Assembly: GCF_020911885.1 (NCBI RefSeq)
Contig: NZ_CP087132.1
Location: forward strand, 62,001 to 126,000
Direction: 5' to 3'
DNA: 64,000 nucleotides
From: Flavobacterium acetivorans
GTDB taxonomy: Bacteria > Bacteroidota > Bacteroidia > Flavobacteriales > Flavobacteriaceae
Shown here piece by piece: positions 1 through 64,000 of this stretch. The position numbers were made by a program, and so were the translations under genes. Position 1 is the stretch's first letter, and the number at the start of each line of letters is the position of its first letter. The notes under the pieces were generated by a model. It did not search any database and was not told the origin of the DNA. It saw nothing but the letters and a program-made list of their open reading frames with translations.

Positions 1-1562
1 GTTGCATTACTAGAATTCACAACTACTAATCCACCATTTGGAATAGAGGCCGGAAATGCAGGATGTCCAAATACAAGATCTCCAATATCACCATCACCGT
101 CTGCAGGCGAGCTGTCTCGTACTTCTCTTCTTAAACCCAATCCAACAGATAGTGAAAGATTGTTTGATATATTTGCATCAAAATTAGCTGTAAAATTCAT
201 TCTCTCAAATCCAAAATCTCCCGATTTCCATTGAGATCCCTGATTTAAATAACCTCCTGATAAAAAATACTTCATATTTTCACTACCTCCTCTAACATTT
301 AAATTTTGCTGTTGTTGTAGAGCAAAACTGCTAGAAACTTCTTTAATCCAATTTGTTCCAAGATCAGAGCCATTATTTAGAGCCTCTAATCGTTCCGGAG
401 TAATATAAGAGTCAAAAATGTGCCATTCATTTCCTCTTCTATGCGAAGATGCAATACTTTCATATTGCTTGAATGTAGCCATATCAGGATATCTTGTAGC
501 TTCTGTTATCGAGGATGTAGCATTATATGTGATCACTGGTTTACCAACAACTCCTCTTTTTGTTGTCACCAAAATAACTCCAGAACCTCCTAGAACACCA
601 TATACGGCTGCAGAAGCATCTTTAAGAACCGTTATACTTTCTATTTCGTTTGGATCTAATTGATTAAAATTACGTTGTACACCATCAACAATTAAAAGTG
701 GTTGTTCACCTTTCGAATTAAAACCTCTAACACTAATAGATGCAGCATCTGAACCTGGTCTTCCACTACTTTGGTTCACAACTAATCCTGGTAATCTTCC
801 GGCCAATGCGGATGTCATATTAGGAGCTGGAGCTCGTGTAAGTTCTTCCCCTTTCACCGACACTACAGACCCTGTAACTTTACTTTTTTTCTGTGTCCCA
901 TAACCAACCACAACCACCTCATTCATCTGTTGAGCTTCAGATTTCAAGACAATCTTTAAAATCTTATTATCTTTAATTTGCATTTCTTGGTTAACGAACC
1001 CTAAATAAGTAAAAACTAATACATCTCCTTTATTTGCTTCAATAGTAAAATTACCGTCTAAATCAGTAGAAACTCCTGTTTTAGTCCCTTTCTTATATAC
1101 ATTAACCCCTGGAAGAGAAATTCCTTGCTCATCAACAACCTTACCAGTGACAGTCTGTTGGTCATCTATTGCTCCTGTAGCAGTTGTATTCTCCAAATTA
1201 TTGCTCTTATTCAATACAATTTGATTATTACGCAACACTTGAAACTTAATATCCTGCGAGCTCAATACCTTATTAAGGACTTCCTGCAGGGTTTCATTTT
1301 TAAACTCTGCATTGATTTTGGCCTTAGAAGAAATTACTTGGGCTTGGTAAGAAAAAGTGACATTAGCTTGAGTCTCTATTAATTGAAGTAAATTTTTAAT
1401 ACTTCCATTTTTAATAGACAATGATACGCGTTCTGCTAAAGGGCCTTGCCCATAACTAGTATTAGAATAACACATGTTGATTGTAATAGTCAACAATACC
1501 AGCTGAATAAACGAGAATTTCATAATCTTAAAAATCGTTTTGTTACTAAAGTTTTTAGACAT
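1..1562 (-). CDS. SusC/RagA-type TonB-dependent receptor, C-terminal part missing at window edge
   Basis: Outer-membrane receptor that imports oligosaccharides or other large ligands with energy from TonB. About 520 N-terminal residues are visible; the reading frame is open to base 1. In order: signal region (about 14-38, ending near SYGQG), STN domain (about 47-118), carboxypeptidase-D regulatory-like repeat (about 137-207, with the usual DLDGNF), the SusC signature NEVVVVGYGTQKK, then the plug domain with SVRGF and PLLIVDGV and the start of the barrel. The STN domain is typical of receptors that signal to a FecR anti-sigma factor, and a FecR gene and an ECF sigma gene lie directly upstream. 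The start at 1562 is in frame with a second ATG at 1522, just before the hydrophobic segment. A SusD partner would lie outside the window. Substrate is inferred only from the nearby beta-galactosidase. Confidence 0.93.
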   Translation of the reverse strand, partial: MSKNFSNKTIFKIMKFSFIQLVLLTITINMCYSNTSYGQGPLAERVSLSIKNGSIKNLLQLIETQANVTFSYQAQVISSKAKINAEFKNETLQEVLNKVLSSQDIKFQVLRNNQIVLNKSNNLENTTATGAIDDQQTVTGKVVDEQGISLPGVNVYKKGTKTGVSTDLDGNFTIEANKGDVLVFTYLGFVNQEMQIKDNKILKIVLKSEAQQMNEVVVVGYGTQKKSKVTGSVVSVKGEELTRAPAPNMTSALAGRLPGLVVNQSSGRPGSDAASISVRGFNSKGEQPLLIVDGVQRNFNQLDPNEIESITVLKDASAAVYGVLGGSGVILVTTKRGVVGKPVITYNATSSITEATRYPDMATFKQYESIASSHRRGNEWHIFDSYITPERLEALNNGSDLGTNWIKEVSSSFALQQQQNLNVRGGSENMKYFLSGGYLNQGSQWKSGDFGFERMNFTANFDANISNNLSLSVGLGLRREVRDSSPADGDGDIGDLVFGHPAFPASIPNGGLVVVNSSNA

Positions 1563-1569
1563 ACTTTTG
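1539..1569 (+). promoter_or_regulatory. Bacteroidota-type promoter reading antisense to the susC leader
   Basis: TTTG at 1539-1542 and TACTTTTG at 1562-1569 are separated by exactly 19 bases, matching TTTG-N19-TAnnTTTG. It points away from the susC start codon into the susC leader. A transcript would begin near 1575 and meet the hairpin/T-run at 1639-1670. Confidence 0.5.
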
Positions 1570-1574
1570 TTTTT

Positions 1575-1670
1575 TTGTTAGTTCATGACAAAATAAATTC
1601 AGCCCATTGCTACTAAGCAATAGGAAATGTTTAAAAGGGAAAGATGTTGCCGCATCTTTCTCTTTTTTTT
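1575..1670 (+). ncRNA. candidate antisense sRNA over the susC 5' leader (DonS-like)
   Basis: A roughly 95-base plus-strand transcript is predicted from the promoter at 1539-1569 to a hairpin ending at 1660 followed by an eight-T run. The stem GAAAGATG/CATCTTTC closes a TTGCCG loop. It would be fully complementary to the leader of the minus-strand susC mRNA. Antisense RNAs in this position, such as DonS of Bacteroides fragilis, are known to repress polysaccharide-uptake operons. The same arrangement, with a near-identical loop, recurs at the second susC (19178-19236). The hairpin could instead be a leader structure of susC or a fecR terminator. Confidence 0.45.
1639..1670 (+). terminator. Rho-independent terminator, plus strand
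   Basis: Stem GAAAGATG (1639-1646), loop TTGCCG, stem CATCTTTC (1653-1660), then TCTTTTTTTT. The T-run lies on the plus strand, so it fits the antisense RNA better than fecR. Confidence 0.6.
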
Positions 1671-1741
1671 TAAAACTTGTTTATAATGTATTTTTTCTTC
1701 TCATAGTTTTTTTGGTTTGGTTAGTTAGTATTTTATATAGT

Positions 1742-2824
1742 TTAGTTAGTACAGCCCTGGGATTCAATTACTATTTGTGAATCGACTTCTTTATACGTTC
1801 CTGCTATAATTTTACAAATTAAATCAAGCTGGTCATAAAGGGATTTATCTATTAATTTTGTAGTGATAGTACAACTTGCCAAAACTTCTTCATTATAAAT
1901 AATTTTAATTCCATACCGATTCTCAATTGCGTCAAAAACTTTATTTATAGGCGCTTCATTAAACTCTGTCGGGCTTTCTTTTGCAATTACCACAGGAGAC
2001 TCTACTAATTTTTTACTTAAATTTTCATCTGAACGATTGTAAATGGCTTGTTGATTGGGTACAAGTACTAAACCATTGGTCTCAGGATCTGATAAATTTA
2101 TTCTTCGTTGATTAAAAACCGAAACCCTTCCTGTACTAACTTTTACAAATAGTTTTTCATCATTATCAAACGCTCTAATCCTAAAACTGGTACCCAAAAC
2201 TTTGGTTACAATTTCATTGGCATACACATAAAACGGTTTATTGGGATCCTTTGCAATTTCAAAAAATGCGTCACCACTCAGTATGACAGTCCTACTGTTT
2301 TTATTAAAATGAACAGGATAACTCAACTTACTGTTTTTCTCCAATACAATCACACTGCCGTCCTCAAGCTGAACTTTTAGTGGAATATCACTTGTATTTA
2401 TCTTTTCTATAAGAGTACTTTGCGCATCAAAAGAAGTCAGTAAATCGTGATAAGAAACTTGTCCGTCAGGATTTGACGTCCATACCAATGAACCAATGCC
2501 AAATAAAATAATTATACAAGCTACCCATTTAATAAATGGTCGCTGCCATAATCGCAATTCAACAGTCTCTTGAGAAACTTCTTCCACTTTAAGAGTCTGA
2601 TTGATTCTACTCCATATTTTTTGCTGATCAAACTCATCCAATGGCTCTAGCTGAATTTCATTTATTTCTAAAATAAACTCGCTCGCTTCATTCATCAAAC
2701 TGGCTTTCATTGGATGATCAATTAAAAATTGCACCCACTTATCCTTGTCTTGACCAAAGAGTGTCCAACGAACAAATGAGTCATCGTCCAAAAAATCCTG
2801 TATCTGATTGTAATTGTATTCCAT
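1742..2824 (-). CDS. FecR-family anti-sigma factor
   Basis: Inner-membrane regulator that holds an ECF sigma factor inactive until its partner TonB receptor signals. It has a cytoplasmic N-terminal region (about 1-95), one membrane span (about 99-116), a periplasmic FecR domain (about 140-240, with FHKN-like LSGDAFFEIAKDPNKPFYVY and VLGTSFRIRAFD), and a C-terminal DUF4974/STN-like domain (about 290-355). At 360 residues it has normal length. It lies between the sigma gene (3047-3655) and susC (1-1562) in the canonical order. A hairpin separates it from the sigma gene. Confidence 0.94.
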   Translation of the reverse strand: MEYNYNQIQDFLDDDSFVRWTLFGQDKDKWVQFLIDHPMKASLMNEASEFILEINEIQLEPLDEFDQQKIWSRINQTLKVEEVSQETVELRLWQRPFIKWVACIIILFGIGSLVWTSNPDGQVSYHDLLTSFDAQSTLIEKINTSDIPLKVQLEDGSVIVLEKNSKLSYPVHFNKNSRTVILSGDAFFEIAKDPNKPFYVYANEIVTKVLGTSFRIRAFDNDEKLFVKVSTGRVSVFNQRRINLSDPETNGLVLVPNQQAIYNRSDENLSKKLVESPVVIAKESPTEFNEAPINKVFDAIENRYGIKIIYNEEVLASCTITTKLIDKSLYDQLDLICKIIAGTYKEVDSQIVIESQGCTN

Positions 2825-2909
2825 AATGGTAAATGACTGATAAAGCCCTATACTAATACAAGTACCACTTTGACAAAAAAGTAACCATTATTTTTTATTT
2901 TTTTTCAAA

Positions 2910-2938
2910 CAAAAAAAACACCTCTTAAAAATAGAGGT
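2910..2938 (-). terminator. weak hairpin terminator after the sigma gene
   Basis: Six-base stem ACCTCT/AGAGGT with a short A/T loop; read on the minus strand it is followed by a run of eight T. It may reduce readthrough from the sigma gene into fecR. Confidence 0.5.
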
Positions 2939-3046
2939 TTGGTTCAATCTAAATAGAGGTAAAAAAAGAATGTAATTCTTAGAAACCGATAGCTTATAAA
3001 CACAGAAAAACAAGTCTGCTGGTTACAATCGGAAATTAAAAATGGC

Positions 3047-3655
3047 TTAAACCGCTTTACGAAGTGAGACTCTTAGAATTGCATAAGACTTAGACAACAA
3101 GTTTTTCACCACCTGTTTAGGGATTTCCATTATTTGAGAAGTTTGATCTAAGCTCAATCCCTGATAAAAACGCAAATGAACAGCCTCAGTCTGGCGTTTG
3201 CTAAGTTTTTCTAAGGATTTTTTTATTAATTGAGTCTTTATTTGCACCGACTCTTGTTCTATTGATTCTTGTTCAATAGACAGGGTCGAAAGAAAATCTA
3301 AAAAATGATCCACATTTTCTGATCCCTCAAAAATATCTTTTTGGATATTACGGCTAAACTGATTTCGGATAGCTCTGAACAAGTAGAATTTAACATTATC
3401 TACTTCACTTAAAAACTCTTTCCTCCTCCAAAGATCAACAAACAAATCGTGTATTGCATCCTCGACCAAGGAGCGGTCAGAATTCAGTTGAAACCCATAA
3501 GTTACTAAAACTTTAAAATACTTTTTATACAATAGTTCAAAAGCCGCATAGTCTCCATTCTTAAACGATTTCCATAGAAGAGAATCCTGCGTTACTTCAG
3601 TTTGTTTAGTAATCTTGCTCAATGGGTTTGGTTTTTGGTTGTTATGGTTTATCAT
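3047..3655 (-). CDS. ECF-type RNA polymerase sigma-70 factor
   Basis: Specialised sigma factor predicted to transcribe the adjacent susC operon. Region 2 lies at about residues 25-95 (YKKYFKVLVTYGF, DAIHDLFVDLWRR, FYLFRAIRNQFSR). Region 4 lies at about 145-198 (LEKLSKRQTEAVHLRFYQGLSLDQTSQIM, then the recognition helix region ending VVKNLLSKSYAILR). Length (202 residues) and the fecR gene immediately downstream are typical of the FecI-FecR-SusC signalling module. The gene has its own promoter with an upstream 16-bp motif also present at the beta-galactosidase gene, so the module itself seems regulated by another factor. Confidence 0.95.
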   Translation of the reverse strand: MINHNNQKPNPLSKITKQTEVTQDSLLWKSFKNGDYAAFELLYKKYFKVLVTYGFQLNSDRSLVEDAIHDLFVDLWRRKEFLSEVDNVKFYLFRAIRNQFSRNIQKDIFEGSENVDHFLDFLSTLSIEQESIEQESVQIKTQLIKKSLEKLSKRQTEAVHLRFYQGLSLDQTSQIMEIPKQVVKNLLSKSYAILRVSLRKAV

Positions 3656-3703
3656 CCTTTTTTAATCTTCAACACCTTTGCACAGAGTAAAAAGAGATAA
3701 TTT

Positions 3704-3734
3704 CAAAAATATAATAGTTTACACAACAAACAAA
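3704..3734 (-). promoter_or_regulatory. promoter of the ECF sigma gene
   Basis: Read on the minus strand: TTTG (3734-3731), 19 bases, TATTTTTG (3711-3704). This fits the Bacteroidota consensus exactly, with transcription starting near 3698, about 40 bases before the start codon. Confidence 0.55.
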
Positions 3735-3749
3735 TCAGTACCTACCAGT
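3734..3749 (-). promoter_or_regulatory. 16-bp shared operator candidate upstream of the sigma promoter
   Basis: On the minus strand ACTGGTAGGTACTGAT abuts the -33 TTTG element. The same motif (ACTGGTAGGCACTGGT) lies at 7452-7467 upstream of the beta-galactosidase. Distances from the motif to the -7 boxes are 23 and 22 bases. The near-direct repeat ACTGGTA-N3-ACTGRT suggests a dimeric activator site next to RNA polymerase. Confidence 0.5.
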
Positions 3750-3865
3750 TTTTTTTATGATATACATAAAAAAAAACAACTTATTTTAACGAATTACCCA
3801 TACCCTCCATATTCCAAAAATTAAGAACTAAATCCTTCTTATTAAATCCAATTTGAAATTTGATA

Positions 3866-3902
3866 TAAAAAAAAGAGTCGGGAACATATTGTCCCGACTC
3901 TT
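3866..3902 (-). terminator. Rho-independent terminator of the beta-galactosidase gene
   Basis: Perfect 11-base stem AAGAGTCGGGA/TCCCGACTCTT (3873-3883 and 3892-3902), 8-base loop, followed on the minus strand by a T-run. It sits 33 bases after the stop codon. Confidence 0.85.
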
Positions 3903-3934
3903 AATCAATTTTTAATGTACTCTTTAATTATTTA

Positions 3935-6900
3935 CTATTTTACTTTTGAGTTAGCATACTCTTTTGATAATTTCAGCATAGACTCTTTAGTTCCTTTTTC
4001 GAAAGGGATTAAGTAGTAAGAATAGCCTTGAGCTACTTCTCCTTTGATTTTATATTTATCCTGTGGCGTAGCTCCCCAGCTATCGTCACCAGCTACACCT
4101 CTTTGACCTAAATCAATATTAAGCTCTACTAAATCGCGCTCTTTTATGTCATTAATGTGTTTACTGGCATTAATCTGTGGAATCCCATCAGTTCTATATT
4201 TTGTTTCAATTTTGGAAGCTTTTCCATAATCTAAACCATCAGCGGTATCAAAGTCTTCCATAGTCATATGCAAAGCACTTATTCCTAGACCTTTCTTTAC
4301 ATTATCAGCAACAACTAACAGACCGTTATCTTTTTCATCAGCTAATGCAACCCATCTAACATTTGTTTTATATCCATTTTCTTGCGGTCTTACATAAGGA
4401 ACGTATTGATCACTTACGCTAGACTCATAAAGATCTACAAAAGCAGAATGGTATCTATCCGAATAATTCTCCCATGGACCACGACCAAAATAAGTCATTT
4501 TACTATACTGCTTAGGCAACTGCATACGCATTCCTAGTCTTGGTAAATCAGCCTTATAAGCCGTTTTATCCAAAAGATTTTCCACTTTTACAATTCCATT
4601 ACCGTCTATTTGATACGTACTATAAAACTTAGTGTTCACACCTGGCAAATCGTAAGTAACTTTTAATTCGATTAGATTTTCAGCTAGTTTTTTTGTTGTC
4701 ATACTTGTAACTTCAGAAAACAAAGTAGCTTTCTTCCATTCAATATTATTAGTATACATCCTGTTTCCTGAATCATTATCAGTTACCGCTCTCCAGAAAT
4801 TAGGTTTTGGCCCATTTCCGTCTTTTAAAAGTTCATTCCCTTTGTACACATAAGAAGTGATGCGGCCTTGCTTTTTATTAAATTCTACGCTAACAACCTC
4901 ATTGGATATTGTCACTCCTTTATCTGTACTTTTAACTTTCAAAGAAGCTCCTTGTGCCACTGCTGCTTGCTCTTCAACATGCAATTTGTCAATTTTTATT
5001 TGCTCATGAGCCACTTGAAATCCTTTTGGCAAAAGTCCCCAGTCCTTTTTTGTCACAGCTTCTACTTCAACATAATACTCTGTATTTTTCTTAAAGTCAA
5101 TTCCTTTTAGATCAACACGCATTAATTTACCAGTTTGAGTTTCAACATCTAAAGTTTGAGCTGGAATGGTTTTTAATATTTTACCATCTGCTTTTATTTT
5201 AGCGATTAAATCAAATTCATTCAGATTAGTAAAGTCGTATAAATTCTCAACTAAAATTCTCAATTCATTATGACCGTTGATTCCTTTTTGTTTAAAATTA
5301 ATAAACTCATGGGCTTTTTTAACCTCAAAAAGTGCCGGTTGTGGCGTTCTGTCCGGGAACACAATTCCGTTATTTAAGAACGAATTATCCGTTGGCATAT
5401 TTTTACCATAATCACCACCATAAGCATAGAAGCGTTCTCCTTTTTCGTTTGTTTTCCAAAGAGACTGATCAACCCAGTCCCAAATAAACCCGCCTTGTAA
5501 ATTTTCATATTGTTCAATGATATCCCAATAATCCTGGAAGTTACCTGTACTATTACCCATTGCGTGTGCATATTCACTCGGAATAAATGGTCGGTCAGTT
5601 TTTGATTTACCTATCGATTCAAAATGAGCAGGCGAAGGATATTGAGGAACAATAATATCTGTATTCCAATCCATATCATAGTCGCTACCATCGTAATCTT
5701 TATAAGGACGCTCGTACTGAACCGGTCTTTTAGATTTATCCATTGCTTTGATTGCTTTGTAACCAGCATAAAAATTTACACCGTTTCCAGCCTCATTACC
5801 CATAGACCAAATAATTACCGAAGGATGGTTTTTGTCGCGGGCAACCATACGAGTCATTCTATCTACGTGCGCTTTTTCCCAACTTGGTTTCTTAGCTAAA
5901 GAGCGGTCTCCATAATACATACCATGAGACTCGATGTTAGCTTCATCAACTACATATATACCATGCTCATCACATAATTCATAGAATCTGCTTCCGCGTG
6001 GGTAATGACTTAAACGTACTGCGTTAATGTTATTTTCTTTCCACAAACGAATGTCTTTCAAGATTAACTCTTCCGACATTACGTGACCTGTTTCAGGATC
6101 AGTTTCTTGAGCATTGACTCCTTTAAGTTTAATGCTTTTTCCATTTACTAATAACAATCCGTTTTTGATTTCAACACTTCTAAAACCTATTTTACGAATT
6201 GTTGATTCTATAACTTTACCTCTTGAATCCAAAACATCAATAGTTAAAGTATATAAATTAGGATGTTCAGCACTCCATTGTTTTACATTCTCGATAGAAG
6301 CACTAAAAGAAACTGTAGCCGATGAATCCTTAACAATAGTCAGCTTTTGAACCTCTTTTTTCAATACATTCGTACCGTCAAGGATACTATAAGCCACCTT
6401 TAGGTTTTGCTTATTTTGCAAATGATTCTTAAGTTCAATATCTAAACTAAAAAGTCCGTTTTCGTAAGCTTTGTCTAAGTTTGAAACCACTTCAAAATCT
6501 TTGATTCTCACCTTAGGCTGGGCATATATGTAAACACTACGCTCTATTCCGCTGATTCTCCAAAAATCCTGACATTCTAAATAACTTCCATCTGTCCATC
6601 TAAAAATTTGAATAGCGATGGTATTCTTTCCTGGTTTAGCATACTTTGTAATATTAAATTCTGCCGGAAGCTTACTCCCTTGGGAATAGCCAACATACTC
6701 GCCATTTAACCATACAAATCCACCTGATTTCATTGCACCCACATGCAGAAAAATTTCTTTCCCATCCCAGTCATTTGCAATATCAAAATCCCTACGGTAA
6801 GATCCTACCGGGTTATTTTCGTGAGGAACTTTCCCCGGATATTTAGGATAAATACCATCTAACTCCATATCAGCTGCGATAGGGGCTTTATAATCGGCAA

Positions 6901-7270
6901 ATTCATATTGATGGTTTACATAAATAGGAATACCATAACCCTCTACTTCCCAGTTTGAAGGTACTTTTATTGAATCCCAATCAGAGACATTCTCAGAAGG
7001 ATTCATAAAGCTTGTTGGACGATCTTTTGGGGAATCAACATATTTGAATTTCCACATACCATCCAGAACTTGCTTGTACTTTGCTTTTCCATTTGTTGCG
7101 TCTTCAACAGAAGTAAAGGATGTGAATGTTGCATGAGCAGGTTCTTTGTTTTCACTGATCACATTTTCATTTTCAATATAATGCCATATGTCAGCTTTCT
7201 GACTATAGGAATTAACACCAAAAAGAAACAAAGAGCTAATAACTAAAAGGCTATTAATTTTCATATTCAA
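3935..7270 (-). CDS. secreted GH2 beta-galactosidase (LacZ-type, large)
   Basis: Hydrolyses terminal beta-galactosides. A signal peptide (about 1-24, ending SYSQ) sends it to the periplasm or beyond. It is followed by a jelly-roll sugar-binding domain (about 60-250), immunoglobulin-like domain (about 255-365), TIM barrel (about 370-660), a further beta domain, and the C-terminal beta-gal small-chain domain (about 790-1100). Catalytic residues are visible: acid/base Glu493 in SMGNEAGNG and nucleophile Glu566 in PSEYAHAMGNS. At 1111 residues it has the length usual for LacZ-type enzymes. It lies upstream of the sigma gene but is separately transcribed: it has its own terminator and promoter. 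A shared 16-bp motif links its control to the ECF module. The natural substrate may be a plant or algal galactan rather than lactose. Confidence 0.94.
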   Translation of the reverse strand: MNMKINSLLVISSLFLFGVNSYSQKADIWHYIENENVISENKEPAHATFTSFTSVEDATNGKAKYKQVLDGMWKFKYVDSPKDRPTSFMNPSENVSDWDSIKVPSNWEVEGYGIPIYVNHQYEFADYKAPIAADMELDGIYPKYPGKVPHENNPVGSYRRDFDIANDWDGKEIFLHVGAMKSGGFVWLNGEYVGYSQGSKLPAEFNITKYAKPGKNTIAIQIFRWTDGSYLECQDFWRISGIERSVYIYAQPKVRIKDFEVVSNLDKAYENGLFSLDIELKNHLQNKQNLKVAYSILDGTNVLKKEVQKLTIVKDSSATVSFSASIENVKQWSAEHPNLYTLTIDVLDSRGKVIESTIRKIGFRSVEIKNGLLLVNGKSIKLKGVNAQETDPETGHVMSEELILKDIRLWKENNINAVRLSHYPRGSRFYELCDEHGIYVVDEANIESHGMYYGDRSLAKKPSWEKAHVDRMTRMVARDKNHPSVIIWSMGNEAGNGVNFYAGYKAIKAMDKSKRPVQYERPYKDYDGSDYDMDWNTDIIVPQYPSPAHFESIGKSKTDRPFIPSEYAHAMGNSTGNFQDYWDIIEQYENLQGGFIWDWVDQSLWKTNEKGERFYAYGGDYGKNMPTDNSFLNNGIVFPDRTPQPALFEVKKAHEFINFKQKGINGHNELRILVENLYDFTNLNEFDLIAKIKADGKILKTIPAQTLDVETQTGKLMRVDLKGIDFKKNTEYYVEVEAVTKKDWGLLPKGFQVAHEQIKIDKLHVEEQAAVAQGASLKVKSTDKGVTISNEVVSVEFNKKQGRITSYVYKGNELLKDGNGPKPNFWRAVTDNDSGNRMYTNNIEWKKATLFSEVTSMTTKKLAENLIELKVTYDLPGVNTKFYSTYQIDGNGIVKVENLLDKTAYKADLPRLGMRMQLPKQYSKMTYFGRGPWENYSDRYHSAFVDLYESSVSDQYVPYVRPQENGYKTNVRWVALADEKDNGLLVVADNVKKGLGISALHMTMEDFDTADGLDYGKASKIETKYRTDGIPQINASKHINDIKERDLVELNIDLGQRGVAGDDSWGATPQDKYKIKGEVAQGYSYYLIPFEKGTKESMLKLSKEYANSKVK

Positions 7271-7422
7271 AGGTTATAGTTTAAGGGTTTAATTAATGTT
7301 TACTTTTATCTATTTTAAAAAAATTGAATCTTCATCTCTAAATAACTTACTTTGATTATCTCAGTTTTTTAGAAAAATTTATCCCCGATTTTTTTTACAT
7401 TTTTTAAAAAAATAAAGAATTC

Positions 7423-7467
7423 CAAATTTATACTAAAACTTTAAAAAAAATACCAGTGCCTACCAGT
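7423..7467 (-). promoter_or_regulatory. beta-galactosidase promoter with upstream 16-bp motif
   Basis: On the minus strand the -7 element is TAAATTTG (7430-7423). The expected -33 position holds only TTTT, but the 16-bp motif ACTGGTAGGCACTGGT (7467-7452) lies directly upstream, as at the sigma promoter. A weak -33 box plus an adjacent motif fits positive control. The leader would be about 145 bases long. Confidence 0.45.
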
Positions 7468-7546
7468 TTTTCGTTCTTTACAGACTACAAAAAACAAAAA
7501 ATTAAAGCAAACCCCTATTTTTTCAACCACTTACCCTATAAAAAAA

Positions 7547-7575
7547 AACACTCTGGTTGCAATAACCAGAGTGTT
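7547..7575 (-). terminator. Rho-independent terminator after dsbD
   Basis: Perfect 12-base stem AACACTCTGGTT/AACCAGAGTGTT with a 5-base loop, followed on the minus strand by an eight-T run. It lies 38 bases after the dsbD stop codon. The rest of the 7271-7612 gap is A/T-rich and holds the beta-galactosidase promoter. Confidence 0.85.
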
Positions 7576-7612
7576 TCCAAAAATCCTAATTAACTTTTGT
7601 TCTTACTATTTT

Positions 7613-9685
7613 TTACTTAAAATTAGCAATCCCTTTTTTTAACCAAGTGTGGTATTCTTCAACATCCGGAGTATAACCCACAGGATCAATTAGGTTTTCT
7701 CCTTCGTGATTGGTCAACACATAAAAAGGCTGCGCATTTGCCTTGTATTTTATGGTTTGGAACTCACTCCATTTTTGCCCAACGTACTTTAATTTTTTTC
7801 CCGGCCTTAGCTTGGATTCTATTTCTTCGCCAGCGGGAAGTGGTCTTTTATCATCAACATACAAGGAAATAAGCACTACTTCATTATTGAGGATGGATAA
7901 AATTTGTTCTTTTGGCCAAACTTGCTGTTCCATTTTACGGCAGTTGACACAAGCATAACCGGTAAAATCAAGCATAACGGGCTTGTTTACTTTTTTGGCG
8001 TAAGCCATTCCCAAATCATAATCCGTAAAAGCCAAAATATTATGTGGCGCCATTAAGTGTGCTCCTTCGGGAATTGCTGTAGTTGCAGTTGTTGCGCCGC
8101 TACCTTGGCTAGATCCCACTCCATAAGGAGATTCGCTGTAATGTTGCGCCGGTGGAAAAGCACTAATCAAGTTTAAAGGTGCGCCCCATAAACCCGGAAT
8201 CATATAAATCGTAAAAGTTAAAGACAGTAAACCTAAACTTAGCCTTCCCACAGAAATATGGGTTAAAGGAGAATCGTGGGGCAATTGTATTTTTCCAAAA
8301 AGATAAAAAGCCAAAACGCCAAAAATAGCAATCCAAATCGCCAAGAATACTTCGCGCTCTAACAAATGCAATTGCAAGACCAAATCGGCATTGGATAAAA
8401 ATTTAAAGGCCAAAGCCAATTCTAAGAATCCCAATACGACTTTTACGGTATTTAACCAGCCGCCTGATTTTGGCAATGAATTTAACCAACCCGGAAAGGC
8501 TGCAAATAAGGTAAATGGAATGGCTAGGGCCAAAGAAAAACCGAGCATCCCAACTATAGGTCCTACCTGATTTCCGCCTGCCGCTGCTTGTACTAATAAG
8601 GTTCCAACAATTGGCCCGGTACAAGAAAAGGAAACAATAGCCAAGGCCAAAGCCATGAAGAAAATCCCGATAAGTCCGCCTTTATCCGCTTTTGTGTCTA
8701 CTTTATTGGCCCATGAATTAGGAAGCATAATTTCGAAAGCTCCCAAAAAGGAAACCGCAAAAACCACCAAAAGCACAAAGAAAATAATATTAAACCACAC
8801 ATTAGTAGAAAGTGCATTCAAAGCATCGGCTCCAAAAACGGCACTGACCAAGGAACCCAAGAGTACATAAATAATTACGATTGACAATCCGTAAATGATG
8901 GCATTTTTGATTCCTACAGCTCTGTTTTTACTTTGTTTGGTAAAGAAACTCACCGTCATCGGGATCATTGGAAACACACAAGGTGTCAATAAAGCGGCAA
9001 AACCGGAAAAGAAAGCGATAACAAATATGGCTAGCAAACTTCTGTCAGTAGATTTATCGCTTTTGTCAGCAGTGGTCTTTTCAACTGTATTGGCTTTAAC
9101 TTCTGTTTTTGTTACCGGATCAATTGCAATTTCTTCTTTTGCTACCGAATCAATCGCGATTTTTTCTGCCCCAATCAAGGCTGTTGCATTTTCTACTTTT
9201 TCGGCTTCATTTGCTTTAGTAGCGCCAGCCATTGCGGTTTCTGGGATTTGAAAACTCAAATCAACATAGGATGGCGGCAAACAATTCGCATCATCGCAAA
9301 CCATAAACTCCACTTCTCCCGAAATTTTGAAAGCTTTTTTTGAAAGCACATTGATGCGCTGTTTAAAAACGGCTTTGCCTTCAAAAAACTTAATTTTCAT
9401 TTCAAAAATAGGATCATTAACGGTATGGCCTTTTTCTTCTGATGGTTTTCCAACTAGCTCATAATTGGCATTTTTGCTAAAAGTAAAAGCCGTGGGAACA
9501 GGACCGTTCTCGGGAACACTTTGGGAATACAAATGCCAACCATCATCAATGGTGGCTTGGATAACTAAATCATATTTAGTGTCAGAAACGGCAACTACCG
9601 ATGTAGACCATTTTACCGGATTGTGTATTTGGGCAAATACATTAGCACTTAAAATAAAGGCTAAGAGTAGTATTATTTTCTTCAT
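7613..9685 (-). CDS. dsbD: DsbD-type thiol:disulfide interchange protein
   Basis: Carries electrons from cytoplasmic thioredoxin across the inner membrane to reduce periplasmic disulfides. It has all three modules: an N-terminal periplasmic DsbD-alpha-like domain (about 20-145) with Cys130 and Cys135 (CDDANC), an eight-helix membrane core (about 215-500) with Cys236 in TPCVFPMIP and Cys355 in SFSCTGP, and a C-terminal thioredoxin domain with Cys579-x-x-Cys582 (GYACVNC). A 70-residue Glu/Lys/Thr-rich linker (about 150-215) separates the first two. Signal peptide about 1-19. Length 690 residues. It follows an M16 protease and a TlpA-like protein on the same strand and may supply reducing power to the latter. 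Confidence 0.94.
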
Positions 9686-9718
9686 TGGATTGTGATTTTA
9701 GAAAACATTAAATTAAAT

Positions 9719-9741
9719 AGGGCCATTGTAGCAATGACCCT
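9719..9741 (-). terminator. hairpin after the M16 peptidase gene
   Basis: Stem AGGGCCATTG/CAATGACCCT with one mismatch and a 3-base loop, between the M16 stop codon side and dsbD start. The T-tract on the minus strand is imperfect, so termination may be partial. Confidence 0.4.
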
Positions 9742-9820
9742 ATAAATCCTTTCGTTGTTTGTGTACTAATTCAAAATACTTAATTATGAAACTAAGTTGC
9801 AACGAAAGATGCTTTTAGAA

Positions 9821-12628
9821 TTATTTTTGAGGTTTAAATATAATTTCGAAACTTTGGACATCATTCATCATTGCGCTAACGAATTTTTGAATGTCTTGTG
9901 GTGTAATTGCATTAATAAGGTCTACATTGTTTTTAGTGTCATTTTTATTATAACCTTCAATAAAGTAATCATAAAGCAAATTCAACTGGTAAGATGTATA
10001 GGCTTTCTCTTCTTTTACCTCTTTTAAATAACTGCTAAGTGCTTTGTTTAAATCCTCTTTTTGGATGGTACCGTTTTTAATTTTGTCTATTTCTTGGTGA
10101 ACAATAGAAACTAATTTATCTGCCTTATCAGGATTACAATCAAAATAAACATAGAAACTGGCTAATTGCTTAGGTCTTTTAGTCAAAGAACTAAAAACGC
10201 TGGCTCCATAAGTACCCCCTTCTTGCTCTCTTAATGTTTCCATTAATCTAAGTTCAAGGATATCCTGGAAAGCCTTTAAGATGTAAGTGTTTTTTAAACT
10301 ATATTTAAAATTGTTTTTAAAAGCAATACGCACAGTAGCTTTAGGATCTTCCATTGCTAAGAAAACATCTTTTTTATTGGTCTTATTTAACCAAGAAACC
10401 GAATTGTCATGCCATTTTTCTTTCTTCTTATTGGTTGGCAAACTAGCAATATATTTCTCTAATAAAGGTTTAAGAGCCTCTTTTGAGACATCTCCTGTAA
10501 TAAAAAACACAAAATCAGCAGCATTGTTAAAACGATCCTGATAAATCGATTTTATTTTTTCGAATGAAATGTCTTTTATATAATTCTCATCAAACAATCG
10601 TTTTTTAGCATTGTTAAATCCATACAAAGTCGTGCTAATGCTATCTTCCATTTTATAAGCGATATCATTCCTTCTTTGAATCAAATTATTGTTCAGGTTA
10701 TTTTGAAGAACCTTAAAGCTATTTTCGTCAAATCGAGGTTTTACAAATTGTAAATGCACCACTTGCAACATCGTTTCGATATCCTTTGTCGTAGTCATTC
10801 CCGAAATGCTTTCCTCTAAATCAGTAATACCTATTCTTGTATTTGCATTTTTGCCGGCCAAAACTTTTGATAAATCTGTAGCATTGTAATCTCCTAAACC
10901 AGACATTCTCACTAAAGTGCTCACCATCGCTGCCGAAGGAAGATCAGCATCTTTTATCAAAGAATTTCCTCCAAAACTAGCCGCTTCAAATAATACATTA
11001 TTTTTTTCGATGTCACTAAACTTATAGTTCACAACGACTCCATTACTTAAAACAAATGTTGTCGCTCCTAATTCCTTATTGCTTTTTTCCGAAACAATCT
11101 TTCCTGCTTTAATTTCAACACCGGAGGTCAATGTTTTTCCAACAAACTCGTCAGCATAAGCAACTAAAGCAGTATCATTTTCTACTTCTTTGATTGTTTT
11201 TAAAGCCTCGTCTTGAGAAAGGTTATTTTCTCCTTCAACACCTGTTACATCTAAAACACGATTCTCAGCCGTATATAATTTTTTGATAAAATCATGCAAA
11301 TCTTGAGCGGTCATCTGATTGAAAATCTGCTTCACAAGATCATATTCTTTTGCCATATCAGTCATTGCCTCATTTTCTAAATAGTTTTTCTGAATTGTAT
11401 TCACTATTTCCGCATGAGGGGTTTGATGAATTTTGCTGATTTTAGTTTGGTACAAATTGTTATAAACGGCAATTGTCCTATCAATTTCCGATTGGGTGAA
11501 ACCAAATTTAACGGCTCTGTTTAACTCTTCCAAAGCCGTTTTAAAAGCCTGCTGTTGCCTATTTGGTTTTGGCGAAATCAATAATCCGAAAGTGTTTTTT
11601 GCTCTTGCCAAACTTGAATAACTGCAGCTGGCCGAAACAAATGGCGCATCCGGTTTTTGTGAAATTTCTCTAAGCCTAGAACTCAACATTCTGGAAACCA
11701 TCCCGCTGAACAAGGATTCTTTTAAATCGGCGACCGTTTCGTCTTTTAACGATTTTGGTTGATTGATCGTAAAAGAGAGCGTTGAAGTGGCAATTTCTTT
11801 ATCCGTCCCTAAATTATAAAGCATTGCTGCATTGTCAGGAATTGCTACAACAAACCTTTCAATTGGATTCTTTATTGCCGGAATTGGAGAAAATAATTTT
11901 TCTATTTTTTGTTCTATCTCCGCGACATCAATATCACCTACAACAGCTATTGCCTGTAAATCGGTTCTATACCAATCGTGGTAAAAATCTCTTAATGCCT
12001 TGTATTTAAAATTATCAATAACACTCATTAAACCTATCGGCATACGATCGGCATACTTGGTGTTGTTAAACATGGTTGGCAATGATTTTTTAAAAAGACG
12101 CATATAGCCGTTTTGTCTGGTTCTCCATTCCTCTTTAATCACGCCACGCTCGGCATCAATTTCAGCTTCTGTAAGCAATAATCCATCAGCCCAATCGTGC
12201 AAAATTAATAGCGAAGTATCGATCAAGCCTGGAACATTTGTAGGAATGTTATCCATATTATAAACCGTTTCATCAAAAGCGGTATAAGCATTAATGTCTT
12301 TTGCAAAAACGGCTCCGTGTTTTTGAAGTGTATTTAAAACGCCTTTGCCCGGGAAATTTTTAGTCCCGTTGAAAGCCATATGCTCCAGAAAATGTGCCAA
12401 TCCTTGTTGGTCGTCATTTTCTAAAATTGAGCCTACATTTTGAATGATATAATAACTCGCCACATTTTTTATTACATCTGTTTTGTAGATATAATAGGTC
12501 ATTCCGTTTTTGAGAACGCCTTTTTTTATTTTTTGATTGACCGGAAGCGGATCATTTAATTTCAATTCTTGTGCGTTAACCGTGTACGCAGCCAAAAAAA
12601 GAGAAAATACAGTTAATAGATTTTTCAT
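9821..12628 (-). CDS. M16-family zinc metallopeptidase (two-module insulinase type)
   Basis: Periplasmic or surface zinc protease of the pitrilysin/PqqL-like group. Signal peptide about 1-19 (TVNAQ). The inverted zinc motif HxxEH is present as His79-x-x-Glu82-His83, and the distal glutamate lies in the conserved segment around residues 155-170 (EAEIDAERGVIKEEW). The protein has two M16 halves; the second half (about 500-930) has no HxxEH and probably forms the other side of the chamber, as in known M16 members. At 935 residues it matches the PqqL-like length. It follows a SusC-SusD-TlpA run, so degradation of imported peptides is a reasonable inference. Confidence 0.92.
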   Translation of the reverse strand: MKNLLTVFSLFLAAYTVNAQELKLNDPLPVNQKIKKGVLKNGMTYYIYKTDVIKNVASYYIIQNVGSILENDDQQGLAHFLEHMAFNGTKNFPGKGVLNTLQKHGAVFAKDINAYTAFDETVYNMDNIPTNVPGLIDTSLLILHDWADGLLLTEAEIDAERGVIKEEWRTRQNGYMRLFKKSLPTMFNNTKYADRMPIGLMSVIDNFKYKALRDFYHDWYRTDLQAIAVVGDIDVAEIEQKIEKLFSPIPAIKNPIERFVVAIPDNAAMLYNLGTDKEIATSTLSFTINQPKSLKDETVADLKESLFSGMVSRMLSSRLREISQKPDAPFVSASCSYSSLARAKNTFGLLISPKPNRQQQAFKTALEELNRAVKFGFTQSEIDRTIAVYNNLYQTKISKIHQTPHAEIVNTIQKNYLENEAMTDMAKEYDLVKQIFNQMTAQDLHDFIKKLYTAENRVLDVTGVEGENNLSQDEALKTIKEVENDTALVAYADEFVGKTLTSGVEIKAGKIVSEKSNKELGATTFVLSNGVVVNYKFSDIEKNNVLFEAASFGGNSLIKDADLPSAAMVSTLVRMSGLGDYNATDLSKVLAGKNANTRIGITDLEESISGMTTTKDIETMLQVVHLQFVKPRFDENSFKVLQNNLNNNLIQRRNDIAYKMEDSISTTLYGFNNAKKRLFDENYIKDISFEKIKSIYQDRFNNAADFVFFITGDVSKEALKPLLEKYIASLPTNKKKEKWHDNSVSWLNKTNKKDVFLAMEDPKATVRIAFKNNFKYSLKNTYILKAFQDILELRLMETLREQEGGTYGASVFSSLTKRPKQLASFYVYFDCNPDKADKLVSIVHQEIDKIKNGTIQKEDLNKALSSYLKEVKEEKAYTSYQLNLLYDYFIEGYNKNDTKNNVDLINAITPQDIQKFVSAMMNDVQSFEIIFKPQK

Positions 12629-13079
12629 GTTTATTTATGGTAATTTTAGGTATTTTAGTGAATTCTTCTTCGCAAAACTCAAACCTGATTCGATTAAAGA
12701 AGCAAAATTTTATGAGATCGTATTGCTTTACTGCTTACTTCTAAACGGTTGTTTTTATGTTATTTTTTTCAATCCAAAACATCAAATAAAATCCCTGCCC
12801 TGTTTTAAAATGAATTTTTAAAAAGGGAATAGGATATGAAACTATTAATGGCTAGAAATACAGTAGTTTTTTTTACAAAAAACTATCATTCATCAGCACT
12901 GTAGTTTCATAAATGGAACAAAAAAATGTTGACTTTTTAGATGATATTAAGACTTTTAAGGATTTAGTAGATTATAATTCACAAAAACAAATTTCTAATT
13001 CTATTTACAACCAGAGAAACTAAATTCTCTGGTTGTAAAATCTAAATCTTATAAAAGAGGATTCATCTCATTGAAATAA
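12629..13079. other. 451-bp gap: inverted repeat and a possible 36-codon ORF, no recognised gene
   Basis: The gap contains a 10-base inverted repeat TATGAAACTA/TAGTTTCATA at 12835-12844 and 12902-12911, enclosing a smaller hairpin AGTTTTTT/AAAAAACT. A plus-strand ORF of 36 codons runs 12913-13023 (begins MEQKNVDFLDD, ends in the hairpin at 13005-13038). It matches nothing I recognise and may be chance. The M16 promoter should lie close to 12628. Confidence 0.4.
13005..13038. terminator. strong hairpin downstream of the TlpA-like gene
   Basis: Fourteen-base perfect stem TTACAACCAGAGAA/TTCTCTGGTTGTAA with a 6-base loop. Neither side has a long T-run, so it may act as an mRNA 3' stabiliser as much as a terminator for the minus-strand operon ending at 13080. 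Confidence 0.5.
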
Positions 13080-14111
13080 TTAAATATCAAGCGAATTTAA
13101 GAGATCAGTCAATTCAGGTTCAGAAGGTCTTGGCGTATCCGCATTAATTATCTTACCTTCCTTGTCTAATAAAATAAAACGAGGAATCCCTTGAATATAG
13201 TAAGAAGCAATAAATTTAGAATCGATTTCTTTATCGGCCAAAAGTTGAATTCCGGATAATCCTTGGGCTTTGATCATGTCGCGCCATTTTTGTTCGTCTT
13301 TTAATCGATCAATAGATATACTTACAAATTTTATATTTTTACCGTGAAATTCTTTCTCGACTTTCCCGATAAATGGCATTTCATATTTACAAGGCCCGCA
13401 CCAGGTTGCCCATACATCAATAAAAACATAACTCCCTCTTAAATCTTTGAGCGATGTTTTACCTCCTTTATAATTGATATAGTTGTTGAACTCAGGAGAA
13501 GGCATTCCGGCGCCTAATTCATTTTTGTTTCTTTGTGCTTCAGTATATTGCTGTACCAGACCTTGCTTTAATTCTTCTACCTTTTTTAACTGAGAAGTTA
13601 CAAAAAAAGGATCTAAGCCTGATTTCTTCAGCTCCAACTCTGATTTAAAATCATCAGTAAATTTATTAATCTTAGCTTCAAAAGCTTCCTTTTCTAAATT
13701 TAAAAAAACAGTGTAATCCGTTCCATACATTTCTCCTTCTAACTTAGATTTTAATCTTAAAAAAGCATTCTCTTTTTCTCCTTTTCCATTAATAGCGATA
13801 CTTTTAGAAACATTTTTAGCGTCAAAATTAATTTCTAAATTCATATCATTCGTAAGATACAGACTAAAGAATTTATCATAAAAAGTATTAAAGAAAACTG
13901 GTTTGTCTAATTTGATGGTATCTCGATAGGTTCCGTCAGCGGCCACTTTGATGTTTATGGCTTTTGAGCTAACCGGATCAAAAAGCCTTATTCCAAGTCC
14001 TTCTATTGGGTTTTCAATTTTCCCGTGTAAAACCACATAATCCTTTTGTGCCAATCCTTTTTGGCTAGAAAGCAAAACAAACAGTAATGCCAGTAGTGAT
14101 AATTTTTTCAT
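13080..14111 (-). CDS. TlpA-like thioredoxin-domain protein with N-terminal DUF4369
   Basis: Periplasmic thiol-disulfide oxidoreductase. Signal peptide about 1-22. The N-terminal half (about 25-195) resembles the DUF4369 domain common in Bacteroidota TlpA proteins; the C-terminal half (about 205-343) is a thioredoxin fold with the redox pair Cys238-x-x-Cys241 in WATWCGPC and a cis-proline region GIPRFIL. It lies immediately downstream of a SusD gene and upstream of M16 and dsbD genes. Its likely role is keeping periplasmic substrates or partner proteins reduced, with DsbD as the electron donor; that link is inferred from proximity. Confidence 0.92.
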   Translation of the reverse strand: MKKLSLLALLFVLLSSQKGLAQKDYVVLHGKIENPIEGLGIRLFDPVSSKAINIKVAADGTYRDTIKLDKPVFFNTFYDKFFSLYLTNDMNLEINFDAKNVSKSIAINGKGEKENAFLRLKSKLEGEMYGTDYTVFLNLEKEAFEAKINKFTDDFKSELELKKSGLDPFFVTSQLKKVEELKQGLVQQYTEAQRNKNELGAGMPSPEFNNYINYKGGKTSLKDLRGSYVFIDVWATWCGPCKYEMPFIGKVEKEFHGKNIKFVSISIDRLKDEQKWRDMIKAQGLSGIQLLADKEIDSKFIASYYIQGIPRFILLDKEGKIINADTPRPSEPELTDLLNSLDI

Positions 14112-14131
14112 TTTATTTCTTTTATAATGTT

Positions 14132-14203
14132 TTAAAAAAAATGAGAATGCGCTATGGGAAGGAAAAAAATATAATCCTTAACTCTTTACTGCATTCTCAT
14201 TTA
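14132..14203 (-). terminator. long-loop hairpin after the susD gene
   Basis: Thirteen-base arms AAATGAGAATGC (14138-14150) and GCATTCTCATTT (14191-14203) flank a 40-base insert with its own weak pairing, followed on the minus strand by a seven-T run. It lies 12 bases after the susD stop codon and would separate susCD from tlpA. Confidence 0.55.
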
Positions 14204-14214
14204 AAAGTTAGCTT

Positions 14215-15633
14215 TTAATATCCTTTATTTTGAAAAAGCAGGTTGTTTCCTATAATAACTTGTAAAGGTATAGGCAATACAAACTTATTGGTAGATATTA
14301 AACTAGGCTTAACTATCGAAGCAGTAAGGTCTCCAAGCGAATGATAACGCACGATATCAAACCATCCTTCACCGTTTTCAAAGAAAAGCTCCAATAATTT
14401 TTCATTGCGTATATCATTTAATAAGGTCGCCTTGTCCAAAAGATTTTTTGCTGTAACACCCGCACGATTTCTAATTGCGTTTAGACTTTCTAATGCAATA
14501 GTAAGATCTCCGCCTGTTTTACGCGCTTCTGCTTCTGCCTTAATTAAATATATTTCTCCAAGACGCAAATGATACAAAGTATTTCCTTGGGATGCTATCA
14601 CATTTAAAAATGGATATTTACCATTTCCATTTGACTTTTTGGTATCTTCAGCATAGGCGTAAGAGAAACGAGGGTCATAACCAAAACCGCTTTCATCTAA
14701 AGTACCATCGTTAGAAGTTCCTACTTGGGCATCAGCCAAACTTCTAATTGATTCACTGTAAGTGGTATTATTTACTAGATACATGGAGGTTTTTCCTTCG
14801 TTATTAGGTCCGGTAAATGGTGCAAAAATAACCTCTGATGAGTTGAAACTCTCCGTAAAAATATCCGCATAATTATTCTCTAAAGCATAACCTTCACTAT
14901 TATTGATTACTTCATCAGCTAGAGCAGCTGCTTCGGTAAATTTTCTCTCATATAAATATACTTTAGCTAACAAAGCTTTGGCGGCAAGACTTCCTGAGTA
15001 AAAATGCTCTACATAAAGAGGACCATTAGCTGAAGCAAAAAGCAAATCCTCTTCGATTTGGTTGTATACTTCTAATACCGTATTTCTTGGTCTGGCTTCA
15101 AGTTTAGCGGCGAAATCAGTTCTTAGCACCACCCCATAGGTAGAACTTAAGTCATAGAATTCCCCGAAATAACGCAACAAATTAAAATAGGCAAAGGCTC
15201 TTTGAAACTTAGCCTCGGAAATCATCTCTACTTTTTTAGAATCCGAAATACCAATTGCTTTACCTGCTTCTAATTCTTGAATCAAAAAATTACAGGAATT
15301 AATTATCTTATATTGACCACCGTATAAATTAGTCAAAAAGATATTATCAACTGGAACTTGATTGGTATTAAAACCTCTACTTCCGCTCAAAAAGCCTGAA
15401 ATCGATCCTTCATTACCATAAGCAGCTAAGTGCAATGGAAAAAAGCTCACATCAAACTCTTTCCCTAAATCATAAACACCGTTAAGCACCAATTGTGCTG
15501 AGCCTTCATCTCTTACTGCGTCTTCTGGCGTTAATTTATTAAATGGTTTTATATCTTCAATATCACAGCTTGTAAAAGTGGCCGCTATTGCAAAAATCAA
15601 GACCGCATTAATTTTTCTTATATGTTGTTTCAT
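14215..15633 (-). CDS. SusD/RagB-family outer-membrane lipoprotein
   Basis: Surface lipoprotein that caps its SusC partner and binds ligand. The lipobox TFTSC gives lipidation at Cys23. The body shows the helical TPR-like scaffold of the family, with an N-terminal SusD-like segment (about 25-220) and the C-terminal RagB/SusD portion containing LRLGEIYLIKAEAEAR and LNAIRNRAGV, both hallmarks, and the ending NKGY. Length 472 residues is normal. It begins 12 bases after the end of its susC gene and is surely co-transcribed with it. Confidence 0.95.
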   Translation of the reverse strand: MKQHIRKINAVLIFAIAATFTSCDIEDIKPFNKLTPEDAVRDEGSAQLVLNGVYDLGKEFDVSFFPLHLAAYGNEGSISGFLSGSRGFNTNQVPVDNIFLTNLYGGQYKIINSCNFLIQELEAGKAIGISDSKKVEMISEAKFQRAFAYFNLLRYFGEFYDLSSTYGVVLRTDFAAKLEARPRNTVLEVYNQIEEDLLFASANGPLYVEHFYSGSLAAKALLAKVYLYERKFTEAAALADEVINNSEGYALENNYADIFTESFNSSEVIFAPFTGPNNEGKTSMYLVNNTTYSESIRSLADAQVGTSNDGTLDESGFGYDPRFSYAYAEDTKKSNGNGKYPFLNVIASQGNTLYHLRLGEIYLIKAEAEARKTGGDLTIALESLNAIRNRAGVTAKNLLDKATLLNDIRNEKLLELFFENGEGWFDIVRYHSLGDLTASIVKPSLISTNKFVLPIPLQVIIGNNLLFQNKGY

Positions 15634-15644
15634 CTGTTTTAAAT

Positions 15645-18600
15645 TTAAAATTGAACTTGAATTCCTAAAGAGAACGACTTAGCTAATGGATACGGATCTT
15701 CATTACTGATTTGATCTGTTATAGTACCTCTTTCCGAGAAAGTTTCAGGATCCATTCCAGGCCATTTTGTCCAAGTAAACAAATTTGTCCCCGTTAAAGT
15801 AAGCGTCGCTTTATCAAATCCGATTTTGTTCAATAATTTTTGATCAAAATTATAGCTAAACTGCATACTTTTTAGACGCAAATAAGAAGTATCATAAACA
15901 TATCTATCTGAAATTCTTCCATTAGCAGAAGGATCAGAATAAAGTGCTTTTGCATAGCGTGCATTAGGATTCTCAGGTGTCCATGTATTTAATGCATATT
16001 CACTATACTTATTTTCACCCAATAAATTATAGGTTCCCATAGGAATAGCATTCCAAATTGATCTTGCTCCTACTGAATACTGTAACAAGGCATTAAGGCT
16101 AAAATTCTTGTATGCGAATGTGTTTGAAATTCCACCAAAGAAGTCCGGCTGAATATTCCCGATAATAGTCCTGTCATCAACTGTTATTTGACCATCGCCA
16201 TTAACATCTTCCATCATAAAATCTCCCACAGCTGTTGAAATTTGATCATAGAATCCTGAAGGTGAAGCTGCATTTAGAGCGTCTACCTCATCTTGAGATT
16301 GAAAAATTTTAGCTACTTTATAACCTTTAATAGTACCTACTGGTTGGCCTTCGATAAAATAATCCAACTGGTAAGCATTAATGCTGGCACCGTTTAATTT
16401 CACTAATTTATTTCGGTTCACAGACCAATTCACGTTAGTTGACCAAACAAAATCTTCTCCTCTGATGATATCTCCACCCAAACTGATTTCAAGCCCTTTA
16501 TTGGTTACATCCATAAAGTTTGAATAGTAAGAATTAGGTCCTAATTCAAAAGGAATAGGCGTTTTTACTAAAGCATCTGTTGTTTTTCTATCATAAATAT
16601 CAAAACTACCTTTTAGTCGGTTATTGAAAAATCCGAAATCCAAGCCTAAGTTCACCTCATCAGTAGTTTCCCAACCAATATTTGGATTTGGAAAATTATT
16701 ATCAGGAACAACAGCAGAATTTCCATTGTAGATATTAGAAGATTGATTTTGGAAAAACTGCAAGAAAGCAAAATCAGATACATTAGTAGAACCTACTCTA
16801 CCTGCACTTACTCTTAGTTTTAAGATGTTAACACTCTCGCTATCAAATAAGAAATCTTCATTAGAAATATTCCAACTTGCAGATAGAGATGGGAAATAAC
16901 CTCTTTTATTACCTGGCCCAAATTTTGAAGAAGTATCTGTTCTAAAATTCAAAGTGGCATTATACAAGTCTTTGTAACCATAGTTCAAACGAGAGAACAA
17001 GGAATACAATCCTGTTTCTATACGATTTCTGGAATAACCGATTACCGTTCTTGCCGAAGACGCATTGATAAGCACCTCGTCATCAGGGAAACCAGAGTAA
17101 AAATAATCTGAATTATTAAAATTTGTTTTATCCCAAGCCGCACCGGCCAGTAAGCCAATTTTATGGTTTGAGATATCAAAATTATAATTTGCAGTCAAAT
17201 TTGTTGTGATATTAGAAACTAAACCATCTGACTCATTCAAGAAGGAATCGTTAGGGAAATACATAAAATCAGTTTCTACAATTTTTGGAATAAATGAACT
17301 GTTGTTATTGTAAAATACCGAAGCATTCACATCCGATTTCAGCTTTAAATTTTTTAATGGCTCTACTTCAACATAAGCGCTACCAATAAAATTATAGGAT
17401 TTTTTGTTTGTCTTATTGCTCAAACGCATCAATGGATTTGGCTCCAATGTAGGAAAATAAGCATACTGCCAATCTGGTTGTCCCAGTAATTTTCCATTTT
17501 CATCCCTTACAGGCAAATCTGGACGAGCACGAGCAATAGATGTATTAATCGTATATTGATTTAAAACATCATTCTCTCCAGAGTTAGCTTCAGTATGCCC
17601 AACATTTACAGAACTTCCTACTTTTAGATAATCATTCACATCCGTATCCACAGAAATGCCTAAATTATACTGTTTCATTTTGTCCTTAATTGTCAAACCT
17701 TCTTGATCTATAAAGGAAGAACTGAAGTTGTAATTGGTTTTATCACTACCACCACTCAAACTTAAATTAGCTTGTTTTGTTATCGCCATACTTCTGAAAA
17801 CTTCTTTGTTCCAATCTGTATTAGCAGTACCAAAATAGTCGTTTCTTAAACCGTTATAATTCACCATGAAAGTATCCCAATCTAATTCTACATTAGCAAT
17901 ACCCTCTAATTCAAAAGAAACAAAAGGATCTAGTTGCCCACTATTCATCGCATTAACACTATTAGTCATCAACAGATTATAGTAATTTTTATATTGAGTT
18001 GAATTTAAGACACCTACTTTGCTTATAGGTTGTGCTAAAGTCGTTGCGTAAGAAAAATTAACTCTTGCTGCTTGCCCTTTCTTACCCCTTTTTGTCTTAA
18101 TGATAATTACCCCATTAGCTCCACGAGAACCATAAATAGCAGTAGCTCCAGCGTCTTTCAATACGTCAAAACTCTCTATATCATTAGGATTCAAAGTAGA
18201 TAATGGATTAGCACCTTGCAAAGCGTCAATATTAAATGGAACACCATCAATTACAAATAAAGGTTGATTCAATCCGCCTCCTACTGATGACAATGGCGAA
18301 GTAATTCCTCTAATGTTGATACGAACCGGCGCACCAGGACGACCTGTGTTTTGCGATACTTGAACTCCTTTTACTAAACCTCCAAGCGCTCTGTCAAAAC
18401 CTATAGTTCCCGTTGCTGCTTGTACAATATCTTTGGCATCTATAGAAGAAACTGCTCCCGAAAACTCGGAACGTTTTTGTTTACCATAACCTACAAGTAC
18501 CACTTCCTGAAGCTCATTAAATTCTTCTTCAAGTACTACTTTCAACAAAGAAGAACCTCCCAAAGGAATGCGTTTTGACTTATACCCTAAATGCGAAAAC

Positions 18601-19148
18601 ACCAAAAAACTCCCTGAAGCATTGGCACTTAATTTAAATCGACCATCAAAATCTGTTGATGTAGCTGTCCTAGTCCCTTCGATTAAAACAGTAACCCCCA
18701 CCAATGGAATTCCTACTGCATCTGTAACTACTCCTTCAATTTGTTTTTGGTCCATAACCGAAGAAACACGCTCTCCTTTTTGCTTCTCTACTTTTTTAAG
18801 CACGATTTGATTTCCCAAAATTTGATAAGAAATAGTAGTGTTATTAAATAGCTTTCCTAATACCTCTACTAATTGTTTTTTCTGAACGTTCAAATCAATT
18901 TTTTGATTGACATTCAATTCATTGCGATTGTAAAAAAAACGGAAATCGGTTTGATCTTCAATAATTTTAAAAACATTGGTCAAAGCCACCCCATTTACAT
19001 CCATGGTAACTTTGCTATTCTGTCCGTAACTACTCGAGGCATAGACCTGTAAAAGACTGGTAAATAAAAATAAAAGCGTGAATTTCATCTTTAGGTTAGA
19101 GTTATTCAAAATGCGCCTTAACGCACCTGTAATTGGTTGTTTTTTCAT
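15645..19148 (-). CDS. SusC/RagA-type TonB-dependent receptor
   Basis: Outer-membrane importer partner of the SusD at 14215-15633. In order: signal region (hydrophobic stretch about 22-42, ending SSYGQ), STN domain (about 48-118), carboxypeptidase-D regulatory-like repeat (about 138-213), SusC signature EVVLVGYGKQKR, plug (about 225-350, with RINIRGI and PLFVIDGVPF), and a 22-strand barrel ending in the aromatic FSLGIQVQF. Length 1167 residues. Upstream lie the FecR (19252-20451) and ECF sigma (20519-21073) genes that presumably control it. The neighbours TlpA, M16 protease and DsbD suggest a peptide or protein-derived ligand rather than a glycan; no glycosidase is present in this locus. Confidence 0.95.
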   Translation of the reverse strand: MKKQPITGALRRILNNSNLKMKFTLLFLFTSLLQVYASSSYGQNSKVTMDVNGVALTNVFKIIEDQTDFRFFYNRNELNVNQKIDLNVQKKQLVEVLGKLFNNTTISYQILGNQIVLKKVEKQKGERVSSVMDQKQIEGVVTDAVGIPLVGVTVLIEGTRTATSTDFDGRFKLSANASGSFLVFSHLGYKSKRIPLGGSSLLKVVLEEEFNELQEVVLVGYGKQKRSEFSGAVSSIDAKDIVQAATGTIGFDRALGGLVKGVQVSQNTGRPGAPVRINIRGITSPLSSVGGGLNQPLFVIDGVPFNIDALQGANPLSTLNPNDIESFDVLKDAGATAIYGSRGANGVIIIKTKRGKKGQAARVNFSYATTLAQPISKVGVLNSTQYKNYYNLLMTNSVNAMNSGQLDPFVSFELEGIANVELDWDTFMVNYNGLRNDYFGTANTDWNKEVFRSMAITKQANLSLSGGSDKTNYNFSSSFIDQEGLTIKDKMKQYNLGISVDTDVNDYLKVGSSVNVGHTEANSGENDVLNQYTINTSIARARPDLPVRDENGKLLGQPDWQYAYFPTLEPNPLMRLSNKTNKKSYNFIGSAYVEVEPLKNLKLKSDVNASVFYNNNSSFIPKIVETDFMYFPNDSFLNESDGLVSNITTNLTANYNFDISNHKIGLLAGAAWDKTNFNNSDYFYSGFPDDEVLINASSARTVIGYSRNRIETGLYSLFSRLNYGYKDLYNATLNFRTDTSSKFGPGNKRGYFPSLSASWNISNEDFLFDSESVNILKLRVSAGRVGSTNVSDFAFLQFFQNQSSNIYNGNSAVVPDNNFPNPNIGWETTDEVNLGLDFGFFNNRLKGSFDIYDRKTTDALVKTPIPFELGPNSYYSNFMDVTNKGLEISLGGDIIRGEDFVWSTNVNWSVNRNKLVKLNGASINAYQLDYFIEGQPVGTIKGYKVAKIFQSQDEVDALNAASPSGFYDQISTAVGDFMMEDVNGDGQITVDDRTIIGNIQPDFFGGISNTFAYKNFSLNALLQYSVGARSIWNAIPMGTYNLLGENKYSEYALNTWTPENPNARYAKALYSDPSANGRISDRYVYDTSYLRLKSMQFSYNFDQKLLNKIGFDKATLTLTGTNLFTWTKWPGMDPETFSERGTITDQISNEDPYPLAKSFSLGIQVQF

Positions 19149-19163
19149 AAGTTTACACTGGTT

Positions 19164-19171
19164 TAATTTTG
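19164..19171 (+). promoter_or_regulatory. -7 element of a plus-strand promoter antisense to the second susC leader
   Basis: TAATTTTG fits TAnnTTTG. The base run 19 positions upstream is TTTT (19141-19144), one mismatch from TTTG. Transcription would start near 19178 and run to the terminator at 19207-19236. Confidence 0.35.
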
Positions 19172-19177
19172 TTAGTT

Positions 19178-19236
19178 TAAGATTAAATCATTTTTAAAAA
19201 TGAGAGGGAAGGTGTTGGCGCACCTTCCTTTTTTTT
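19178..19236 (+). ncRNA. second candidate antisense sRNA over a susC leader
   Basis: About 59 bases, plus strand, opposite the leader of susC at 15645-19148. It ends in stem GGAAGGTG/CACCTTCC with loop TTGGCG and an eight-T run. The stem-loop matches that of the candidate at 1575-1670 in layout (8-bp stem, 6-base loop TTG[CG]CG, T-run) although the two susC genes are quite different. That recurrence argues for a maintained element; the promoter is weaker here than in the first copy. Confidence 0.4.
19207..19236 (+). terminator. Rho-independent terminator, plus strand
   Basis: Stem 19207-19214 and 19221-19228, loop TTGGCG, then eight T. On the minus strand the flank is not T-rich, so it favours plus-strand termination. 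Confidence 0.6.
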
Positions 19237-19251
19237 GGTTAATTGATTTTG

Positions 19252-20451
19252 TTACATTTTTTTTGGTTTAGTTATGGTTATTACTCTATTGTTAACAGTA
19301 TAATTAAAGGCTTTATAAGTTTGAAATGTTTTCAAAACCTGATCAATATTCTCCTCTTTAAAAGTTGCCGTGATAACAATATCATTCAACTCGTCGTAAT
19401 TATTAACGATATCAACATTGTATTTTCGCTCTAACTTATTTGCTATTACTCCGAACGAATCATCAATAAACATAAGTTCTCCAGAAACCCAAGCCACATA
19501 TTTATCAATATCTACAGCCTCCGTCTTTAATTGTTTATTTTGAAAATAAGCCCGATTTCCAGGCTTTAAAAGTACTTGTTGATCTACTAGAAGTTTATTA
19601 TAAGCCAGCACACTTCCTTCTACTAAAACAGCGTATGTTTTTTCGTCTTTATGGTAGGAGGTCACATTAAACCTGGTCCCCAAAACTTTAACATCCATAT
19701 CATTAGCACTCACAAGAAAAGGATGTTTAGAATCCTTAGTCACATCAAAATAAGCTTCTCCATCTAAAAAAACCTGACGGCTCTCGCCTTTAATGAATCG
19801 AACGGGATATTTTAAAGAAGTCCCTGAATTTAAATGAACATTGGTTCCATCAGATAATTGGAGCTCAAACCGTTTCCCATAAGGAACATTTATGGTGTTA
19901 TATACCAAACTGTCTTTTACCACAGTATTCGAATAGACCAATTGATTCCCTTTTTGAGACCCAACAACATTGCCGTTAGCATCAACAACCTGAGTCGATC
20001 CATCGTCTTTTATGATTTGAATAGCTCCATTTTCAAGCTGCAAGGTGATCGCTTCTTCCGGTATTGCTAAAGTAGATTGCGCAACAAAATCCTTTTGATA
20101 ATAGAAATACCCTATTGTCAATAAAAAAAGAATCACTGCCGCATACTTCATTATAGCAGATGCTTGTTTTATAAATCGAAGCTTAGATTTTGGTTTTTCT
20201 AAAATACGAACCGATTCTAAAGGTCTCTCAAGCTGAGACAGAATATTTTGCCAAGCCTTATCTTTATCTGCTGTTTCGGCAAAAGCTATTCTTCTGGATT
20301 TTTTATAAAAAAGTAAATATTCCGAAAAAAGTGTTTCATTTTCCGAACTTTCATTTATCCATTGTTTTAATACAACAAAGTCAGCTTCACCTATTTCTTT
20401 GGATGTATAGGCTGCAATGATAGCTAAAATATTTGGTGGAATCGTATTCAT
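19252..20451 (-). CDS. FecR-family anti-sigma factor
   Basis: Membrane anti-sigma factor for the ECF sigma factor upstream. Cytoplasmic N-terminal region (about 1-100), one membrane span (about 105-122, AVILFLLTIGYFYY), periplasmic FecR domain (about 190-285, with LDGEAYFDVTKDSKHPFLV and VLGTRFNVTSY) and C-terminal DUF4974 domain (about 325-395, ELMFIDDSFGVIANKLERKY). Length 399 residues; about 40 residues longer than the first FecR, mostly in the loop after the membrane span, which carries a tandem-like QLENGAIQIIKDDG segment. It lies between its sigma and susC genes. Confidence 0.95.
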   Translation of the reverse strand: MNTIPPNILAIIAAYTSKEIGEADFVVLKQWINESSENETLFSEYLLFYKKSRRIAFAETADKDKAWQNILSQLERPLESVRILEKPKSKLRFIKQASAIMKYAAVILFLLTIGYFYYQKDFVAQSTLAIPEEAITLQLENGAIQIIKDDGSTQVVDANGNVVGSQKGNQLVYSNTVVKDSLVYNTINVPYGKRFELQLSDGTNVHLNSGTSLKYPVRFIKGESRQVFLDGEAYFDVTKDSKHPFLVSANDMDVKVLGTRFNVTSYHKDEKTYAVLVEGSVLAYNKLLVDQQVLLKPGNRAYFQNKQLKTEAVDIDKYVAWVSGELMFIDDSFGVIANKLERKYNVDIVNNYDELNDIVITATFKEENIDQVLKTFQTYKAFNYTVNNRVITITKPKKM

Positions 20452-20518
20452 TTATTGATCTCTTATAATATATAGATAATGAAAGATCAATAATGGGTGA
20501 CAAGAAATTAAACTTTTT

Positions 20519-21073
20519 TTAAACTAAAAGTAACATTATGATGGTATCAAATGAATTACGCAATTGCTTTAATGCTCTTGAGTAATGTGTTTTAACCGTA
20601 TTTACTGATACTCCCAGCTCTAATGCGACTTCTTTATATTTTAAGTTTTCCAATACTATGGCTTTAAAAACTTCTTTACTTTTTAAAGGTAAAGCTTCAA
20701 TCTCTTCATAGAGCTTCTTTTTTTCTAACTCAAGAAAATCCATATCAAGGTTATCCTCATCCATTAATACATTTATTTGATCTTCTATTTCTTCAAAAAT
20801 GTATTTGTTTTGCTTTCTGTCCGCCAGCAAAGTATTATTTTTAACTGATTTAAAAAGATACGGGCTGATCGCACCATCTAATTTCATGTATAATTTTTCA
20901 TCCCAGAATTTTATAAATAAATCTTGAACAATATCTTCGGCTAATTCGAAAGAATCACAATACTTTAAAGAATAAATACACAATGGCATATAATATAAGT
21001 CAAATAACTCCTTATAAGCAGATGAATCTCCCAACCTGAGCTTTTCAAGAATTATTATATCTTTTGACTTCAT
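20519..21073 (-). CDS. ECF-type RNA polymerase sigma-70 factor
   Basis: Specialised sigma factor of the Bacteroidota FecI-like group. Region 2 (about 10-80) contains YKELFDLYYMPLC and AEDIVQDLFIKFW; region 4 (about 120-175) contains LPLKSKEVFKAIVLENLKYKEVALELGVSVNTVKTHYSRAL, a clear helix-turn-helix. It lies 67 bases upstream of fecR. Expected target: the susC promoter at about 19150-19250. Length 184 residues is typical. Confidence 0.95.
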   Translation of the reverse strand: MKSKDIIILEKLRLGDSSAYKELFDLYYMPLCIYSLKYCDSFELAEDIVQDLFIKFWDEKLYMKLDGAISPYLFKSVKNNTLLADRKQNKYIFEEIEDQINVLMDEDNLDMDFLELEKKKLYEEIEALPLKSKEVFKAIVLENLKYKEVALELGVSVNTVKTHYSRALKQLRNSFDTIIMLLLV

Positions 21074-21411
21074 AAAGGAAGAGTGCTAATAGATCAGAAA
21101 GTAGTTTAAAAATTGGATGGCAATAGTGTACTATAAAATTTCATTCGCTAAAACAAACAAATAGAAACAAAAATGAAATGCTATTAAATATGGGCCGAAT
21201 ATAGTATATTTTGCTATACTATCAAATTGCAAAATCTTAAAAACTACGACTTCTACGACTAATCATTCTTCTTTTTCAATAAAAAAAGAAGTATAAAAAC
21301 TTACAGACACAAAAAACAATCCACTGAAAAACAACTAATTAAATTATATCACTAAAAACATAAAATTACTACTTCAATTCATCTTTTTTAATTCTATTCT
21401 TAGCGTTCTCC
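21074..21411. other. 338-bp gap with two small inverted repeats
   Basis: Between the ECF sigma start and the MFS stop codon. It contains ATAGTATA/TATACTAT (21201-21208 and 21215-21222, spacer TTTTGC) and CTTCTTTTT/AAAAAGAAG near 21266-21289, either of which could end the MFS transcript. The sigma promoter should lie just above 21073; no clear TAnnTTTG pair was found. No ORF of note. Confidence 0.4.
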
Positions 21412-22578
21412 TCACATTTCAGCTTTTCTAAATACCAAATGCACAATCAAAATCAGAGAAGACAACGCGATCCCAAGTACCGATACTCCCATCCATCCAT
21501 AAAGTTCCCAAGCAGCAGCTCCCACCGCAGTTCCAAAAGCGCCACCAATAAAAAAGCCAACCATATAAATGGTATTGACCCGGTTTCTTGCTTCGGGATT
21601 TTTAGAAAAAATAATCTTTTGGTTCGTAATATGTAAGGACTGCAATCCCAAATCAACCAATAAAACCCCAAAAACCAATCCTACAATAGAATGTCCGGAA
21701 ATAAAAAAAATACCCCAAGAAATGATTAACAGCATTGTTGCAGCTAAAATAACAGAACTATTACTAACAGAACTACTTATCTTTCCCACAAAAGCAGCTG
21801 CCAAGGCTCCCACAATTCCCAGAATTCCAAAACCTCCACTAACGGCACTTCCATAACCAAAGGAATCTTGCATCAAAAAAACCAAAGTAGTCCAGAAAGC
21901 ACTTAATCCTGCGAAAGCTAAAGCTCCTCTTAAAGTAGCCAAACGCAAAGAAGAATCCGATTTAAAATAATACAAAAGAGATTTCATTAAACTGGCATAA
22001 CTCCCGCTGAATTGCGGATTAATCTTGGGCAATTTATATTTAAGGATTACGTATAAAACAACCATCATTACTGCAGCAGCATAAAACATGAAGCGCCATC
22101 CAAATTGTTCACCCACAAAACCGCTGATTACCCGACCTCCTAAAATACCAATCAATAAGCCACTCATAACAATCCCTATCGCTCGCCCCCGATTGGCATC
22201 ATCTGAAAGTTGAGCTGCCATAGGAACAAACAACTGCGGTATTGCCGAGGTAAAGCCAACAAAAAAACTACTAATAATAAGAATCAAAAGTGAATTTGCA
22301 AAACCCGCCGCCACTAAGGCGATAACCATAATTAAAAAGTCAATTCGCAATATTTTTTTATTGGAGACCTTGTCACCTAAAGGAATAATGAACAACAAGC
22401 CCAAAGCATAACCCAGCTGTGTGAACAGCGCAACATGGCTCACCTCAGACTCAGAGACCCTAAAACTCACCGCAATTTGATGCAACAAGGGTTGGTTGTA
22501 ATATAAATTAGCGACAACAAGACCTGCTGATATACTCAATAAATACAATACTTGATTGGTAAGCTTAACTTGCTTCAT
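21412..22578 (-). CDS. MFS transporter
   Basis: Twelve-helix major facilitator, probably an exporter of small hydrophobic compounds. About twelve hydrophobic segments fill the 388 residues. The loop between helices 2 and 3 carries the family pattern GDKVSNKKILR (about 64-74), and helix 5 has GRVISGFVGEQFGWRFMF, a typical drug/metabolite efflux motif. A Crp/Fnr regulator on the same strand lies 158 bases upstream and could control it. Substrate cannot be read from the sequence. Confidence 0.88.
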   Translation of the reverse strand: MKQVKLTNQVLYLLSISAGLVVANLYYNQPLLHQIAVSFRVSESEVSHVALFTQLGYALGLLFIIPLGDKVSNKKILRIDFLIMVIALVAAGFANSLLILIISSFFVGFTSAIPQLFVPMAAQLSDDANRGRAIGIVMSGLLIGILGGRVISGFVGEQFGWRFMFYAAAVMMVVLYVILKYKLPKINPQFSGSYASLMKSLLYYFKSDSSLRLATLRGALAFAGLSAFWTTLVFLMQDSFGYGSAVSGGFGILGIVGALAAAFVGKISSSVSNSSVILAATMLLIISWGIFFISGHSIVGLVFGVLLVDLGLQSLHITNQKIIFSKNPEARNRVNTIYMVGFFIGGAFGTAVGAAAWELYGWMGVSVLGIALSSLILIVHLVFRKAEM

Positions 22579-22736
22579 TTTTTTATTGTTTGGAAATGGA
22601 ATGTAAAAGAAGATTCTTAATAGTGATTACCGTTTCAATTAAACGCAATACACGACTCACCGAAAGCAACTTTCAATTTTTTATCAAAATTAAAAATTAA
22701 CCTATTGGTGAGCATTGCTCTAAGGCAACGTTTTTA

Positions 22737-23306
22737 TTATAATTTGGATTTTATTCTGCTTAAAGTAGAAGGCGAAATCCCCAAATAGGAAGCTGCCATT
22801 TTATTAGATACTCTTAGCAGAAAATGAGGTTGGTGCTTTATGATCCATCTTACTTTTTCAAGTGCATCAAAGCCTTGAAAACCATAAATCCTTTTTTGTG
22901 CAGTTATAAAACCCAATTCTAAAATTCTCTTATAAATTTCACCAAATTGAGGCATTTCACCAACAAGCTTGTAAAAATCTGCTCTGGAAATAACCAATAA
23001 TTCCGATTTCTCTATCGTCTGCAAATACTCACATGCCGGTTTTTGATCGATAAAACTGGGCAAAGCCGTACAAAGCATGCCTTCAAAAGCAAAGTATCGA
23101 GAAGTTTCAATCCCTTCACTGTTGATGGTGTAGAGTCGGATACAGCCTTTGTTTATAAAATAATAACTGTCACATATATCATTAAAATCTACCACAATTT
23201 CATTTCTACTCGTCAGTTTGGGCTTAAAACAGGAACAGATTAACTGTAAATCCTCTTCGTTAATTTCTGTTTGACTTTTAATATAGCTTTTTAAGAGTGA
23301 GTACAT
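22737..23306 (-). CDS. Crp/Fnr-family transcriptional regulator
   Basis: A 189-residue regulator with a cyclic-nucleotide-binding-like jelly roll (about 25-115, FINKGCIRLYTINSEG) and a C-terminal region with a short helix-turn-helix (about 165-187, ASYLGISPSTLSRIKSKL). It lacks the FNR iron-sulfur cysteine cluster and the canonical cAMP pocket residues, like many Bacteroidota members of this group. It lies upstream of the MFS gene. The jelly-roll residues around the ligand site look non-classical, so ligand is unknown. Confidence 0.88.
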   Translation of the reverse strand: MYSLLKSYIKSQTEINEEDLQLICSCFKPKLTSRNEIVVDFNDICDSYYFINKGCIRLYTINSEGIETSRYFAFEGMLCTALPSFIDQKPACEYLQTIEKSELLVISRADFYKLVGEMPQFGEIYKRILELGFITAQKRIYGFQGFDALEKVRWIIKHQPHFLLRVSNKMAASYLGISPSTLSRIKSKL

Positions 23307-23382
23307 ATCCTGATTTTAAATGTTTTCAAAATTACAATTAAATCGTCTCAAAGTCTTTTATTTCCTCAGAATTAAAAAACAA

Positions 23383-23414
23383 AAAAGCATTTCTACAATT
23401 GCAGAAATGCTTTT
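23383..23414 (-). terminator. Rho-independent terminator of the ECF/DUF4252 operon
   Basis: Twelve-base perfect stem AAAAGCATTTCT/AGAAATGCTTTT with an 8-base loop, followed on the minus strand by a T-run; 40 bases after the stop of the last gene. Confidence 0.75.
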
Positions 23415-23453
23415 CAGTACTAATTCTATTTTTAAAATAATCGAGTTTAAAAT

Positions 23454-23987
23454 CTATCGCACTAATTGCTGTAGCGGCTTCAATTGCTCCAAGTCTATAT
23501 TCGACTTTTGAATTACCTGAAGCATGGTCATAATAGTCGTAGGATTCATATCTTTTCCTAAAACTCGAATTACGGCAAAACCATTTTCTTTTCTATTGGC
23601 ATATAAAACAAACTCATCAATATGCTCATCAGAACCAACATAACTTACTGAAGCGCCTTCTTTTCCGGAGCTAAACTTCATCAATTGTTGGTACTTGGCA
23701 TCTTTTAAAATCGCATCTACTTTCGCACGCTCTATTTCAAACTGCGCTTTATTAGAATCATTTAATTTAAAGGCCAAAACATTCATTTTGTCAAAAGACT
23801 CCAAAGCAGCATTCTGATCTGCAGACAACTTTGCTTTATCCACATTAAGGATAGTTGGTGAAATATCTAAGGCTATAAAATCCTTGCCGTCTGAATTTTC
23901 TACAAAATACTTCTGCAATGTTTGCTCAGAATTACAACTTACCATGAGCAAGCATAAAAATAGGCCTATAGTATTAATTGTTTTCAT
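23454..23987 (-). CDS. DUF4252 lipoprotein
   Basis: Predicted lipoprotein of 177 residues with lipobox LMVSC (Cys18). The rest matches the DUF4252 pattern seen in the neighbouring protein: an N-terminal DISPTIL-like segment, FDKMNVLAFKLND, and SSGKEGASVSYVG. Function unknown. It starts two bases after the stop of the neighbouring DUF4252 gene and is the last gene of a four-gene ECF-sigma operon. Confidence 0.85.
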   Translation of the reverse strand: MKTINTIGLFLCLLMVSCNSEQTLQKYFVENSDGKDFIALDISPTILNVDKAKLSADQNAALESFDKMNVLAFKLNDSNKAQFEIERAKVDAILKDAKYQQLMKFSSGKEGASVSYVGSDEHIDEFVLYANRKENGFAVIRVLGKDMNPTTIMTMLQVIQKSNIDLEQLKPLQQLVR

Positions 23988-23989
23988 AT

Positions 23990-24556
23990 TTACTTGTTTT
24001 TAGCCGCTTTTTTTAGCTCATTCCCACCAGGAATCCTCATCTTATCTGTAAGTACTGAAATTTCGTTCAAATCAAAATTACCCGTCAAAGACATCAAAAC
24101 AGTTTCATTGGCTTTACCACTGCCTTCAATGAACATCAAAAGTTCTTTTATCTGGCTATCACCGGCGCCGGACTTGACCATTATTTTAATATTTTTACCG
24201 CTGTCATTGATGCGCATTAATTCCTCTAGTCCAGCTGTTTTTATGTATTTATCGGCGGTAGATTTCATTTCATTTGTTACCCTTGTACTGCTGGTGGTAA
24301 ACACTTTCAAATTGTCCAGTTTTTTGATCAAATTAAAATATTGTTGCGCTTCCTTATCCGAAACATCAACTTTCACCTTGCTCATCAGGTCAAACATTTT
24401 TCTGTTGACAATAATCGAGGTGACATCATCCTGTCCGTCGAATTTATCAAAACTACTTTGTGCAAAAATAGGCGCAGCCATTAATATTATAATAAAGGAG
24501 ATTAGAACCTTTTTGCCTAAACTTAGATTACGTTTTTTTTGAATTGTTGATTTCAT
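23990..24556 (-). CDS. DUF4252 exported protein
   Basis: Exported 188-residue protein with a signal peptide (about 12-33, ending PIFAQ). DUF4252 features: IIVNRKMFDLMSKV, LDNLKVFTTSS, and the glycine-rich IKIMVKSGAGDSQIKELLMFIEG. It is a paralogue of the lipoprotein at 23454-23987. Two DUF4252 genes behind an ECF sigma gene are a recurring arrangement in Bacteroidota; the function is not established. The opposite strand carries a long open frame that is a shadow of this gene. Confidence 0.85.
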   Translation of the reverse strand: MKSTIQKKRNLSLGKKVLISFIIILMAAPIFAQSSFDKFDGQDDVTSIIVNRKMFDLMSKVKVDVSDKEAQQYFNLIKKLDNLKVFTTSSTRVTNEMKSTADKYIKTAGLEELMRINDSGKNIKIMVKSGAGDSQIKELLMFIEGSGKANETVLMSLTGNFDLNEISVLTDKMRIPGGNELKKAAKNK

Positions 24557-24569
24557 TTTACTTTATTTA

Positions 24570-25013
24570 TTATTGTTTAAAAACTAACTCTTTTGAATTC
24601 TGATATTCTTGTACATATTGCACACTTTCTATGCCGGTATTTACATGATTTGACAATAAAGCCAAGGCTTTCTGTGTTTGTCTAAAAGCAACTTGAGGAT
24701 CGTCATAAGTCCCTAACTCCTGCTTAGCCGCTGTCACATCATGGTATACATAGGTTCCTATACCCAGCAAAACAACCGCTGAAGCCGCAACCGACAACCA
24801 GCCCCAATATTTTTTTCTAGATTGAGATGGAAATTCGGGAGTAAACTTTTGTTCTTTTTCTTGGGAAAAATAAGCAAATAAAGGCTGATATTGTAGTAAA
24901 TGCTGCGCAACATCTGAGGAAGAAAAATATTTTCTCAATTCATTTTCTTCGGCAATACTACTTTCTCCCTGAAAATATTTTTCTAATAGTATTTCTATTC
25001 TACTGGATTCCAT
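24570..25013 (-). CDS. small membrane protein, candidate anti-sigma factor
   Basis: 147 residues: an acidic N-terminal half (about 1-60, with EKYFQGESSIAEENELRKYF, a zinc-less anti-sigma-like helix pattern), one membrane span (about 75-92) and a short outer tail. The gene overlaps the 3' end of the ECF sigma gene by 14 bases, which implies translational coupling. Position and topology suggest it restrains that sigma factor. No known domain is certain. Confidence 0.75.
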   Translation of the reverse strand: MESSRIEILLEKYFQGESSIAEENELRKYFSSSDVAQHLLQYQPLFAYFSQEKEQKFTPEFPSQSRKKYWGWLSVAASAVVLLGIGTYVYHDVTAAKQELGTYDDPQVAFRQTQKALALLSNHVNTGIESVQYVQEYQNSKELVFKQ

Positions 25014-25509
25014 AACTGTGTGTTTTTAACATCGATTCTCTTATCGTTTTTCTCCCTCTCGAAAGCGCCACTCGAATGGCAGTTTCATTCATATTCAAAA
25101 TCTTTGCCATTTCTTCAAATTCATATTGCTCAATGTCGCGCATTTGGATGATGATGCGCTGTTGTTCCGGCAATTGATCAATAATTTTTTCGACCCAATC
25201 CAAGCTGTCACGATCTTCAATTTTTTGTTGTAATCCGGCTTCTCTATCTGTAAAATTAGTATGGACAATTTTTAAATTTCCAGCTCTTTTTGATTTCAGC
25301 TGATCCAAACAATAATTTTTAGTCATTGTCATTGCAAAAGCCTCCACATTATTATAATCACTTAAACCTCCGTTTTTATTCCACAATTTCACTAGAACTT
25401 CCTGAGTGGCATCCTCTGCCTCCTCGGTACTCACCAACAAACGCTTGGCTAACCGAAAAACTTTGTCCTTAAAAGGATGAATTAACTGGACAAACTCATT
25501 TTGGTTCAT
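25000..25509 (-). CDS. ECF-type RNA polymerase sigma-70 factor
   Basis: 169-residue sigma factor. Region 2: FVQLIHPFKDKVFRLAKR and AEDATQEVLVKLW; region 4: LPEQQRIIIQMRDIEQYEFEEMAKILNMNETAIRVALSRGRKTIRE, with the typical helix-turn-helix. I place the start at 25509 (MNQNEF) because residues upstream of it in the longer frame (from 25539) are not sigma-like. First gene of the operon with the small membrane protein and two DUF4252 genes. Confidence 0.92.
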   Translation of the reverse strand: MNQNEFVQLIHPFKDKVFRLAKRLLVSTEEAEDATQEVLVKLWNKNGGLSDYNNVEAFAMTMTKNYCLDQLKSKRAGNLKIVHTNFTDREAGLQQKIEDRDSLDWVEKIIDQLPEQQRIIIQMRDIEQYEFEEMAKILNMNETAIRVALSRGRKTIRESMLKTHSYGIQ

Positions 25510-25619
25510 TGCATTGGTTTTAATCAGTCGGTTATACAATCAAGACGAATCACATTATTATTTGTTACAAAGAAATAGGAAATAAAACTAAAGTTACTAT
25601 TTTTACGTTAATTATCTAT

Positions 25620-27074
25620 ATGAAAACTATACCTATGAAGACCACCTACAAATTGATCTTATTACTTTTCTTGGCTGCTTTTAGCTTTCAGAGTTGCCAA
25701 GATAACGATGATATTGCTGCACCAAAAAACCTAGAGGTTCAAAATTTCATTTGGAAAGGCTTAAACCAATATTATCTATGGCAGAATGACGTTCCAAATT
25801 TAGCAGATGATCGATTTGAAAACCAAGCCAAATTAAATGCCTTTTTGGAAGGATACCCAGAGCCTGAAAAATTATTTGACGCTCTAAGAGTCGACAAATC
25901 AATTGATAGATTTAGTTGGATCGTAGACGATTATTTAGAACTTGAAGGATCACTTCAGGGAACTACAAAAAATGACGGAGTAGATTTTGGTTTAAGCTAT
26001 AAACCAGGTAGTAACACCGAAATTTTTGGTTATGTACGCTATATCATACCCAATTCAGATGCTGCAAACAAGGCCATAAAACGCGGTGACATGTTTACTG
26101 CTGTAAATGGCACCCAACTTACCGTTAATAACTATCAATCTTTATTGTCAGCAGAAAGCTACACCTTAAACTTAGCGACCTATAATGGAACCACAATAGT
26201 TTCCAATGGAAATTCAGTTGCATTAACAAAAACTGTTTTATCCGAAAATCCAATTTTAATAAAAAAAGTAATTAATTCCGGCTCCCATAAAATTGGCTAT
26301 TTGATGTATAATGGTTTTTATGCCAACTATGACACCCAATTAAATGAAGCTTTTGCGTTTTTCCAATCAGAAGGAATTACGGATTTAGTGCTCGATTTAA
26401 GATATAATGGCGGTGGTTCAGTTGAAACTGCTACTCGATTAGCCAGTATGATAACAGGGCAATTTAAAGGGAAAGTTTTTGCAAAAGAACAATGGAATCC
26501 TAAAATTCAAGCCTATTTTGAAGCTGAAAATCCCGATTATTTAAATAATTACTTTACAGACAAAATAGAATCTACGCCAATAAACAGTCTGAACATGACC
26601 AAAGTTTACATCCTGACCACTAAAAGTACGGCATCTGCAAGTGAATTAGTAATCAATGGCTTAAAACCTCATATTGATGTAATTCAAATTGGAGATGTAA
26701 CCACCGGTAAAAATGTAGGCTCAGTGACATTATACGATTCCCCAACTTTTGGCAAACAAAACAGAAATCCGAATCATAGATACGCCATGCAACCAATTGT
26801 ATTAAAAATAGTAAACTCCATTGGTTTTGGCGATTACTTTAATGGGCTTACACCTGATGTTGAACAAAAAGAAACGATAACAACTTATGGAGTTTTGGGC
26901 GAGTCTACAGAGCCATTATTGAGCACCGCAATAGGAAAAATAACCGGAACAGCGAAAATGGCAAAGCAAATTGGAAAAGATTTCAACTACTTTAAAGATT
27001 CAAAATCTTTAAACGGACAAAACCAAATGTATATTGAAGAAGCTCCCGAAGGGCTTTTGAAATCTTTAAAATAA
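25620..27074 (+). CDS. S41-family (C-terminal-processing type) lipoprotein peptidase
   Basis: Envelope serine protease. Lipobox FSFQSC gives a lipidated Cys26. It has an N-terminal helical part (about 40-110), a PDZ-like domain (about 120-205, AIKRGDMFTAVNGTQL) and a catalytic core (about 215-440). The Ser/Lys dyad is visible: Ser339 in STASASE and Lys364 in TTGKNVG, 25 residues apart as in E. coli Prc. LDLRYNGGG precedes it, as is usual. A second ATG at 25635 could be used. An amidase gene follows 67 bases later on the same strand. Confidence 0.92.
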   Translation: MKTIPMKTTYKLILLLFLAAFSFQSCQDNDDIAAPKNLEVQNFIWKGLNQYYLWQNDVPNLADDRFENQAKLNAFLEGYPEPEKLFDALRVDKSIDRFSWIVDDYLELEGSLQGTTKNDGVDFGLSYKPGSNTEIFGYVRYIIPNSDAANKAIKRGDMFTAVNGTQLTVNNYQSLLSAESYTLNLATYNGTTIVSNGNSVALTKTVLSENPILIKKVINSGSHKIGYLMYNGFYANYDTQLNEAFAFFQSEGITDLVLDLRYNGGGSVETATRLASMITGQFKGKVFAKEQWNPKIQAYFEAENPDYLNNYFTDKIESTPINSLNMTKVYILTTKSTASASELVINGLKPHIDVIQIGDVTTGKNVGSVTLYDSPTFGKQNRNPNHRYAMQPIVLKIVNSIGFGDYFNGLTPDVEQKETITTYGVLGESTEPLLSTAIGKITGTAKMAKQIGKDFNYFKDSKSLNGQNQMYIEEAPEGLLKSLK

Positions 27075-27141
27075 TTGAAATACAACAAAAAGACGAAATA
27101 CAACGTTATAAACTAGCTATCAATAAACTAATACCTTAAAA

Positions 27142-27759
27142 ATGAAAAATACAAGTCTTTTACTTTTAGTGTTCGCAACGCTAGTTTCTTTTTCCTTTGT
27201 GGCTCCAAAAGCGACCGTTCTAAAACAAATCAACGTGGTCATTGACGCTGGTCACGGTGGAAGTGACAACGGAGTATCTATTGACGGAACTACCGAAAAA
27301 AAAATTGTAGAACAGCTCATTACAAAAATTCAGGCTTTCAATAAAAACAAAAACATTGTCATTCATTTCACCAGATCGACAGATAAATTTATCCCACTTG
27401 ATGACCGGACTACATTTATAAATACGATTAAACCCGATTTAGTTTTATCATTGCACGTTAATTCCAGCTCCAACACAAACAAGTCAGGGATTGAATTTTA
27501 TGTTTCTAAAGAATCCAATTCTTATGAAAAATCAAACTTAATTGCCGAAAAATTTCAATCCAAATTTCTAAGTGCGAATTTTAAAGTAGCAGAGATTAAA
27601 AATGCGAATTTTTATATTTTAAAAAAATCAGAAGTTCCTGCCATAATAATGGAATTGGGCTATTTGAGCAATGAAAACGACAAAAAAGTTCTTGTTAATT
27701 CTATGGAGCAAAATCAAATAGCAAAAAAAATAATAGAATGCATTTCGGAATTGAAATAA
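27142..27759 (+). CDS. N-acetylmuramoyl-L-alanine amidase (Amidase_3)
   Basis: Zinc enzyme that cuts the amide bond between muramic acid and the peptide of peptidoglycan. Signal peptide about 1-20. Zinc ligands and catalytic residue are in place: His38 in IDAGHGG, Glu52 in TTEKKIVEQ, His105 in LSLHVN, and catalytic Glu171 in MELGYLSN. The 205 residues are the catalytic domain alone, without cell-wall-binding repeats. With the S41 protease next to it, a role in envelope remodelling is likely. Confidence 0.93.
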   Translation: MKNTSLLLLVFATLVSFSFVAPKATVLKQINVVIDAGHGGSDNGVSIDGTTEKKIVEQLITKIQAFNKNKNIVIHFTRSTDKFIPLDDRTTFINTIKPDLVLSLHVNSSSNTNKSGIEFYVSKESNSYEKSNLIAEKFQSKFLSANFKVAEIKNANFYILKKSEVPAIIMELGYLSNENDKKVLVNSMEQNQIAKKIIECISELK

Positions 27760-27798
27760 TTACTACAAACAAGAAAATGTTTTTTCAATAAAAAGAGT

Positions 27799-27831
27799 AA
27801 GCCCCAGTTTCAAAAGAAATTGGGGCTTTTT
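27799..27831 (+). terminator. Rho-independent terminator after the amidase gene
   Basis: Stem AAGCCCCAGTTT/AAATTGGGGCTT with one G-T pair and a 7-base loop, followed by a five-T run. It lies between the convergent amidase and btuG-like genes and may serve both. Confidence 0.8.
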
Positions 27832-27881
27832 GCAATACCAGCTAAGATAAGTTCTTTACTTTAAAACAACTCAGTTAAAAA

Positions 27882-28913
27882 CTAGTTATTAGAATAAAAA
27901 CCATTTGGCCCCATACCAACTGCTACTGTTTTCAATTCGGTTCCCGTTGTGCTTAAAACCTTAACAATACCCGCTCCTGTAAATCCATTTGCATCACCTG
28001 AATACACTTTACCATCAATCACACCAAAACCATAAAAAGTAGACCAGCTATTGTCAGTAACTGAAAACAAGGGCGTTTCACTGAAAGTTGTTGCATTCAA
28101 AGCCATAGCATATACACCAGTTCCTTTGGTATAATATATTTTATCCCCATCAATATCCATGTTCAAAGCTTTAGTCAACGTAGTAGATTCTATTGAAGTT
28201 GCCGTATCTGTTTTAGTATCAATCTTAAACAGTTTACTTTTTACAGTATTACCACACAAAACATATACAGATCCGTTTTTCTCTTCAATTGAATTGATTC
28301 CATTCTCCACAGTAATTACGCTCATGGCATTATTACTTTGCGGATTAACTACCGTTACTGTATTTCCACTTCCATAGGCTCCGTTCATAATATACAATTT
28401 ACCATTGGCACTAACTATTTTCTCAGAAGTCTTATTAATTGCAATACTTCCTAAGTAAGCGTATGTTTTAGCATCATAGATTGTAACTGCTTTAGAAATT
28501 GAATTAGTAACATATAATTTACCTTCCAAAACAACGCTATAACGAGGGTTTTTAAGGTTTTCGGTTATCGTAGCTAAACTTTTAAAAGTATATCTATCTA
28601 CTACCTTTATTATATTAGAGGCATTCAAAACAATAAATGCTTTGTCCTCAGAAAAGCTCAATGATTGGGCTATATCTCCTAATTCTTCCGCTGTATTTTC
28701 AGTTCCAAAAACGTCTTCCATGAAAACAGTTAAATCATTAGAGATATAAGATACCGAAGCATTTGGCGTACCAAAATTCCCTTCATTCAAAATAAGGACA
28801 CCATTATCATAAGCTCCTAAGGGAACGTCTTTTTCAACTGTATCGTCATTGCTACAAGAAGCAAGTAATAAGGCACTTGCAAAAATTCCTAAAAAAACAT
28901 GTTTCAATTTCAT
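27882..28913 (-). CDS. BtuG-like surface lipoprotein (DUF5074 / YncE-type beta-propeller)
   Basis: Predicted surface lipoprotein with lipobox LLLASC (Cys20). The remaining 320 residues show repeated beta-propeller blades (YVLNEGNFGTPNASVSYIS, IIKVVDRYTFKSLATIT, LYVTNSISKAVTIYDAKTY, and similar). Proteins of this family next to btuB in Bacteroides (BtuG) bind vitamin B12 with very high affinity and pass it to BtuB. Here it begins three bases after the btuB stop codon and lies downstream of a cobalamin riboswitch, so a B12-binding role is likely. Direct binding residues cannot be confirmed from sequence alone. Confidence 0.85.
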   Translation of the reverse strand: MKLKHVFLGIFASALLLASCSNDDTVEKDVPLGAYDNGVLILNEGNFGTPNASVSYISNDLTVFMEDVFGTENTAEELGDIAQSLSFSEDKAFIVLNASNIIKVVDRYTFKSLATITENLKNPRYSVVLEGKLYVTNSISKAVTIYDAKTYAYLGSIAINKTSEKIVSANGKLYIMNGAYGSGNTVTVVNPQSNNAMSVITVENGINSIEEKNGSVYVLCGNTVKSKLFKIDTKTDTATSIESTTLTKALNMDIDGDKIYYTKGTGVYAMALNATTFSETPLFSVTDNSWSTFYGFGVIDGKVYSGDANGFTGAGIVKVLSTTGTELKTVAVGMGPNGFYSNN

Positions 28914-28916
28914 TGT

Positions 28917-30752
28917 TTAATAATTAAGGTTTAAATAAAGAGTTAAATTCCGCCCAGGCATTAGACGACTGGGTAAAGCTTCATATTTTTCATTCCAAAG
29001 ATTGGCTATTTTAAAACCGATCTTACAAACGTCTTTTTTGCTAAAATTATAATCGATTCCAAAATTTGAAACATTATAATCACTTAAAATATATTTTGGA
29101 TTGTTATCTGAAGTCGTAAAAACTTCACCAGTAAACATAAACTGATAATAGGCATTCCATTTCTTGTAAGAATAAGAACTGGAGGCTGTTATTTTATGAT
29201 AAGGAACATAGAAAAGCTGTTTGTTATTTTTTTCGTCCAAAGAAACGGTGTAGGCATAAGTCCCATTAAAATCCAAAAAATGAGCGTTCCATCTCTTGTT
29301 CCATCCCAGCAAAGCCTCTGCACCATAAATAGAGACCTTGTCTGTATTGACAGGAGACCAGTTGCCCGAATTATTTGGCAACCAACGAATCATATCATCA
29401 ATTTTAGAAGCATAAACAGTAGCCGTTAATCGAAAATCATTGTACTGAAACTGATTCCCTACTTCCACCTGATAGGAGTTTTCTGGTTTCAAATCAGGAT
29501 TTCCGCTAGCTTCCCAATACAAATCATTAAAAGTGGGGATTCTATAATTTCGAGAAAAATTAAATTTCAACCTATAAATTTCTGAAAAATCATAAGTAGA
29601 ACCTACCGAAAAAACAACCGGGCTTTTATAGACATCCGAAACTTCTTTTCGGGCACTAATTTCATAATTCCAATCTTGACTAAGACTTTGTTGGAATAAC
29701 ATACTTAAACCGCCAATTTCTCTGCTATTAGCTCCAATCCCCGAACCAACTCCCTTGTTTTTAGTATAATCCAAAATAGCATTCCAGTTCATCTTAGGGG
29801 ACAATTGATAAGCAAAATCATATTTTGCAATAAGACTTTTAACACCTCCAGAAGTGAATCCTTGACTTTCTACGTCTTCAAAATACTTATAATGTTCTGT
29901 AATGTAGGCCAGTTTAAAGTTAGAAACCGATCTTCCGATATAACTAGTCCATGTCAGTAAATTTCTGGTATTATAATCTTCATATTTTGTCTTGGTAGCA
30001 TAAAGAGAGGTCAAAGAAAAATGACGTTCGCCATCATAAATTTGACTATAAAATTTAATACTATTTTGGGCATTTATTTTGTATCCAAGCGCCGTACTAA
30101 AACTGTTATTATAATATTGCCCATTAGTATTCCTAGCTTCTTTTCCTATGAATTTAAAATCATTATCCGAACTATTTCTAGAAAAACTAGCGTTTGCACT
30201 CCACTTATTTGTTGCAGCAGTGAGTCCATAAATGGCGCTCAGCGTATTAAAATCTCCGTAATAGATTTCAAAGTTATTTTTGAAAGTGTTTGTGAATTTT
30301 AAATCATTGTTCAAATGAATCGTTCCGCCTATAGCTCCGCTGCCGTAAACGACACTTCCTCCCCCTGCTTTCACATCAATCGAATTGTATCCTCTGGTAG
30401 AAACCGTATTAAAATCAGTTTGACCCAATAACTGCGAGTTGATATTAATTCCATTCCAAACCACCACTGTTTGCTGCGAAGTTGTCCCTCTAAACGATGG
30501 GGAAGAAACCATTCCCAAGCCATTTTCTTTAAAATAAATAGCAGTAGTATAATTTAAAAGAGAGGTTAATGAAGATTGATTTTTACTGATTATGGAATCA
30601 TTTAATTTTTGAACCGATTGTGAGCTCGAAAAATTTTTAAGTTGATTATCTGATACAACTACCTCGTTCAAAGGAATTGCAACTTTATTTTGAGCCAAAA
30701 CAAATTGGCACGATAACACGATCGAAAGTAAAAGTAGTTTTTTAGCTGTCAT
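28917..30752 (-). CDS. btuB: TonB-dependent cobalamin receptor, BtuB-like
   Basis: Outer-membrane importer of corrinoids. Signal peptide about 1-20. A plug domain (about 30-140, PSFRGTTSQQTVVVWNGI) lies ahead of a beta-barrel ending in the aromatic NLTLYLNLNY. At 611 residues it matches BtuB rather than SusC and has no STN or carboxypeptidase-D domain. A cobalamin riboswitch precedes it and a BtuG-like gene follows, so the ligand is almost certainly cobalamin or cobinamide. The TonB box should lie in the segment IPLNEVVVSDN just after the signal peptide. Confidence 0.92.
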   Translation of the reverse strand: MTAKKLLLLSIVLSCQFVLAQNKVAIPLNEVVVSDNQLKNFSSSQSVQKLNDSIISKNQSSLTSLLNYTTAIYFKENGLGMVSSPSFRGTTSQQTVVVWNGININSQLLGQTDFNTVSTRGYNSIDVKAGGGSVVYGSGAIGGTIHLNNDLKFTNTFKNNFEIYYGDFNTLSAIYGLTAATNKWSANASFSRNSSDNDFKFIGKEARNTNGQYYNNSFSTALGYKINAQNSIKFYSQIYDGERHFSLTSLYATKTKYEDYNTRNLLTWTSYIGRSVSNFKLAYITEHYKYFEDVESQGFTSGGVKSLIAKYDFAYQLSPKMNWNAILDYTKNKGVGSGIGANSREIGGLSMLFQQSLSQDWNYEISARKEVSDVYKSPVVFSVGSTYDFSEIYRLKFNFSRNYRIPTFNDLYWEASGNPDLKPENSYQVEVGNQFQYNDFRLTATVYASKIDDMIRWLPNNSGNWSPVNTDKVSIYGAEALLGWNKRWNAHFLDFNGTYAYTVSLDEKNNKQLFYVPYHKITASSSYSYKKWNAYYQFMFTGEVFTTSDNNPKYILSDYNVSNFGIDYNFSKKDVCKIGFKIANLWNEKYEALPSRLMPGRNLTLYLNLNY

Positions 30753-30800
30753 AATTTCTGAACTTTTTCTCCCGAAAGTTCGATATTAGTTAAGAAAAAA

Positions 30801-31040
30801 GGCAGGTCTCCTGGCTTGCGTCTTGTTGTTTACCTTCCCAACACAAAATGTGCCAGTGGTTTTGTAGATAACAACAAGCTTGATAGCTTACAGTTGCGGG
30901 AACAGCTCAAGATTTTTGATTTTTGATCGCAAATTTTTGATTACAGAATAATTCTGAAATCTAAAATCGTTAATCTTCATTCTTCAATCACTTGATTCCC
31001 TTTTAATGTGATTTGCAAAAAACAAAACACAACCTCAATT
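30801..31040 (-). ncRNA. cobalamin riboswitch controlling btuB-btuG
   Basis: Read on the minus strand, the B12-box GCCAGGAGACCTGCC (near 30801-30815) is a perfect match to the riboswitch consensus. Upstream are the conserved GGGAA, GCTGTTCCCGCAACTGTAA, the CCACTG segment and GGGAAGG, in the right order. The core spans about 240 bases because one peripheral arm is extended by A/T-rich sequence. It ends about 50 bases before the btuB start. Binding of adenosylcobalamin should lower btuB and btuG expression. Confidence 0.93.
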
Positions 31041-31046
31041 CGGCTG

Positions 31047-31079
31047 CAAAGATAGAGTTAAAATTAGCAGAAAAACAAA
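31047..31079 (-). promoter_or_regulatory. promoter of the riboswitch-btuB transcript
   Basis: Minus strand: TTTG (31079-31076), 21 bases, TATCTTTG (31054-31047). The predicted start near 31041 coincides with the 5' edge of the riboswitch. Confidence 0.5.
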
Positions 31080-31156
31080 ACTAAACTGATTTTGAAGTAA
31101 AAAATTAAATAAAACACCTATTATCAACCATTTAAAACTACTAATAACAAATAAAA

Positions 31157-31681
31157 TTACAATTCGATTTTTATCACAGCACCAAAATTGACTTGATTCT
31201 GAAAAGCATCTTTTAATGGAAGATCCGTAATTTTGCATAGAATACTTCTAATGACGCCAGCATGAGCAACGATAACTATTGGCATATTGTGTGGGTTTTG
31301 AAGTTCATTTTCTAAAAAATCATCAACCCGATGGTACAAATCAACAAACGATTCGCCATTAGGAACAGCTACATTGACAAAATCATTCATCCAAGGAGCA
31401 AAATCATCCGGAGGAATAGCGTCCCATTTCTTCATTTCCCAATCGCCAAAATTCATTTCCATCAAACGAGAATCGGTAATTATGGATGACGAAGAAAGAT
31501 AATGAGCCAGCTCCGTACAGCGAAATAACGGACTGGAATACACAATCGCAGCTGGAGGAATTTGCTTTTTAATGGACTCGAATAAGTCTAAATAGGGTTC
31601 TAAAATCGAAACATCCGATTGTCCATAACAAATTCCTTTTTCACAAACCGTTTCGGTATGACGTACTAAATAAACTTCCAT
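31157..31681 (-). CDS. cobC: alpha-ribazole phosphatase (histidine phosphatase family)
   Basis: Removes the phosphate from alpha-ribazole phosphate or adenosylcobalamin phosphate in the last steps of B12 assembly. The histidine phosphatase motif begins the protein (YLVRHTET, catalytic His8), and the later conserved VIVAHAGVIRSIL supplies the second histidine. Length 174 residues. Its first 16 bases overlap the cobS stop region (31666-31681), so the two are translationally coupled. Last gene before the riboswitch. Confidence 0.9.
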   Translation of the reverse strand: MEVYLVRHTETVCEKGICYGQSDVSILEPYLDLFESIKKQIPPAAIVYSSPLFRCTELAHYLSSSSIITDSRLMEMNFGDWEMKKWDAIPPDDFAPWMNDFVNVAVPNGESFVDLYHRVDDFLENELQNPHNMPIVIVAHAGVIRSILCKITDLPLKDAFQNQVNFGAVIKIEL

Positions 31682-32460
31682 AAGGCAATTACTGATAGAT
31701 AAAATACAACTTCACAAAGCTGTTGGGTGGCACCCAAACAATCCCCGGTATAACCGTCAATCCATTTCTGGAAATAACGGGCTAGGAAAAATCGAGTCAA
31801 GAAAATAGGAACTAAAACCAATAGGAATTGCCATTGAAAATAAGCCAATACCATCAGAGGTAACAATCCAAAAAACAAGGCACCAACCACTTCTCGCCAA
31901 CTATAATTTTGCGCAATAGGTTTGCTTTTACTTGTTGCATCTTCACGTGAATACTCATGGGTAAAAACGATTGAAATCGCAGCCAATCGGCTCACAGCAT
32001 GGGCGGAAACAAACAATATAAAAATTAAGATTGCCGAATTAAAATTCAGGATTTCTGAAGAAACAATTTGAGAAAGTGATTGATATTTCAGTAACAAAAG
32101 CAGTACAACACCAATGGCTCCATAAGCACCAATAGCACTATCTTTCATGATTAAAAGAATTTTTTCCTTGGTCCAACCGCCTCCAAAACCATCACAAACA
32201 TCGGCAAAACCATCTTCATGAAAAGCACCGGTAACCAAAACAGAGGCAATCATGGAAAAAAGAACCGCTATCTCTGGACCTACTAAATAAGTAAACAAAT
32301 AAAAAGTAGCAAAAGCTACGCTACCCACAATCCAACCGATAACAGGGAAATACCGACTCGCTTTATTCAAATAATCGGGATTGTGATCAATATTTTTGGG
32401 ACATGGAATACGGGTATAAAACATTAAAGCCGTAAAAAATATATGGATTTCTTTTTTCAT
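31666..32460 (-). CDS. cobS: adenosylcobinamide-GDP ribazoletransferase
   Basis: Inner-membrane enzyme joining adenosylcobinamide-GDP to alpha-ribazole (phosphate). Multiple membrane spans; conserved family motifs GAFHEDGFADVCDGFGGG (about 78-96) with the acidic metal-binding residues, and KDSAIGAYGAIGVVL. The 264 residues equal the usual length. It overlaps cobC by 16 bases and follows the bluB-cobT fusion and cobU on the same strand. Confidence 0.93.
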   Translation of the reverse strand: MKKEIHIFFTALMFYTRIPCPKNIDHNPDYLNKASRYFPVIGWIVGSVAFATFYLFTYLVGPEIAVLFSMIASVLVTGAFHEDGFADVCDGFGGGWTKEKILLIMKDSAIGAYGAIGVVLLLLLKYQSLSQIVSSEILNFNSAILIFILFVSAHAVSRLAAISIVFTHEYSREDATSKSKPIAQNYSWREVVGALFFGLLPLMVLAYFQWQFLLVLVPIFLTRFFLARYFQKWIDGYTGDCLGATQQLCEVVFYLSVIALWKFI

Positions 32461-32529
32461 TTTTTTTTTAAAATACCTAATAAATTAGGGGTTATTTGTT
32501 AAGCGTTTGAACTGACACCTACCAACTGA

Positions 32530-34203
32530 TCACTTCTTGCTCACCCCAGCAGATTCAAAACTTGCCATTTCATTCAAGAAGGTGACAGCCGACTCAATGA
32601 TAGGAAAAGCAATTGCACAACCCGTTCCTTCACCCAAGCGCAAATCCAATTGAAGAATGGCCGAAGCTTCCAGATAATCCAACAGTTTTTTATGGGCCTG
32701 CTCGGCTGACTGATGACTAAAAACGGTATTTTTAATAATTAACGGATTCTTTTTACTGGCAACCAAAAAAGCCACACTACAAATAAATCCATCAACTAAA
32801 ATAAGCATCTTGTTTTCATAAGCCTCCAACATTCCACCAGCCATTTGTAGGATTTCAAAACCCCCAAAATAAGCCAACTGACTTTCTAAATCTGCTGAAC
32901 CGCTATAATTATCTATAGCTTTTTTGAGTATTATTTGTTTTTGAATTAACTTTTGGTCATCTACTCCGGTTCCTCTTCCGATGCAATCTTCGATTGGAAA
33001 ACCGCACAAAACACTCATCAAAACTGAAGCTGTAGACGTATTTCCAATTCCCATTTCGCCAAAACCAATGCAATTGCTCCCGCTTTTGGCAATCGCTTTA
33101 ACGATTTCACCACCTTTTATAAAACAAAGCTCCATTTGCATTTTACTCATCGCCGGACCTTCAATAAACGACTGTGTACCTTTATCAATTTTAGCCGAAA
33201 TTAGCTTAGCATTTGGCGGAAAATCATAATTTACTCCAGCATCTACAATAGAAAGATTGATGCTGTTTTGCTTACAAAACACATTTATCGCAGCACCACC
33301 TTCGAGGAAATTACTAACCATTTCTCGGGTTACATCCTGCGGATAAGCACTCACGCCATGTTGAGCGATTCCATGATCTGCTGCAAAAACAACAATATGA
33401 GCTTGGCTAATTTTTGGTTCCAATGTTTGAAATACTTCACCAATTTGTTTGGCTAATTTTTCCAAAACACCAAGCGCACCGATAGGCTTCGTTTTATGAT
33501 CTATTTTGTATTGCAAATCTGCGGATAAAGAAATCGACGAATCACTAATTAGCTCCTTATCCTTTTTTATTTCAACTTCTTGATGCAAAATTGCAATTTC
33601 CTCAACAAAAGGAGATTCTGATTTTTGTTTCCAATTCAGTTGTTGCAACATCGGTTGATTATCATAATTTGTTGCGGGTTTGCCTACGCAAAAGTATCCC
33701 AAAGGTTCAATATATTCTGGCAAACCTAATAATTGTTTAAACTGATAATAATTCAAAATAGAAATCCATCCCATAGAATACCCCTGCTCTGTCAAAGACA
33801 ACCAGATGTTTTGAGCGGCACAAACCGAACTAAATTTAATCGCTTCATTACTCCCAACAGTCCCAATAGTAAAATTATTCAAAACCGAACGATCATAACA
33901 AATTACCAAACCAAGCGGAGCTTCTTCAATAGCTTCCAACTTTAAAGCTGTATAATCCGCTTTTTGTTGCTCATTATCCGTTTGATTTGCTGCTTTAGTA
34001 TCATAGTCCAAAAACAATTTTTTAACGGCTTTCTTTATTTCGTCCGACTTAATCAGATAATATTTAGTGGCATCCGTCAACCCAACGGAAGGTGCCCAAT
34101 GCCCTGCTTGCAAGGCTTTTTGAATAACAGCATCAGGAACTTCATCATTGGTAAAATGACGGGTATCGCGACGGGATTTTAAAATTTCGTCTAATGTTTG
34201 CAT
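32530..34203 (-). CDS. BluB-CobT fusion: DMB synthase plus DMB phosphoribosyltransferase
   Basis: Two enzymes in one chain of 557 residues. Residues about 1-200 are the nitroreductase-fold 5,6-dimethylbenzimidazole synthase BluB (SRRDTRHFTNDEVPDAVI, HWAPSVGLTDATKYYLI, YSMGWISIL). Residues about 220-557 are CobT, which activates the base with nicotinate mononucleotide: KIDHKTKPIGALGVLE, FAADHGIAQHGVSAYPQDV, GFGEMGIGNTSTA and the catalytic Glu525 in LGEGTGCA. The linker (about 200-220) is charged. Fusion couples making the base to loading it. BluB needs O2 and reduced flavin, so this is the aerobic route. Both halves look intact. Confidence 0.93.
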   Translation of the reverse strand: MQTLDEILKSRRDTRHFTNDEVPDAVIQKALQAGHWAPSVGLTDATKYYLIKSDEIKKAVKKLFLDYDTKAANQTDNEQQKADYTALKLEAIEEAPLGLVICYDRSVLNNFTIGTVGSNEAIKFSSVCAAQNIWLSLTEQGYSMGWISILNYYQFKQLLGLPEYIEPLGYFCVGKPATNYDNQPMLQQLNWKQKSESPFVEEIAILHQEVEIKKDKELISDSSISLSADLQYKIDHKTKPIGALGVLEKLAKQIGEVFQTLEPKISQAHIVVFAADHGIAQHGVSAYPQDVTREMVSNFLEGGAAINVFCKQNSINLSIVDAGVNYDFPPNAKLISAKIDKGTQSFIEGPAMSKMQMELCFIKGGEIVKAIAKSGSNCIGFGEMGIGNTSTASVLMSVLCGFPIEDCIGRGTGVDDQKLIQKQIILKKAIDNYSGSADLESQLAYFGGFEILQMAGGMLEAYENKMLILVDGFICSVAFLVASKKNPLIIKNTVFSHQSAEQAHKKLLDYLEASAILQLDLRLGEGTGCAIAFPIIESAVTFLNEMASFESAGVSKK

Positions 34204-34251
34204 TGGTTTATTTTTTTTCGGAAATATTCAGAATCTAGACATTAAAACTCA

Positions 34252-34764
34252 TTACTGTCCTTTTATGGTAACAGGAATTCCTGAAACCATTAATACCACT
34301 TTCTCTGCTCTTTGTGCTATATATTGGTTCATCCATCCTTGCAACTCGGTGAATTTTCGCCCAATGTGAGTTTGAGCATGAACGCCCATGCCTATTTCAT
34401 TGGTCACAATAATAATAGTGGCGTTTTCTTGATTTGCTACTTTGTCAAATTCTGCTTTGGCTTGTTCTAAACACAAAGCAACATCATTTTTAGTATCTAT
34501 AAAAAAGTTAGTCAACCAAAGCGTAACGCAATCAACGATGGCTACCTTGCCGGAAAAATCGATTTCACTTAAGTGTTTTTCTTTTTCGATGTTTGTCCAG
34601 CGTTCGTCACGGTCTTTTTGATGACGATCGATTCTTTCCTGAAAATCACCATCCCATTTTCTGGCTGTTGCAACATACATGGGCTTAGCCGATAATTCTT
34701 TTGCTAAATTTTCGGCATAACTGCTTTTACCCGAGCGTTCCCCGCCCGTAATTAGATATATCAT
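34252..34764 (-). CDS. cobU: adenosylcobinamide kinase / guanylyltransferase
   Basis: Phosphorylates adenosylcobinamide and transfers GMP to it. P-loop GGERSGKS at about 7-14 and the guanylylated histidine His48 in DRHQKDRDERW. Length 170 residues, typical. Six bases separate it from the small cysteine-rich gene upstream. Confidence 0.94.
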   Translation of the reverse strand: MIYLITGGERSGKSSYAENLAKELSAKPMYVATARKWDGDFQERIDRHQKDRDERWTNIEKEKHLSEIDFSGKVAIVDCVTLWLTNFFIDTKNDVALCLEQAKAEFDKVANQENATIIIVTNEIGMGVHAQTHIGRKFTELQGWMNQYIAQRAEKVVLMVSGIPVTIKGQ

Positions 34765-34769
34765 TATAA

Positions 34770-35144
34770 TTATTTTTTAAAATCAAAAGGGCAATGTCTA
34801 CAGTCATTTTTACAACAATTCCCTCTTTTCAAATGAAAAAATGCTTTAAATACATAATTCCCATTCTCTAAATAGTAATCGATTCCTTCGATTAAATGAG
34901 TCGATTTGGGCAACAAAGTCGCTTTATTATGAAGCGCAGTTTCCGGAGTCAATGTATTTACATATTCGTCAATTTTCTGCGAACAGGATTTTTTAAAACA
35001 AACAGGACAAAGACAGTCAATAGCTGTCGTGGGAACAAATAACGGCGGAAAATCATTGCACCAACATTTACTTCCTTCAGTGGTATCGCCACAACCAAAA
35101 TCTATACCGCAGCTTGAACACTGTTTTACTTTTATACGATTCAT
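34770..35144 (-). CDS. cysteine-rich CWC-type protein with DUF5522-like C-terminus
   Basis: Small protein of 124 residues with many paired cysteines: CSSCGIDFGCG and CWCNDFPPLF near the N-terminus (CWC-type) and RGNCCKNDCRHCPFDF at the C-terminus, as in DUF5522. Metal binding (zinc or iron-sulfur) is likely. The start is placed at 35144 (MNRIKVKQC), since the preceding frame (to 35192) is hydrophobic without family resemblance. It is the first gene of the cobU run, yet such proteins are found elsewhere without B12 genes, so its position may be incidental. Confidence 0.8.
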   Translation of the reverse strand: MNRIKVKQCSSCGIDFGCGDTTEGSKCWCNDFPPLFVPTTAIDCLCPVCFKKSCSQKIDEYVNTLTPETALHNKATLLPKSTHLIEGIDYYLENGNYVFKAFFHLKRGNCCKNDCRHCPFDFKK

Positions 35145-35212
35145 GTCGTAAAGATAGTATTTGTTGAATTTTATAGGTTCAAAAATAAACAAGATTTTTT
35201 TGTAATTTCTTT

Positions 35213-35220
35213 TACCTTTG
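35213..35220 (+). promoter_or_regulatory. -7 element of the btuF promoter
   Basis: TACCTTTG, 21 bases before the btuF start codon, with a T-rich stretch upstream but no clean TTTG at 19 bases. Confidence 0.4.
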
Positions 35221-35241
35221 CCTCAAACATAACCTAAGCCC

Positions 35242-36384
35242 ATGAAAATTCCTTCCTATAAAATTCTGTTATTCCTTGTACTGGTCACTTTTATCGGCTG
35301 TAAAAAAACCGAAAAATCAGAAAGCAAATCAATTTCAAATACAAAAAATGAGATCGAATATGCAAGCAGTCTGGCTCTATACAAATACGACGGTTATACG
35401 ATGGTAAAGGTAATTTCTCCTTGGCCCAATGCTGAAAAAGATTTTACTTACATTCTAAAAGAAAAAAATAGTATTGTCCCTGATAGCCTGCAAAAATACA
35501 GTTCAATTCAAGTTCCCTTACAATCTATTGTGGTCACCTCAACTACAATCATTCCTTATTTGGAAATGCTTGGCGTTGAAAACCGATTGACTGGTTTTCC
35601 GCATACTGATTATATTTCTTCCGAAAAAACCAGAAAACGAATCGACAATGGTACCGTCAAAAATGTAGGTCAAAATGAAAAATTAAACATGGAGCAATTG
35701 ATCGAAATGACTCCTGAACTTATAGTCACTTTTGGCATCGACAATAATAATCCAATGATTGACAACCTTGAAAAAAGTGGTTTAAAAGTATTGATTCAAG
35801 CCGATTGGATGGAGCAATCACCCCTTGGAAAAGCAGAGTGGATAAAACTGTACGGAGCTCTTTTTGCAAAAGAAAAAGAAGCCAAAACCCTTTTTGACGG
35901 CATTGTAAAAAATTACAAAGAAGCCTTGGATTTAGTGGCCACCAAAAAACCAGCTGCAACAGTATTATACGGATCGATGTACCAAGATCAATGGTATGTC
36001 GCTAAAGCCAATAGTTGGGTTGCCCAATTCTTGAAAGATGCCAAAGCCCATTACCTTTGGTCCGATACGGAAGGGACAGGCAGCTTAGGATTGTCATTCG
36101 AAAAAGTATTGGAAAAAGCCAAAACTGCCAACTATTGGATTGCCACTGGCCCTTATAAAACGGTAGCCGAATTGGCAAAGACAAATCCGCATTACAATCA
36201 ATTTGATGCTTTTAAAACCAAACAAGTATATACCTTTGAAGGAAAAATAGGAGCAACCGGCGGAACCATTTATTATGAATTGGCTCCCAGCCGACCGGAT
36301 TTAGTTTTAAAAGATTACATCAAAATCTTCCATCCTGAACTGCTTCCCAATTATACTTTTACCTTTGCACAAAAACTAAACTAA
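35242..36384 (+). CDS. btuF: cobalamin/iron-type ABC transporter substrate-binding lipoprotein, BtuF-like
   Basis: Periplasmic binding lipoprotein (lipobox TFIGC, Cys20) of the helical-backbone group (PF01497). Typical elements: PLQSIVVTSTTIIPYLEMLGVENRLTGF, ELIVTFGIDNNNPMIDNLEKSGLKVL, and the C-terminal RPDLVLKDYIKIFHPELLP. The location beside cobU and followed by a BtuC-type permease and BtuD-type ATPase supports corrinoid transport over iron siderophore transport, but the sequence cannot decide alone. Confidence 0.88.
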   Translation: MKIPSYKILLFLVLVTFIGCKKTEKSESKSISNTKNEIEYASSLALYKYDGYTMVKVISPWPNAEKDFTYILKEKNSIVPDSLQKYSSIQVPLQSIVVTSTTIIPYLEMLGVENRLTGFPHTDYISSEKTRKRIDNGTVKNVGQNEKLNMEQLIEMTPELIVTFGIDNNNPMIDNLEKSGLKVLIQADWMEQSPLGKAEWIKLYGALFAKEKEAKTLFDGIVKNYKEALDLVATKKPAATVLYGSMYQDQWYVAKANSWVAQFLKDAKAHYLWSDTEGTGSLGLSFEKVLEKAKTANYWIATGPYKTVAELAKTNPHYNQFDAFKTKQVYTFEGKIGATGGTIYYELAPSRPDLVLKDYIKIFHPELLPNYTFTFAQKLN

Positions 36385-36385
36385 A

Positions 36386-37417
36386 TTGGCCAACAAACAA
36401 CGCAATATTCTTTTATTTTCCCTACTCGGCTTAGGTCTTGTCGTCTTGTTTTTTGTAAACATAAGTTTTGGCTCGATAACCATCCCTTTCAAGGAAGTTT
36501 ACAACAGCTTAACCGGCGGACAGGCGAGTAAATCCACTTGGGAATACATCATCATCAATTACCGCCTACCCAAAGCCATTACAGCGGTTTTGGTTGGCAT
36601 GGGACTTTCTATCAGTGGATTGCTGATGCAAACCTTATTCAGGAATCCGCTTGCGGGACCTTATGTTCTAGGACTGAGTTCTGGAGCAAGTTTGGGTGTG
36701 GCTTTTGTCATTTTAGGAGCTGCTTTTATGCCCACATTTATCAGTACTATTTTATTGTCTTCCTACGGAATCGTCCTTGCCTCCACCATGGGAAGTTCTA
36801 TTGTTTTACTGGCTGTATTACTGGTTTCGCATCGTTTGAGAGATACTATGGCAATCCTAATTGTGGGATTGATGTTTGGTAGTTTTACCAGTGCGATTGT
36901 GGGAACGCTAACTTACTTTAGCACAGCCGAACAATTGCAAAAATTCACCTTTTGGTCCATGGGAACCTTAGGGAATTTATCTTGGACGTCAATTTCGATT
37001 TTAACAAGCTGTGTTCTAATAGGTTTACTTTTGAGTCTTTTTAGTATCAAACCTTTAAATGCCTTGCTTCTTGGAGAAAACTATGCCCGAAGTTTGGGAA
37101 TCAATTTCAAAAAAACGCGACTCATCATTATTTTGGCTACCAGCATTTTGGCGGGAAGCATTACGGCTTATGCAGGCCCAATTGCTTTTATTGGCTTGGC
37201 CGTTCCGCATATTGCCAAACTATTGTTTCAAACCAGCAATCATTCTATATTGTTCTGGAGCACTCTGTTGCTGGGTGCCGCAATCATGCTTGTTTGCGAT
37301 GTAGTTTCTCAAATGCCAGGATTGGATATCACCTTACCCATTAATGCCATAACTTCGTTGCTTGGTGCGCCAATAGTGATTTGGTTATTGGTTCGAAAAC
37401 GAAAAATGATGGGATAA
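36386..37417 (+). CDS. btuC: FecCD-type ABC transporter permease, BtuC-like
   Basis: Inner-membrane permease with about ten spans and the family signature RLPKAITAVLVGMGLSISGLLMQ and PLAGPYVLGLSSGASLGVA. The loop that contacts the ATPase is ARSLGINFKKTR, and GPIAFIGLAVPHIAKLL is the conserved helix. The start is TTG at 36386, one base after the btuF stop. 343 residues, normal length. Confidence 0.9.
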   Translation: MANKQRNILLFSLLGLGLVVLFFVNISFGSITIPFKEVYNSLTGGQASKSTWEYIIINYRLPKAITAVLVGMGLSISGLLMQTLFRNPLAGPYVLGLSSGASLGVAFVILGAAFMPTFISTILLSSYGIVLASTMGSSIVLLAVLLVSHRLRDTMAILIVGLMFGSFTSAIVGTLTYFSTAEQLQKFTFWSMGTLGNLSWTSISILTSCVLIGLLLSLFSIKPLNALLLGENYARSLGINFKKTRLIIILATSILAGSITAYAGPIAFIGLAVPHIAKLLFQTSNHSILFWSTLLLGAAIMLVCDVVSQMPGLDITLPINAITSLLGAPIVIWLLVRKRKMMG

Positions 37418-37436
37418 TCTTTTAATTAAAAAAGAA

Positions 37437-37850
37437 ATGATAACACAAAAGTATTTAGACGAATTAACCTATGAAGTTATTGGTTCTGCAATTGAAGTTC
37501 ATAAAATAATGGGAAGGGGCTTGCTAGAAAATATTTATCATCATTGTTTGATTGAAGAATTAAATGCCAAAAAAATTAATTTCACAACAGAAATGAAAAT
37601 TCCAGTTCTTTACAAAGAGAAAGAACTAAAGATTGATTTCAAATGTGATTTATTTATTGAAAACTGTTTGATAGTAGAGTTAAAAGCAGTTTCAGAAATC
37701 AATCCTGTCCATAAAGCACAATTATTAACTTATATGAAACTATTGAAATCACCTAAAGGAATTTTAATTAATTTTAATTGTTTTAATATTTTTAAAGAAG
37801 GACAGCTTACTTTAATAAATGAATATTTCAGCAAACTTCCAAAATTTTAA
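37437..37850 (+). CDS. GxxExxY family protein
   Basis: 137-residue protein with GSAIEVHKIMGRGLLENIYH and KAVSEI, defining the GxxExxY family. The segment DFKCDLFIENCLIVELKAV has the D-x(n)-ExK spacing of PD-(D/E)XK nucleases. It sits between btuC and btuD and is unrelated to transport. Its stop codon overlaps the first arm of the inverted repeat at 37850-37991. Such genes often occur as scattered, mobile-looking cassettes in Bacteroidota, so it looks like an insertion into the operon. Confidence 0.85.
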   Translation: MITQKYLDELTYEVIGSAIEVHKIMGRGLLENIYHHCLIEELNAKKINFTTEMKIPVLYKEKELKIDFKCDLFIENCLIVELKAVSEINPVHKAQLLTYMKLLKSPKGILINFNCFNIFKEGQLTLINEYFSKLPKF

Positions 37851-37991
37851 ACCACATAGATTTATAGAATTTGATTACAAATAAAGATATTTATAGAAAT
37901 AAAATTATTTTTCAAAATAGATAAACCTATATGAAAAGTAAAACATCTATCTAATTCTTTTAGTATAAAAAAACTATGAATCTATGTGGTT
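37850..37991. repeat. 142-bp inverted-repeat element between the GxxExxY gene and btuD
   Basis: Arms AACCACATAGATTTATAG (37850-37867) and CTATGAATCTATGTGGTT (37974-37991) pair 17 of 18. The 106-base middle is A/T-rich. It resembles a palindromic insertion. It separates btuC/GxxExxY from btuD and its right arm contains an in-frame ATG 21 bases upstream of the btuD start I choose. Confidence 0.6.
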
Positions 37992-38004
37992 AAAAAAAAA
38001 AAAG

Positions 38005-38784
38005 ATGAATAAAAACATCCTGACCACTTCAAGTTTAAGCATAGGTTACAAAACCAAAAATGCTGTGACACCTATTGCCCAAAACCTCAACTTGAATTTA
38101 CAGCAAGGAAAACTCATTGCTTTAATTGGAGCTAACGGAATAGGAAAATCGACTTTATTACGAACGCTTACCGGAATTCAAAAACCCTTGGAAGGCACTG
38201 TTTTTTTGAATGATAAAAAAATAGCCTCCTATACTCCATTAGAATTGGCTCAAAACCTGAGTATAGTTTTAACCGAAAAACTACCGCCCAGTAATTTGAC
38301 CGTTTTCGAATTGGTCGCTTTGGGCCGCCAGCCGTATACCAATTGGATTGGGACATTATCGGATCATGATTCGTCCAAAATCAAGGAAGCATTGGAACTG
38401 ACCCAAATCAGTCATTTGGCTACCAAAAAACATTATGAAATCAGTGATGGACAACTGCAAAAAGTATTGGTAGCACGCGCTTTGGCACAAGATACCCCTT
38501 TAATCATTCTTGACGAACCCACCACCCATTTGGATTTATTGCACAAAGTGGCACTGTTCAAACTGCTGAAAAAATTGACAAAGGAAACCAATAAATGCAT
38601 TTTATTTTCGACACATGATATTGATATGGCAATTCAATTGAGTGATGATATGATCCTAATGACAGCGGAAACCGTGATTCAAGACGAGCCCTGTAATTTG
38701 ATTTCCAAGGGGAGTTTCAACACTATTTTCAAAGACGAGCACATCTCGTTTGATTCTGAAAAAGGGAAATTTATGATTATTTAA
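38005..38784 (+). CDS. btuD: ABC transporter ATP-binding protein, BtuD-like
   Basis: ATPase of the importer. Walker A GANGIGKST (about 33-41), Q-loop region, signature SDGQLQKVLVARALAQ, Walker B LIILDEPTTHLD and the H-loop STHDIDMA are all present. I start it at 38005 (MNKNIL); the earlier ATG at 37984 lies inside the repeat element and would add a run of lysines. It ends flush against the stop codon of the converging methyltransferase gene (38785). Confidence 0.92.
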   Translation: MNKNILTTSSLSIGYKTKNAVTPIAQNLNLNLQQGKLIALIGANGIGKSTLLRTLTGIQKPLEGTVFLNDKKIASYTPLELAQNLSIVLTEKLPPSNLTVFELVALGRQPYTNWIGTLSDHDSSKIKEALELTQISHLATKKHYEISDGQLQKVLVARALAQDTPLIILDEPTTHLDLLHKVALFKLLKKLTKETNKCILFSTHDIDMAIQLSDDMILMTAETVIQDEPCNLISKGSFNTIFKDEHISFDSEKGKFMII

Positions 38785-40392
38785 TCAAAGTCCTTTCAGT
38801 AAATTAACACTAACGGTAGCAATAGGAGAATCGGGGAATTTTCTAAAAACAGCAGCATCAGAAAACAAACCTGCTTCTGCAGCTATTTTATGCATGACCT
38901 CAATTTCCACGATGTATTGATCCGAAAATCCATGGGTTGCATCATAAGCCGTTGCGGCAGTTTTACCCAAATTTACGGCAGTTAAAGAAGGGGCGATAGT
39001 ATGCAATTCAATCATCAGCAATCCAAATTTATGAACATAAGGCGACCATTTGTTGAAATGCTCCAGCAAATTATCTTCCACTAGTTTATTACTTATTCGC
39101 TTACCCCTGTGTGCAAAAGCCCCCGTAGATTGGCTAATTCTATCCTTGTTAATCTGCTTTGGTTGTTCCCAAATGCGGTTATGATCCAGAAACGTCCGAA
39201 CGTTTAATAATTCCTTCAAATCGATATTATAATTCTCTTTTAAATCATCCGATAATAAATCGGGACGACCAATATCTCCCCAAATTACTTTGGCCCAAAT
39301 ATCCGCTTTTATTAAATTGGCTCGCGTTACTTTCAAGGCTGCCTGATTATAATCAACACCCACAAGAAACAACGGATAATCATCGAGCATTTTTCCGCGC
39401 AAAGTTTGTCGGTCAATAACGTCAAAAATATGTTGTAAGAAAGCACCATTGCCACAACCCATATCCAAAATTCCTTTGGGCTGCTCTTCTATCGGTAAAT
39501 TGAATAATTTGATGATAATCTCATCTATCACTTTAAAATAAGTATCGTGTGCGCCGCCACTTCCCCACACATTCATCTCGCGGTCCACATGAATTTCATC
39601 TTCTCCTTCCCCCACATTTTTCAATACATTGGGATCGCCAAATAGCAATTCGTCCATTTTACTAAAAGTAGGCAAATAAGAAACCGTTACCCCGTAAGCA
39701 GAGGCTCTTTTGGCAAAAAACAAACCCGTTTCGGTAAATTGATAATTTCCTTTTTTCTCCCTAAACCAGTTCAGATGAACCAAGAAGTCAAGGATTTTCT
39801 TGAAATTGTCTGGGGATTTGTGAAATTCCTCCGGACGAAAGGAAATTTCCATGAAATATTTGTGAAACATCCCGCTCATACCAAGACGTACCAGCGTAGG
39901 ACCAACCAAAGAGCCTTCAATATGTTTTAAAACTTGATGCTGTATTTCATTGACCAAAGGATCCTCCGAAAATACAATACCGTAATTCTTTTTATACTTT
40001 TCGAAAATGACACTCAGTTTTTCAAAAGGTGCCTCTTCAAATAATCGAGGATGAAATTGCATCGAAAATTGCAATAAGTCTACAACATCTTGATACAAAG
40101 GAAATAGTGAAAAAGCCATTTCGCTTTTTTCGGTCAAGCCAAATTTAATTTCCTCGGTGACATTATTGATTTGATAACTCAGAAAACCCTGAGAACACAA
40201 CGCACGCAAAGCCACATTTAAATAACCCTCATTGGCTTTAAACTGCTTGCTAAGTTCGTTAAGCGTCGTCTCTTTCCTATCCAATATAAAAGCCAGAACT
40301 CCTTTTTTATGCAAGGCATAACCCATAGGCGCAGTGACCAAACCATCCAAATGTCTGAAAATAGTACTTCGGAGAAGAGCCTTATCAATCAT
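38785..40392 (-). CDS. class I SAM-dependent methyltransferase with winged-helix N-terminal region
   Basis: 535-residue protein. Residues about 1-90 resemble the winged-helix dimerisation part of O-methyltransferases (DGLVTAPMGYALHKKGVL, LNELSKQFKANEGYLNVALRALCSQGFLSY). The SAM site lies near residues 298-315 (GILDMGCGNGAFLQHIFD), followed by FLVGVDYNQAALKVTRANL. Near the C-terminus LMIELHTIAPSL is the post-core segment. Substrate is unknown; its place beside B12 genes suggests nothing specific. Confidence 0.85.
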   Translation of the reverse strand: MIDKALLRSTIFRHLDGLVTAPMGYALHKKGVLAFILDRKETTLNELSKQFKANEGYLNVALRALCSQGFLSYQINNVTEEIKFGLTEKSEMAFSLFPLYQDVVDLLQFSMQFHPRLFEEAPFEKLSVIFEKYKKNYGIVFSEDPLVNEIQHQVLKHIEGSLVGPTLVRLGMSGMFHKYFMEISFRPEEFHKSPDNFKKILDFLVHLNWFREKKGNYQFTETGLFFAKRASAYGVTVSYLPTFSKMDELLFGDPNVLKNVGEGEDEIHVDREMNVWGSGGAHDTYFKVIDEIIIKLFNLPIEEQPKGILDMGCGNGAFLQHIFDVIDRQTLRGKMLDDYPLFLVGVDYNQAALKVTRANLIKADIWAKVIWGDIGRPDLLSDDLKENYNIDLKELLNVRTFLDHNRIWEQPKQINKDRISQSTGAFAHRGKRISNKLVEDNLLEHFNKWSPYVHKFGLLMIELHTIAPSLTAVNLGKTAATAYDATHGFSDQYIVEIEVMHKIAAEAGLFSDAAVFRKFPDSPIATVSVNLLKGL

Positions 40393-40503
40393 AAAAAAGA
40401 AATTTTAAAATGAGTTGCAGTCAACCGCAATGGCAAACAGCCTACTCAAATATATAAAATTTCAATCTAACAGAAATCTTTTATAATTCTAAATTTCATC
40501 TTT

Positions 40504-40956
40504 TTACTGCAACATGATTTGCCTTTTGGCTTCACCAATAACAAAAGCTACGGAATTGGCAATATTAAAACTTCGAATCAAATTAGACATTGGAATTTTT
40601 AGATGATTCTCAAATTGAGCCAAAACTTCTTCACCCAATCCTTTGCTTTCTTTTCCAAAAACCAACCAGTCTCCATCTTGAAATTCGGTGTCTAAATAGG
40701 ATTTCTCCGCATGGGAACTCATCAGAAAAACCCTGGACTTATCAGGAATTTGAGCGGTCCATTCCGCTACATTTTGATATTCAGTCACATCCAGATGTAC
40801 CCAATAATCGAGCCCGGAACGTTTGAGATTTTTGTCATTAATCACAAAACCAAAAGGATGAATCAGGTGTAATCTACTTTCGGTTCCCACACACAATCGG
40901 CCAATATTTCCGGTATTATTTGGTATTTCGGGTTCTACTAAAACAATGTTTAACAT
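40504..40956 (-). CDS. trmL: tRNA (cytidine/uridine-2'-O-)-methyltransferase, SPOUT family
   Basis: Methylates the 2'-O of the wobble base 34 in tRNA-Leu isoacceptors. 150 residues, trefoil-knot SPOUT fold: VEPEIPNNTGNIGRLC near the start, GLDYWVHLDV, LVFGKESKGL and IPMSNLIRSFNIANSVAFVIGEA, the last two being the knot and SAM-binding loops. It matches TrmL in length. Confidence 0.93.
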   Translation of the reverse strand: MLNIVLVEPEIPNNTGNIGRLCVGTESRLHLIHPFGFVINDKNLKRSGLDYWVHLDVTEYQNVAEWTAQIPDKSRVFLMSSHAEKSYLDTEFQDGDWLVFGKESKGLGEEVLAQFENHLKIPMSNLIRSFNIANSVAFVIGEAKRQIMLQ

Positions 40957-41014
40957 GTAAAAAAGATTTATGATTGTTGATTAACGATTGCTGATTTTTG
41001 ATGGACACCCTTGA

Positions 41015-41599
41015 CTAAATTTCTTTATTTTTGACATTGAAATCTTCAACTTCGATTACTTCTCCAGCTTGTAAATCATTCAGATGTACATTACCAATTC
41101 GCACCCGAACTAATCGTAAGGTAGGAAAGCCTACGGCAGCAGTCATTTTTCGCACTTGACGAAACTTACCTTCATTGACTGTTATCGATGCCCAGGAAGT
41201 GGGACCGTGACGTTCATCGCGTATTTTTTTGCCTCTGGCGCCAAAATTAGGAATTTCAGCAATCAAAGCAGCTTCACAGCTTTTAGTGAGGTATTTAGTC
41301 CCATTGAAACCTATTTCGACTCCCGCTTTCATCTGGTCTATTGCTTCCTGAGTAATAATACCGTCCACTTGCACATAATATTCTTTGTCCACTTTTTTAG
41401 AACGAATGATTTCGCTCATTTTTCCATCGGTGGTCAATAGCAGCAATCCTTCGGAATCTTCGTCCAAACGGCCTATAGCCATCGTACCTTTGGGAAAATC
41501 GTACAATTCCCCCAACAGCTTCTTTTTTCTTTTCAATTCATAAATAAACTGACTCAAATAACCGTAGGGTTTGTGAAGGATGAAATGACGTTGGGGCAT
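41015..41599 (-). CDS. rluE: rRNA pseudouridine synthase, RluE-like
   Basis: 194-residue pseudouridine synthase of the RsuA/RluE group, without an S4 domain. The catalytic aspartate lies in GRLDEDSEGLLLLT (about 43-56, Asp46). Other motifs: KEYYVQVDG, and the C-terminal NEGKFRQVRKMTAAVGFPTLRLVRVRIG. A degraded copy of the beginning of a related gene occurs at 44735-44822. Confidence 0.93.
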   Translation of the reverse strand: MPQRHFILHKPYGYLSQFIYELKRKKKLLGELYDFPKGTMAIGRLDEDSEGLLLLTTDGKMSEIIRSKKVDKEYYVQVDGIITQEAIDQMKAGVEIGFNGTKYLTKSCEAALIAEIPNFGARGKKIRDERHGPTSWASITVNEGKFRQVRKMTAAVGFPTLRLVRVRIGNVHLNDLQAGEVIEVEDFNVKNKEI

Positions 41600-41759
41600 T
41601 CTTTAAAATTTGAAGCAAAAATACAAATATAGAATCCTTCAACTACAAAAAACTTCACAGTCATCTAAAGAAAATATTTACAAAAAGATTAAAATATATA
41701 ATTTTAATCAGTAAATTACTATAAATCATTTTATTAAAAACCCCAAAACGAAATAAATC

Positions 41760-41850
41760 ATGATAAAAAGAACTCTTTTGGTCGAAAATAAATCTTCGAT
41801 AACCACCAAAAATCTCCAGTTAGTCATAAAATCAGAAATACGGGAAAGCA
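41760..41850 (+). pseudogene. probable cas1 5' remnant
   Basis: The first about 30 codons of this plus-strand frame (MIKRTLLVENKSS, then TTKNLQLVIKSEIRES) line up by eye with the start of type II Cas1 proteins, for example the sequence WRSLLIQN...RQLLI of Neisseria Cas1: basic residue, LL[IV].N, then QL[LV]I. After about residue 32 the frame runs into unrelated sequence and overlaps the RAYT gene on the other strand. It supports the idea of a destroyed type II-C locus here, but the identification rests on remembered N-termini. Confidence 0.45.
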
Positions 41851-41891
41851 AAACTGGAAAATGTGGATGCGCCCACGCAACTGGAACTGTT

Positions 41892-42494
41892 TTAAACTGT
41901 TTTTTTATAGAATTTATCTTTGTTCCAACGATTTGGATTATTCGCTATATAATTCACGATATTTTGATATGCCTTTTCATCTCTGATAATATGATCGTGA
42001 AAAGAACGATGCCATGCAAACGTACCATAATCTGCCTGATGAATTAATTTGGAACTTGTTGTTTTATAAGCACCCATAATTTCGGAAAGGGATTTTATTT
42101 TTATGTCCTCTGAATTCAATTGATCTGTATCGTTCTTACTAATTAAGTTTAGCTTTAGCGAATCGATTTCAATTATAGCATGGATATGATTCGGCATGAC
42201 TATATAAGAGTGGAGTTCAATATAAGGATATTGAATTTCCAACCATTGCAATTGATTATTTGCAATAATTCCATATTCATTCAAAATCATTTCTGATTCA
42301 TTTTCATCGGGATTATTTTCATCGGGATTATTTTCATCGGGGTTATGTACGGACAGGTCGCGACCTGTCCCTACCGGAACCACATCACCAAAACAACATT
42401 CCATATTTTTAACACATGATGTCACGAAATACAAATTATTCCGCGAATAATCATATCCAACCATTCGATTTCGCTTTCTATTTTTCATAAACAA
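41892..42494 (-). CDS. REP-associated tyrosine transposase (RAYT, Y1_Tnp)
   Basis: 200-residue HUH transposase-like protein. The HUH motif lies in YIVMPNHIHAIIEI (about 95-108), and the single catalytic tyrosine is expected in the C-terminal helix around EKAYQNIVNYIANNP. Start region KNRKRNRMVGYDYSRNNLYFVT is family-typical. Unusually, codons about 43-58 read through a perfect REP palindrome and three tandem NPDEN repeats inside the coding sequence. A second copy of the palindrome lies 29 bases upstream of the start. IS200-like RAYT genes with nearby REPs mobilise or process those elements. Confidence 0.85.
   Translation of the reverse strand: MFMKNRKRNRMVGYDYSRNNLYFVTSCVKNMECCFGDVVPVGTGRDLSVHNPDENNPDENNPDENESEMILNEYGIIANNQLQWLEIQYPYIELHSYIVMPNHIHAIIEIDSLKLNLISKNDTDQLNSEDIKIKSLSEIMGAYKTTSSKLIHQADYGTFAWHRSFHDHIIRDEKAYQNIVNYIANNPNRWNKDKFYKKTV
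42303..42348 (-). repeat. three tandem 15-bp repeats inside the RAYT gene
   Basis: The plus strand reads about three times TTTTCATCGGGATTA, encoding NPDEN three times on the minus strand. The frame is kept because the unit is a multiple of three. Confidence 0.7.
42351..42370. repeat. REP palindrome within the RAYT coding region
   Basis: GGACAGGTCGCGACCTGTCC is a perfect 20-bp palindrome preceded by GTAC. Part of it is translated as RDLSV in the RAYT. Confidence 0.75.
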
Positions 42495-42522
42495 TTGATT
42501 TTTTATCGATTACAAACCGTAC

Positions 42523-42542
42523 GGACAGGTCGCGACCTGTCT
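42523..42542. repeat. second REP palindrome upstream of the RAYT gene
   Basis: GGACAGGTCGCGACCTGTCT, 19 of 20 identical to the copy at 42351-42370, also preceded by GTAC. It lies just upstream of the RAYT start codon, where such elements usually sit. Confidence 0.75.
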
Positions 42543-42604
42543 CTTTAATCAAAATTAAATAATTTAAACATCCCTAAAAATCAATACTTTCAAACATTAG
42601 AAAC

Positions 42605-42652
42605 AAAAAAATGCGCCAATATTGGGTTATCAAGCCAAAAAAGGAGCATTTT
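42605..42652 (-). terminator. hairpin with T-run after the CRISPR remnant
   Basis: Arms AAAATGCGCC and GGAGCATTTT (one mismatch) around a smaller TTGG/CCAA stem; on the minus strand it ends with a seven-T run. It would terminate a minus-strand transcript running from the cas9 side through the repeat, as expected at the end of a CRISPR array. Confidence 0.5.
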
Positions 42653-42706
42653 ACTTTACGACATTCTCAATTAATCAACTGATATACAGCAAACAACAAG
42701 CCTACT

Positions 42707-42742
42707 AATATCGTGTTTTCTAATCTTTAATCAAACCACAAC
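42707..42742 (-). CRISPR. single 36-bp type II-C CRISPR repeat, orphaned
   Basis: The minus strand reads a 36-base unit starting GTTGTGGTTTGATTAAAG and ending ATTAGAAAACACGATATT. Its central 16 bases GATTAAAGATTAGAAA are the exact complement of the tracrRNA candidate at 42913-42928. Thirty-six bases beginning GTTGTGG fits type II-C repeats. Only this one full copy is present. It is fused to the truncated cas9 frame. A degenerate second unit may start near 42676 (TTGATTAATTGAGAA) after a 28-30 base spacer-like stretch. Confidence 0.7.
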
Positions 42743-42809
42743 CGTTTATCCCTTCAATAGCCCATCCAATCGAGTTTGTTCCTAAATCTAATCCTAATAT
42801 TTTTGCCAT
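42720..42809 (-). pseudogene. cas9: cas9 5' remnant, 29 codons fused to a CRISPR repeat
   Basis: The minus-strand ORF begins MAKILGLDLGTNSIGWAI, the RuvC-I motif that opens type II-C Cas9 proteins, with the catalytic aspartate at residue 8. It then leaves the Cas9 frame (EGINGCGLIKD, stop), because the last eight codons lie in the CRISPR repeat at 42707-42742. A normal Cas9 exceeds 1000 residues, so more than 97 percent is deleted. The junction lies between codons about 18 and 22. A possible promoter (TATATTTA, 42841-42834) remains upstream. Confidence 0.8.
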
Positions 42810-42868
42810 AATAAATCCTTTTGTTTCAATTATATAAATATAGTAAGAAAAACTCTACAATAATAACC

Positions 42869-42899
42869 TTTGTTTATAATTTAGTTTTCCCTATATTTG
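42869..42899 (+). promoter_or_regulatory. promoter of the tracrRNA
   Basis: TTTG (42869-42872), exactly 19 bases, TATATTTG (42892-42899): a perfect Bacteroidota promoter, pointing to a start at about 42905. It diverges from the cas9 remnant. Confidence 0.7.
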
Positions 42900-42904
42900 T
42901 TTCT

Positions 42905-42992
42905 GATTAAAATTTCTAATCTTTAATCTTATCATAATAAGGCTATATGCCGTAGATGAAAATCTTTAGTCCTGCTTCGGTGGGACTTTTTT
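42905..42992 (+). ncRNA. orphan type II-C tracrRNA gene
   Basis: About 88 bases. The anti-repeat TTTCTAATCTTTAATC (42913-42928) is the exact reverse complement of the core of the repeat at 42707-42742. Then comes AATAAGGC, the nexus sequence also present in the Neisseria tracrRNA, forming a GGC/GCC hairpin, followed by AGAT-GAAA-ATCT and a terminator hairpin AGTCC/GGACT with a TTTTTT run. A promoter matching the consensus precedes it. No internal damage is evident, although its cas9 is gone. Confidence 0.75.
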
Positions 42993-43250
42993 ATTCCATA
43001 CCAGATCGGTTTCAAAAAAAAACTTTTTATCTTATCTAGCAAAGTTGCCAATTCTGGATTCAATAGAGTATTTCCCATCATTTTTAGCTTTTGGTTCGTG
43101 AAACATATTTGAAAATTGGTTACTTTTGTTAAAGTAGACACAAGTTCCTCACAGTTCCTGTCATACAAAACCAATAGTACTGGTATTGCACCAAGATACA
43201 TTGGCTTTTTACCAACAAAAATGTACAACCAGAACAAGTATCTTTATACT

Positions 43251-43637
43251 ATGAACACAGCAAGCAAACCAAAACACATAGGACGTAACATCAGCCGCAT
43301 CAGGGAACTTCGCGGAATGAAACAAGAAGCCTTGGCTATGGCCATTGGTGTAAGTCAACAAACTGTTTCTAATATTGAAGGGAGTGAGACTATTGAGGAT
43401 GTTTTATTAGAAAAAGTATCAGAGGTTTTAAATGTATCACCTGAAGGAATCAAACAATTTAATGAGGAAACAGTGTTTAATATTATAAATAATACGTTCA
43501 CGGATAGTAGTTCAAATAACAATAATTATCTGTGTTCAATAAATCCTCTAGATAAAATTTTGGAGCTATATGAACGCCTTTTAAAAGCTGAAAAAGAAAA
43601 AATAGAATACTTAGAAAAATTACTTAAAGATAAATAA
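43251..43637 (+). CDS. XRE-family helix-turn-helix regulator with C-terminal coiled coil
   Basis: 128-residue protein: N-terminal helix-turn-helix (about 10-70: IGRNISRIRELRGMKQEALAMAIGVSQQTVSNIEG), then a linker and a C-terminal coiled-coil-like helix (about 105-128, LDKILELYERLLKAEKEKIEYLEKLL). A longer frame reaches back to 43116, but its extra part has no family pattern; the start at 43251 is chosen because the HTH begins directly after it. A TATCTTTA box lies just upstream, giving a nearly leaderless mRNA. It is the first gene beyond the tracrRNA; a link to the CRISPR remnant is not supported. Confidence 0.85.
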   Translation: MNTASKPKHIGRNISRIRELRGMKQEALAMAIGVSQQTVSNIEGSETIEDVLLEKVSEVLNVSPEGIKQFNEETVFNIINNTFTDSSSNNNNYLCSINPLDKILELYERLLKAEKEKIEYLEKLLKDK

Positions 43638-43786
43638 CCCCATATTTTTAATTTGAATACAGCCTTTCCTCGGAAAGACTTTTTATTGCACCCCTCTTCC
43701 TATAACCATATCGTAAACGAAAGTAGTCTTGAATATCGGATTCTTTATTTATAATATTATTCGTTCCATTAATCTCCAAAAACCAC

Positions 43787-44524
43787 TTACACCTGCAAAT
43801 CAACCACACTCAAGGCACACCCCTCCAAAGCATAGTGCTTCCCATTGATATCTTGATAAAAAGACGCAAACACCAAACCCAATAAAGAACCATTTCCTCC
43901 AACAGCAGGAGCAACCAACTCACACGAAGCTTCACGATCCTCTTTCGCAAAATAACAAACCTCGCTCGTTTGCAATTGATAGTCTAGAAGATCAAAATCA
44001 AAACGAAGCAACAAAAATTGCAATCCGATATGAGTAGCTCCCACAGGAAAAGAAAGCGATCCCATTTTAAAAACTGGAACCACAAACTTCCCTTCTGCCA
44101 ACGAAACAGTGTAAGCAACGGGAAATACTTTTTTAAAAGACAACTCCTTGTTAAAATCAAACCCATTCAACAAAGACCGTCCCTCATCGCTGGACAAACC
44201 TAATGTCAAAGTTTTACCCCCTCTAAGGGATAAAGTGTCAAAATTTACAATTTGTGTCAACAACGAAACCACATAATTGTGCATATATGGCTCGCGTATT
44301 CTTCGAACAAAAGGAAACAATGCTATACGCAATGCCTTTCCCGCCCTGCTGCAATACCCAAATTGAGAGGCATTCTCTCGTGTCCGTACATAATTAGCTT
44401 GCGTTTTTATGGCATCCCCTTTAAACCCGCCAGTCTTCCGAACAACAATTTTCCCCCTCAGCTTATAAAACGACAAGCCTTCAAAACTCCCCGTAAAACG
44501 AACAATCCCCTCTAATTTCCCCAT
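43787..44524 (-). CDS. conserved hypothetical protein
   Basis: 245 residues with no signal peptide, membrane span or recognised motif. It begins MGKLEGIVRFTGSFEGLSFYK and has a basic N-terminal third (residues 1-80, RGKIVVRKTGGFKGD, RTRENASQFG) followed by a beta-rich remainder. Similar MGK...G-rich openings occur in small uncharacterised proteins of Bacteroidota, so I take it as a real gene. Composition and strand agree with neighbours. Function unknown. Confidence 0.7.
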   Translation of the reverse strand: MGKLEGIVRFTGSFEGLSFYKLRGKIVVRKTGGFKGDAIKTQANYVRTRENASQFGYCSRAGKALRIALFPFVRRIREPYMHNYVVSLLTQIVNFDTLSLRGGKTLTLGLSSDEGRSLLNGFDFNKELSFKKVFPVAYTVSLAEGKFVVPVFKMGSLSFPVGATHIGLQFLLLRFDFDLLDYQLQTSEVCYFAKEDREASCELVAPAVGGNGSLLGLVFASFYQDINGKHYALEGCALSVVDLQV

Positions 44525-44932
44525 AGGTAAATAATATTTAGCTATACAATCACTAATATAATTCCAACTTATGCAAAATCTTTTAAAATGATTTAAAGCA
44601 TAGATATAGTACTCTTATAGCACTATAATAGTACTAATATACTACAATTAACACGACTAAAACACTAAAAATAAACAACTTAGATAAAACTCCTAAACAA
44701 TCTCCCTGTGCATTATTGAGCAGATGCAGCTATCGCATAAGCTTCTTCTGCCTTATCCAATTATAAACAACCATCTTAAATAACCAAAGGGTTTATGAAG
44801 CATGAAATAATGGTGAACCATGTCTAAAAGTAAATTTTGTGCAAAAGCACATTTTTAAATTGTCTATTATCAATTTTAACGAACTCTCCTATCTTTTTTA
44901 TACTTTTACTTTTTATAAAAAACAACCCTTTT
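44525..44932. other. 408-bp gap holding a degraded pseudouridine-synthase fragment and repeats
   Basis: The left part (44600-44700) is A/T-rich with short ATAGTACT-like repeats. The right part carries the rluE-like remnant described separately at 44735-44822. The rmuC promoter should lie just before 44933; GTCTATTATC is the nearest TA-rich candidate. Confidence 0.4.
44735..44822 (-). pseudogene. degraded 5' fragment of a RluE-like pseudouridine synthase
   Basis: From 44822 the minus strand reads MVHHYFMLHKPFGYL, matching the start of the intact protein at 41015-41599 (MPQRHFILHKPYGYL). After a one-base frameshift it continues VYNWIRQKKLM, aligning with FIYELKRKKKLL of the intact protein, and then meets a stop. 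No catalytic domain follows. A second, dead copy of the gene start. Confidence 0.55.
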
Positions 44933-46303
44933 ATGTCAACTATTCTCCCGTTTTTATTGGTATTTATCATTGCACTTGCCCTTGGTGCCTTTATTGGAAA
45001 ACTCTTATTCTCAGCTCGTTTTCAATCGGAAAAGATTAGTCTCGAAGAGAAACTGATTGCTTTAAATTCCCAATTCAATCAATTAAAAGAACAATTTTCG
45101 AATGATAAAATGACTTTCGAAAAACAATTGGAAACCATAAATTCTGAGAAAGAAATCATCCGAAACGAAAAAGACAGTCTGGCGATTCAACTTTCCAAAA
45201 AAGAAGTCGATTTCGAAAATCTTTGGGAACGCAACAAAGAGCAAAAAGACGAGGTTGAGAAACTACAGGAGAAATTCACCAAAGAATTCGAAAACTTGGC
45301 TAATAAAATATTAGACGAAAAGTCCAATAAATTCACCGAGCAGAACAAGGAAAACATGAAAAACATCCTGTCTCCTTTGCAAGATAAAATTCAATTATTC
45401 GAAAAAAAAGTCGAAGATACCCACAAAGAAAGTATCGATTATCATGCGGCTTTACGCCAACAGATTTTAGGCTTACGCGAAATGAACATCCAAATGAGCA
45501 AGGAAACCATCAACCTGACCAAAGCCTTGAAAGGCGACAGCAAAATGCAGGGAAACTGGGGCGAACTGGTACTAGAACGCGTGCTGGAAAAATCGGGACT
45601 GGAAAAAGACCGTGAATATTATGTACAGCAATCCCACACCAATAGCGAGGGACAGCGCGTGTTCCCGGATGTTGTAATTAACCTGCCTGATGGCAAAAAG
45701 ATGGTTGTCGATTCAAAAGTGTCTTTGACCGCTTACGAAAAATACATCAATGAAGAAGATGATAATCTAAAGAACAACTTCTTAAAAGAACATGTGAGCT
45801 CTATCAAGCGTCATGTGGAACAACTGGGAGACAAAAACTATCAGGATTTGTACCAAATAGAAAGCCCGGATTTTGTGTTGCTTTTCATCCCAATGGAACC
45901 GGCATTTGCCATGGCGCTCAACGAGGACACGACTTTATACAACAAAGCATTCGAGAAAAACATCGTAATCGTTACGCCTTCGACCCTTTTGGCCACTTTG
46001 CGAACCATAGATAGCATGTGGACTAACCAAAAGCAACAGGAAAATGCCTTTGAAATTGCCAGACAAGCAGGTGCTTTGTATGATAAATTTGAAGGTTTCG
46101 TTGCTGATTTAATCAAAATTGGTAAGAAAATCGACGAAAGCAAAGCCGAATATAGCGGCGCCATGAACAAGCTGGTTGAAGGAAAAGGAAACCTGATTAC
46201 CAGCGTTGAAAAATTGAAAAAAATGGGCGCTAAGGCTAAGAAATCGCTTCCCGAAAGCATTATAAACCGAGCTGAAAAAGACGAAAACCAATTATTAAAT
46301 TAA
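44933..46303 (+). CDS. rmuC: DNA recombination protein RmuC
   Basis: 456 residues from the start at 44933. One N-terminal membrane span (about 3-22), a long coiled coil (about 28-190), then the RmuC nuclease-like core (about 205-420: GDSKMQGNWGELVLERVLEKSGL, FPDVVINLPDGKKMVVDSKVSLTAY, DFVLLFIPMEPAFAMAL). RmuC limits inversion and rearrangement at short repeats. An upstream in-frame ATG at 44837 exists but would add a non-homologous hydrophobic run. Confidence 0.93.
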   Translation: MSTILPFLLVFIIALALGAFIGKLLFSARFQSEKISLEEKLIALNSQFNQLKEQFSNDKMTFEKQLETINSEKEIIRNEKDSLAIQLSKKEVDFENLWERNKEQKDEVEKLQEKFTKEFENLANKILDEKSNKFTEQNKENMKNILSPLQDKIQLFEKKVEDTHKESIDYHAALRQQILGLREMNIQMSKETINLTKALKGDSKMQGNWGELVLERVLEKSGLEKDREYYVQQSHTNSEGQRVFPDVVINLPDGKKMVVDSKVSLTAYEKYINEEDDNLKNNFLKEHVSSIKRHVEQLGDKNYQDLYQIESPDFVLLFIPMEPAFAMALNEDTTLYNKAFEKNIVIVTPSTLLATLRTIDSMWTNQKQQENAFEIARQAGALYDKFEGFVADLIKIGKKIDESKAEYSGAMNKLVEGKGNLITSVEKLKKMGAKAKKSLPESIINRAEKDENQLLN

Positions 46304-46308
46304 ACGCT

Positions 46309-46857
46309 ATGAAACCGACCTACAAAAAAGTAGCTTCCTCTAATATCAGTATTTCGGAATTAATGTTGCCCTCTCACGCTAATTTTAGCGGTAAAATTCA
46401 TGGTGGATACATTCTTTCCTTACTGGATCAGATTGCTTTTGCCTGCGCCTCTAAATTTTCGGGAAATTATTGCGTGACTGCCTCAGTGGATACCGTAGAT
46501 TTCTTGAATCCTGTAGAAGTGGGCGAATTAGTAACCATGAAAGCCAGCGTGAATTATGTAGGTAAAAGTTCGATGATTGTGGGCATTCGTGTAGAATCAG
46601 AAAACATCCAAACAGGACTAGTCAAACATTGTAATTCTTCTTATTTTACGATGGTTTCAAAAGACAAAGATGGAGCAAATGCAATGGTTCCAGGTCTTAT
46701 TCTTTCCAATTTAGAAGAAGTACGACGCTTCGAAAATTGCCTGAACCAAATTGCCTTAAAAAAGGAAAAAAAACGCAATAAAGAGGCCTTTAATTTCTGT
46801 CCTGAGGAAACCATCATCCGTTTAGAAAAACACAATGTTCTAATCCAATTAGATTAA
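46309..46857 (+). CDS. acyl-CoA thioesterase, hotdog fold
   Basis: 182-residue thioesterase of the YciA/BFIT type that hydrolyses acyl-CoA. Conserved ISELMLPSHANFSGKIHGGYILSLLDQIAFACASKF carries the catalytic region, with VDTVDFLNPVEVGELV and the motif ISVR-like VGIRVESENIQTG. It starts five bases after rmuC and may be co-transcribed with it. The C-terminal 40 residues (KKEKKRNKEAFNFCPEE) are a basic tail seen in Bacteroidota members. Confidence 0.9.
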   Translation: MKPTYKKVASSNISISELMLPSHANFSGKIHGGYILSLLDQIAFACASKFSGNYCVTASVDTVDFLNPVEVGELVTMKASVNYVGKSSMIVGIRVESENIQTGLVKHCNSSYFTMVSKDKDGANAMVPGLILSNLEEVRRFENCLNQIALKKEKKRNKEAFNFCPEETIIRLEKHNVLIQLD

Positions 46858-46872
46858 ACCTATAACCTTTAT

Positions 46873-46912
46873 AAAAAGAGCCTAAAAATCCGTTTTTCAG
46901 GTTCTTTTTTTT
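46873..46912 (+). terminator. Rho-independent terminator after the thioesterase gene
   Basis: Stem AAAAAGAGCCT/AGGTTCTTTTT with one loop mismatch followed by an eight-T run, 15 bases after the stop codon. Confidence 0.7.
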
Positions 46913-46988
46913 ATGTTTTATATGCTGCTTTCGAAACCATTTTGGATTATTTTTCGTAACTTTAAGAAACAGCACACAAGCCATCAAA

Positions 46989-47528
46989 ATGAAAACAACT
47001 TTACTTCTATTACTGTTACTTGTTGCCAATTCAATTGGTGCACAAGAAAAATTGAATGCCAAAAACAGCAGTATTGTTTTTGAAGCGTCTGTGCCTTTTT
47101 TTGAAGCTGTAGAAGCTAAAAACGAAATGGTAAATTCTGTTTTGAATACAAAAAAAAACACTATTGTTTTTGTGGCAATGATAAACCAGTTCCGTTTTGA
47201 AAGAAGCTTGATGGAGGAACATTTCAATAAAAATTATATGGATAGCAAAAAATACCCAAAGGCCATATTTAAAGGAATTATTGAAAAATTTGACATTAAA
47301 AACTTAGACGAAAAAAAAGGGGAATACCTGATCAAAGGAGAAATAATTATCCGTGGAAAATCCAAAAAAATAAATGTTATTGCCCAAATCCAAAAGATTG
47401 CCGAAGGCATGGAACTCATTTCTAATTTTACTTTAAACACTGACGATTTCAATATTCAAGTTCCCACTATCGTGAGAAGTAAAATAGCTAAAAACGTCAA
47501 TGTTAGTGTCAAAACTGTTTTTCATTAA
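46989..47528 (+). CDS. YceI-like periplasmic lipid-binding protein
   Basis: 179 residues with a signal peptide (about 1-19, SIGAQ). The body has the YceI barrel pattern: SIVFEASVPFFEAVEA, MEEHFNKNYMDSKKYPKAIFKG, GEYLIKGEIIIRGKSKKI and the ending NFTLNTDDFNIQVPTIVRSKIAKNVNVSVKTVF. YceI proteins bind isoprenoid-type lipids such as polyprenyl compounds. It is convergent with the epimerase gene, stop codons 3 bases apart. Confidence 0.85.
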   Translation: MKTTLLLLLLLVANSIGAQEKLNAKNSSIVFEASVPFFEAVEAKNEMVNSVLNTKKNTIVFVAMINQFRFERSLMEEHFNKNYMDSKKYPKAIFKGIIEKFDIKNLDEKKGEYLIKGEIIIRGKSKKINVIAQIQKIAEGMELISNFTLNTDDFNIQVPTIVRSKIAKNVNVSVKTVFH

Positions 47529-47531
47529 GAA

Positions 47532-48446
47532 TTATTTATCCAAACAAACTCGGACTGTCTCCTCTAAATTTTCATTTCGAAAGTGAAATCCCAATTGTTT
47601 AATTTTATCCGAAGAAACCCTCCTGCCGGTTAAAACCAACAAAGCCATCTCTCCCAAAACCATTTTGATCAAAAAAGCAGGTACATGAGGCAGCCAAATC
47701 TTGTATCCATACACTTTTGCCAAAGTTTTAGAAAAACTGGCGTTGGTTGTATTATCATCAATGGCTGCATTATAAGCACCTTGCATTTGAGGATTTTTAA
47801 CGGCTTCAAGATAGATCCTACACAAATCATTTACGGAAATCCAAGGCATGTATTGCTTTCCGGAACCCAATGCTGAGCCCAATTTTAACTTAAAAATTGG
47901 CGTTAATTTATTCAGGAATCCATCATTTTTCCCCAAAACCAAACCAGTACGAACTTTTACCGTGCGTATGCCCAACTCACCGATACGATCGGCAGAAGCT
48001 TCCCATTTTTGACAAGTAAGTCCTAAAAAATCATTGGCAGCTTCCGTCTCCTCCGTACAAACCTCCTCACCATTGAACGCTCCATAAATCCCGATTGCCG
48101 ATGCGGAAACAAAAGCGTCTAATTTCTTATCGTATTTTTTTAAAACACTATGAATTAATTGGGCCGAAAGCTCCCTACTGGATAGTATTTCCTCTTTGCG
48201 GGCCTTGGTCCATTTTTTTTCAGCAATATTAGCTCCAGCCAAATGAATGACATAATCTGCTTGGAGTACGGCTTCTTTTTCAATGGTTTGTTTTTGAACA
48301 TCCCAAGTATAATAAAACACATCTTCGGTATTTGTCCTTTTACTTCTGCTGAGAATAGAAACCGAAAAACCTTGGTCAATCAACAATTGAGTCAAATATT
48401 TCCCTACAAATCCAGTTCCTCCTGTCAACAATACATTTTTCTTCAT
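47532..48446 (-). CDS. TIGR01777-type NAD-dependent epimerase/dehydratase
   Basis: 304-residue short-chain-type epimerase. N-terminal NAD site GGTGFVGKYL (about 8-17); then HLAGANIAEKKWTKARKEEILSSRE and VSASAIGIYG, which define TIGR01777; the C-terminal DUF1731-like part ends LGFHFRNENLEETVRVCL. Substrate unknown. Confidence 0.9.
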   Translation of the reverse strand: MKKNVLLTGGTGFVGKYLTQLLIDQGFSVSILSRSKRTNTEDVFYYTWDVQKQTIEKEAVLQADYVIHLAGANIAEKKWTKARKEEILSSRELSAQLIHSVLKKYDKKLDAFVSASAIGIYGAFNGEEVCTEETEAANDFLGLTCQKWEASADRIGELGIRTVKVRTGLVLGKNDGFLNKLTPIFKLKLGSALGSGKQYMPWISVNDLCRIYLEAVKNPQMQGAYNAAIDDNTTNASFSKTLAKVYGYKIWLPHVPAFLIKMVLGEMALLVLTGRRVSSDKIKQLGFHFRNENLEETVRVCLDK

Positions 48447-48499
48447 CGCTATTCTAATTTATCATTCTTAAAGTCTATCAAAGATACGAATATATTTTT

Positions 48500-48527
48500 G
48501 TTTAACTTTAACATCATTTTGTTAAAC
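48500..48527. promoter_or_regulatory. inverted-repeat operator candidate upstream of the TetR-like gene
   Basis: GTTTAAC (48500-48506) and GTTAAAC (48521-48527) are inverted repeats 14 bases apart, 36 bases before the start codon at 48564. A TAtcTTTA box lies just after. Size and position fit a TetR-type autoregulatory site. Confidence 0.4.
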
Positions 48528-48563
48528 ATTTATTATCTTTATGCGGTATTAAAAAAAGAAAAA

Positions 48564-49223
48564 ATGGCAACTAAAAAATCTAAAATAACTAAAGACTCTA
48601 TTGTATCCATGTATATGAATTATACTTTAGAGCAAGGCGAGAAGCCTAAATCAGTATATCAATTTTCAAAAATTAATGAATTCACAGAAGCTGAGTTCTA
48701 CACTTTCTTTGGAAACCTGGAAAGTATAGAAAAGGAAATCTACAATCTTTTTTTTGAAAAAACCGTTGAATTACTAAACAAAGACACTAATTATGACTCT
48801 TATGACATGAAAAGTAAGTTGCTGAGTTTTTACTTTACTTTTTTCGAATTACTCGCGGCTAATCGCAGCTATGTTAGCATGAGTCTCAAAGAAGATAAAA
48901 ATCAGTTAAAAAATTTACTCCAACTTTCAGGTTTAAGAAATCATTTCAAAAAATTCATTGGCGAAATCACGACTGATGAAGTACGTATTCAACAAGAAAA
49001 AATTCAAGATTTTCAAGAAAAAGCGATACAAGAAAGTGCTTGGATTCAATTTCTATTTACATTAAAATTTTGGTTGGAAGACGGCTCTGCCAATTTTGAA
49101 AAAACAGATATTTATATTGAAAAATCTGTGAAGCTAAGTTTCGAATTGATGAACGTGGCACCAATTAATAGCTTAATCGATTTTGGGAAGTTTATTTTTA
49201 AAGAAAAAATACAAAATAAATAA
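48564..49223 (+). CDS. TetR-like transcriptional regulator (divergent N-terminus)
   Basis: 219 residues. The N-terminal 55 residues (KSKITKDSIVSMYMNYTLEQGEKPKSVYQFSKINEFTEAEFYTFFGNLESIEKEI) are a TetR-like helix-turn-helix that is looser than usual; the C-terminal part is the helical ligand/dimer domain found in Bacteroidota TetR relatives. It begins the light island and abuts the UbiB-like kinase gene, whose start overlaps its stop by one base. Start at 48564 chosen; the frame runs back to 48243 through non-homologous sequence. Confidence 0.8.
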   Translation: MATKKSKITKDSIVSMYMNYTLEQGEKPKSVYQFSKINEFTEAEFYTFFGNLESIEKEIYNLFFEKTVELLNKDTNYDSYDMKSKLLSFYFTFFELLAANRSYVSMSLKEDKNQLKNLLQLSGLRNHFKKFIGEITTDEVRIQQEKIQDFQEKAIQESAWIQFLFTLKFWLEDGSANFEKTDIYIEKSVKLSFELMNVAPINSLIDFGKFIFKEKIQNK

Positions 49224-50524
49224 TGAAAACAATAGACTATATTCCAACTTCAAAAATTGAAAGAGCAACAAAACTGGTTCAGACGGGCGCTAAAGTAGGC
49301 GTAAACTATCTTAAATATTACGGGGAAAAAATAGTCAATTCAGACTTGACCCGAGATAAATTGAACGAAAATAATGCCGAAGACATTTATGATGGCTTGA
49401 AAAGTTTGAAGGGAAGCGCCTTAAAAGTAGCTCAGATGTTGAGTATGGACAAGAATTTCTTGCCTCAGGCCTATGTAGAAAAGTTCTCTCTATCTCAATT
49501 TTCTGTCCCGCCACTTTCGGCACCCTTGGTATTAAAAACTTTCAAATCTAATTTTGGCAAAACACCCTATGAAATTTTTGATGAATTTAATGCCGATTCG
49601 GTTAATGCCGCGAGTATTGGTCAGGTTCATTTGGCCACCAAAAACGGTAAAAAACTGGCTGTAAAAATCCAATATCCAGGTGTTGCCAACAGTATTTCGT
49701 CTGATCTGGCTTTGGTAAAACCCATAGCCATTAGAATGTTTAACCTTCAGGGAAAAGATTCCGATAAATATTTTAAGGAAGTAGAAGACAAATTGATTGA
49801 GGAAACCAATTATTTATTGGAACTTCAGCAAAGCCAAGAAGTTGTTGCTGCTTGCAAAAAAATTGACAATCTGGTTTTTCCGGAATATTATCCTGCATAT
49901 TCTTCAGAGAAAATCATTACGATGGATTGGATGTCTGGCGTTCATCTATCAGAATTCAAAAATTCAGACCCAAAAATCGCCAATAAAATAGGTCAGGCTT
50001 TATGGGATTTTTATATGTACCAAATTCATATTTTGAAAAAAGTACATGCTGACCCGCATCCCGGAAATTTTTTAATTAATGACAAAAACGAATTGGTTGC
50101 CCTTGATTTTGGCTGCATGAAAACAATTCCTAATGATTTCTACATTCCTTATTTTGAATTAATCAATAAGGAAGTGATTGATGATGAAGCTCTTTTTAGA
50201 AAAAAATTATTCGAATTGGAAATCCTCAGAACTGACGACAGCAAAGAAGAAATTGCCTATTTCACGCAAATGTTCTATGATCTATTATCGCTGTTTACCA
50301 AACCGTTTCAAACAGAAACTTTTGATTTTTCGGATGAAGTCTTTTTTGAAAGTATTGCACAGCTTGGAGAACGCTTTGCAAATGATACCAATCTTAAAAA
50401 AATGAATGGCAATCGTGGTTCAAAGCATTTTATTTATATGAATCGTACCTTTTTTGGTTTGTACAATCTAATGTTTGATTTGAAAGCAAAAATTGTGGTA
50501 AACGCTTTTAAAAAATACAACTAG
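49223..50524 (+). CDS. AarF/ABC1/UbiB-type atypical kinase
   Basis: 433 residues with the UbiB-family motifs: KGSALKVAQMLSMD (KxGQ-like N-terminal signature), NAASIGQVHLAT, VKIQYPGV, the nucleotide-binding RTMDW-like IITMDWMSGVHLSEF, catalytic HADPHPGNFLI and DFGCMK. These proteins act in quinone or isoprenoid metabolism. Here it sits within a light-induced gene set, with overlapping stop/start to the TetR-like gene. A link to carotenoid or quinone chemistry is inferred. Confidence 0.9.
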   Translation: MKTIDYIPTSKIERATKLVQTGAKVGVNYLKYYGEKIVNSDLTRDKLNENNAEDIYDGLKSLKGSALKVAQMLSMDKNFLPQAYVEKFSLSQFSVPPLSAPLVLKTFKSNFGKTPYEIFDEFNADSVNAASIGQVHLATKNGKKLAVKIQYPGVANSISSDLALVKPIAIRMFNLQGKDSDKYFKEVEDKLIEETNYLLELQQSQEVVAACKKIDNLVFPEYYPAYSSEKIITMDWMSGVHLSEFKNSDPKIANKIGQALWDFYMYQIHILKKVHADPHPGNFLINDKNELVALDFGCMKTIPNDFYIPYFELINKEVIDDEALFRKKLFELEILRTDDSKEEIAYFTQMFYDLLSLFTKPFQTETFDFSDEVFFESIAQLGERFANDTNLKKMNGNRGSKHFIYMNRTFFGLYNLMFDLKAKIVVNAFKKYN

Positions 50525-50652
50525 TGAAGAAAGAACATCTTCCGTCAAAAATATGCTTGGTTTGCAAGCGACCTTTCAATTGGCGGAAAAAATGGGAAAA
50601 AGTTTGGAATGAAGTCAAATATTGTAGTGAAAAATGCAAAAGAAACAAATAA
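50524..50652 (+). CDS. DUF2256 small zinc-binding-like protein
   Basis: 42 residues, starting at GTG 50524 that overlaps the UbiB stop codon. The reading includes [20 protein letters not shown] and [12 protein letters not shown]: two cysteine pairs with the DUF2256 pattern. It overlaps the cryptochrome start by 19 bases. DUF2256 genes commonly lie next to cryptochrome/photolyase genes. Too short for the usual gene finder; the function is unknown. Confidence 0.85.
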
Positions 50653-52112
50653 ATGTGGTTTGGTTTAAAAGAGACCTTCGTTTACAAGATAACGAAGCGA
50701 TTTTTAATGCAACACAGTCAAGAAAACCTACACTGTTGTTATATGTGTTTGAAAAATCTCTGGAAAATGATCCGCATTATAGCCAGAGACACTGGAATTT
50801 TATCAAACAATCTCTTTTTGACCTCAACAAACAACTTAAAAAATCAAATACTCATGTTTTAACAATATCTTCAGAAGTTGCTCATATATTCAACACACTT
50901 CAGGAAATTTATAAAATAGATAGTGTTTTTTCACATCAGGAAACCGGTTTAAAAATTACTTATGAAAGAGATAAAACCTTCAAACGATTTTGTAAAAACA
51001 ACCAAATCAATTGGGTTGAAAACATTAATAACGGTATTTTTAGAGGTTTAAAAAACAGAACAGATTGGGTTTCTAAATGGGAAAAATACATGAACGAACC
51101 CCAATTTATTTTTGATGCTAAAGCTGAAAATTTTCTTCCTTCAGCAGCAATTGTAGAACTCGAAAAAATAATAGAAAAAACCTCTTTAGAGACTATTCCG
51201 GATGCTGTTTTTCAAAAAGGAGGCAGCACGATGGGACATAAATATTTGGAAAACTTTCTTGACGAACGCTATCACAATTACAGTTCGCATATTTCAAGTC
51301 CTGTATTAGCCCGAAGAAGTTGCAGCAGATTATCGCCTTATATCGCCTGGGGAAATCTGTCTTCAAGACAGGTTTTACAAAAAGCGGCTACGTTTAGACC
51401 CACTTGCAGCCATAAAAAACAAATCGATTCTTTTGTATCCCGACTCACCTGGCAGGCCCATTTCATTCAAAAATTTGAAATGGAAGAAATCATGGAATTT
51501 GAAAGTATCAATAAAGGTTTTCATTCGTTAAGAAAGAAAATTAACCCGACTTATATTGAAGCCTGGAAAAAGGGACAAACAGGATTCCCATTAATCGATG
51601 CCTGCATGCGTTGCCTTAATGAAACTGGTTATTTGAACTTTAGAATGCGCGCTATGTTGGTCTCATTTTTTACGCACAATTTATGGCAGCCCTGGCAGGA
51701 AGCCACGCAACATTTATCCCAAATGTTTCTGGATTTTGAACCCGGAATTCATTTTCCGCAATTGCAAATGCAGGCTGGCGAAACCGGAATAAATATGCTA
51801 CGCATTTACAACCCGATAAAAAACAGCCATGAGCACGATCCTAATGGAGAATTTATTAAAAAATGGGTTCCTGAATTATGTCAACTGCCTATTGCATTTG
51901 TACACGAACCCTACAAAATGACCTATTTAGACCAAAAATTCAACGATTTTGAAATAGGCATTCATTATCCAAAACCTATTGTCAATTTGGAACGAACAAG
52001 AAAATTTGCCAATGATTTTTTGTGGAAAATGAAAAAAAATCCACTGGTAAAAGAAGAAAGTTCCCGCATCCTGAAATTACACACCATGGCCGATATTGGC
52101 GACAGCGAATAA
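50634..52112 (+). CDS. cryptochrome/photolyase family flavoprotein
   Basis: 492 residues. N-terminal photolyase antenna domain (about 1-130, [18 protein letters not shown]). C-terminal FAD-binding domain (about 210-460): [69 protein letters not shown] and the D/E-rich [22 protein letters not shown]. It differs from the second photolyase (55238-56533) in the FAD loop and lacks the classical WQWAAGTG, so a cryptochrome or (6-4)-related role is possible. It is cotranscribed with DUF2256 and the light-island genes. Confidence 0.9.
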
Positions 52113-52166
52113 AGATTCAATATCAATTTCAAAAAAATATGAATTTCAATTTTTAAATAAAATAAC

Positions 52167-52451
52167 GTGACGATAAAAAAAGAACTCACCGATTTAGACA
52201 AAGACCGCATCATCGAAATGGCTTGGGAAGACCGAACTACTTTTGAGGCAATTCAGCTACAATTTGGACTAAAAGAACAAGAAGTGATTGACCTGATGCG
52301 TACCGAGATGAAAGCTTCGAGCTTTAAAATGTGGCGCGAACGCGTGCAAGGTCGAAAAACAAAACATGAAAAATTACGCGATTTTGAGAAAGGACGTTTT
52401 AAATGCAACAGTCAAAGAAACATCAGTAATAATAAAATTTCTAAAAGATAG
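52167..52451 (+). CDS. TIGR03643/DUF2805 family protein
   Basis: 94 residues: MAWEDRTTFEAIQLQFGLKEQEVIDLMRTEMKASSFKMWRERVQGRKTKH, the defining pattern of this family, with a basic tail. It is a small DNA- or RNA-binding-like protein of unknown function usually found next to cryptochrome genes. Confidence 0.9.
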   Translation: MTIKKELTDLDKDRIIEMAWEDRTTFEAIQLQFGLKEQEVIDLMRTEMKASSFKMWRERVQGRKTKHEKLRDFEKGRFKCNSQRNISNNKISKR

Positions 52452-52470
52452 ATTCAAAAACTTATTTTAA

Positions 52471-53154
52471 ATGAAAAACATACTCATCATAGGCGGCAGC
52501 AAGGGAATTGGAAATGCGATTTTGTTACAGCAATTAGAAAACAATTACATCTATAATATCAGCAGAAATGCTACAGAAATTTCACATCCCAATCTGAAGC
52601 ATTATTCCTTAGATGTAATGAAAGACATGCTTCCGGAAATAGAAAATATTGATACTCTAATTTACTGTCCGGGTTCCATTAATTTGAAACCAATTGGGAG
52701 TTTAAGCATTGATGATTTCAGAAATGATTTTGAGATTAATGTTATTGGCGCCGTGAAGGTCATTCAGCAGTATTTACCTGTTTTAAAAAAAGGAACAAAT
52801 CCATCGATATTGCTTTTTAGTACGGTGGCGGCCAAATTAGGAATGCCTTTTCATGCCAGTATTGCCACGGCAAAAGCGGGTATAGAAGGACTGGTAAAAT
52901 CACTTGGAGCTGAATTAGCATCAACAATACGAATTAATGCTATTGCTCCTACAATTACTGAAACATCACTTTCGGCAGGTATATTACGCAATGATCGAAT
53001 GAAAGAAAACATGATAGAACGCCATCCCATGAAAGGCTATCTCACTCCAAACGAAGTGGCTAATATGGCCGATTTTTTAATTTCTGAAAAAGCAAAATCA
53101 ATCTCAGGCCAAATATTCGAAATGGATTATGGTATAGTGACTTTTAAAATCTAA
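52471..53154 (+). CDS. short-chain dehydrogenase/reductase
   Basis: 227 residues. NAD(P) site [11 protein letters not shown] (about 7-17), catalytic Ser/Tyr-Lys region: STVAAKLGM and the KAGIEGL segment, where the YxxxK motif is modified to SIATAK. The tyrosine is replaced by threonine-like ATA, a missing key residue worth noting. Ends in the usual [10 protein letters not shown]. Substrate unknown; in the light-island operon before folE. Confidence 0.85.
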
Positions 53155-53174
53155 TCTTTATAAAAAACAAAAAA

Positions 53175-53789
53175 ATGATATTAAATAAAGCCAAAAATTA
53201 CGAAAAAACAGAGCAATACGACACCGAAACAACGGACATACTTGCCACTAATTACAGAAATATAATTGAAAACTTAGGCGAAGATCCCAACAGGGAAGGT
53301 CTTGAAAAAACACCTGAAAGAGTTGCCAAAGCCATGCAATTCTTAACTCATGGCTATGATTTAGATCCTTTAGAGATTTTGAAATCGGCCTTGTTTACCG
53401 AAAACCACAGCCAAATGATTGTAGTAAAAGACATTGAAGTTTACTCGATGTGCGAACATCATATGTTGCCTTTTTTTGGCAAAGCACACGTAGCTTACAT
53501 TCCTAACGGAAAAATTGTTGGATTGAGTAAAATTCCAAGAATCGTAGATGCATACGCCCGAAGAATGCAGGTTCAAGAACGATTGACGGACCAAATTAAA
53601 AATTGTATCCAAGAAGCATTAGAACCGCTAGGCGTTGCCGTGGTTATAGAGGCCCAACATATGTGCATGCAAATGCGTGGGATTCAAAAACAAAATTCGT
53701 TTACCACTACTTCCTCTTTTACGGGCGCTTTTGAAAAAAACAAAACCCGAAAAGAATTTATTAGTCTGATTTCGAATAAATTAAGCTAA
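53175..53789 (+). CDS. folE: GTP cyclohydrolase I
   Basis: 204 residues; first step of tetrahydrofolate and pterin synthesis. Motifs: [66 protein letters not shown] and CMQMRGI. Zinc ligands (Cys and His in CEHH, Cys in MCMQMRG) are intact. The gene lies inside the light island, where an extra folE could feed folate/pterin antenna synthesis for photolyase. That role is inferred from context. Confidence 0.95.
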
Positions 53790-53805
53790 ATTTAAATAAA
53801 AAACC

Positions 53806-55224
53806 ATGAAAATTCTCTTAACAGGCGCAACAGGTTATATCGGGAAGCGACTTTTACCCATTTTGGTCCATCAGGGTCACGATATAGTTTGTTGCGTAAG
53901 AGATAAAAACAGGTTTTATATTCCGGTTGAATTCAAAGAGAAAATCGAAGTTATTGAGGTTGATTTTCTAAAAAAAGAAACACTTCAAGCTATCCCAGAG
54001 GATATTGACGCAGCCTATTACCTCATTCATTCGATGTCGAGTTCCTCTGATAATTTTGATGAATTGGAACAAATTTCAGCAGAGAATTTTGTTTCAAAAG
54101 TTAATACTACCACAGCTCAACACGTGATTTACTTGAGCGGAATTGTGAATGACAAATCACTTTCAAAACACCTATCCTCCCGAAAAAATGTAGAAAACAT
54201 TCTCAACTCGAGAACTTTTGCGCTAACCACTTTACGAGCGGGAATTATCGTGGGTTCTGGTAGTGCCTCTTTTGAAATTATTCGGGATTTAGTCAACAAA
54301 CTTCCTATAATGATCACCCCAAAATGGCTCAACACTAAATGCCAACCTATTGCCATCAATGACGTACTCGATTTTTTATCTAAATCACTTTTAAATCCTA
54401 TCACCTACAATCAGAGTTTTGATATTGGCGGCCCGGATATTTTGACTTACAAAGAAATGTTATTGGCTTTCGCCAAAGCAAAAAAACTACGCCGTTGGAT
54501 TTTTACCGTTCCCGTGATGACACCTAAACTCTCCTCCTATTGGCTTTATTTTGTCACCTCAACATCTTATAAGTTAGCCACTGCCTTAGTGAGCAGCATG
54601 AAGGTTGAAGTGGTGTGTAGGGATACTAAAATCAATGAACTATTAGAGCTACACCCCATGTCTTATGAACAGGCAATTTCGAAAGCACTAATAAAAGTAG
54701 ATGAAGACAAAGTAGCTTCGAGTTGGAAAGATTCCCTGATCAGTGGTCGTTTTAAAAGTAATATCTCCGAATATTTACAGGTCCCAAAAAAAGGCTGCTT
54801 CATTGACCGACGCAAAATGGAAATCATAAACCGAGAATATACCATTCACCAAATCTGGTCCATTGGTGGGGAAACTGGCTGGTATTACGGAGATTGGTTG
54901 TGGAGCTTGCGTGGTTTTATTGACAAATTGTATGGTGGTGTGGGCTCCAGAAGAGGACGTACCAACAAACACGATATTCATGCGGGTGATGCACTCGATT
55001 TTTGGAGGGTTTTGTATGCCAATAAAGAAGAAGGAAAATTGATTCTCTTTGCCGAAATGAAACTGCCAGGAGAAGCTTGGTTAGAGTTTAAAATTATTGG
55101 AAACACCCTCTATCAATCAGCTACGTTTAGACCTCGAGGTATTTGGGGAAAACTATACTGGTATTCCGTTCTGCCCTTTCATGGATTTATATTTAATGGC
55201 ATGCTGAATAAATTGATAAAATAA
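53806..55224 (+). CDS. NAD(P)-binding SDR protein with C-terminal DUF2867
   Basis: 472 residues: N-terminal Rossmann domain (about 1-270; GATGYIGKRLLPILVHQGHD at the start, YLIHSM and LSGIVN) and a C-terminal DUF2867-type region (about 310-470, GGETGWYYGDWLWSLRGFIDKLYGG, FRPRGIWGKLYWYSVLPFHGFIF). Such fusions are common in light-response and carotenoid gene clusters. Substrate unknown. The last plus-strand gene before the converging photolyase gene. Confidence 0.88.
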   Translation: MKILLTGATGYIGKRLLPILVHQGHDIVCCVRDKNRFYIPVEFKEKIEVIEVDFLKKETLQAIPEDIDAAYYLIHSMSSSSDNFDELEQISAENFVSKVNTTTAQHVIYLSGIVNDKSLSKHLSSRKNVENILNSRTFALTTLRAGIIVGSGSASFEIIRDLVNKLPIMITPKWLNTKCQPIAINDVLDFLSKSLLNPITYNQSFDIGGPDILTYKEMLLAFAKAKKLRRWIFTVPVMTPKLSSYWLYFVTSTSYKLATALVSSMKVEVVCRDTKINELLELHPMSYEQAISKALIKVDEDKVASSWKDSLISGRFKSNISEYLQVPKKGCFIDRRKMEIINREYTIHQIWSIGGETGWYYGDWLWSLRGFIDKLYGGVGSRRGRTNKHDIHAGDALDFWRVLYANKEEGKLILFAEMKLPGEAWLEFKIIGNTLYQSATFRPRGIWGKLYWYSVLPFHGFIFNGMLNKLIK

Positions 55225-55237
55225 GTCTATCCTAGTT

Positions 55238-56533
55238 TTATTTTAAAATTCCAGCCTTATAGGTTGCAATTGCCCTATCCCTCGCCATCGCATGATCGAC
55301 CATAGGCTGTCCATAACCTAAATCGAATTCAGGAATCCATTTGCGGATGTAAATCCCCTTTTCATCAAATTTTTTCAATTGAATTTCGGGATTGAAAACC
55401 CGGAAATAAGGTGCAGCATCACAACCCGTTCCTGCAGCCCATTGCCAGTTTCCTACATTGGCAGACAAATCATAATCCAATAATTTTTCGGCAAAATAGG
55501 CTTCGCCCCACTGCCATTGAATCAATAAATGCTTACACAAAAAACTCGCTACGACCATACGCACACGGTTGTGCATATAACCCGTTTCATTGAGTTGACG
55601 CATACCAGCATCAACCATAGGATAACCTGTTGTTCCGGTACACCAGCGCTTAAAATCAGCTTCATTATTGCGCCATTGAATTCCATCATAAGCCGATTTG
55701 AAATTATGATCGATCACTTTTGGAAAACTATAAAGGATTTGCATAAAAAATTCTCGCCAAATGAGTTCACTCAAGAAAACATCGTTTTTTCGAGCTGCCC
55801 AATTCACTAATTTACGAATGCTGACCGTTCCAAAACGCAAATGAGGAGATAAATAGGAAGTCGTATCCAAAGCCGGAAAATCACGGGTTTCCTGATAATT
55901 ACTTATTTGAGTGAGATTGTGAGGTTTTACTTTTATGGGACTTGCTGTAAAACCTATTTGTTCCAAAGTAGGGAAATCAAAATTACTTTTATAAAAATTA
56001 GAAAAGTAAACAGAACAATCAAATTCCGTTATTGGAGCGTTGATCCTATATTTTTCTAACCATTTATTTTTATAAGGCGTATAGACGGTATATGGCAAAC
56101 CATCGGTTTTGGTGATTTCTTTTTCTTCAAAAATCACTTGGTCTTTATAGCAATTTGTAACCGTGTTATTTGCCTCCAATAAATCACAAATTGCGAGATC
56201 TCGCTTTATGGCATAAGGCTCATAGTCTTTATTGAAAAAAACTTCTTTGATATTATATTCCTGAATCAATGATTGCCAAACAGCGGCTTTTATTCCCTTT
56301 TTTATCAAAAGTGAACTTCCTAGTTCTTTAAGCTGGTTATTGATTTTTGACAATGATTCGTGAATAAAACCAACTCGTGCATCATTTTTTGGTAAACTAT
56401 CCAGAATGGTATCATCAAAGATGAACAATGGAATTACAGGATAAGGAGATTGTAAAGCCTGAAATAAACCTACATTATCTTCTAAACGCAAATCCCGACG
56501 AAACCAAAAAAAAGCTACCGCTTGCTTGTCCAT
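55238..56533 (-). CDS. phrB: CPD-type deoxyribodipyrimidine photolyase
   Basis: 431 residues; repairs UV-induced pyrimidine dimers with blue light. Antenna domain (about 5-130, FWFRRDLRLEDNVGLF), then the FAD-binding domain with TSYLSPHLRFGTVSIRKL, WREFFMQILYSFPKV, MVDAGMRQLNETGYMHNRVRMVVASFLCKHLLIQWQWGEAYFAEKLLDYDLSANVGNWQWAAGTGCDAAPYFRVFNP. Trp residues for electron transfer (WQW and NWQW) are in place. The gene overlaps the SRPBCC gene by one base and is on the opposite strand from the other photolyase. Confidence 0.94.
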   Translation of the reverse strand: MDKQAVAFFWFRRDLRLEDNVGLFQALQSPYPVIPLFIFDDTILDSLPKNDARVGFIHESLSKINNQLKELGSSLLIKKGIKAAVWQSLIQEYNIKEVFFNKDYEPYAIKRDLAICDLLEANNTVTNCYKDQVIFEEKEITKTDGLPYTVYTPYKNKWLEKYRINAPITEFDCSVYFSNFYKSNFDFPTLEQIGFTASPIKVKPHNLTQISNYQETRDFPALDTTSYLSPHLRFGTVSIRKLVNWAARKNDVFLSELIWREFFMQILYSFPKVIDHNFKSAYDGIQWRNNEADFKRWCTGTTGYPMVDAGMRQLNETGYMHNRVRMVVASFLCKHLLIQWQWGEAYFAEKLLDYDLSANVGNWQWAAGTGCDAAPYFRVFNPEIQLKKFDEKGIYIRKWIPEFDLGYGQPMVDHAMARDRAIATYKAGILK

Positions 56534-56994
56534 TATTTTGAATTAAAGAGTTGGTTCACCATTTTTTCTCTATGGGCAAAAATCTCTGTTAATTTTCCTT
56601 TCACTAAAAGCGTGTTCATGATGCGTCCTAAGATTCCTAATGGCAATCCATAATGCACTACATCAGTCATTTTTACCCCATTTGCTGTAGCTTCAAAAAA
56701 ATGCTTGTGGTGCCAAAATGCATAAGGGCCAAAACGTTGTTCGTCTATGAAATAGCTCTTGTCTTTTACCTTCGTAATTTCGGTAACCCATGGCAATTTG
56801 ATTCCTAAAAGTGGTGAAACTTTGTATTGAATGATTTGGCCGGCATACATGTTCTTGCCATCAAAATCAGTGATCTGAAAACCCATGGTTTCGGGCGTAA
56901 TTTTTTGAAGGTTTCTTGGACTGGAAAAAAAAGCCCAACATTCTTCTATGCTTGCATTGACGTATTGAACGGATTCTTTTTTATAGAGTTTCAT
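56533..56994 (-). CDS. SRPBCC-fold ligand-binding protein
   Basis: 153 residues with the START-like pattern: VNASIEECWAFFSSPRNLQKITPETMGFQITDF, LPWVTEITKVKDKSYFIDEQRFGPYAFWHHKHFFEATANGVKMTDVVHYGLPLG. Members bind hydrophobic ligands. Adjacent to the photolyase gene (stop and start overlap by one base) in a known light-regulated gene context. Precise role unknown. Confidence 0.87.
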   Translation of the reverse strand: MKLYKKESVQYVNASIEECWAFFSSPRNLQKITPETMGFQITDFDGKNMYAGQIIQYKVSPLLGIKLPWVTEITKVKDKSYFIDEQRFGPYAFWHHKHFFEATANGVKMTDVVHYGLPLGILGRIMNTLLVKGKLTEIFAHREKMVNQLFNSK

Positions 56995-57035
56995 GGCAGT
57001 CGTGTTTTATATGCTATTCTTGAAGTATAAATAGG

Positions 57036-57124
57036 ATTGCGTGAGGCATTGCAGGCGGTATCCTCGCAGCGAAGCGAAGAGATAAAGCCGTAAAACCCGA
57101 CCCGCTTTTTTGAGGGTCACTCCC
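57036..57124. repeat. 89-bp GC-rich structured element between crtZ and the SRPBCC gene
   Basis: Unlike its A/T-rich surroundings this stretch is GC-rich and holds two hairpins: CTCGCAGCG-like arms around GAAGCG (57063-57080), and GACCC/GGGTC (57099-57118) with a T-rich loop. It looks like a dispersed repetitive element that may end the crtZ transcript. I believe similar elements occur elsewhere in Flavobacterium genomes but cannot confirm it here. Confidence 0.4.
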
Positions 57125-57132
57125 AAATAATA

Positions 57133-57573
57133 TTACATTTTATAATATTTGAAAGGGACAAATAACATTCCAAAGCATTCTCCGTCCTCTTTTCCTAGGT
57201 GTTTATGGTGTACTTTGTGGGCTTTACGCAAACCAATGAGGTACTTATTCTTAGTGTTTTTAAACCACTTGAAACGTTGATGGATTAAAACATCATGAAT
57301 CATAAAATAGCAAAGACCATAAGCGGTGATCCCAAGTCCGATGAAGAACAAATAATTGATTCCGCCTTCGACGCCGTAATAAAAAAGCACGATGCTTGGG
57401 ATAGCAAAAATTACAAAGAAAATATCATTGCGTTCAAAAGGATGGGCGTATTTTGGCTGGTGATGGTCTTCATGAAAATACCACATCAAGCCATGCATAA
57501 TGTACTTATGAGTGAGCCAAGTGACACATTCCATGAAGAGAAAAACGCTTATAAAAATTAAAAAAGAGATCAT
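57133..57573 (-). CDS. crtZ: beta-carotene hydroxylase, CrtZ-like
   Basis: 146 residues, membrane di-iron hydroxylase that adds the 3 and 3' hydroxyls to beta-carotene giving zeaxanthin. Histidine motifs: HKYIMHGLMWYFHEDHHQP and DVLIHQRF, and the final KAHKVHHKH. Predicted membrane spans near 5-20, 55-75 and 80-95. It follows crtB with 30 bases between. Confidence 0.92.
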   Translation of the reverse strand: MISFLIFISVFLFMECVTWLTHKYIMHGLMWYFHEDHHQPKYAHPFERNDIFFVIFAIPSIVLFYYGVEGGINYLFFIGLGITAYGLCYFMIHDVLIHQRFKWFKNTKNKYLIGLRKAHKVHHKHLGKEDGECFGMLFVPFKYYKM

Positions 57574-57602
57574 TATTTTTTTTTGTTTAAAAGTACTAAT
57601 TG

Positions 57603-58442
57603 TTAAACTAGTTTTAATTTATAAGTGACAAATGATTGCGCTAAAAGTCCGGCTTTAGTATAATTAGATACTCGGATTCTGGCATTACCAATTTCGTAAT
57701 AGGGTGTGTTTTCCAGTTTTTTAAGTAATTTTTTATAATATACAAAGGCCGTGTAAACTCCAAATTTAGCTTCAATTGGCAATTTTACAATGCCTTGATA
57801 GGCCACTTTAAAATCTTCATCAATTTCTTTGATAATAGCCGTCTTGGCTTTTTCATCAAAAGATTTTAGATCTACCCCAGGAAAATAATTACGGTTTAAA
57901 ACCAAATTATCATCTTTTAAATCTCGCAGGAAATTTACTTTTTGAAAAGCAGAACCCAATCGCATGGCTTCGGCTTTTAACTGTTCATAACGCTTGGTAT
58001 TTCCTTTGACAAAAACTTTGAGACACATCAAACCCACTACATCGGCAGAACCGTAAATATAGTCTTCGTATTCACTTTGAGTTTGATAATCTGACTTAAT
58101 TAAATCTAATTTCATGCTTTTCAAAAAAGCCTGAATCAAATCATCAGTAATATTATATTCTTTGACGGTATGCTGAAAGGAGTTCAAAATAGGATTTAAA
58201 CTGATTCCCAATTCATAGGCTTTATAATATTCCTTTTCGAAATCATTAATTAAATTTTCTTTATCAAAACCATGAAAAGAATCTACAATTTCATCAGCAA
58301 AACGCACAAAACCATAAATGCTGTAAATGGCATCTCTGATACTAGGAGACAGCATATATACCGCCAATGAAAATGAAGTACTATAGTTTTTTGTAACTAG
58401 CTTACTGCATTTGAAAGAGACATCATCAAATAATTGTTTCAT
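57603..58442 (-). CDS. crtB: phytoene synthase
   Basis: 279 residues; condenses two geranylgeranyl diphosphates to phytoene. Aspartate-rich motif 1 FADEIVDSFHG and motif 2 LRDLKDD with RLGSAFQKVNFLRD are present. Follows crtI by 12 bases in the same operon. Confidence 0.94.
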   Translation of the reverse strand: MKQLFDDVSFKCSKLVTKNYSTSFSLAVYMLSPSIRDAIYSIYGFVRFADEIVDSFHGFDKENLINDFEKEYYKAYELGISLNPILNSFQHTVKEYNITDDLIQAFLKSMKLDLIKSDYQTQSEYEDYIYGSADVVGLMCLKVFVKGNTKRYEQLKAEAMRLGSAFQKVNFLRDLKDDNLVLNRNYFPGVDLKSFDEKAKTAIIKEIDEDFKVAYQGIVKLPIEAKFGVYTAFVYYKKLLKKLENTPYYEIGNARIRVSNYTKAGLLAQSFVTYKLKLV

Positions 58443-58454
58443 AATTATGGTTCT

Positions 58455-59915
58455 TTAAATTGCTTTATCTATCAATTCTGACACTAATTTTCCAGAAATT
58501 AATGCTGGTGGAACTCCAGGTCCGGGAACAGTTAACTGTCCTGTAAAATAGAGATTTTTCACTTTCTTACTTTTCAACTTTGGCCTTAAAAAAGCGGTTT
58601 GTAGCAAGGTATTTGCCATTCCGTAAGCGTTTCCTTTATACGAATTGTATTGAGAAACAAAATCATTTTTACAAAAGGATTCTTTAAAAATAATGTTATT
58701 TTTAATACTTTGTTGTGTTAAACTCTCAAAACGATCGATGATTTTATCAAAATATTCCTCTCTCAGTTCCTGTGAATCCTCAATTCCAGGCGCTAACGGG
58801 ATTAAGAAAAACCCCGATTCCATTCCCTCTGGCGCAGCTGTTTTATCTGTCAGCGAAGGAAAATTAGCGTAAAACAAAGGTTCCTTTGGCCATTGTGGCT
58901 TATCATAAATATCGGCGGCATGTTGATTAAAATCGACATCAAAAAACAAGGCATGATGTGAAATATTTTGAATCTTTTTATCAAAACCAACATAGAACAA
59001 TAAGGACGAGGGTGCAAAAACACGACTTTCCCAATATTTTTCAGAATAAACTCTATGCTCTTTATCCAATAAGGTTTCGGTATGATGATAATCAGCTCCG
59101 CTTAAAACTAAATCCGCATCAATTCGTTGCCCATTAACCACAATTGCCTTGGCCGTTTTATTTTCGACAATAATCTTTTCGATATTCATTTTGGTGTGAA
59201 AATGAACACCCAGCTCAACCGCTAGGCTAACCATTGCCTTAACGACATCAAACATCCCTGTTTTAGGATGCCAAGTCCCAAGACCAAAGTCGGCATAATT
59301 CATAAAGCTGTAGAAAGAAGGCGTATCTGATGGTTTTGCACCAAGAAATAAAACGGGAAATTCTAAAATTTGAATTAGTTTTTCATTCTTGAACTTCTTA
59401 CGGACATCGCGGCTTATGTTGCTAAAAAACTGTCCTATTTTTTGGGCGGTTTCCATTGTAACTAATTCTAATGGAGAAACTCCCGGACGATAGACTAACT
59501 CTTTGATGGCAATATTATAATTACTTTGTGCCTCCATCATAAAGTCGTGCAAAATTTGCCCACTCCCCTTTTCAATCGTTTCGAAAGTAGCTTCAATTTC
59601 GGCCAGATTATCTGCAATAGCGATAAACTCATTAATCCCAAAATAAACCCTGTAGGCTGGAGATAGTTTTATGAGTTCGTAAAAGTCAGTTGTTTTTTTT
59701 CCAAAGTCGGCAAAAAAACGATCAAAAACATCGGGCATCCAATACCAGCTTGGCCCCATATCAAAGGTAAACCCTTGTTTTTTTAATTGTCTTGCTCGCC
59801 CACCAATGGTTTCATTTTTTTCAAAAACTGCGACTTCATGTCCGCTTTTTGCCAAATAGCAAGCTGCAGATAAGGCGGAAAAACCAGAACCTATTATTGT
59901 AATTTTTTTCTTCAT
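58455..59915 (-). CDS. crtI: phytoene desaturase
   Basis: 486 residues; FAD-dependent desaturation of phytoene to lycopene. Dinucleotide site GSGFSALSAACYLAKSGHEVAVFEKN (about 8-33), GGRARQLKKQGFTFDMGPSWYW and the C-terminal LYFTGQLTVPGPGVPPALISGK, the bacterial-type signature. The -7 element TATATTTG (59931-59924) lies just before the ATG, so the message should have a very short leader. First gene of crtIBZ. Confidence 0.94.
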   Translation of the reverse strand: MKKKITIIGSGFSALSAACYLAKSGHEVAVFEKNETIGGRARQLKKQGFTFDMGPSWYWMPDVFDRFFADFGKKTTDFYELIKLSPAYRVYFGINEFIAIADNLAEIEATFETIEKGSGQILHDFMMEAQSNYNIAIKELVYRPGVSPLELVTMETAQKIGQFFSNISRDVRKKFKNEKLIQILEFPVLFLGAKPSDTPSFYSFMNYADFGLGTWHPKTGMFDVVKAMVSLAVELGVHFHTKMNIEKIIVENKTAKAIVVNGQRIDADLVLSGADYHHTETLLDKEHRVYSEKYWESRVFAPSSLLFYVGFDKKIQNISHHALFFDVDFNQHAADIYDKPQWPKEPLFYANFPSLTDKTAAPEGMESGFFLIPLAPGIEDSQELREEYFDKIIDRFESLTQQSIKNNIIFKESFCKNDFVSQYNSYKGNAYGMANTLLQTAFLRPKLKSKKVKNLYFTGQLTVPGPGVPPALISGKLVSELIDKAI

Positions 59916-59931
59916 TTGTTTAGCAAATATA
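59914..59931 (-). promoter_or_regulatory. crtI promoter overlapping an ATTTG-N5-CAAAT operator candidate
   Basis: On the minus strand the -7 element is TATATTTG and the sequence ATTTGCTAAACAAAT is an ATTTG/CAAAT inverted repeat with a 5-base spacer overlapping it and the start codon. The merR promoter carries a near-identical 17-base copy (16 of 17) on the same side of its -7 box. A neighbouring TGTTTAAACA palindrome lies at 59937-59946. Confidence 0.45.
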
Positions 59932-59949
59932 CAAAATGTTTAAACAAAA

Positions 59950-60849
59950 CTAAATATTTTCTACTAATTCTGAAATAGAATTAAAAACCCTAACATTTTG
60001 AGCAAGGTAACTCACATCAATCGAAGCTGCCATATACCCCAAATACCAGAGTTGGGTAGTTTCATCAATTAATGCCTCTTTCATTTCAGTAACATAAGCA
60101 TCAATAGTATCTCGAGTTGGCTGAACAGTGCAATAGCTAATGTAAACTATTGGACTAAAATAATCTTTAAGCTCTTTTAAACTCTCTGTAGGCATGCTTT
60201 CGCCAAGATATACCCCCTTATAGCCTTTGAGTAAAATTTCATAATGAAGAAACATCAATCCCAATTCATGAATTTCATTTTGTGGTAATGAGAGAACAAA
60301 AACTTTATCGGTTTTAACCTGCTTTAAAACTTGTAGTTTTTCGATGTTGACCAATAATTTTTGTTTAATCAAATAACTCATAAAATGCTCATGAGCAGGA
60401 CTTATAGTTCCTGTTTGCCACAACAATCCCATTTCTTGCATTAATGGAATAAAGACCTCATAAAAAACTTCTTTGAAAGATTTATGCGCAACCAACCAAT
60501 TATAAGTGGCAAAAAACAAATCTTGATCAAAATTCATCATTGCCAATTTAAAATCACTAATAGCATGATTTTTAGCATTTTTGGAAGAAATTATTTCCCT
60601 AACCAAAGCAGGAATTCTATCATCTGAATAAGTAGCAATTTTTGAAATTTTATAACCATACTCATGTAATAAAGTTATATTCAGTAATTTTTGCAAACTA
60701 GCCAAATCGTACAAACGAATATTAGTGTCTGTGCGCATAGGCTGCAAAACATTATATCTTTTTTCCCAAATACGAATCGTATGGGCTTTAATACCGGAAA
60801 GATTTTCGAGATCTTTTATACTAAAAACGTTTTTGATATTGTTTATCAT
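59950..60849 (-). CDS. MerR/B12-binding regulator, CarH/LitR-like photoreceptor
   Basis: 299 residues. N-terminal MerR helix-turn-helix (about 8-75; FSIKDLENLSGIKAHTIRIWEKRYNVLQPMRT), four-helix bundle (about 95-175) and a cobalamin-binding Rossmann-like domain (about 180-299). The CarH ligand motif W-x9-E-H is intact: Trp144, Glu154, His155 in LLWQTGTISPAHEHF. The lower axial ligand fits His194 in NEIHELG (H-x-x-G). Such proteins bind adenosylcobalamin, repress DNA in the dark and release it in light. It sits directly upstream of crtI and likely represses the carotenoid operon and the photolyase genes. Autoregulation is suggested by the repeat at its promoter. Confidence 0.9.
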   Translation of the reverse strand: MINNIKNVFSIKDLENLSGIKAHTIRIWEKRYNVLQPMRTDTNIRLYDLASLQKLLNITLLHEYGYKISKIATYSDDRIPALVREIISSKNAKNHAISDFKLAMMNFDQDLFFATYNWLVAHKSFKEVFYEVFIPLMQEMGLLWQTGTISPAHEHFMSYLIKQKLLVNIEKLQVLKQVKTDKVFVLSLPQNEIHELGLMFLHYEILLKGYKGVYLGESMPTESLKELKDYFSPIVYISYCTVQPTRDTIDAYVTEMKEALIDETTQLWYLGYMAASIDVSYLAQNVRVFNSISELVENI

Positions 60850-60875
60850 TATCTAATATTTGATAAACAAATATA
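60841..60875 (-). promoter_or_regulatory. merR promoter with inverted-repeat operator candidate
   Basis: GTTTATCA (60841-60848) and TGATAAAC (60861-60868) form an 8-base inverted repeat with a 12-base spacer, spanning the start codon and the -7 element TATATTTG (60875-60868). Within it ATTTGTTTATCAAATAT matches the crtI site in 16 of 17 positions. Confidence 0.5.
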
Positions 60876-61149
60876 GTTTTTTTATGTTAAAAATCTAAAA
60901 TATATCGCAAAATTTAAAACAGATCAAAATACAAGTCTCCAAAAAAAATCCTTCCCTTCGCTTTAAAAAAAAAAAACTTATTGTTACAACCCGATAAATT
61001 TATAAAAAACAGCAAAGTAATATTATTCTTTAAGAATGGATTGGATCTAAAAAAAAGCAACAAAATAAGTTTCATTTTAACACAAACTAACTGAAAATCA
61101 GTACCTTTATGTTAAATATTTTAAGTTTTTAACATAATGATAAGTAACT
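60850..61149. other. 300-bp A/T-rich gap; inverted repeat upstream of the phosphoribosyltransferase gene
   Basis: A 9-base inverted repeat TTATGTTAA/TTAACATAA (61107-61115 and 61129-61137) lies immediately before the gene at 61150, overlapping a weak TACCTTTA -7-like element, and could be an operator. Nothing else of note; no ORF. Confidence 0.4.
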
Positions 61150-61785
61150 ATGTATAATGAGATGTTAAAAAACAGAATTGAAGCAGGTATATTACTTTCA
61201 GAAAGATTAAAAAAGTACCGAAACACGAATTCAGTTGTACTCGCCATTCCCCGGGGCGGAGTTCCCATTGGAGCCATTATTGCTAAAAACTTACAACTCC
61301 AACTAGATATTGTCTTATCTAAAAAAATAGGACATCCCCAAAATAAAGAATTTGCCATTGGTGCCGTATCAATGGATGCAATGATTATTGACAAATATTC
61401 TGAAATTCCAACAGCATATATTGATGAAGAAATTATTAGACTCCGAAAATTATTGCAAGAAAAATACAAACTTTACATGCATCAACGCAAACCTATTGAT
61501 ATAAAAGGAAAAAACATAATCATTGTTGACGACGGAATAGCCACTGGCAATACACTCTTGGTAAGTATTGCCATGTTACGAAAAAAGCAACCAGCAAAAA
61601 TCATAGTCGCGGTACCCATTTTACCCTATGAAGCCATACAAACATTCGAAGAAAATACCGATGAATTAATTTACCTAATAGCTTCAAAAAACTTTAGAGC
61701 TGTTGGTCATTTTTACGAAGAATTTAATCCTGTAGAAGACCCTGAAGTAATCCAATTGCTGCTTAATACGAACCCAAATCAATAA
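61150..61785 (+). CDS. phosphoribosyltransferase-family protein
   Basis: 211 residues. PRTase core with the PRPP-binding motif IIIVDDGIATGNTL (about 124-137) and a hood segment LAIPRGGVPIGAIIAKNLQLQLDIVLSKKIGHP. In other bacteria such PRTases are fused or adjacent to a dienelactone-hydrolase-like protein, as here (61827-62465). Substrate unknown. Confidence 0.87.
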   Translation: MYNEMLKNRIEAGILLSERLKKYRNTNSVVLAIPRGGVPIGAIIAKNLQLQLDIVLSKKIGHPQNKEFAIGAVSMDAMIIDKYSEIPTAYIDEEIIRLRKLLQEKYKLYMHQRKPIDIKGKNIIIVDDGIATGNTLLVSIAMLRKKQPAKIIVAVPILPYEAIQTFEENTDELIYLIASKNFRAVGHFYEEFNPVEDPEVIQLLLNTNPNQ

Positions 61786-61826
61786 AAAGCACAACCTACT
61801 AATTATTCATTTTAAATTTTTATAAC

Positions 61827-62465
61827 ATGAAGAAATTAGAAATAGACATCCCTTTAACTTCTGCAATACTAAAGGGAGATTTGGTAATTCCTGAAGACGC
61901 AATAGGAATAGTTATTTTTTCACACGGAAGCGGCAGTAGCAGATTAAGCTTCAGAAACCGAATGGTTTCCGACTTATTACAAAAACAAAAAATTGCCACC
62001 TTACTATTTGATTTACTTACAGAAGAAGAAAATCAAATTTATGAAAACCGATTTAATATCGATTTATTAGTCAGTCGACTGATTGAAACCACAGAATGGA
62101 TTATGGAACAAAACGACACAAAAAATCTACCTATCGGCTATTTTGGCGCAAGCACAGGAGCGGCATCGGCATTGAGAGCGGCAGCCTATTTTGGCAAACC
62201 AATAAAAGCAGTAGTCTCTCGCGGAGGCAGACCAGATATGGCCATAAACGCCATCCATCAGGTTACTGCTCCCACATTATTGATTGTTGGAGGCATGGAT
62301 ATACCTATAATTCTTATGAATAAAATGGCGTTTGACGAATTAGAATCCGTCAAAGAGATGAAAATAATTGCCGGCGCAACCCATCTTTTTGAAGAACCGG
62401 AAAAATTGCAAGAAGTGGCTGAATTAGCCATTATCTGGTACAAAAGATACTTCACTAAAACATAA
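61827..62465 (+). CDS. dienelactone-hydrolase-like alpha/beta hydrolase
   Basis: 212 residues. Alpha/beta hydrolase with oxyanion-side SHGSGSSR, nucleophile elbow GYFGASTGAASAL (Ser about 112), GGRPDMAI and GATHLFEEPEKL with the catalytic His. Follows the PRTase gene by 41 bases, likely one operon. Fusions of these two activities in other genomes suggest they act together, but the reaction is unknown. Confidence 0.87.
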   Translation: MKKLEIDIPLTSAILKGDLVIPEDAIGIVIFSHGSGSSRLSFRNRMVSDLLQKQKIATLLFDLLTEEENQIYENRFNIDLLVSRLIETTEWIMEQNDTKNLPIGYFGASTGAASALRAAAYFGKPIKAVVSRGGRPDMAINAIHQVTAPTLLIVGGMDIPIILMNKMAFDELESVKEMKIIAGATHLFEEPEKLQEVAELAIIWYKRYFTKT

Positions 62466-62593
62466 AACCATCTTAGAACTAAATTTTTAAAACTCCCATT
62501 ATTATTCTTAATCTGATGTTTACACTTTTACTATCGAAATCAAACAAAATACTGAAAAAACATCCAGTTCTATAAATCAAAACACTGTCCCAT

Positions 62594-62620
62594 AAAAAAA
62601 GCCCCAAACGGGGCTTTTTC
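62594..62620. terminator. bidirectional Rho-independent terminator between the hydrolase and carB
   Basis: Perfect ten-base stem AAAAAGCCCC/GGGGCTTTTT with loop AAAC-like (62596-62619), T-runs on both sides. Confidence 0.88.
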
Positions 62621-62637
62621 AGTATAATAACTTGAAC

Positions 62638-64000
62638 TTATTTGCTCAAATACATTTTTCTTCTAGAGTACAATTCGTAGAATTGGTCGTCTTTCAAGTC
62701 ATCAATAAACAAGATGCTTTCTCCGGTTGATTTCATTTCAGGTCCTAATGCTTTGTTTACATTTTGGAATTTACTGAAAGAGAAAACCGGTTGCTTGATT
62801 GCATATCCTTTCAACTGTGGGTTAAAAGTAAAATCGGTTACTTTATTGTGACCTAACATCACTTTAGTAGCATAATTCACATAAGGCTCTCCGTATGCTT
62901 TTGCAATAAACGGCACCGTACGAGACGCTCTAGGATTGGCCTCGATAATGTAAACCGTATCATCTTTTATAGCAAACTGAATGTTGATTAAACCTACCGT
63001 TTTTAAAGCTTTAGCAATTTTTACGGTGTGGTCTTTTATTTGTTGCATTACAAATTCTCCTAAGTTAAAAGGAGGCAAAGTAGCATTACTATCTCCAGAG
63101 TGCACTCCGCAAGGTTCGATATGCTCCATAATTCCAATGATGTACACATTTCCATCAGCATCACAAATTGCATCGGCTTCCGCTTCAATCGCTCCAGCCA
63201 AATAATGGTCTAAAAGCAATTTATTACCCGGAATTGTTTTCAATAAATTGATTACATGCTCCTCTAATTCTTTTTTGTTGATTACGATTTTCATTCCCTG
63301 ACCTCCTAATACATAAGAAGGACGAATCAATAAAGGAAAATCTAAAGTATCCGCTAAGGCAGAAGCTTCATCTGCTGTTTCAGCAATTCCAAATCTTGGG
63401 AAAGGAATATTAAGTTCTGTCAGCAATTCAGAGAAGCGTCCTCTGTCTTCAGCTAAGTCAAGTGCATCAAAACTAGTTCCGATGATTTTTACTCCGTATT
63501 TAGACAGTTTTTCAGCCAATTTCAAGGCAGTTTGTCCACCCAACTGTACGATAACTCCTTCTGGTTTTTCGTGTTGGATAATATCGTAAATATGCTCCCA
63601 GAATACCGGCTCGAAATACAATTTATCCGCTGTATCAAAATCAGTCGAAACCGTTTCAGGATTACAGTTGATCATGATCGTTTCATAACCGCATTCTTTC
63701 GCTGCCAAAACTCCGTGAACGCAAGAATAATCAAATTCGATTCCTTGTCCAATTCGGTTTGGACCTGATCCAAGAACGATTATTTTCTTTTTATCAGTTA
63801 CAACACTTTCGTTATCTACATAACGCTCGCCGTTTGCTTTCTCGATTTCGGCCTCAAAAGTAGAGTAGTAATATGGCGTTTTTGCTTTAAACTCAGCAGC
63901 ACAAGTATCAACCAGTTTAAACACACGGTTGATGTTCTTATCCATACGCAAAGCATGCACTTCACTTTCCAGACAGTTCATCATGTGAGCGATTTGTCTG
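62638..64000 (-). CDS. carB: carbamoyl-phosphate synthase large subunit, 3' part
   Basis: The C-terminal 454 residues are visible; the start lies outside the window. The end of the first carbamate half and the whole second ATP-grasp unit are seen: GSGPNRIGQGIEFDYSCVHG, NCNPETVSTDFD, QLGGQTALKLAEKL, SYVLGGQGMKIVI, and EANPRASRTVPFIAKA. The protein stops (SRRKMYLSK) right after the second ATP-grasp domain, without the MGS-type allosteric domain that E. coli CarB carries. Absence of the MGS domain implies a different or lost allosteric control by UMP/ornithine. The frame is continuous to base 64000. Confidence 0.93.
   Translation of the reverse strand, partial: RQIAHMMNCLESEVHALRMDKNINRVFKLVDTCAAEFKAKTPYYYSTFEAEIEKANGERYVDNESVVTDKKKIIVLGSGPNRIGQGIEFDYSCVHGVLAAKECGYETIMINCNPETVSTDFDTADKLYFEPVFWEHIYDIIQHEKPEGVIVQLGGQTALKLAEKLSKYGVKIIGTSFDALDLAEDRGRFSELLTELNIPFPRFGIAETADEASALADTLDFPLLIRPSYVLGGQGMKIVINKKELEEHVINLLKTIPGNKLLLDHYLAGAIEAEADAICDADGNVYIIGIMEHIEPCGVHSGDSNATLPPFNLGEFVMQQIKDHTVKIAKALKTVGLINIQFAIKDDTVYIIEANPRASRTVPFIAKAYGEPYVNYATKVMLGHNKVTDFTFNPQLKGYAIKQPVFSFSKFQNVNKALGPEMKSTGESILFIDDLKDDQFYELYSRRKMYLSK

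Follow-up and report, generated by a model that had tools for sequence, protein, structure and literature searches.

Does a tracrRNA gene that stands beside the remains of a cas9 gene still serve a purpose, or is it what is left of a CRISPR-Cas locus that died? We addressed this question for a 64,000-nucleotide stretch of the Flavobacterium acetivorans chromosome (NZ_CP087132.1, positions 62,001 to 126,000; hereafter the window, in which all positions are counted), for which the original prediction had proposed an intact orphan tracrRNA of a lost type II-C system, and had left the choice between very recent decay and a retained use, with a Cas9 encoded elsewhere in the genome or as a regulator of its own. 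Our results suggest that this tracrRNA is very probably the survivor of a recently inactivated type II-C locus, a young relic.

By alignment and the covariance model R1, the gene (42905-42992, plus strand) is a type II-C tracrRNA gene of the Flavobacterium kind. The elements described below all lie on the plus strand. A promoter-like site, TTTG-N19-TATATTTG, is found upstream exactly as predicted (42869-42899), and none of its 31 positions differs from Flavobacterium granuli; note that a legend in PMC10309648 names TAnnTTTG as the consensus for promoters of Bacteroidetes. The 16-nt anti-repeat that forms the upper stem (42913-42928) consists of the word TTTCTAATCTTTAATC, and the identical DNA word is present at 42717-42732 in the residual CRISPR repeat of the locus, which bears out the proposed complementarity. 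The alignment places the lower-stem anti-repeat at 42933-42937, where the window reads CATAA and the other loci CACAA. The predicted nexus motif, AATAAGGC, begins at 42936, with the nexus hairpin GGC-TATAT-GCC at 42941-42951, and it is followed by a second hairpin, AGAT-GAAA-ATCT (42954-42965), and by the expected terminator hairpin with its T-run (42968-42992), which both the fold and the alignment recover. The RNA therefore has an anti-repeat complementary to the repeat of its own locus, a conserved nexus, downstream hairpins and a closing terminator.

In the window's own repeat:anti-repeat duplex the predicted energy is -27.4 kcal/mol, and 0 of 500 shuffles were as good. Folded alone, the strand from 42905 to 42995 reaches -20.4 kcal/mol (z -3.1), an energy that none of 200 shuffles equalled; this fold contains the terminator and the GGC/GCC stem, but its 5' portion folds back on itself and no AGAT/ATCT hairpin forms. 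The two hairpins predicted downstream of the nexus are thus supported by the alignment, the AGAT/ATCT one on that basis and not by the lone fold. In the alignment A2, which comprises the window and 18 other loci, the tracrRNA is nearly invariant, and the three hairpins are kept in 99.6% of 254 cells over 17 distinct rows, compared with at most 52% for slid structures. Covariation is thin: a single pair, in the second hairpin, is altered on both sides (A-U to G-C, in 2 of the 17 distinct rows), and 97 of 500 shuffles also reached one such pair. The anticipated fit to a tracrRNA covariance model was obtained, at 120.1 bits with a top match of 121.5, although R1 was built from 19 sequences (the window and 18 related loci), so that the window's score speaks for fit and not for independence. 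Since the same RNA adjoins cas9 across Flavobacterium, its tracrRNA-like features are not a product of chance. The word intact, however, goes slightly too far for this near-complete orphan: position 42935 is a T in the window and a C in 18 of the 18 other A2 loci, a change that puts G-U in place of G-C in the lower stem and weakens the duplex to -27.4 from -29.3 kcal/mol. When the window was searched against Rfam at the gathering score, no RNA family was matched other than the cobalamin riboswitch (30784-31052, minus strand, 92.2 bits).

The history of the locus can be read by comparison with F. granuli DSM 19729 (NZ_FQWO01000001.1; locus L035), whose type II-C locus has the same repeat, gene order and flanks as the window. 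Between the window's neighbours, F. granuli carries cas1, cas2, a transposase-like gene, the array (15 repeats in a 66-bp series), a cas9 of 1436 aa and the tracrRNA; the window lacks the Cas proteins and the array that F. granuli keeps. Within the window, the cas1 stub (codons 1-30; 41760-41849, plus strand; 0 of 90 differences from F. granuli) ends in the 9-bp direct repeat CGGGAAAGC (41841-41849), the closing point of the first deletion, and is followed by a cas2 tail (41850-41895, plus strand; 2 of 45 differences) out of frame with it. In F. granuli, 1,084 bp lie between two copies of CGGGAAAGC (L035 1849-1857 and 2933-2941) that are gone from the window, so that codon 30 of cas1 is joined out of frame to the end of cas2. 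Neither of these two remnants appeared in the original prediction.

The second deletion corresponds to an interval of about 5.3 kb in F. granuli. What remains at this place in the window is the first array repeat, a run of 14 nt and about 18 codons from the start of cas9. The single residual repeat (36 nt; 42707-42742, minus strand) equals the first F. granuli array repeat in place and sequence; the comparison with F. granuli puts the 14 nt at the deletion junction (42743-42756), perhaps a spacer remnant; and the cas9 stub (42757-42809, minus strand; 2 of 53 differences), which we take to cover the start of the RuvC-I region, agrees with the predicted reduction of the nuclease to about 18 codons. 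Both deletions spared the gene between them, the tracrRNA and the promoter-like site. The gene between them (41892-42494, minus strand) is transposase-like and syntenic in F. granuli; its Y1_Tnp (IS200-like) match, at 23.0 bits, is barely at the family cut-off. The same frame contains a 15-bp minisatellite with 3 copies in the window (42300-42346) and about 11 in F. granuli (L035 3405-3576). No intact cas9, cas1 or cas2 and no repeat-spacer array are left in the window locus, which, as these footprints show, was killed by two separate deletions, one in cas1-cas2 and the other from the array into cas9.

How old is this decay? Up to the terminator, the tracrRNAs of the window and F. granuli agree at 59 of 61 sites (42905-42965); the terminator was left out of the count because the first F. 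granuli unit carries another one. These 2 differences in 61 compare with 4 in 188 over the three dead stubs, and with 5 at the 64 other sites between the cas9 start and the tracrRNA. Judged by these comparisons, the tracrRNA seems to have been kept no better than the adjacent dead stubs, on counts too small to argue against constraint, and the promoter-like site, also on small counts, may have been kept better than its surroundings. By the A2 consensus, the difference at 42935 falls on the window branch and that at 42950 on the F. granuli branch. Recent decay consequently fits better than retained use among the two options originally proposed, since the one tracrRNA change on the window branch altered a position at which the 18 other loci all have C.

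Nei-Gojobori estimates of dS to F. granuli, for single genes, were 0.28-0.40 in the outer genes (presumably trmL-like, rsuA-like and rmuC-like), compared with 0.06 for the transposase-like gene and 0.10 for a gene encoding 245 aa. Because of these low values, the block that holds the locus has probably been exchanged, or is otherwise younger than the split of the two species. The stretch of the window from about 43000 to 43775 is missing from F. granuli at the matching place; it includes a gene for an XRE-type HTH regulator (43251-43637, plus strand), at most a candidate member of the CRISPR locus. F. granuli also differs from the window in having two tandem tracrRNA-like units and not one. 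Both units (L035 9404-9586) lie behind one promoter-like site, the first with a different terminator and the second with a different nexus, and second tracrRNA copies less than 1 kb from the first are also seen in G204 (L036) and G285 (L037). F. granuli was the sole near relative recovered from 100 relatives and from the GTDB contigs, which may omit the window's own genome; no other strain of the window's species turned up, either among those 100 relatives or when the exact string of promoter and tracrRNA was searched for in the GTDB contigs.

We propose that the ancestral locus was organised as in F. granuli, with cas1-cas2, the transposase-like gene, array, cas9 and tracrRNA. The comparison shows that a deletion at the 9-bp direct repeats fused codon 30 of cas1 to the end of cas2, and that the other deletion left one array repeat and some 18 cas9 codons. 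Since the tracrRNA and its promoter-like site were spared, the RNA is probably still made; the residual repeat is its one known partner, and its sequence is probably drifting. Cas9 defence, if active, would now be carried by a second type II-C locus.

This second locus (L034) lies in the same genome, a single contig of 3.56 Mb, and so the Cas9 elsewhere that had been suggested does exist: a cas9 of 1420 aa without internal stops, accompanied by open frames for cas1 and cas2, 67 exact 46-nt repeats, 66 distinct spacers and a tracrRNA of its own. The anti-repeat of this tracrRNA contains the 16-nt word TGAAAGCAATTCACAA, which an excerpt of PMC5006608 gives for Riemerella anatipestifer. XRE regulators stand beside both tracrRNA genes of the genome (L034 9511-9906 for the second), with 66% protein identity and in different orientations; in the other loci scanned, most with a flank of 1.5 kb only, no XRE gene was seen near the tracrRNA. 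We also considered that the second system might have caused the loss by self-targeting, but the spacer search did not support this: the 66 spacers gave no match longer than 16 nt to the window or to L035, and the two hits within the CRISPR block of the window (41700-43000) were of 11 nt.

Could the second Cas9 still use the orphan RNA? The RNA might then work, for example, with a crRNA-like transcript, which could conceivably run from the cas9 promoter through the stub into the residual repeat, as this repeat follows the cas9 start on the same strand. The second tracrRNA resembles the orphan in nexus and terminator, so that the second Cas9 might bind the orphan as well; R1 matches the second tracrRNA at 53.1 bits, the second system shares its lower stem, CACAA:TTGTG, with the first-system consensus, where the window has CATAA, and the promoter-like site is unchanged relative to F. 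granuli. The second system, however, has a 46-nt repeat and its own tracrRNA, and its Cas9 is 30% identical to that of F. granuli. The orphan anti-repeat and the second repeat reach -5.6 kcal/mol, which 272 of 500 shuffles equalled, so that the pairing on which sharing in trans would depend was not found and is ruled out for the second array. In the reciprocal combination, the second anti-repeat pairs weakly with the old repeat (30 of 500 shuffles as good). Another array with the old repeat, for which the original prediction had proposed to look, is not there, as a search of the whole genome at up to 3 mismatches returned a single copy of the 36-nt repeat. Together with the substitution at the otherwise invariant site 42935, this makes continued use by the second Cas9 quite unlikely.

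A Cas9-independent regulatory job for the orphan RNA would explain why its promoter-like site and terminator are complete, and orphan copies in other genomes could be taken in the same sense. We consider this possibility against a sample of 398 Flavobacterium genomes, drawn from a larger group, in which R1 matched 90 genomes and the cas9 family 148; the searches score some of the candidates of a loose first pass, and a lack of match is not proof of absence. For cas9 we used TIGR01865, because PF16595 gave no match even in 14 control genomes and was uninformative. Surroundings were read for the genomes without a cas9 match and for those without an adjacent cas9 among the matches listed, and the others were judged by coordinates.

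Nine of the 90 tracrRNA-positive genomes had no cas9 match. In G240 a whole tracrRNA (117.1 bits) comes with a promoter-like stretch, and no match was found to cas9 or to the repeat, nor to any cas gene within the 14 kb read. In G162 the copy is decayed; in G180, G069 and G248 the tracrRNA has become fused with an array or repeat; G120, G315 and G369 mainly keep its 3' part; and in G334 it is truncated by the contig end. The absence of cas9 is less certain in the incomplete genomes G069 (76%), G369 (67%), G334 (89%) and G248 (88%), while G180 and G240 are single contigs, 99% complete. In three further genomes (G000, G236 and G066) cas9 is matched in the genome, but just a stub adjoins the tracrRNA. 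By tblastn with three Cas9 queries, this stub has about 227 codons in G236, which has another cas9 match elsewhere, and about 207 codons in G066, where it abuts a cas1 stub. One tracrRNA copy of G239 has no cas match within 14 kb, and another lies near a cas9 match. G179 and G328 were rejected as orphans because their tracrRNA adjoins a long cas9 match, and in G243, G347 and G134 the tracrRNA locus ends at a contig edge.

Two further observations concern the surroundings of these loci. The rmuC-like gene downstream of the tracrRNA (about 44930-46303 in the window) is common to several tracrRNA loci (L009, L010, L021, L022, L023, L033, L035, L039, L044, L047 and L057), and this shared neighbour suggests an old common site. 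The word TTACGGTTTTCC recurs near cas9 and tracrRNA promoters, upstream of the tracrRNA in many loci, and has a palindromic form, TTACGGTTTTCCGTAA, in L041 (6703-6718 and 7445-7460), L053 and L066; in the window, neither TTACGG nor CCGTAA is present between 42810 and 42905.

In favour of a regulatory job, an orphan copy occurs in G240, which has no cas9 match. However, in its relative G317 the tracrRNA adjoins a cas9 match, and the flanking gene of G240 lies 1.2 kb away, so that cas9 stands there at the place matching the flanks of G240; because of this, the G240 orphan also looks like a loss on a single branch. There is no sign of one orphan common to several species at one site, and in G162 an orphan has decayed freely. 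A regulatory role of its own is accordingly very unlikely for the orphan RNA.

A different route to cas9 loss is suggested by some of these relatives. Array repeat and anti-repeat flank cas9 as direct repeats, and recombination between the two would excise cas9 and leave cas1, cas2, the array and the tracrRNA body joined by a hybrid repeat. Such a hybrid is present in G180 (L040), where the last array unit, 66 bp and in register, reads from one side as a repeat and from the other as an anti-repeat with its nexus; the related G074, whose downstream flank is 89.6% identical over 1,044 bp, has a cas9 beside the tracrRNA, cut by the contig end. G248 (L044) has a hybrid of the same type and a 39-codon cas1 stub, and in G069 (L043) all 6 of 6 repeats are hybrid, the last one running into the nexus. 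Among 289 genomes searched at up to 3 mismatches, hybrid repeats occurred in 4: G180 (1), G248 (1), G069 (6) and G239 (1). The G239 hit, which just reaches the limit of 3 mismatches, is a normal repeat that carries a single change. The scars of G180, G069 and G248 are what would be expected if recombination had cut out cas9, and we regard such excision, taken by itself and in those relatives, as somewhat probable. Gene conversion is an alternative explanation of the hybrids. In G069 we infer that the array would have re-grown after excision. The combined proposal that cas9 is excisable in Flavobacterium, that the G069 array re-grew and that some orphans, perhaps that of the window, are used with another Cas9 is, as a whole, improbable. 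No report of cas9 excision by recombination between repeat and anti-repeat was found in a literature search of titles and abstract openings, a scope outside which most subscription journals fall. That the window locus itself died in this way, as its flanking direct repeats and the scars in relatives might suggest, is hardly credible and is ruled out by its two surviving copies, since repeat and anti-repeat persist separately with the promoter and the cas9 start between them.

We therefore return to the young relic, which is favoured because the related locus is intact in F. granuli, both deletion footprints are recognisable and one repeat is left; because the genome has a complete second system whose repeat fails to pair with the orphan RNA; because the tracrRNA has diverged about as the stubs have, with its change at 42935 falling on an otherwise invariant C; and because other stages are seen elsewhere, as stubs beside a whole tracrRNA (G236, G066) and as a decayed copy (G162). 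Some points weigh on the other side. The RNA is near-complete, its promoter-like site has no change, and the sole change on the window branch would preserve a G-U pair; the F. granuli RNA is presumably in use, so that its conservation hides part of the drift; and the whole orphan of the closed genome G240 fits a pure decay clock less well. On balance, the orphan is most likely a young relic and not a new system.

The locus belongs to a known kind, the degraded type II loci, and its history is clear. The original prediction expected few precedents. Relics in fact recur within the genus, and strains of F. psychrophilum in which Cas9 is truncated or missing (PMC10309648) likewise show the loss of a type II-C cas9 in Flavobacterium. 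Outside it, PMC6882279 describes in Spiroplasma syrphidicola EA1 a second array that is accompanied by a putative tracrRNA but by no cas genes, also a tracrRNA without its cas9; there, in contrast to the single repeat of the window, a 9-repeat array is kept, and the tracrRNA is marked as predicted. In line with that expectation, our literature search for an orphan or solitary tracrRNA returned one paper, on TnpB, and there just the term tracrRNA-like.

The comparison with an intact related locus lets the death of a type II-C locus be followed base by base. It also carries a caution, that a near-intact orphan tracrRNA is no proof of use. Our results suggest that tracrRNA genes may be a common residue, and thus markers, of lost Cas9 systems, and the hybrid repeats of the relatives suggest that these loci may have a built-in and testable route to the loss of cas9.
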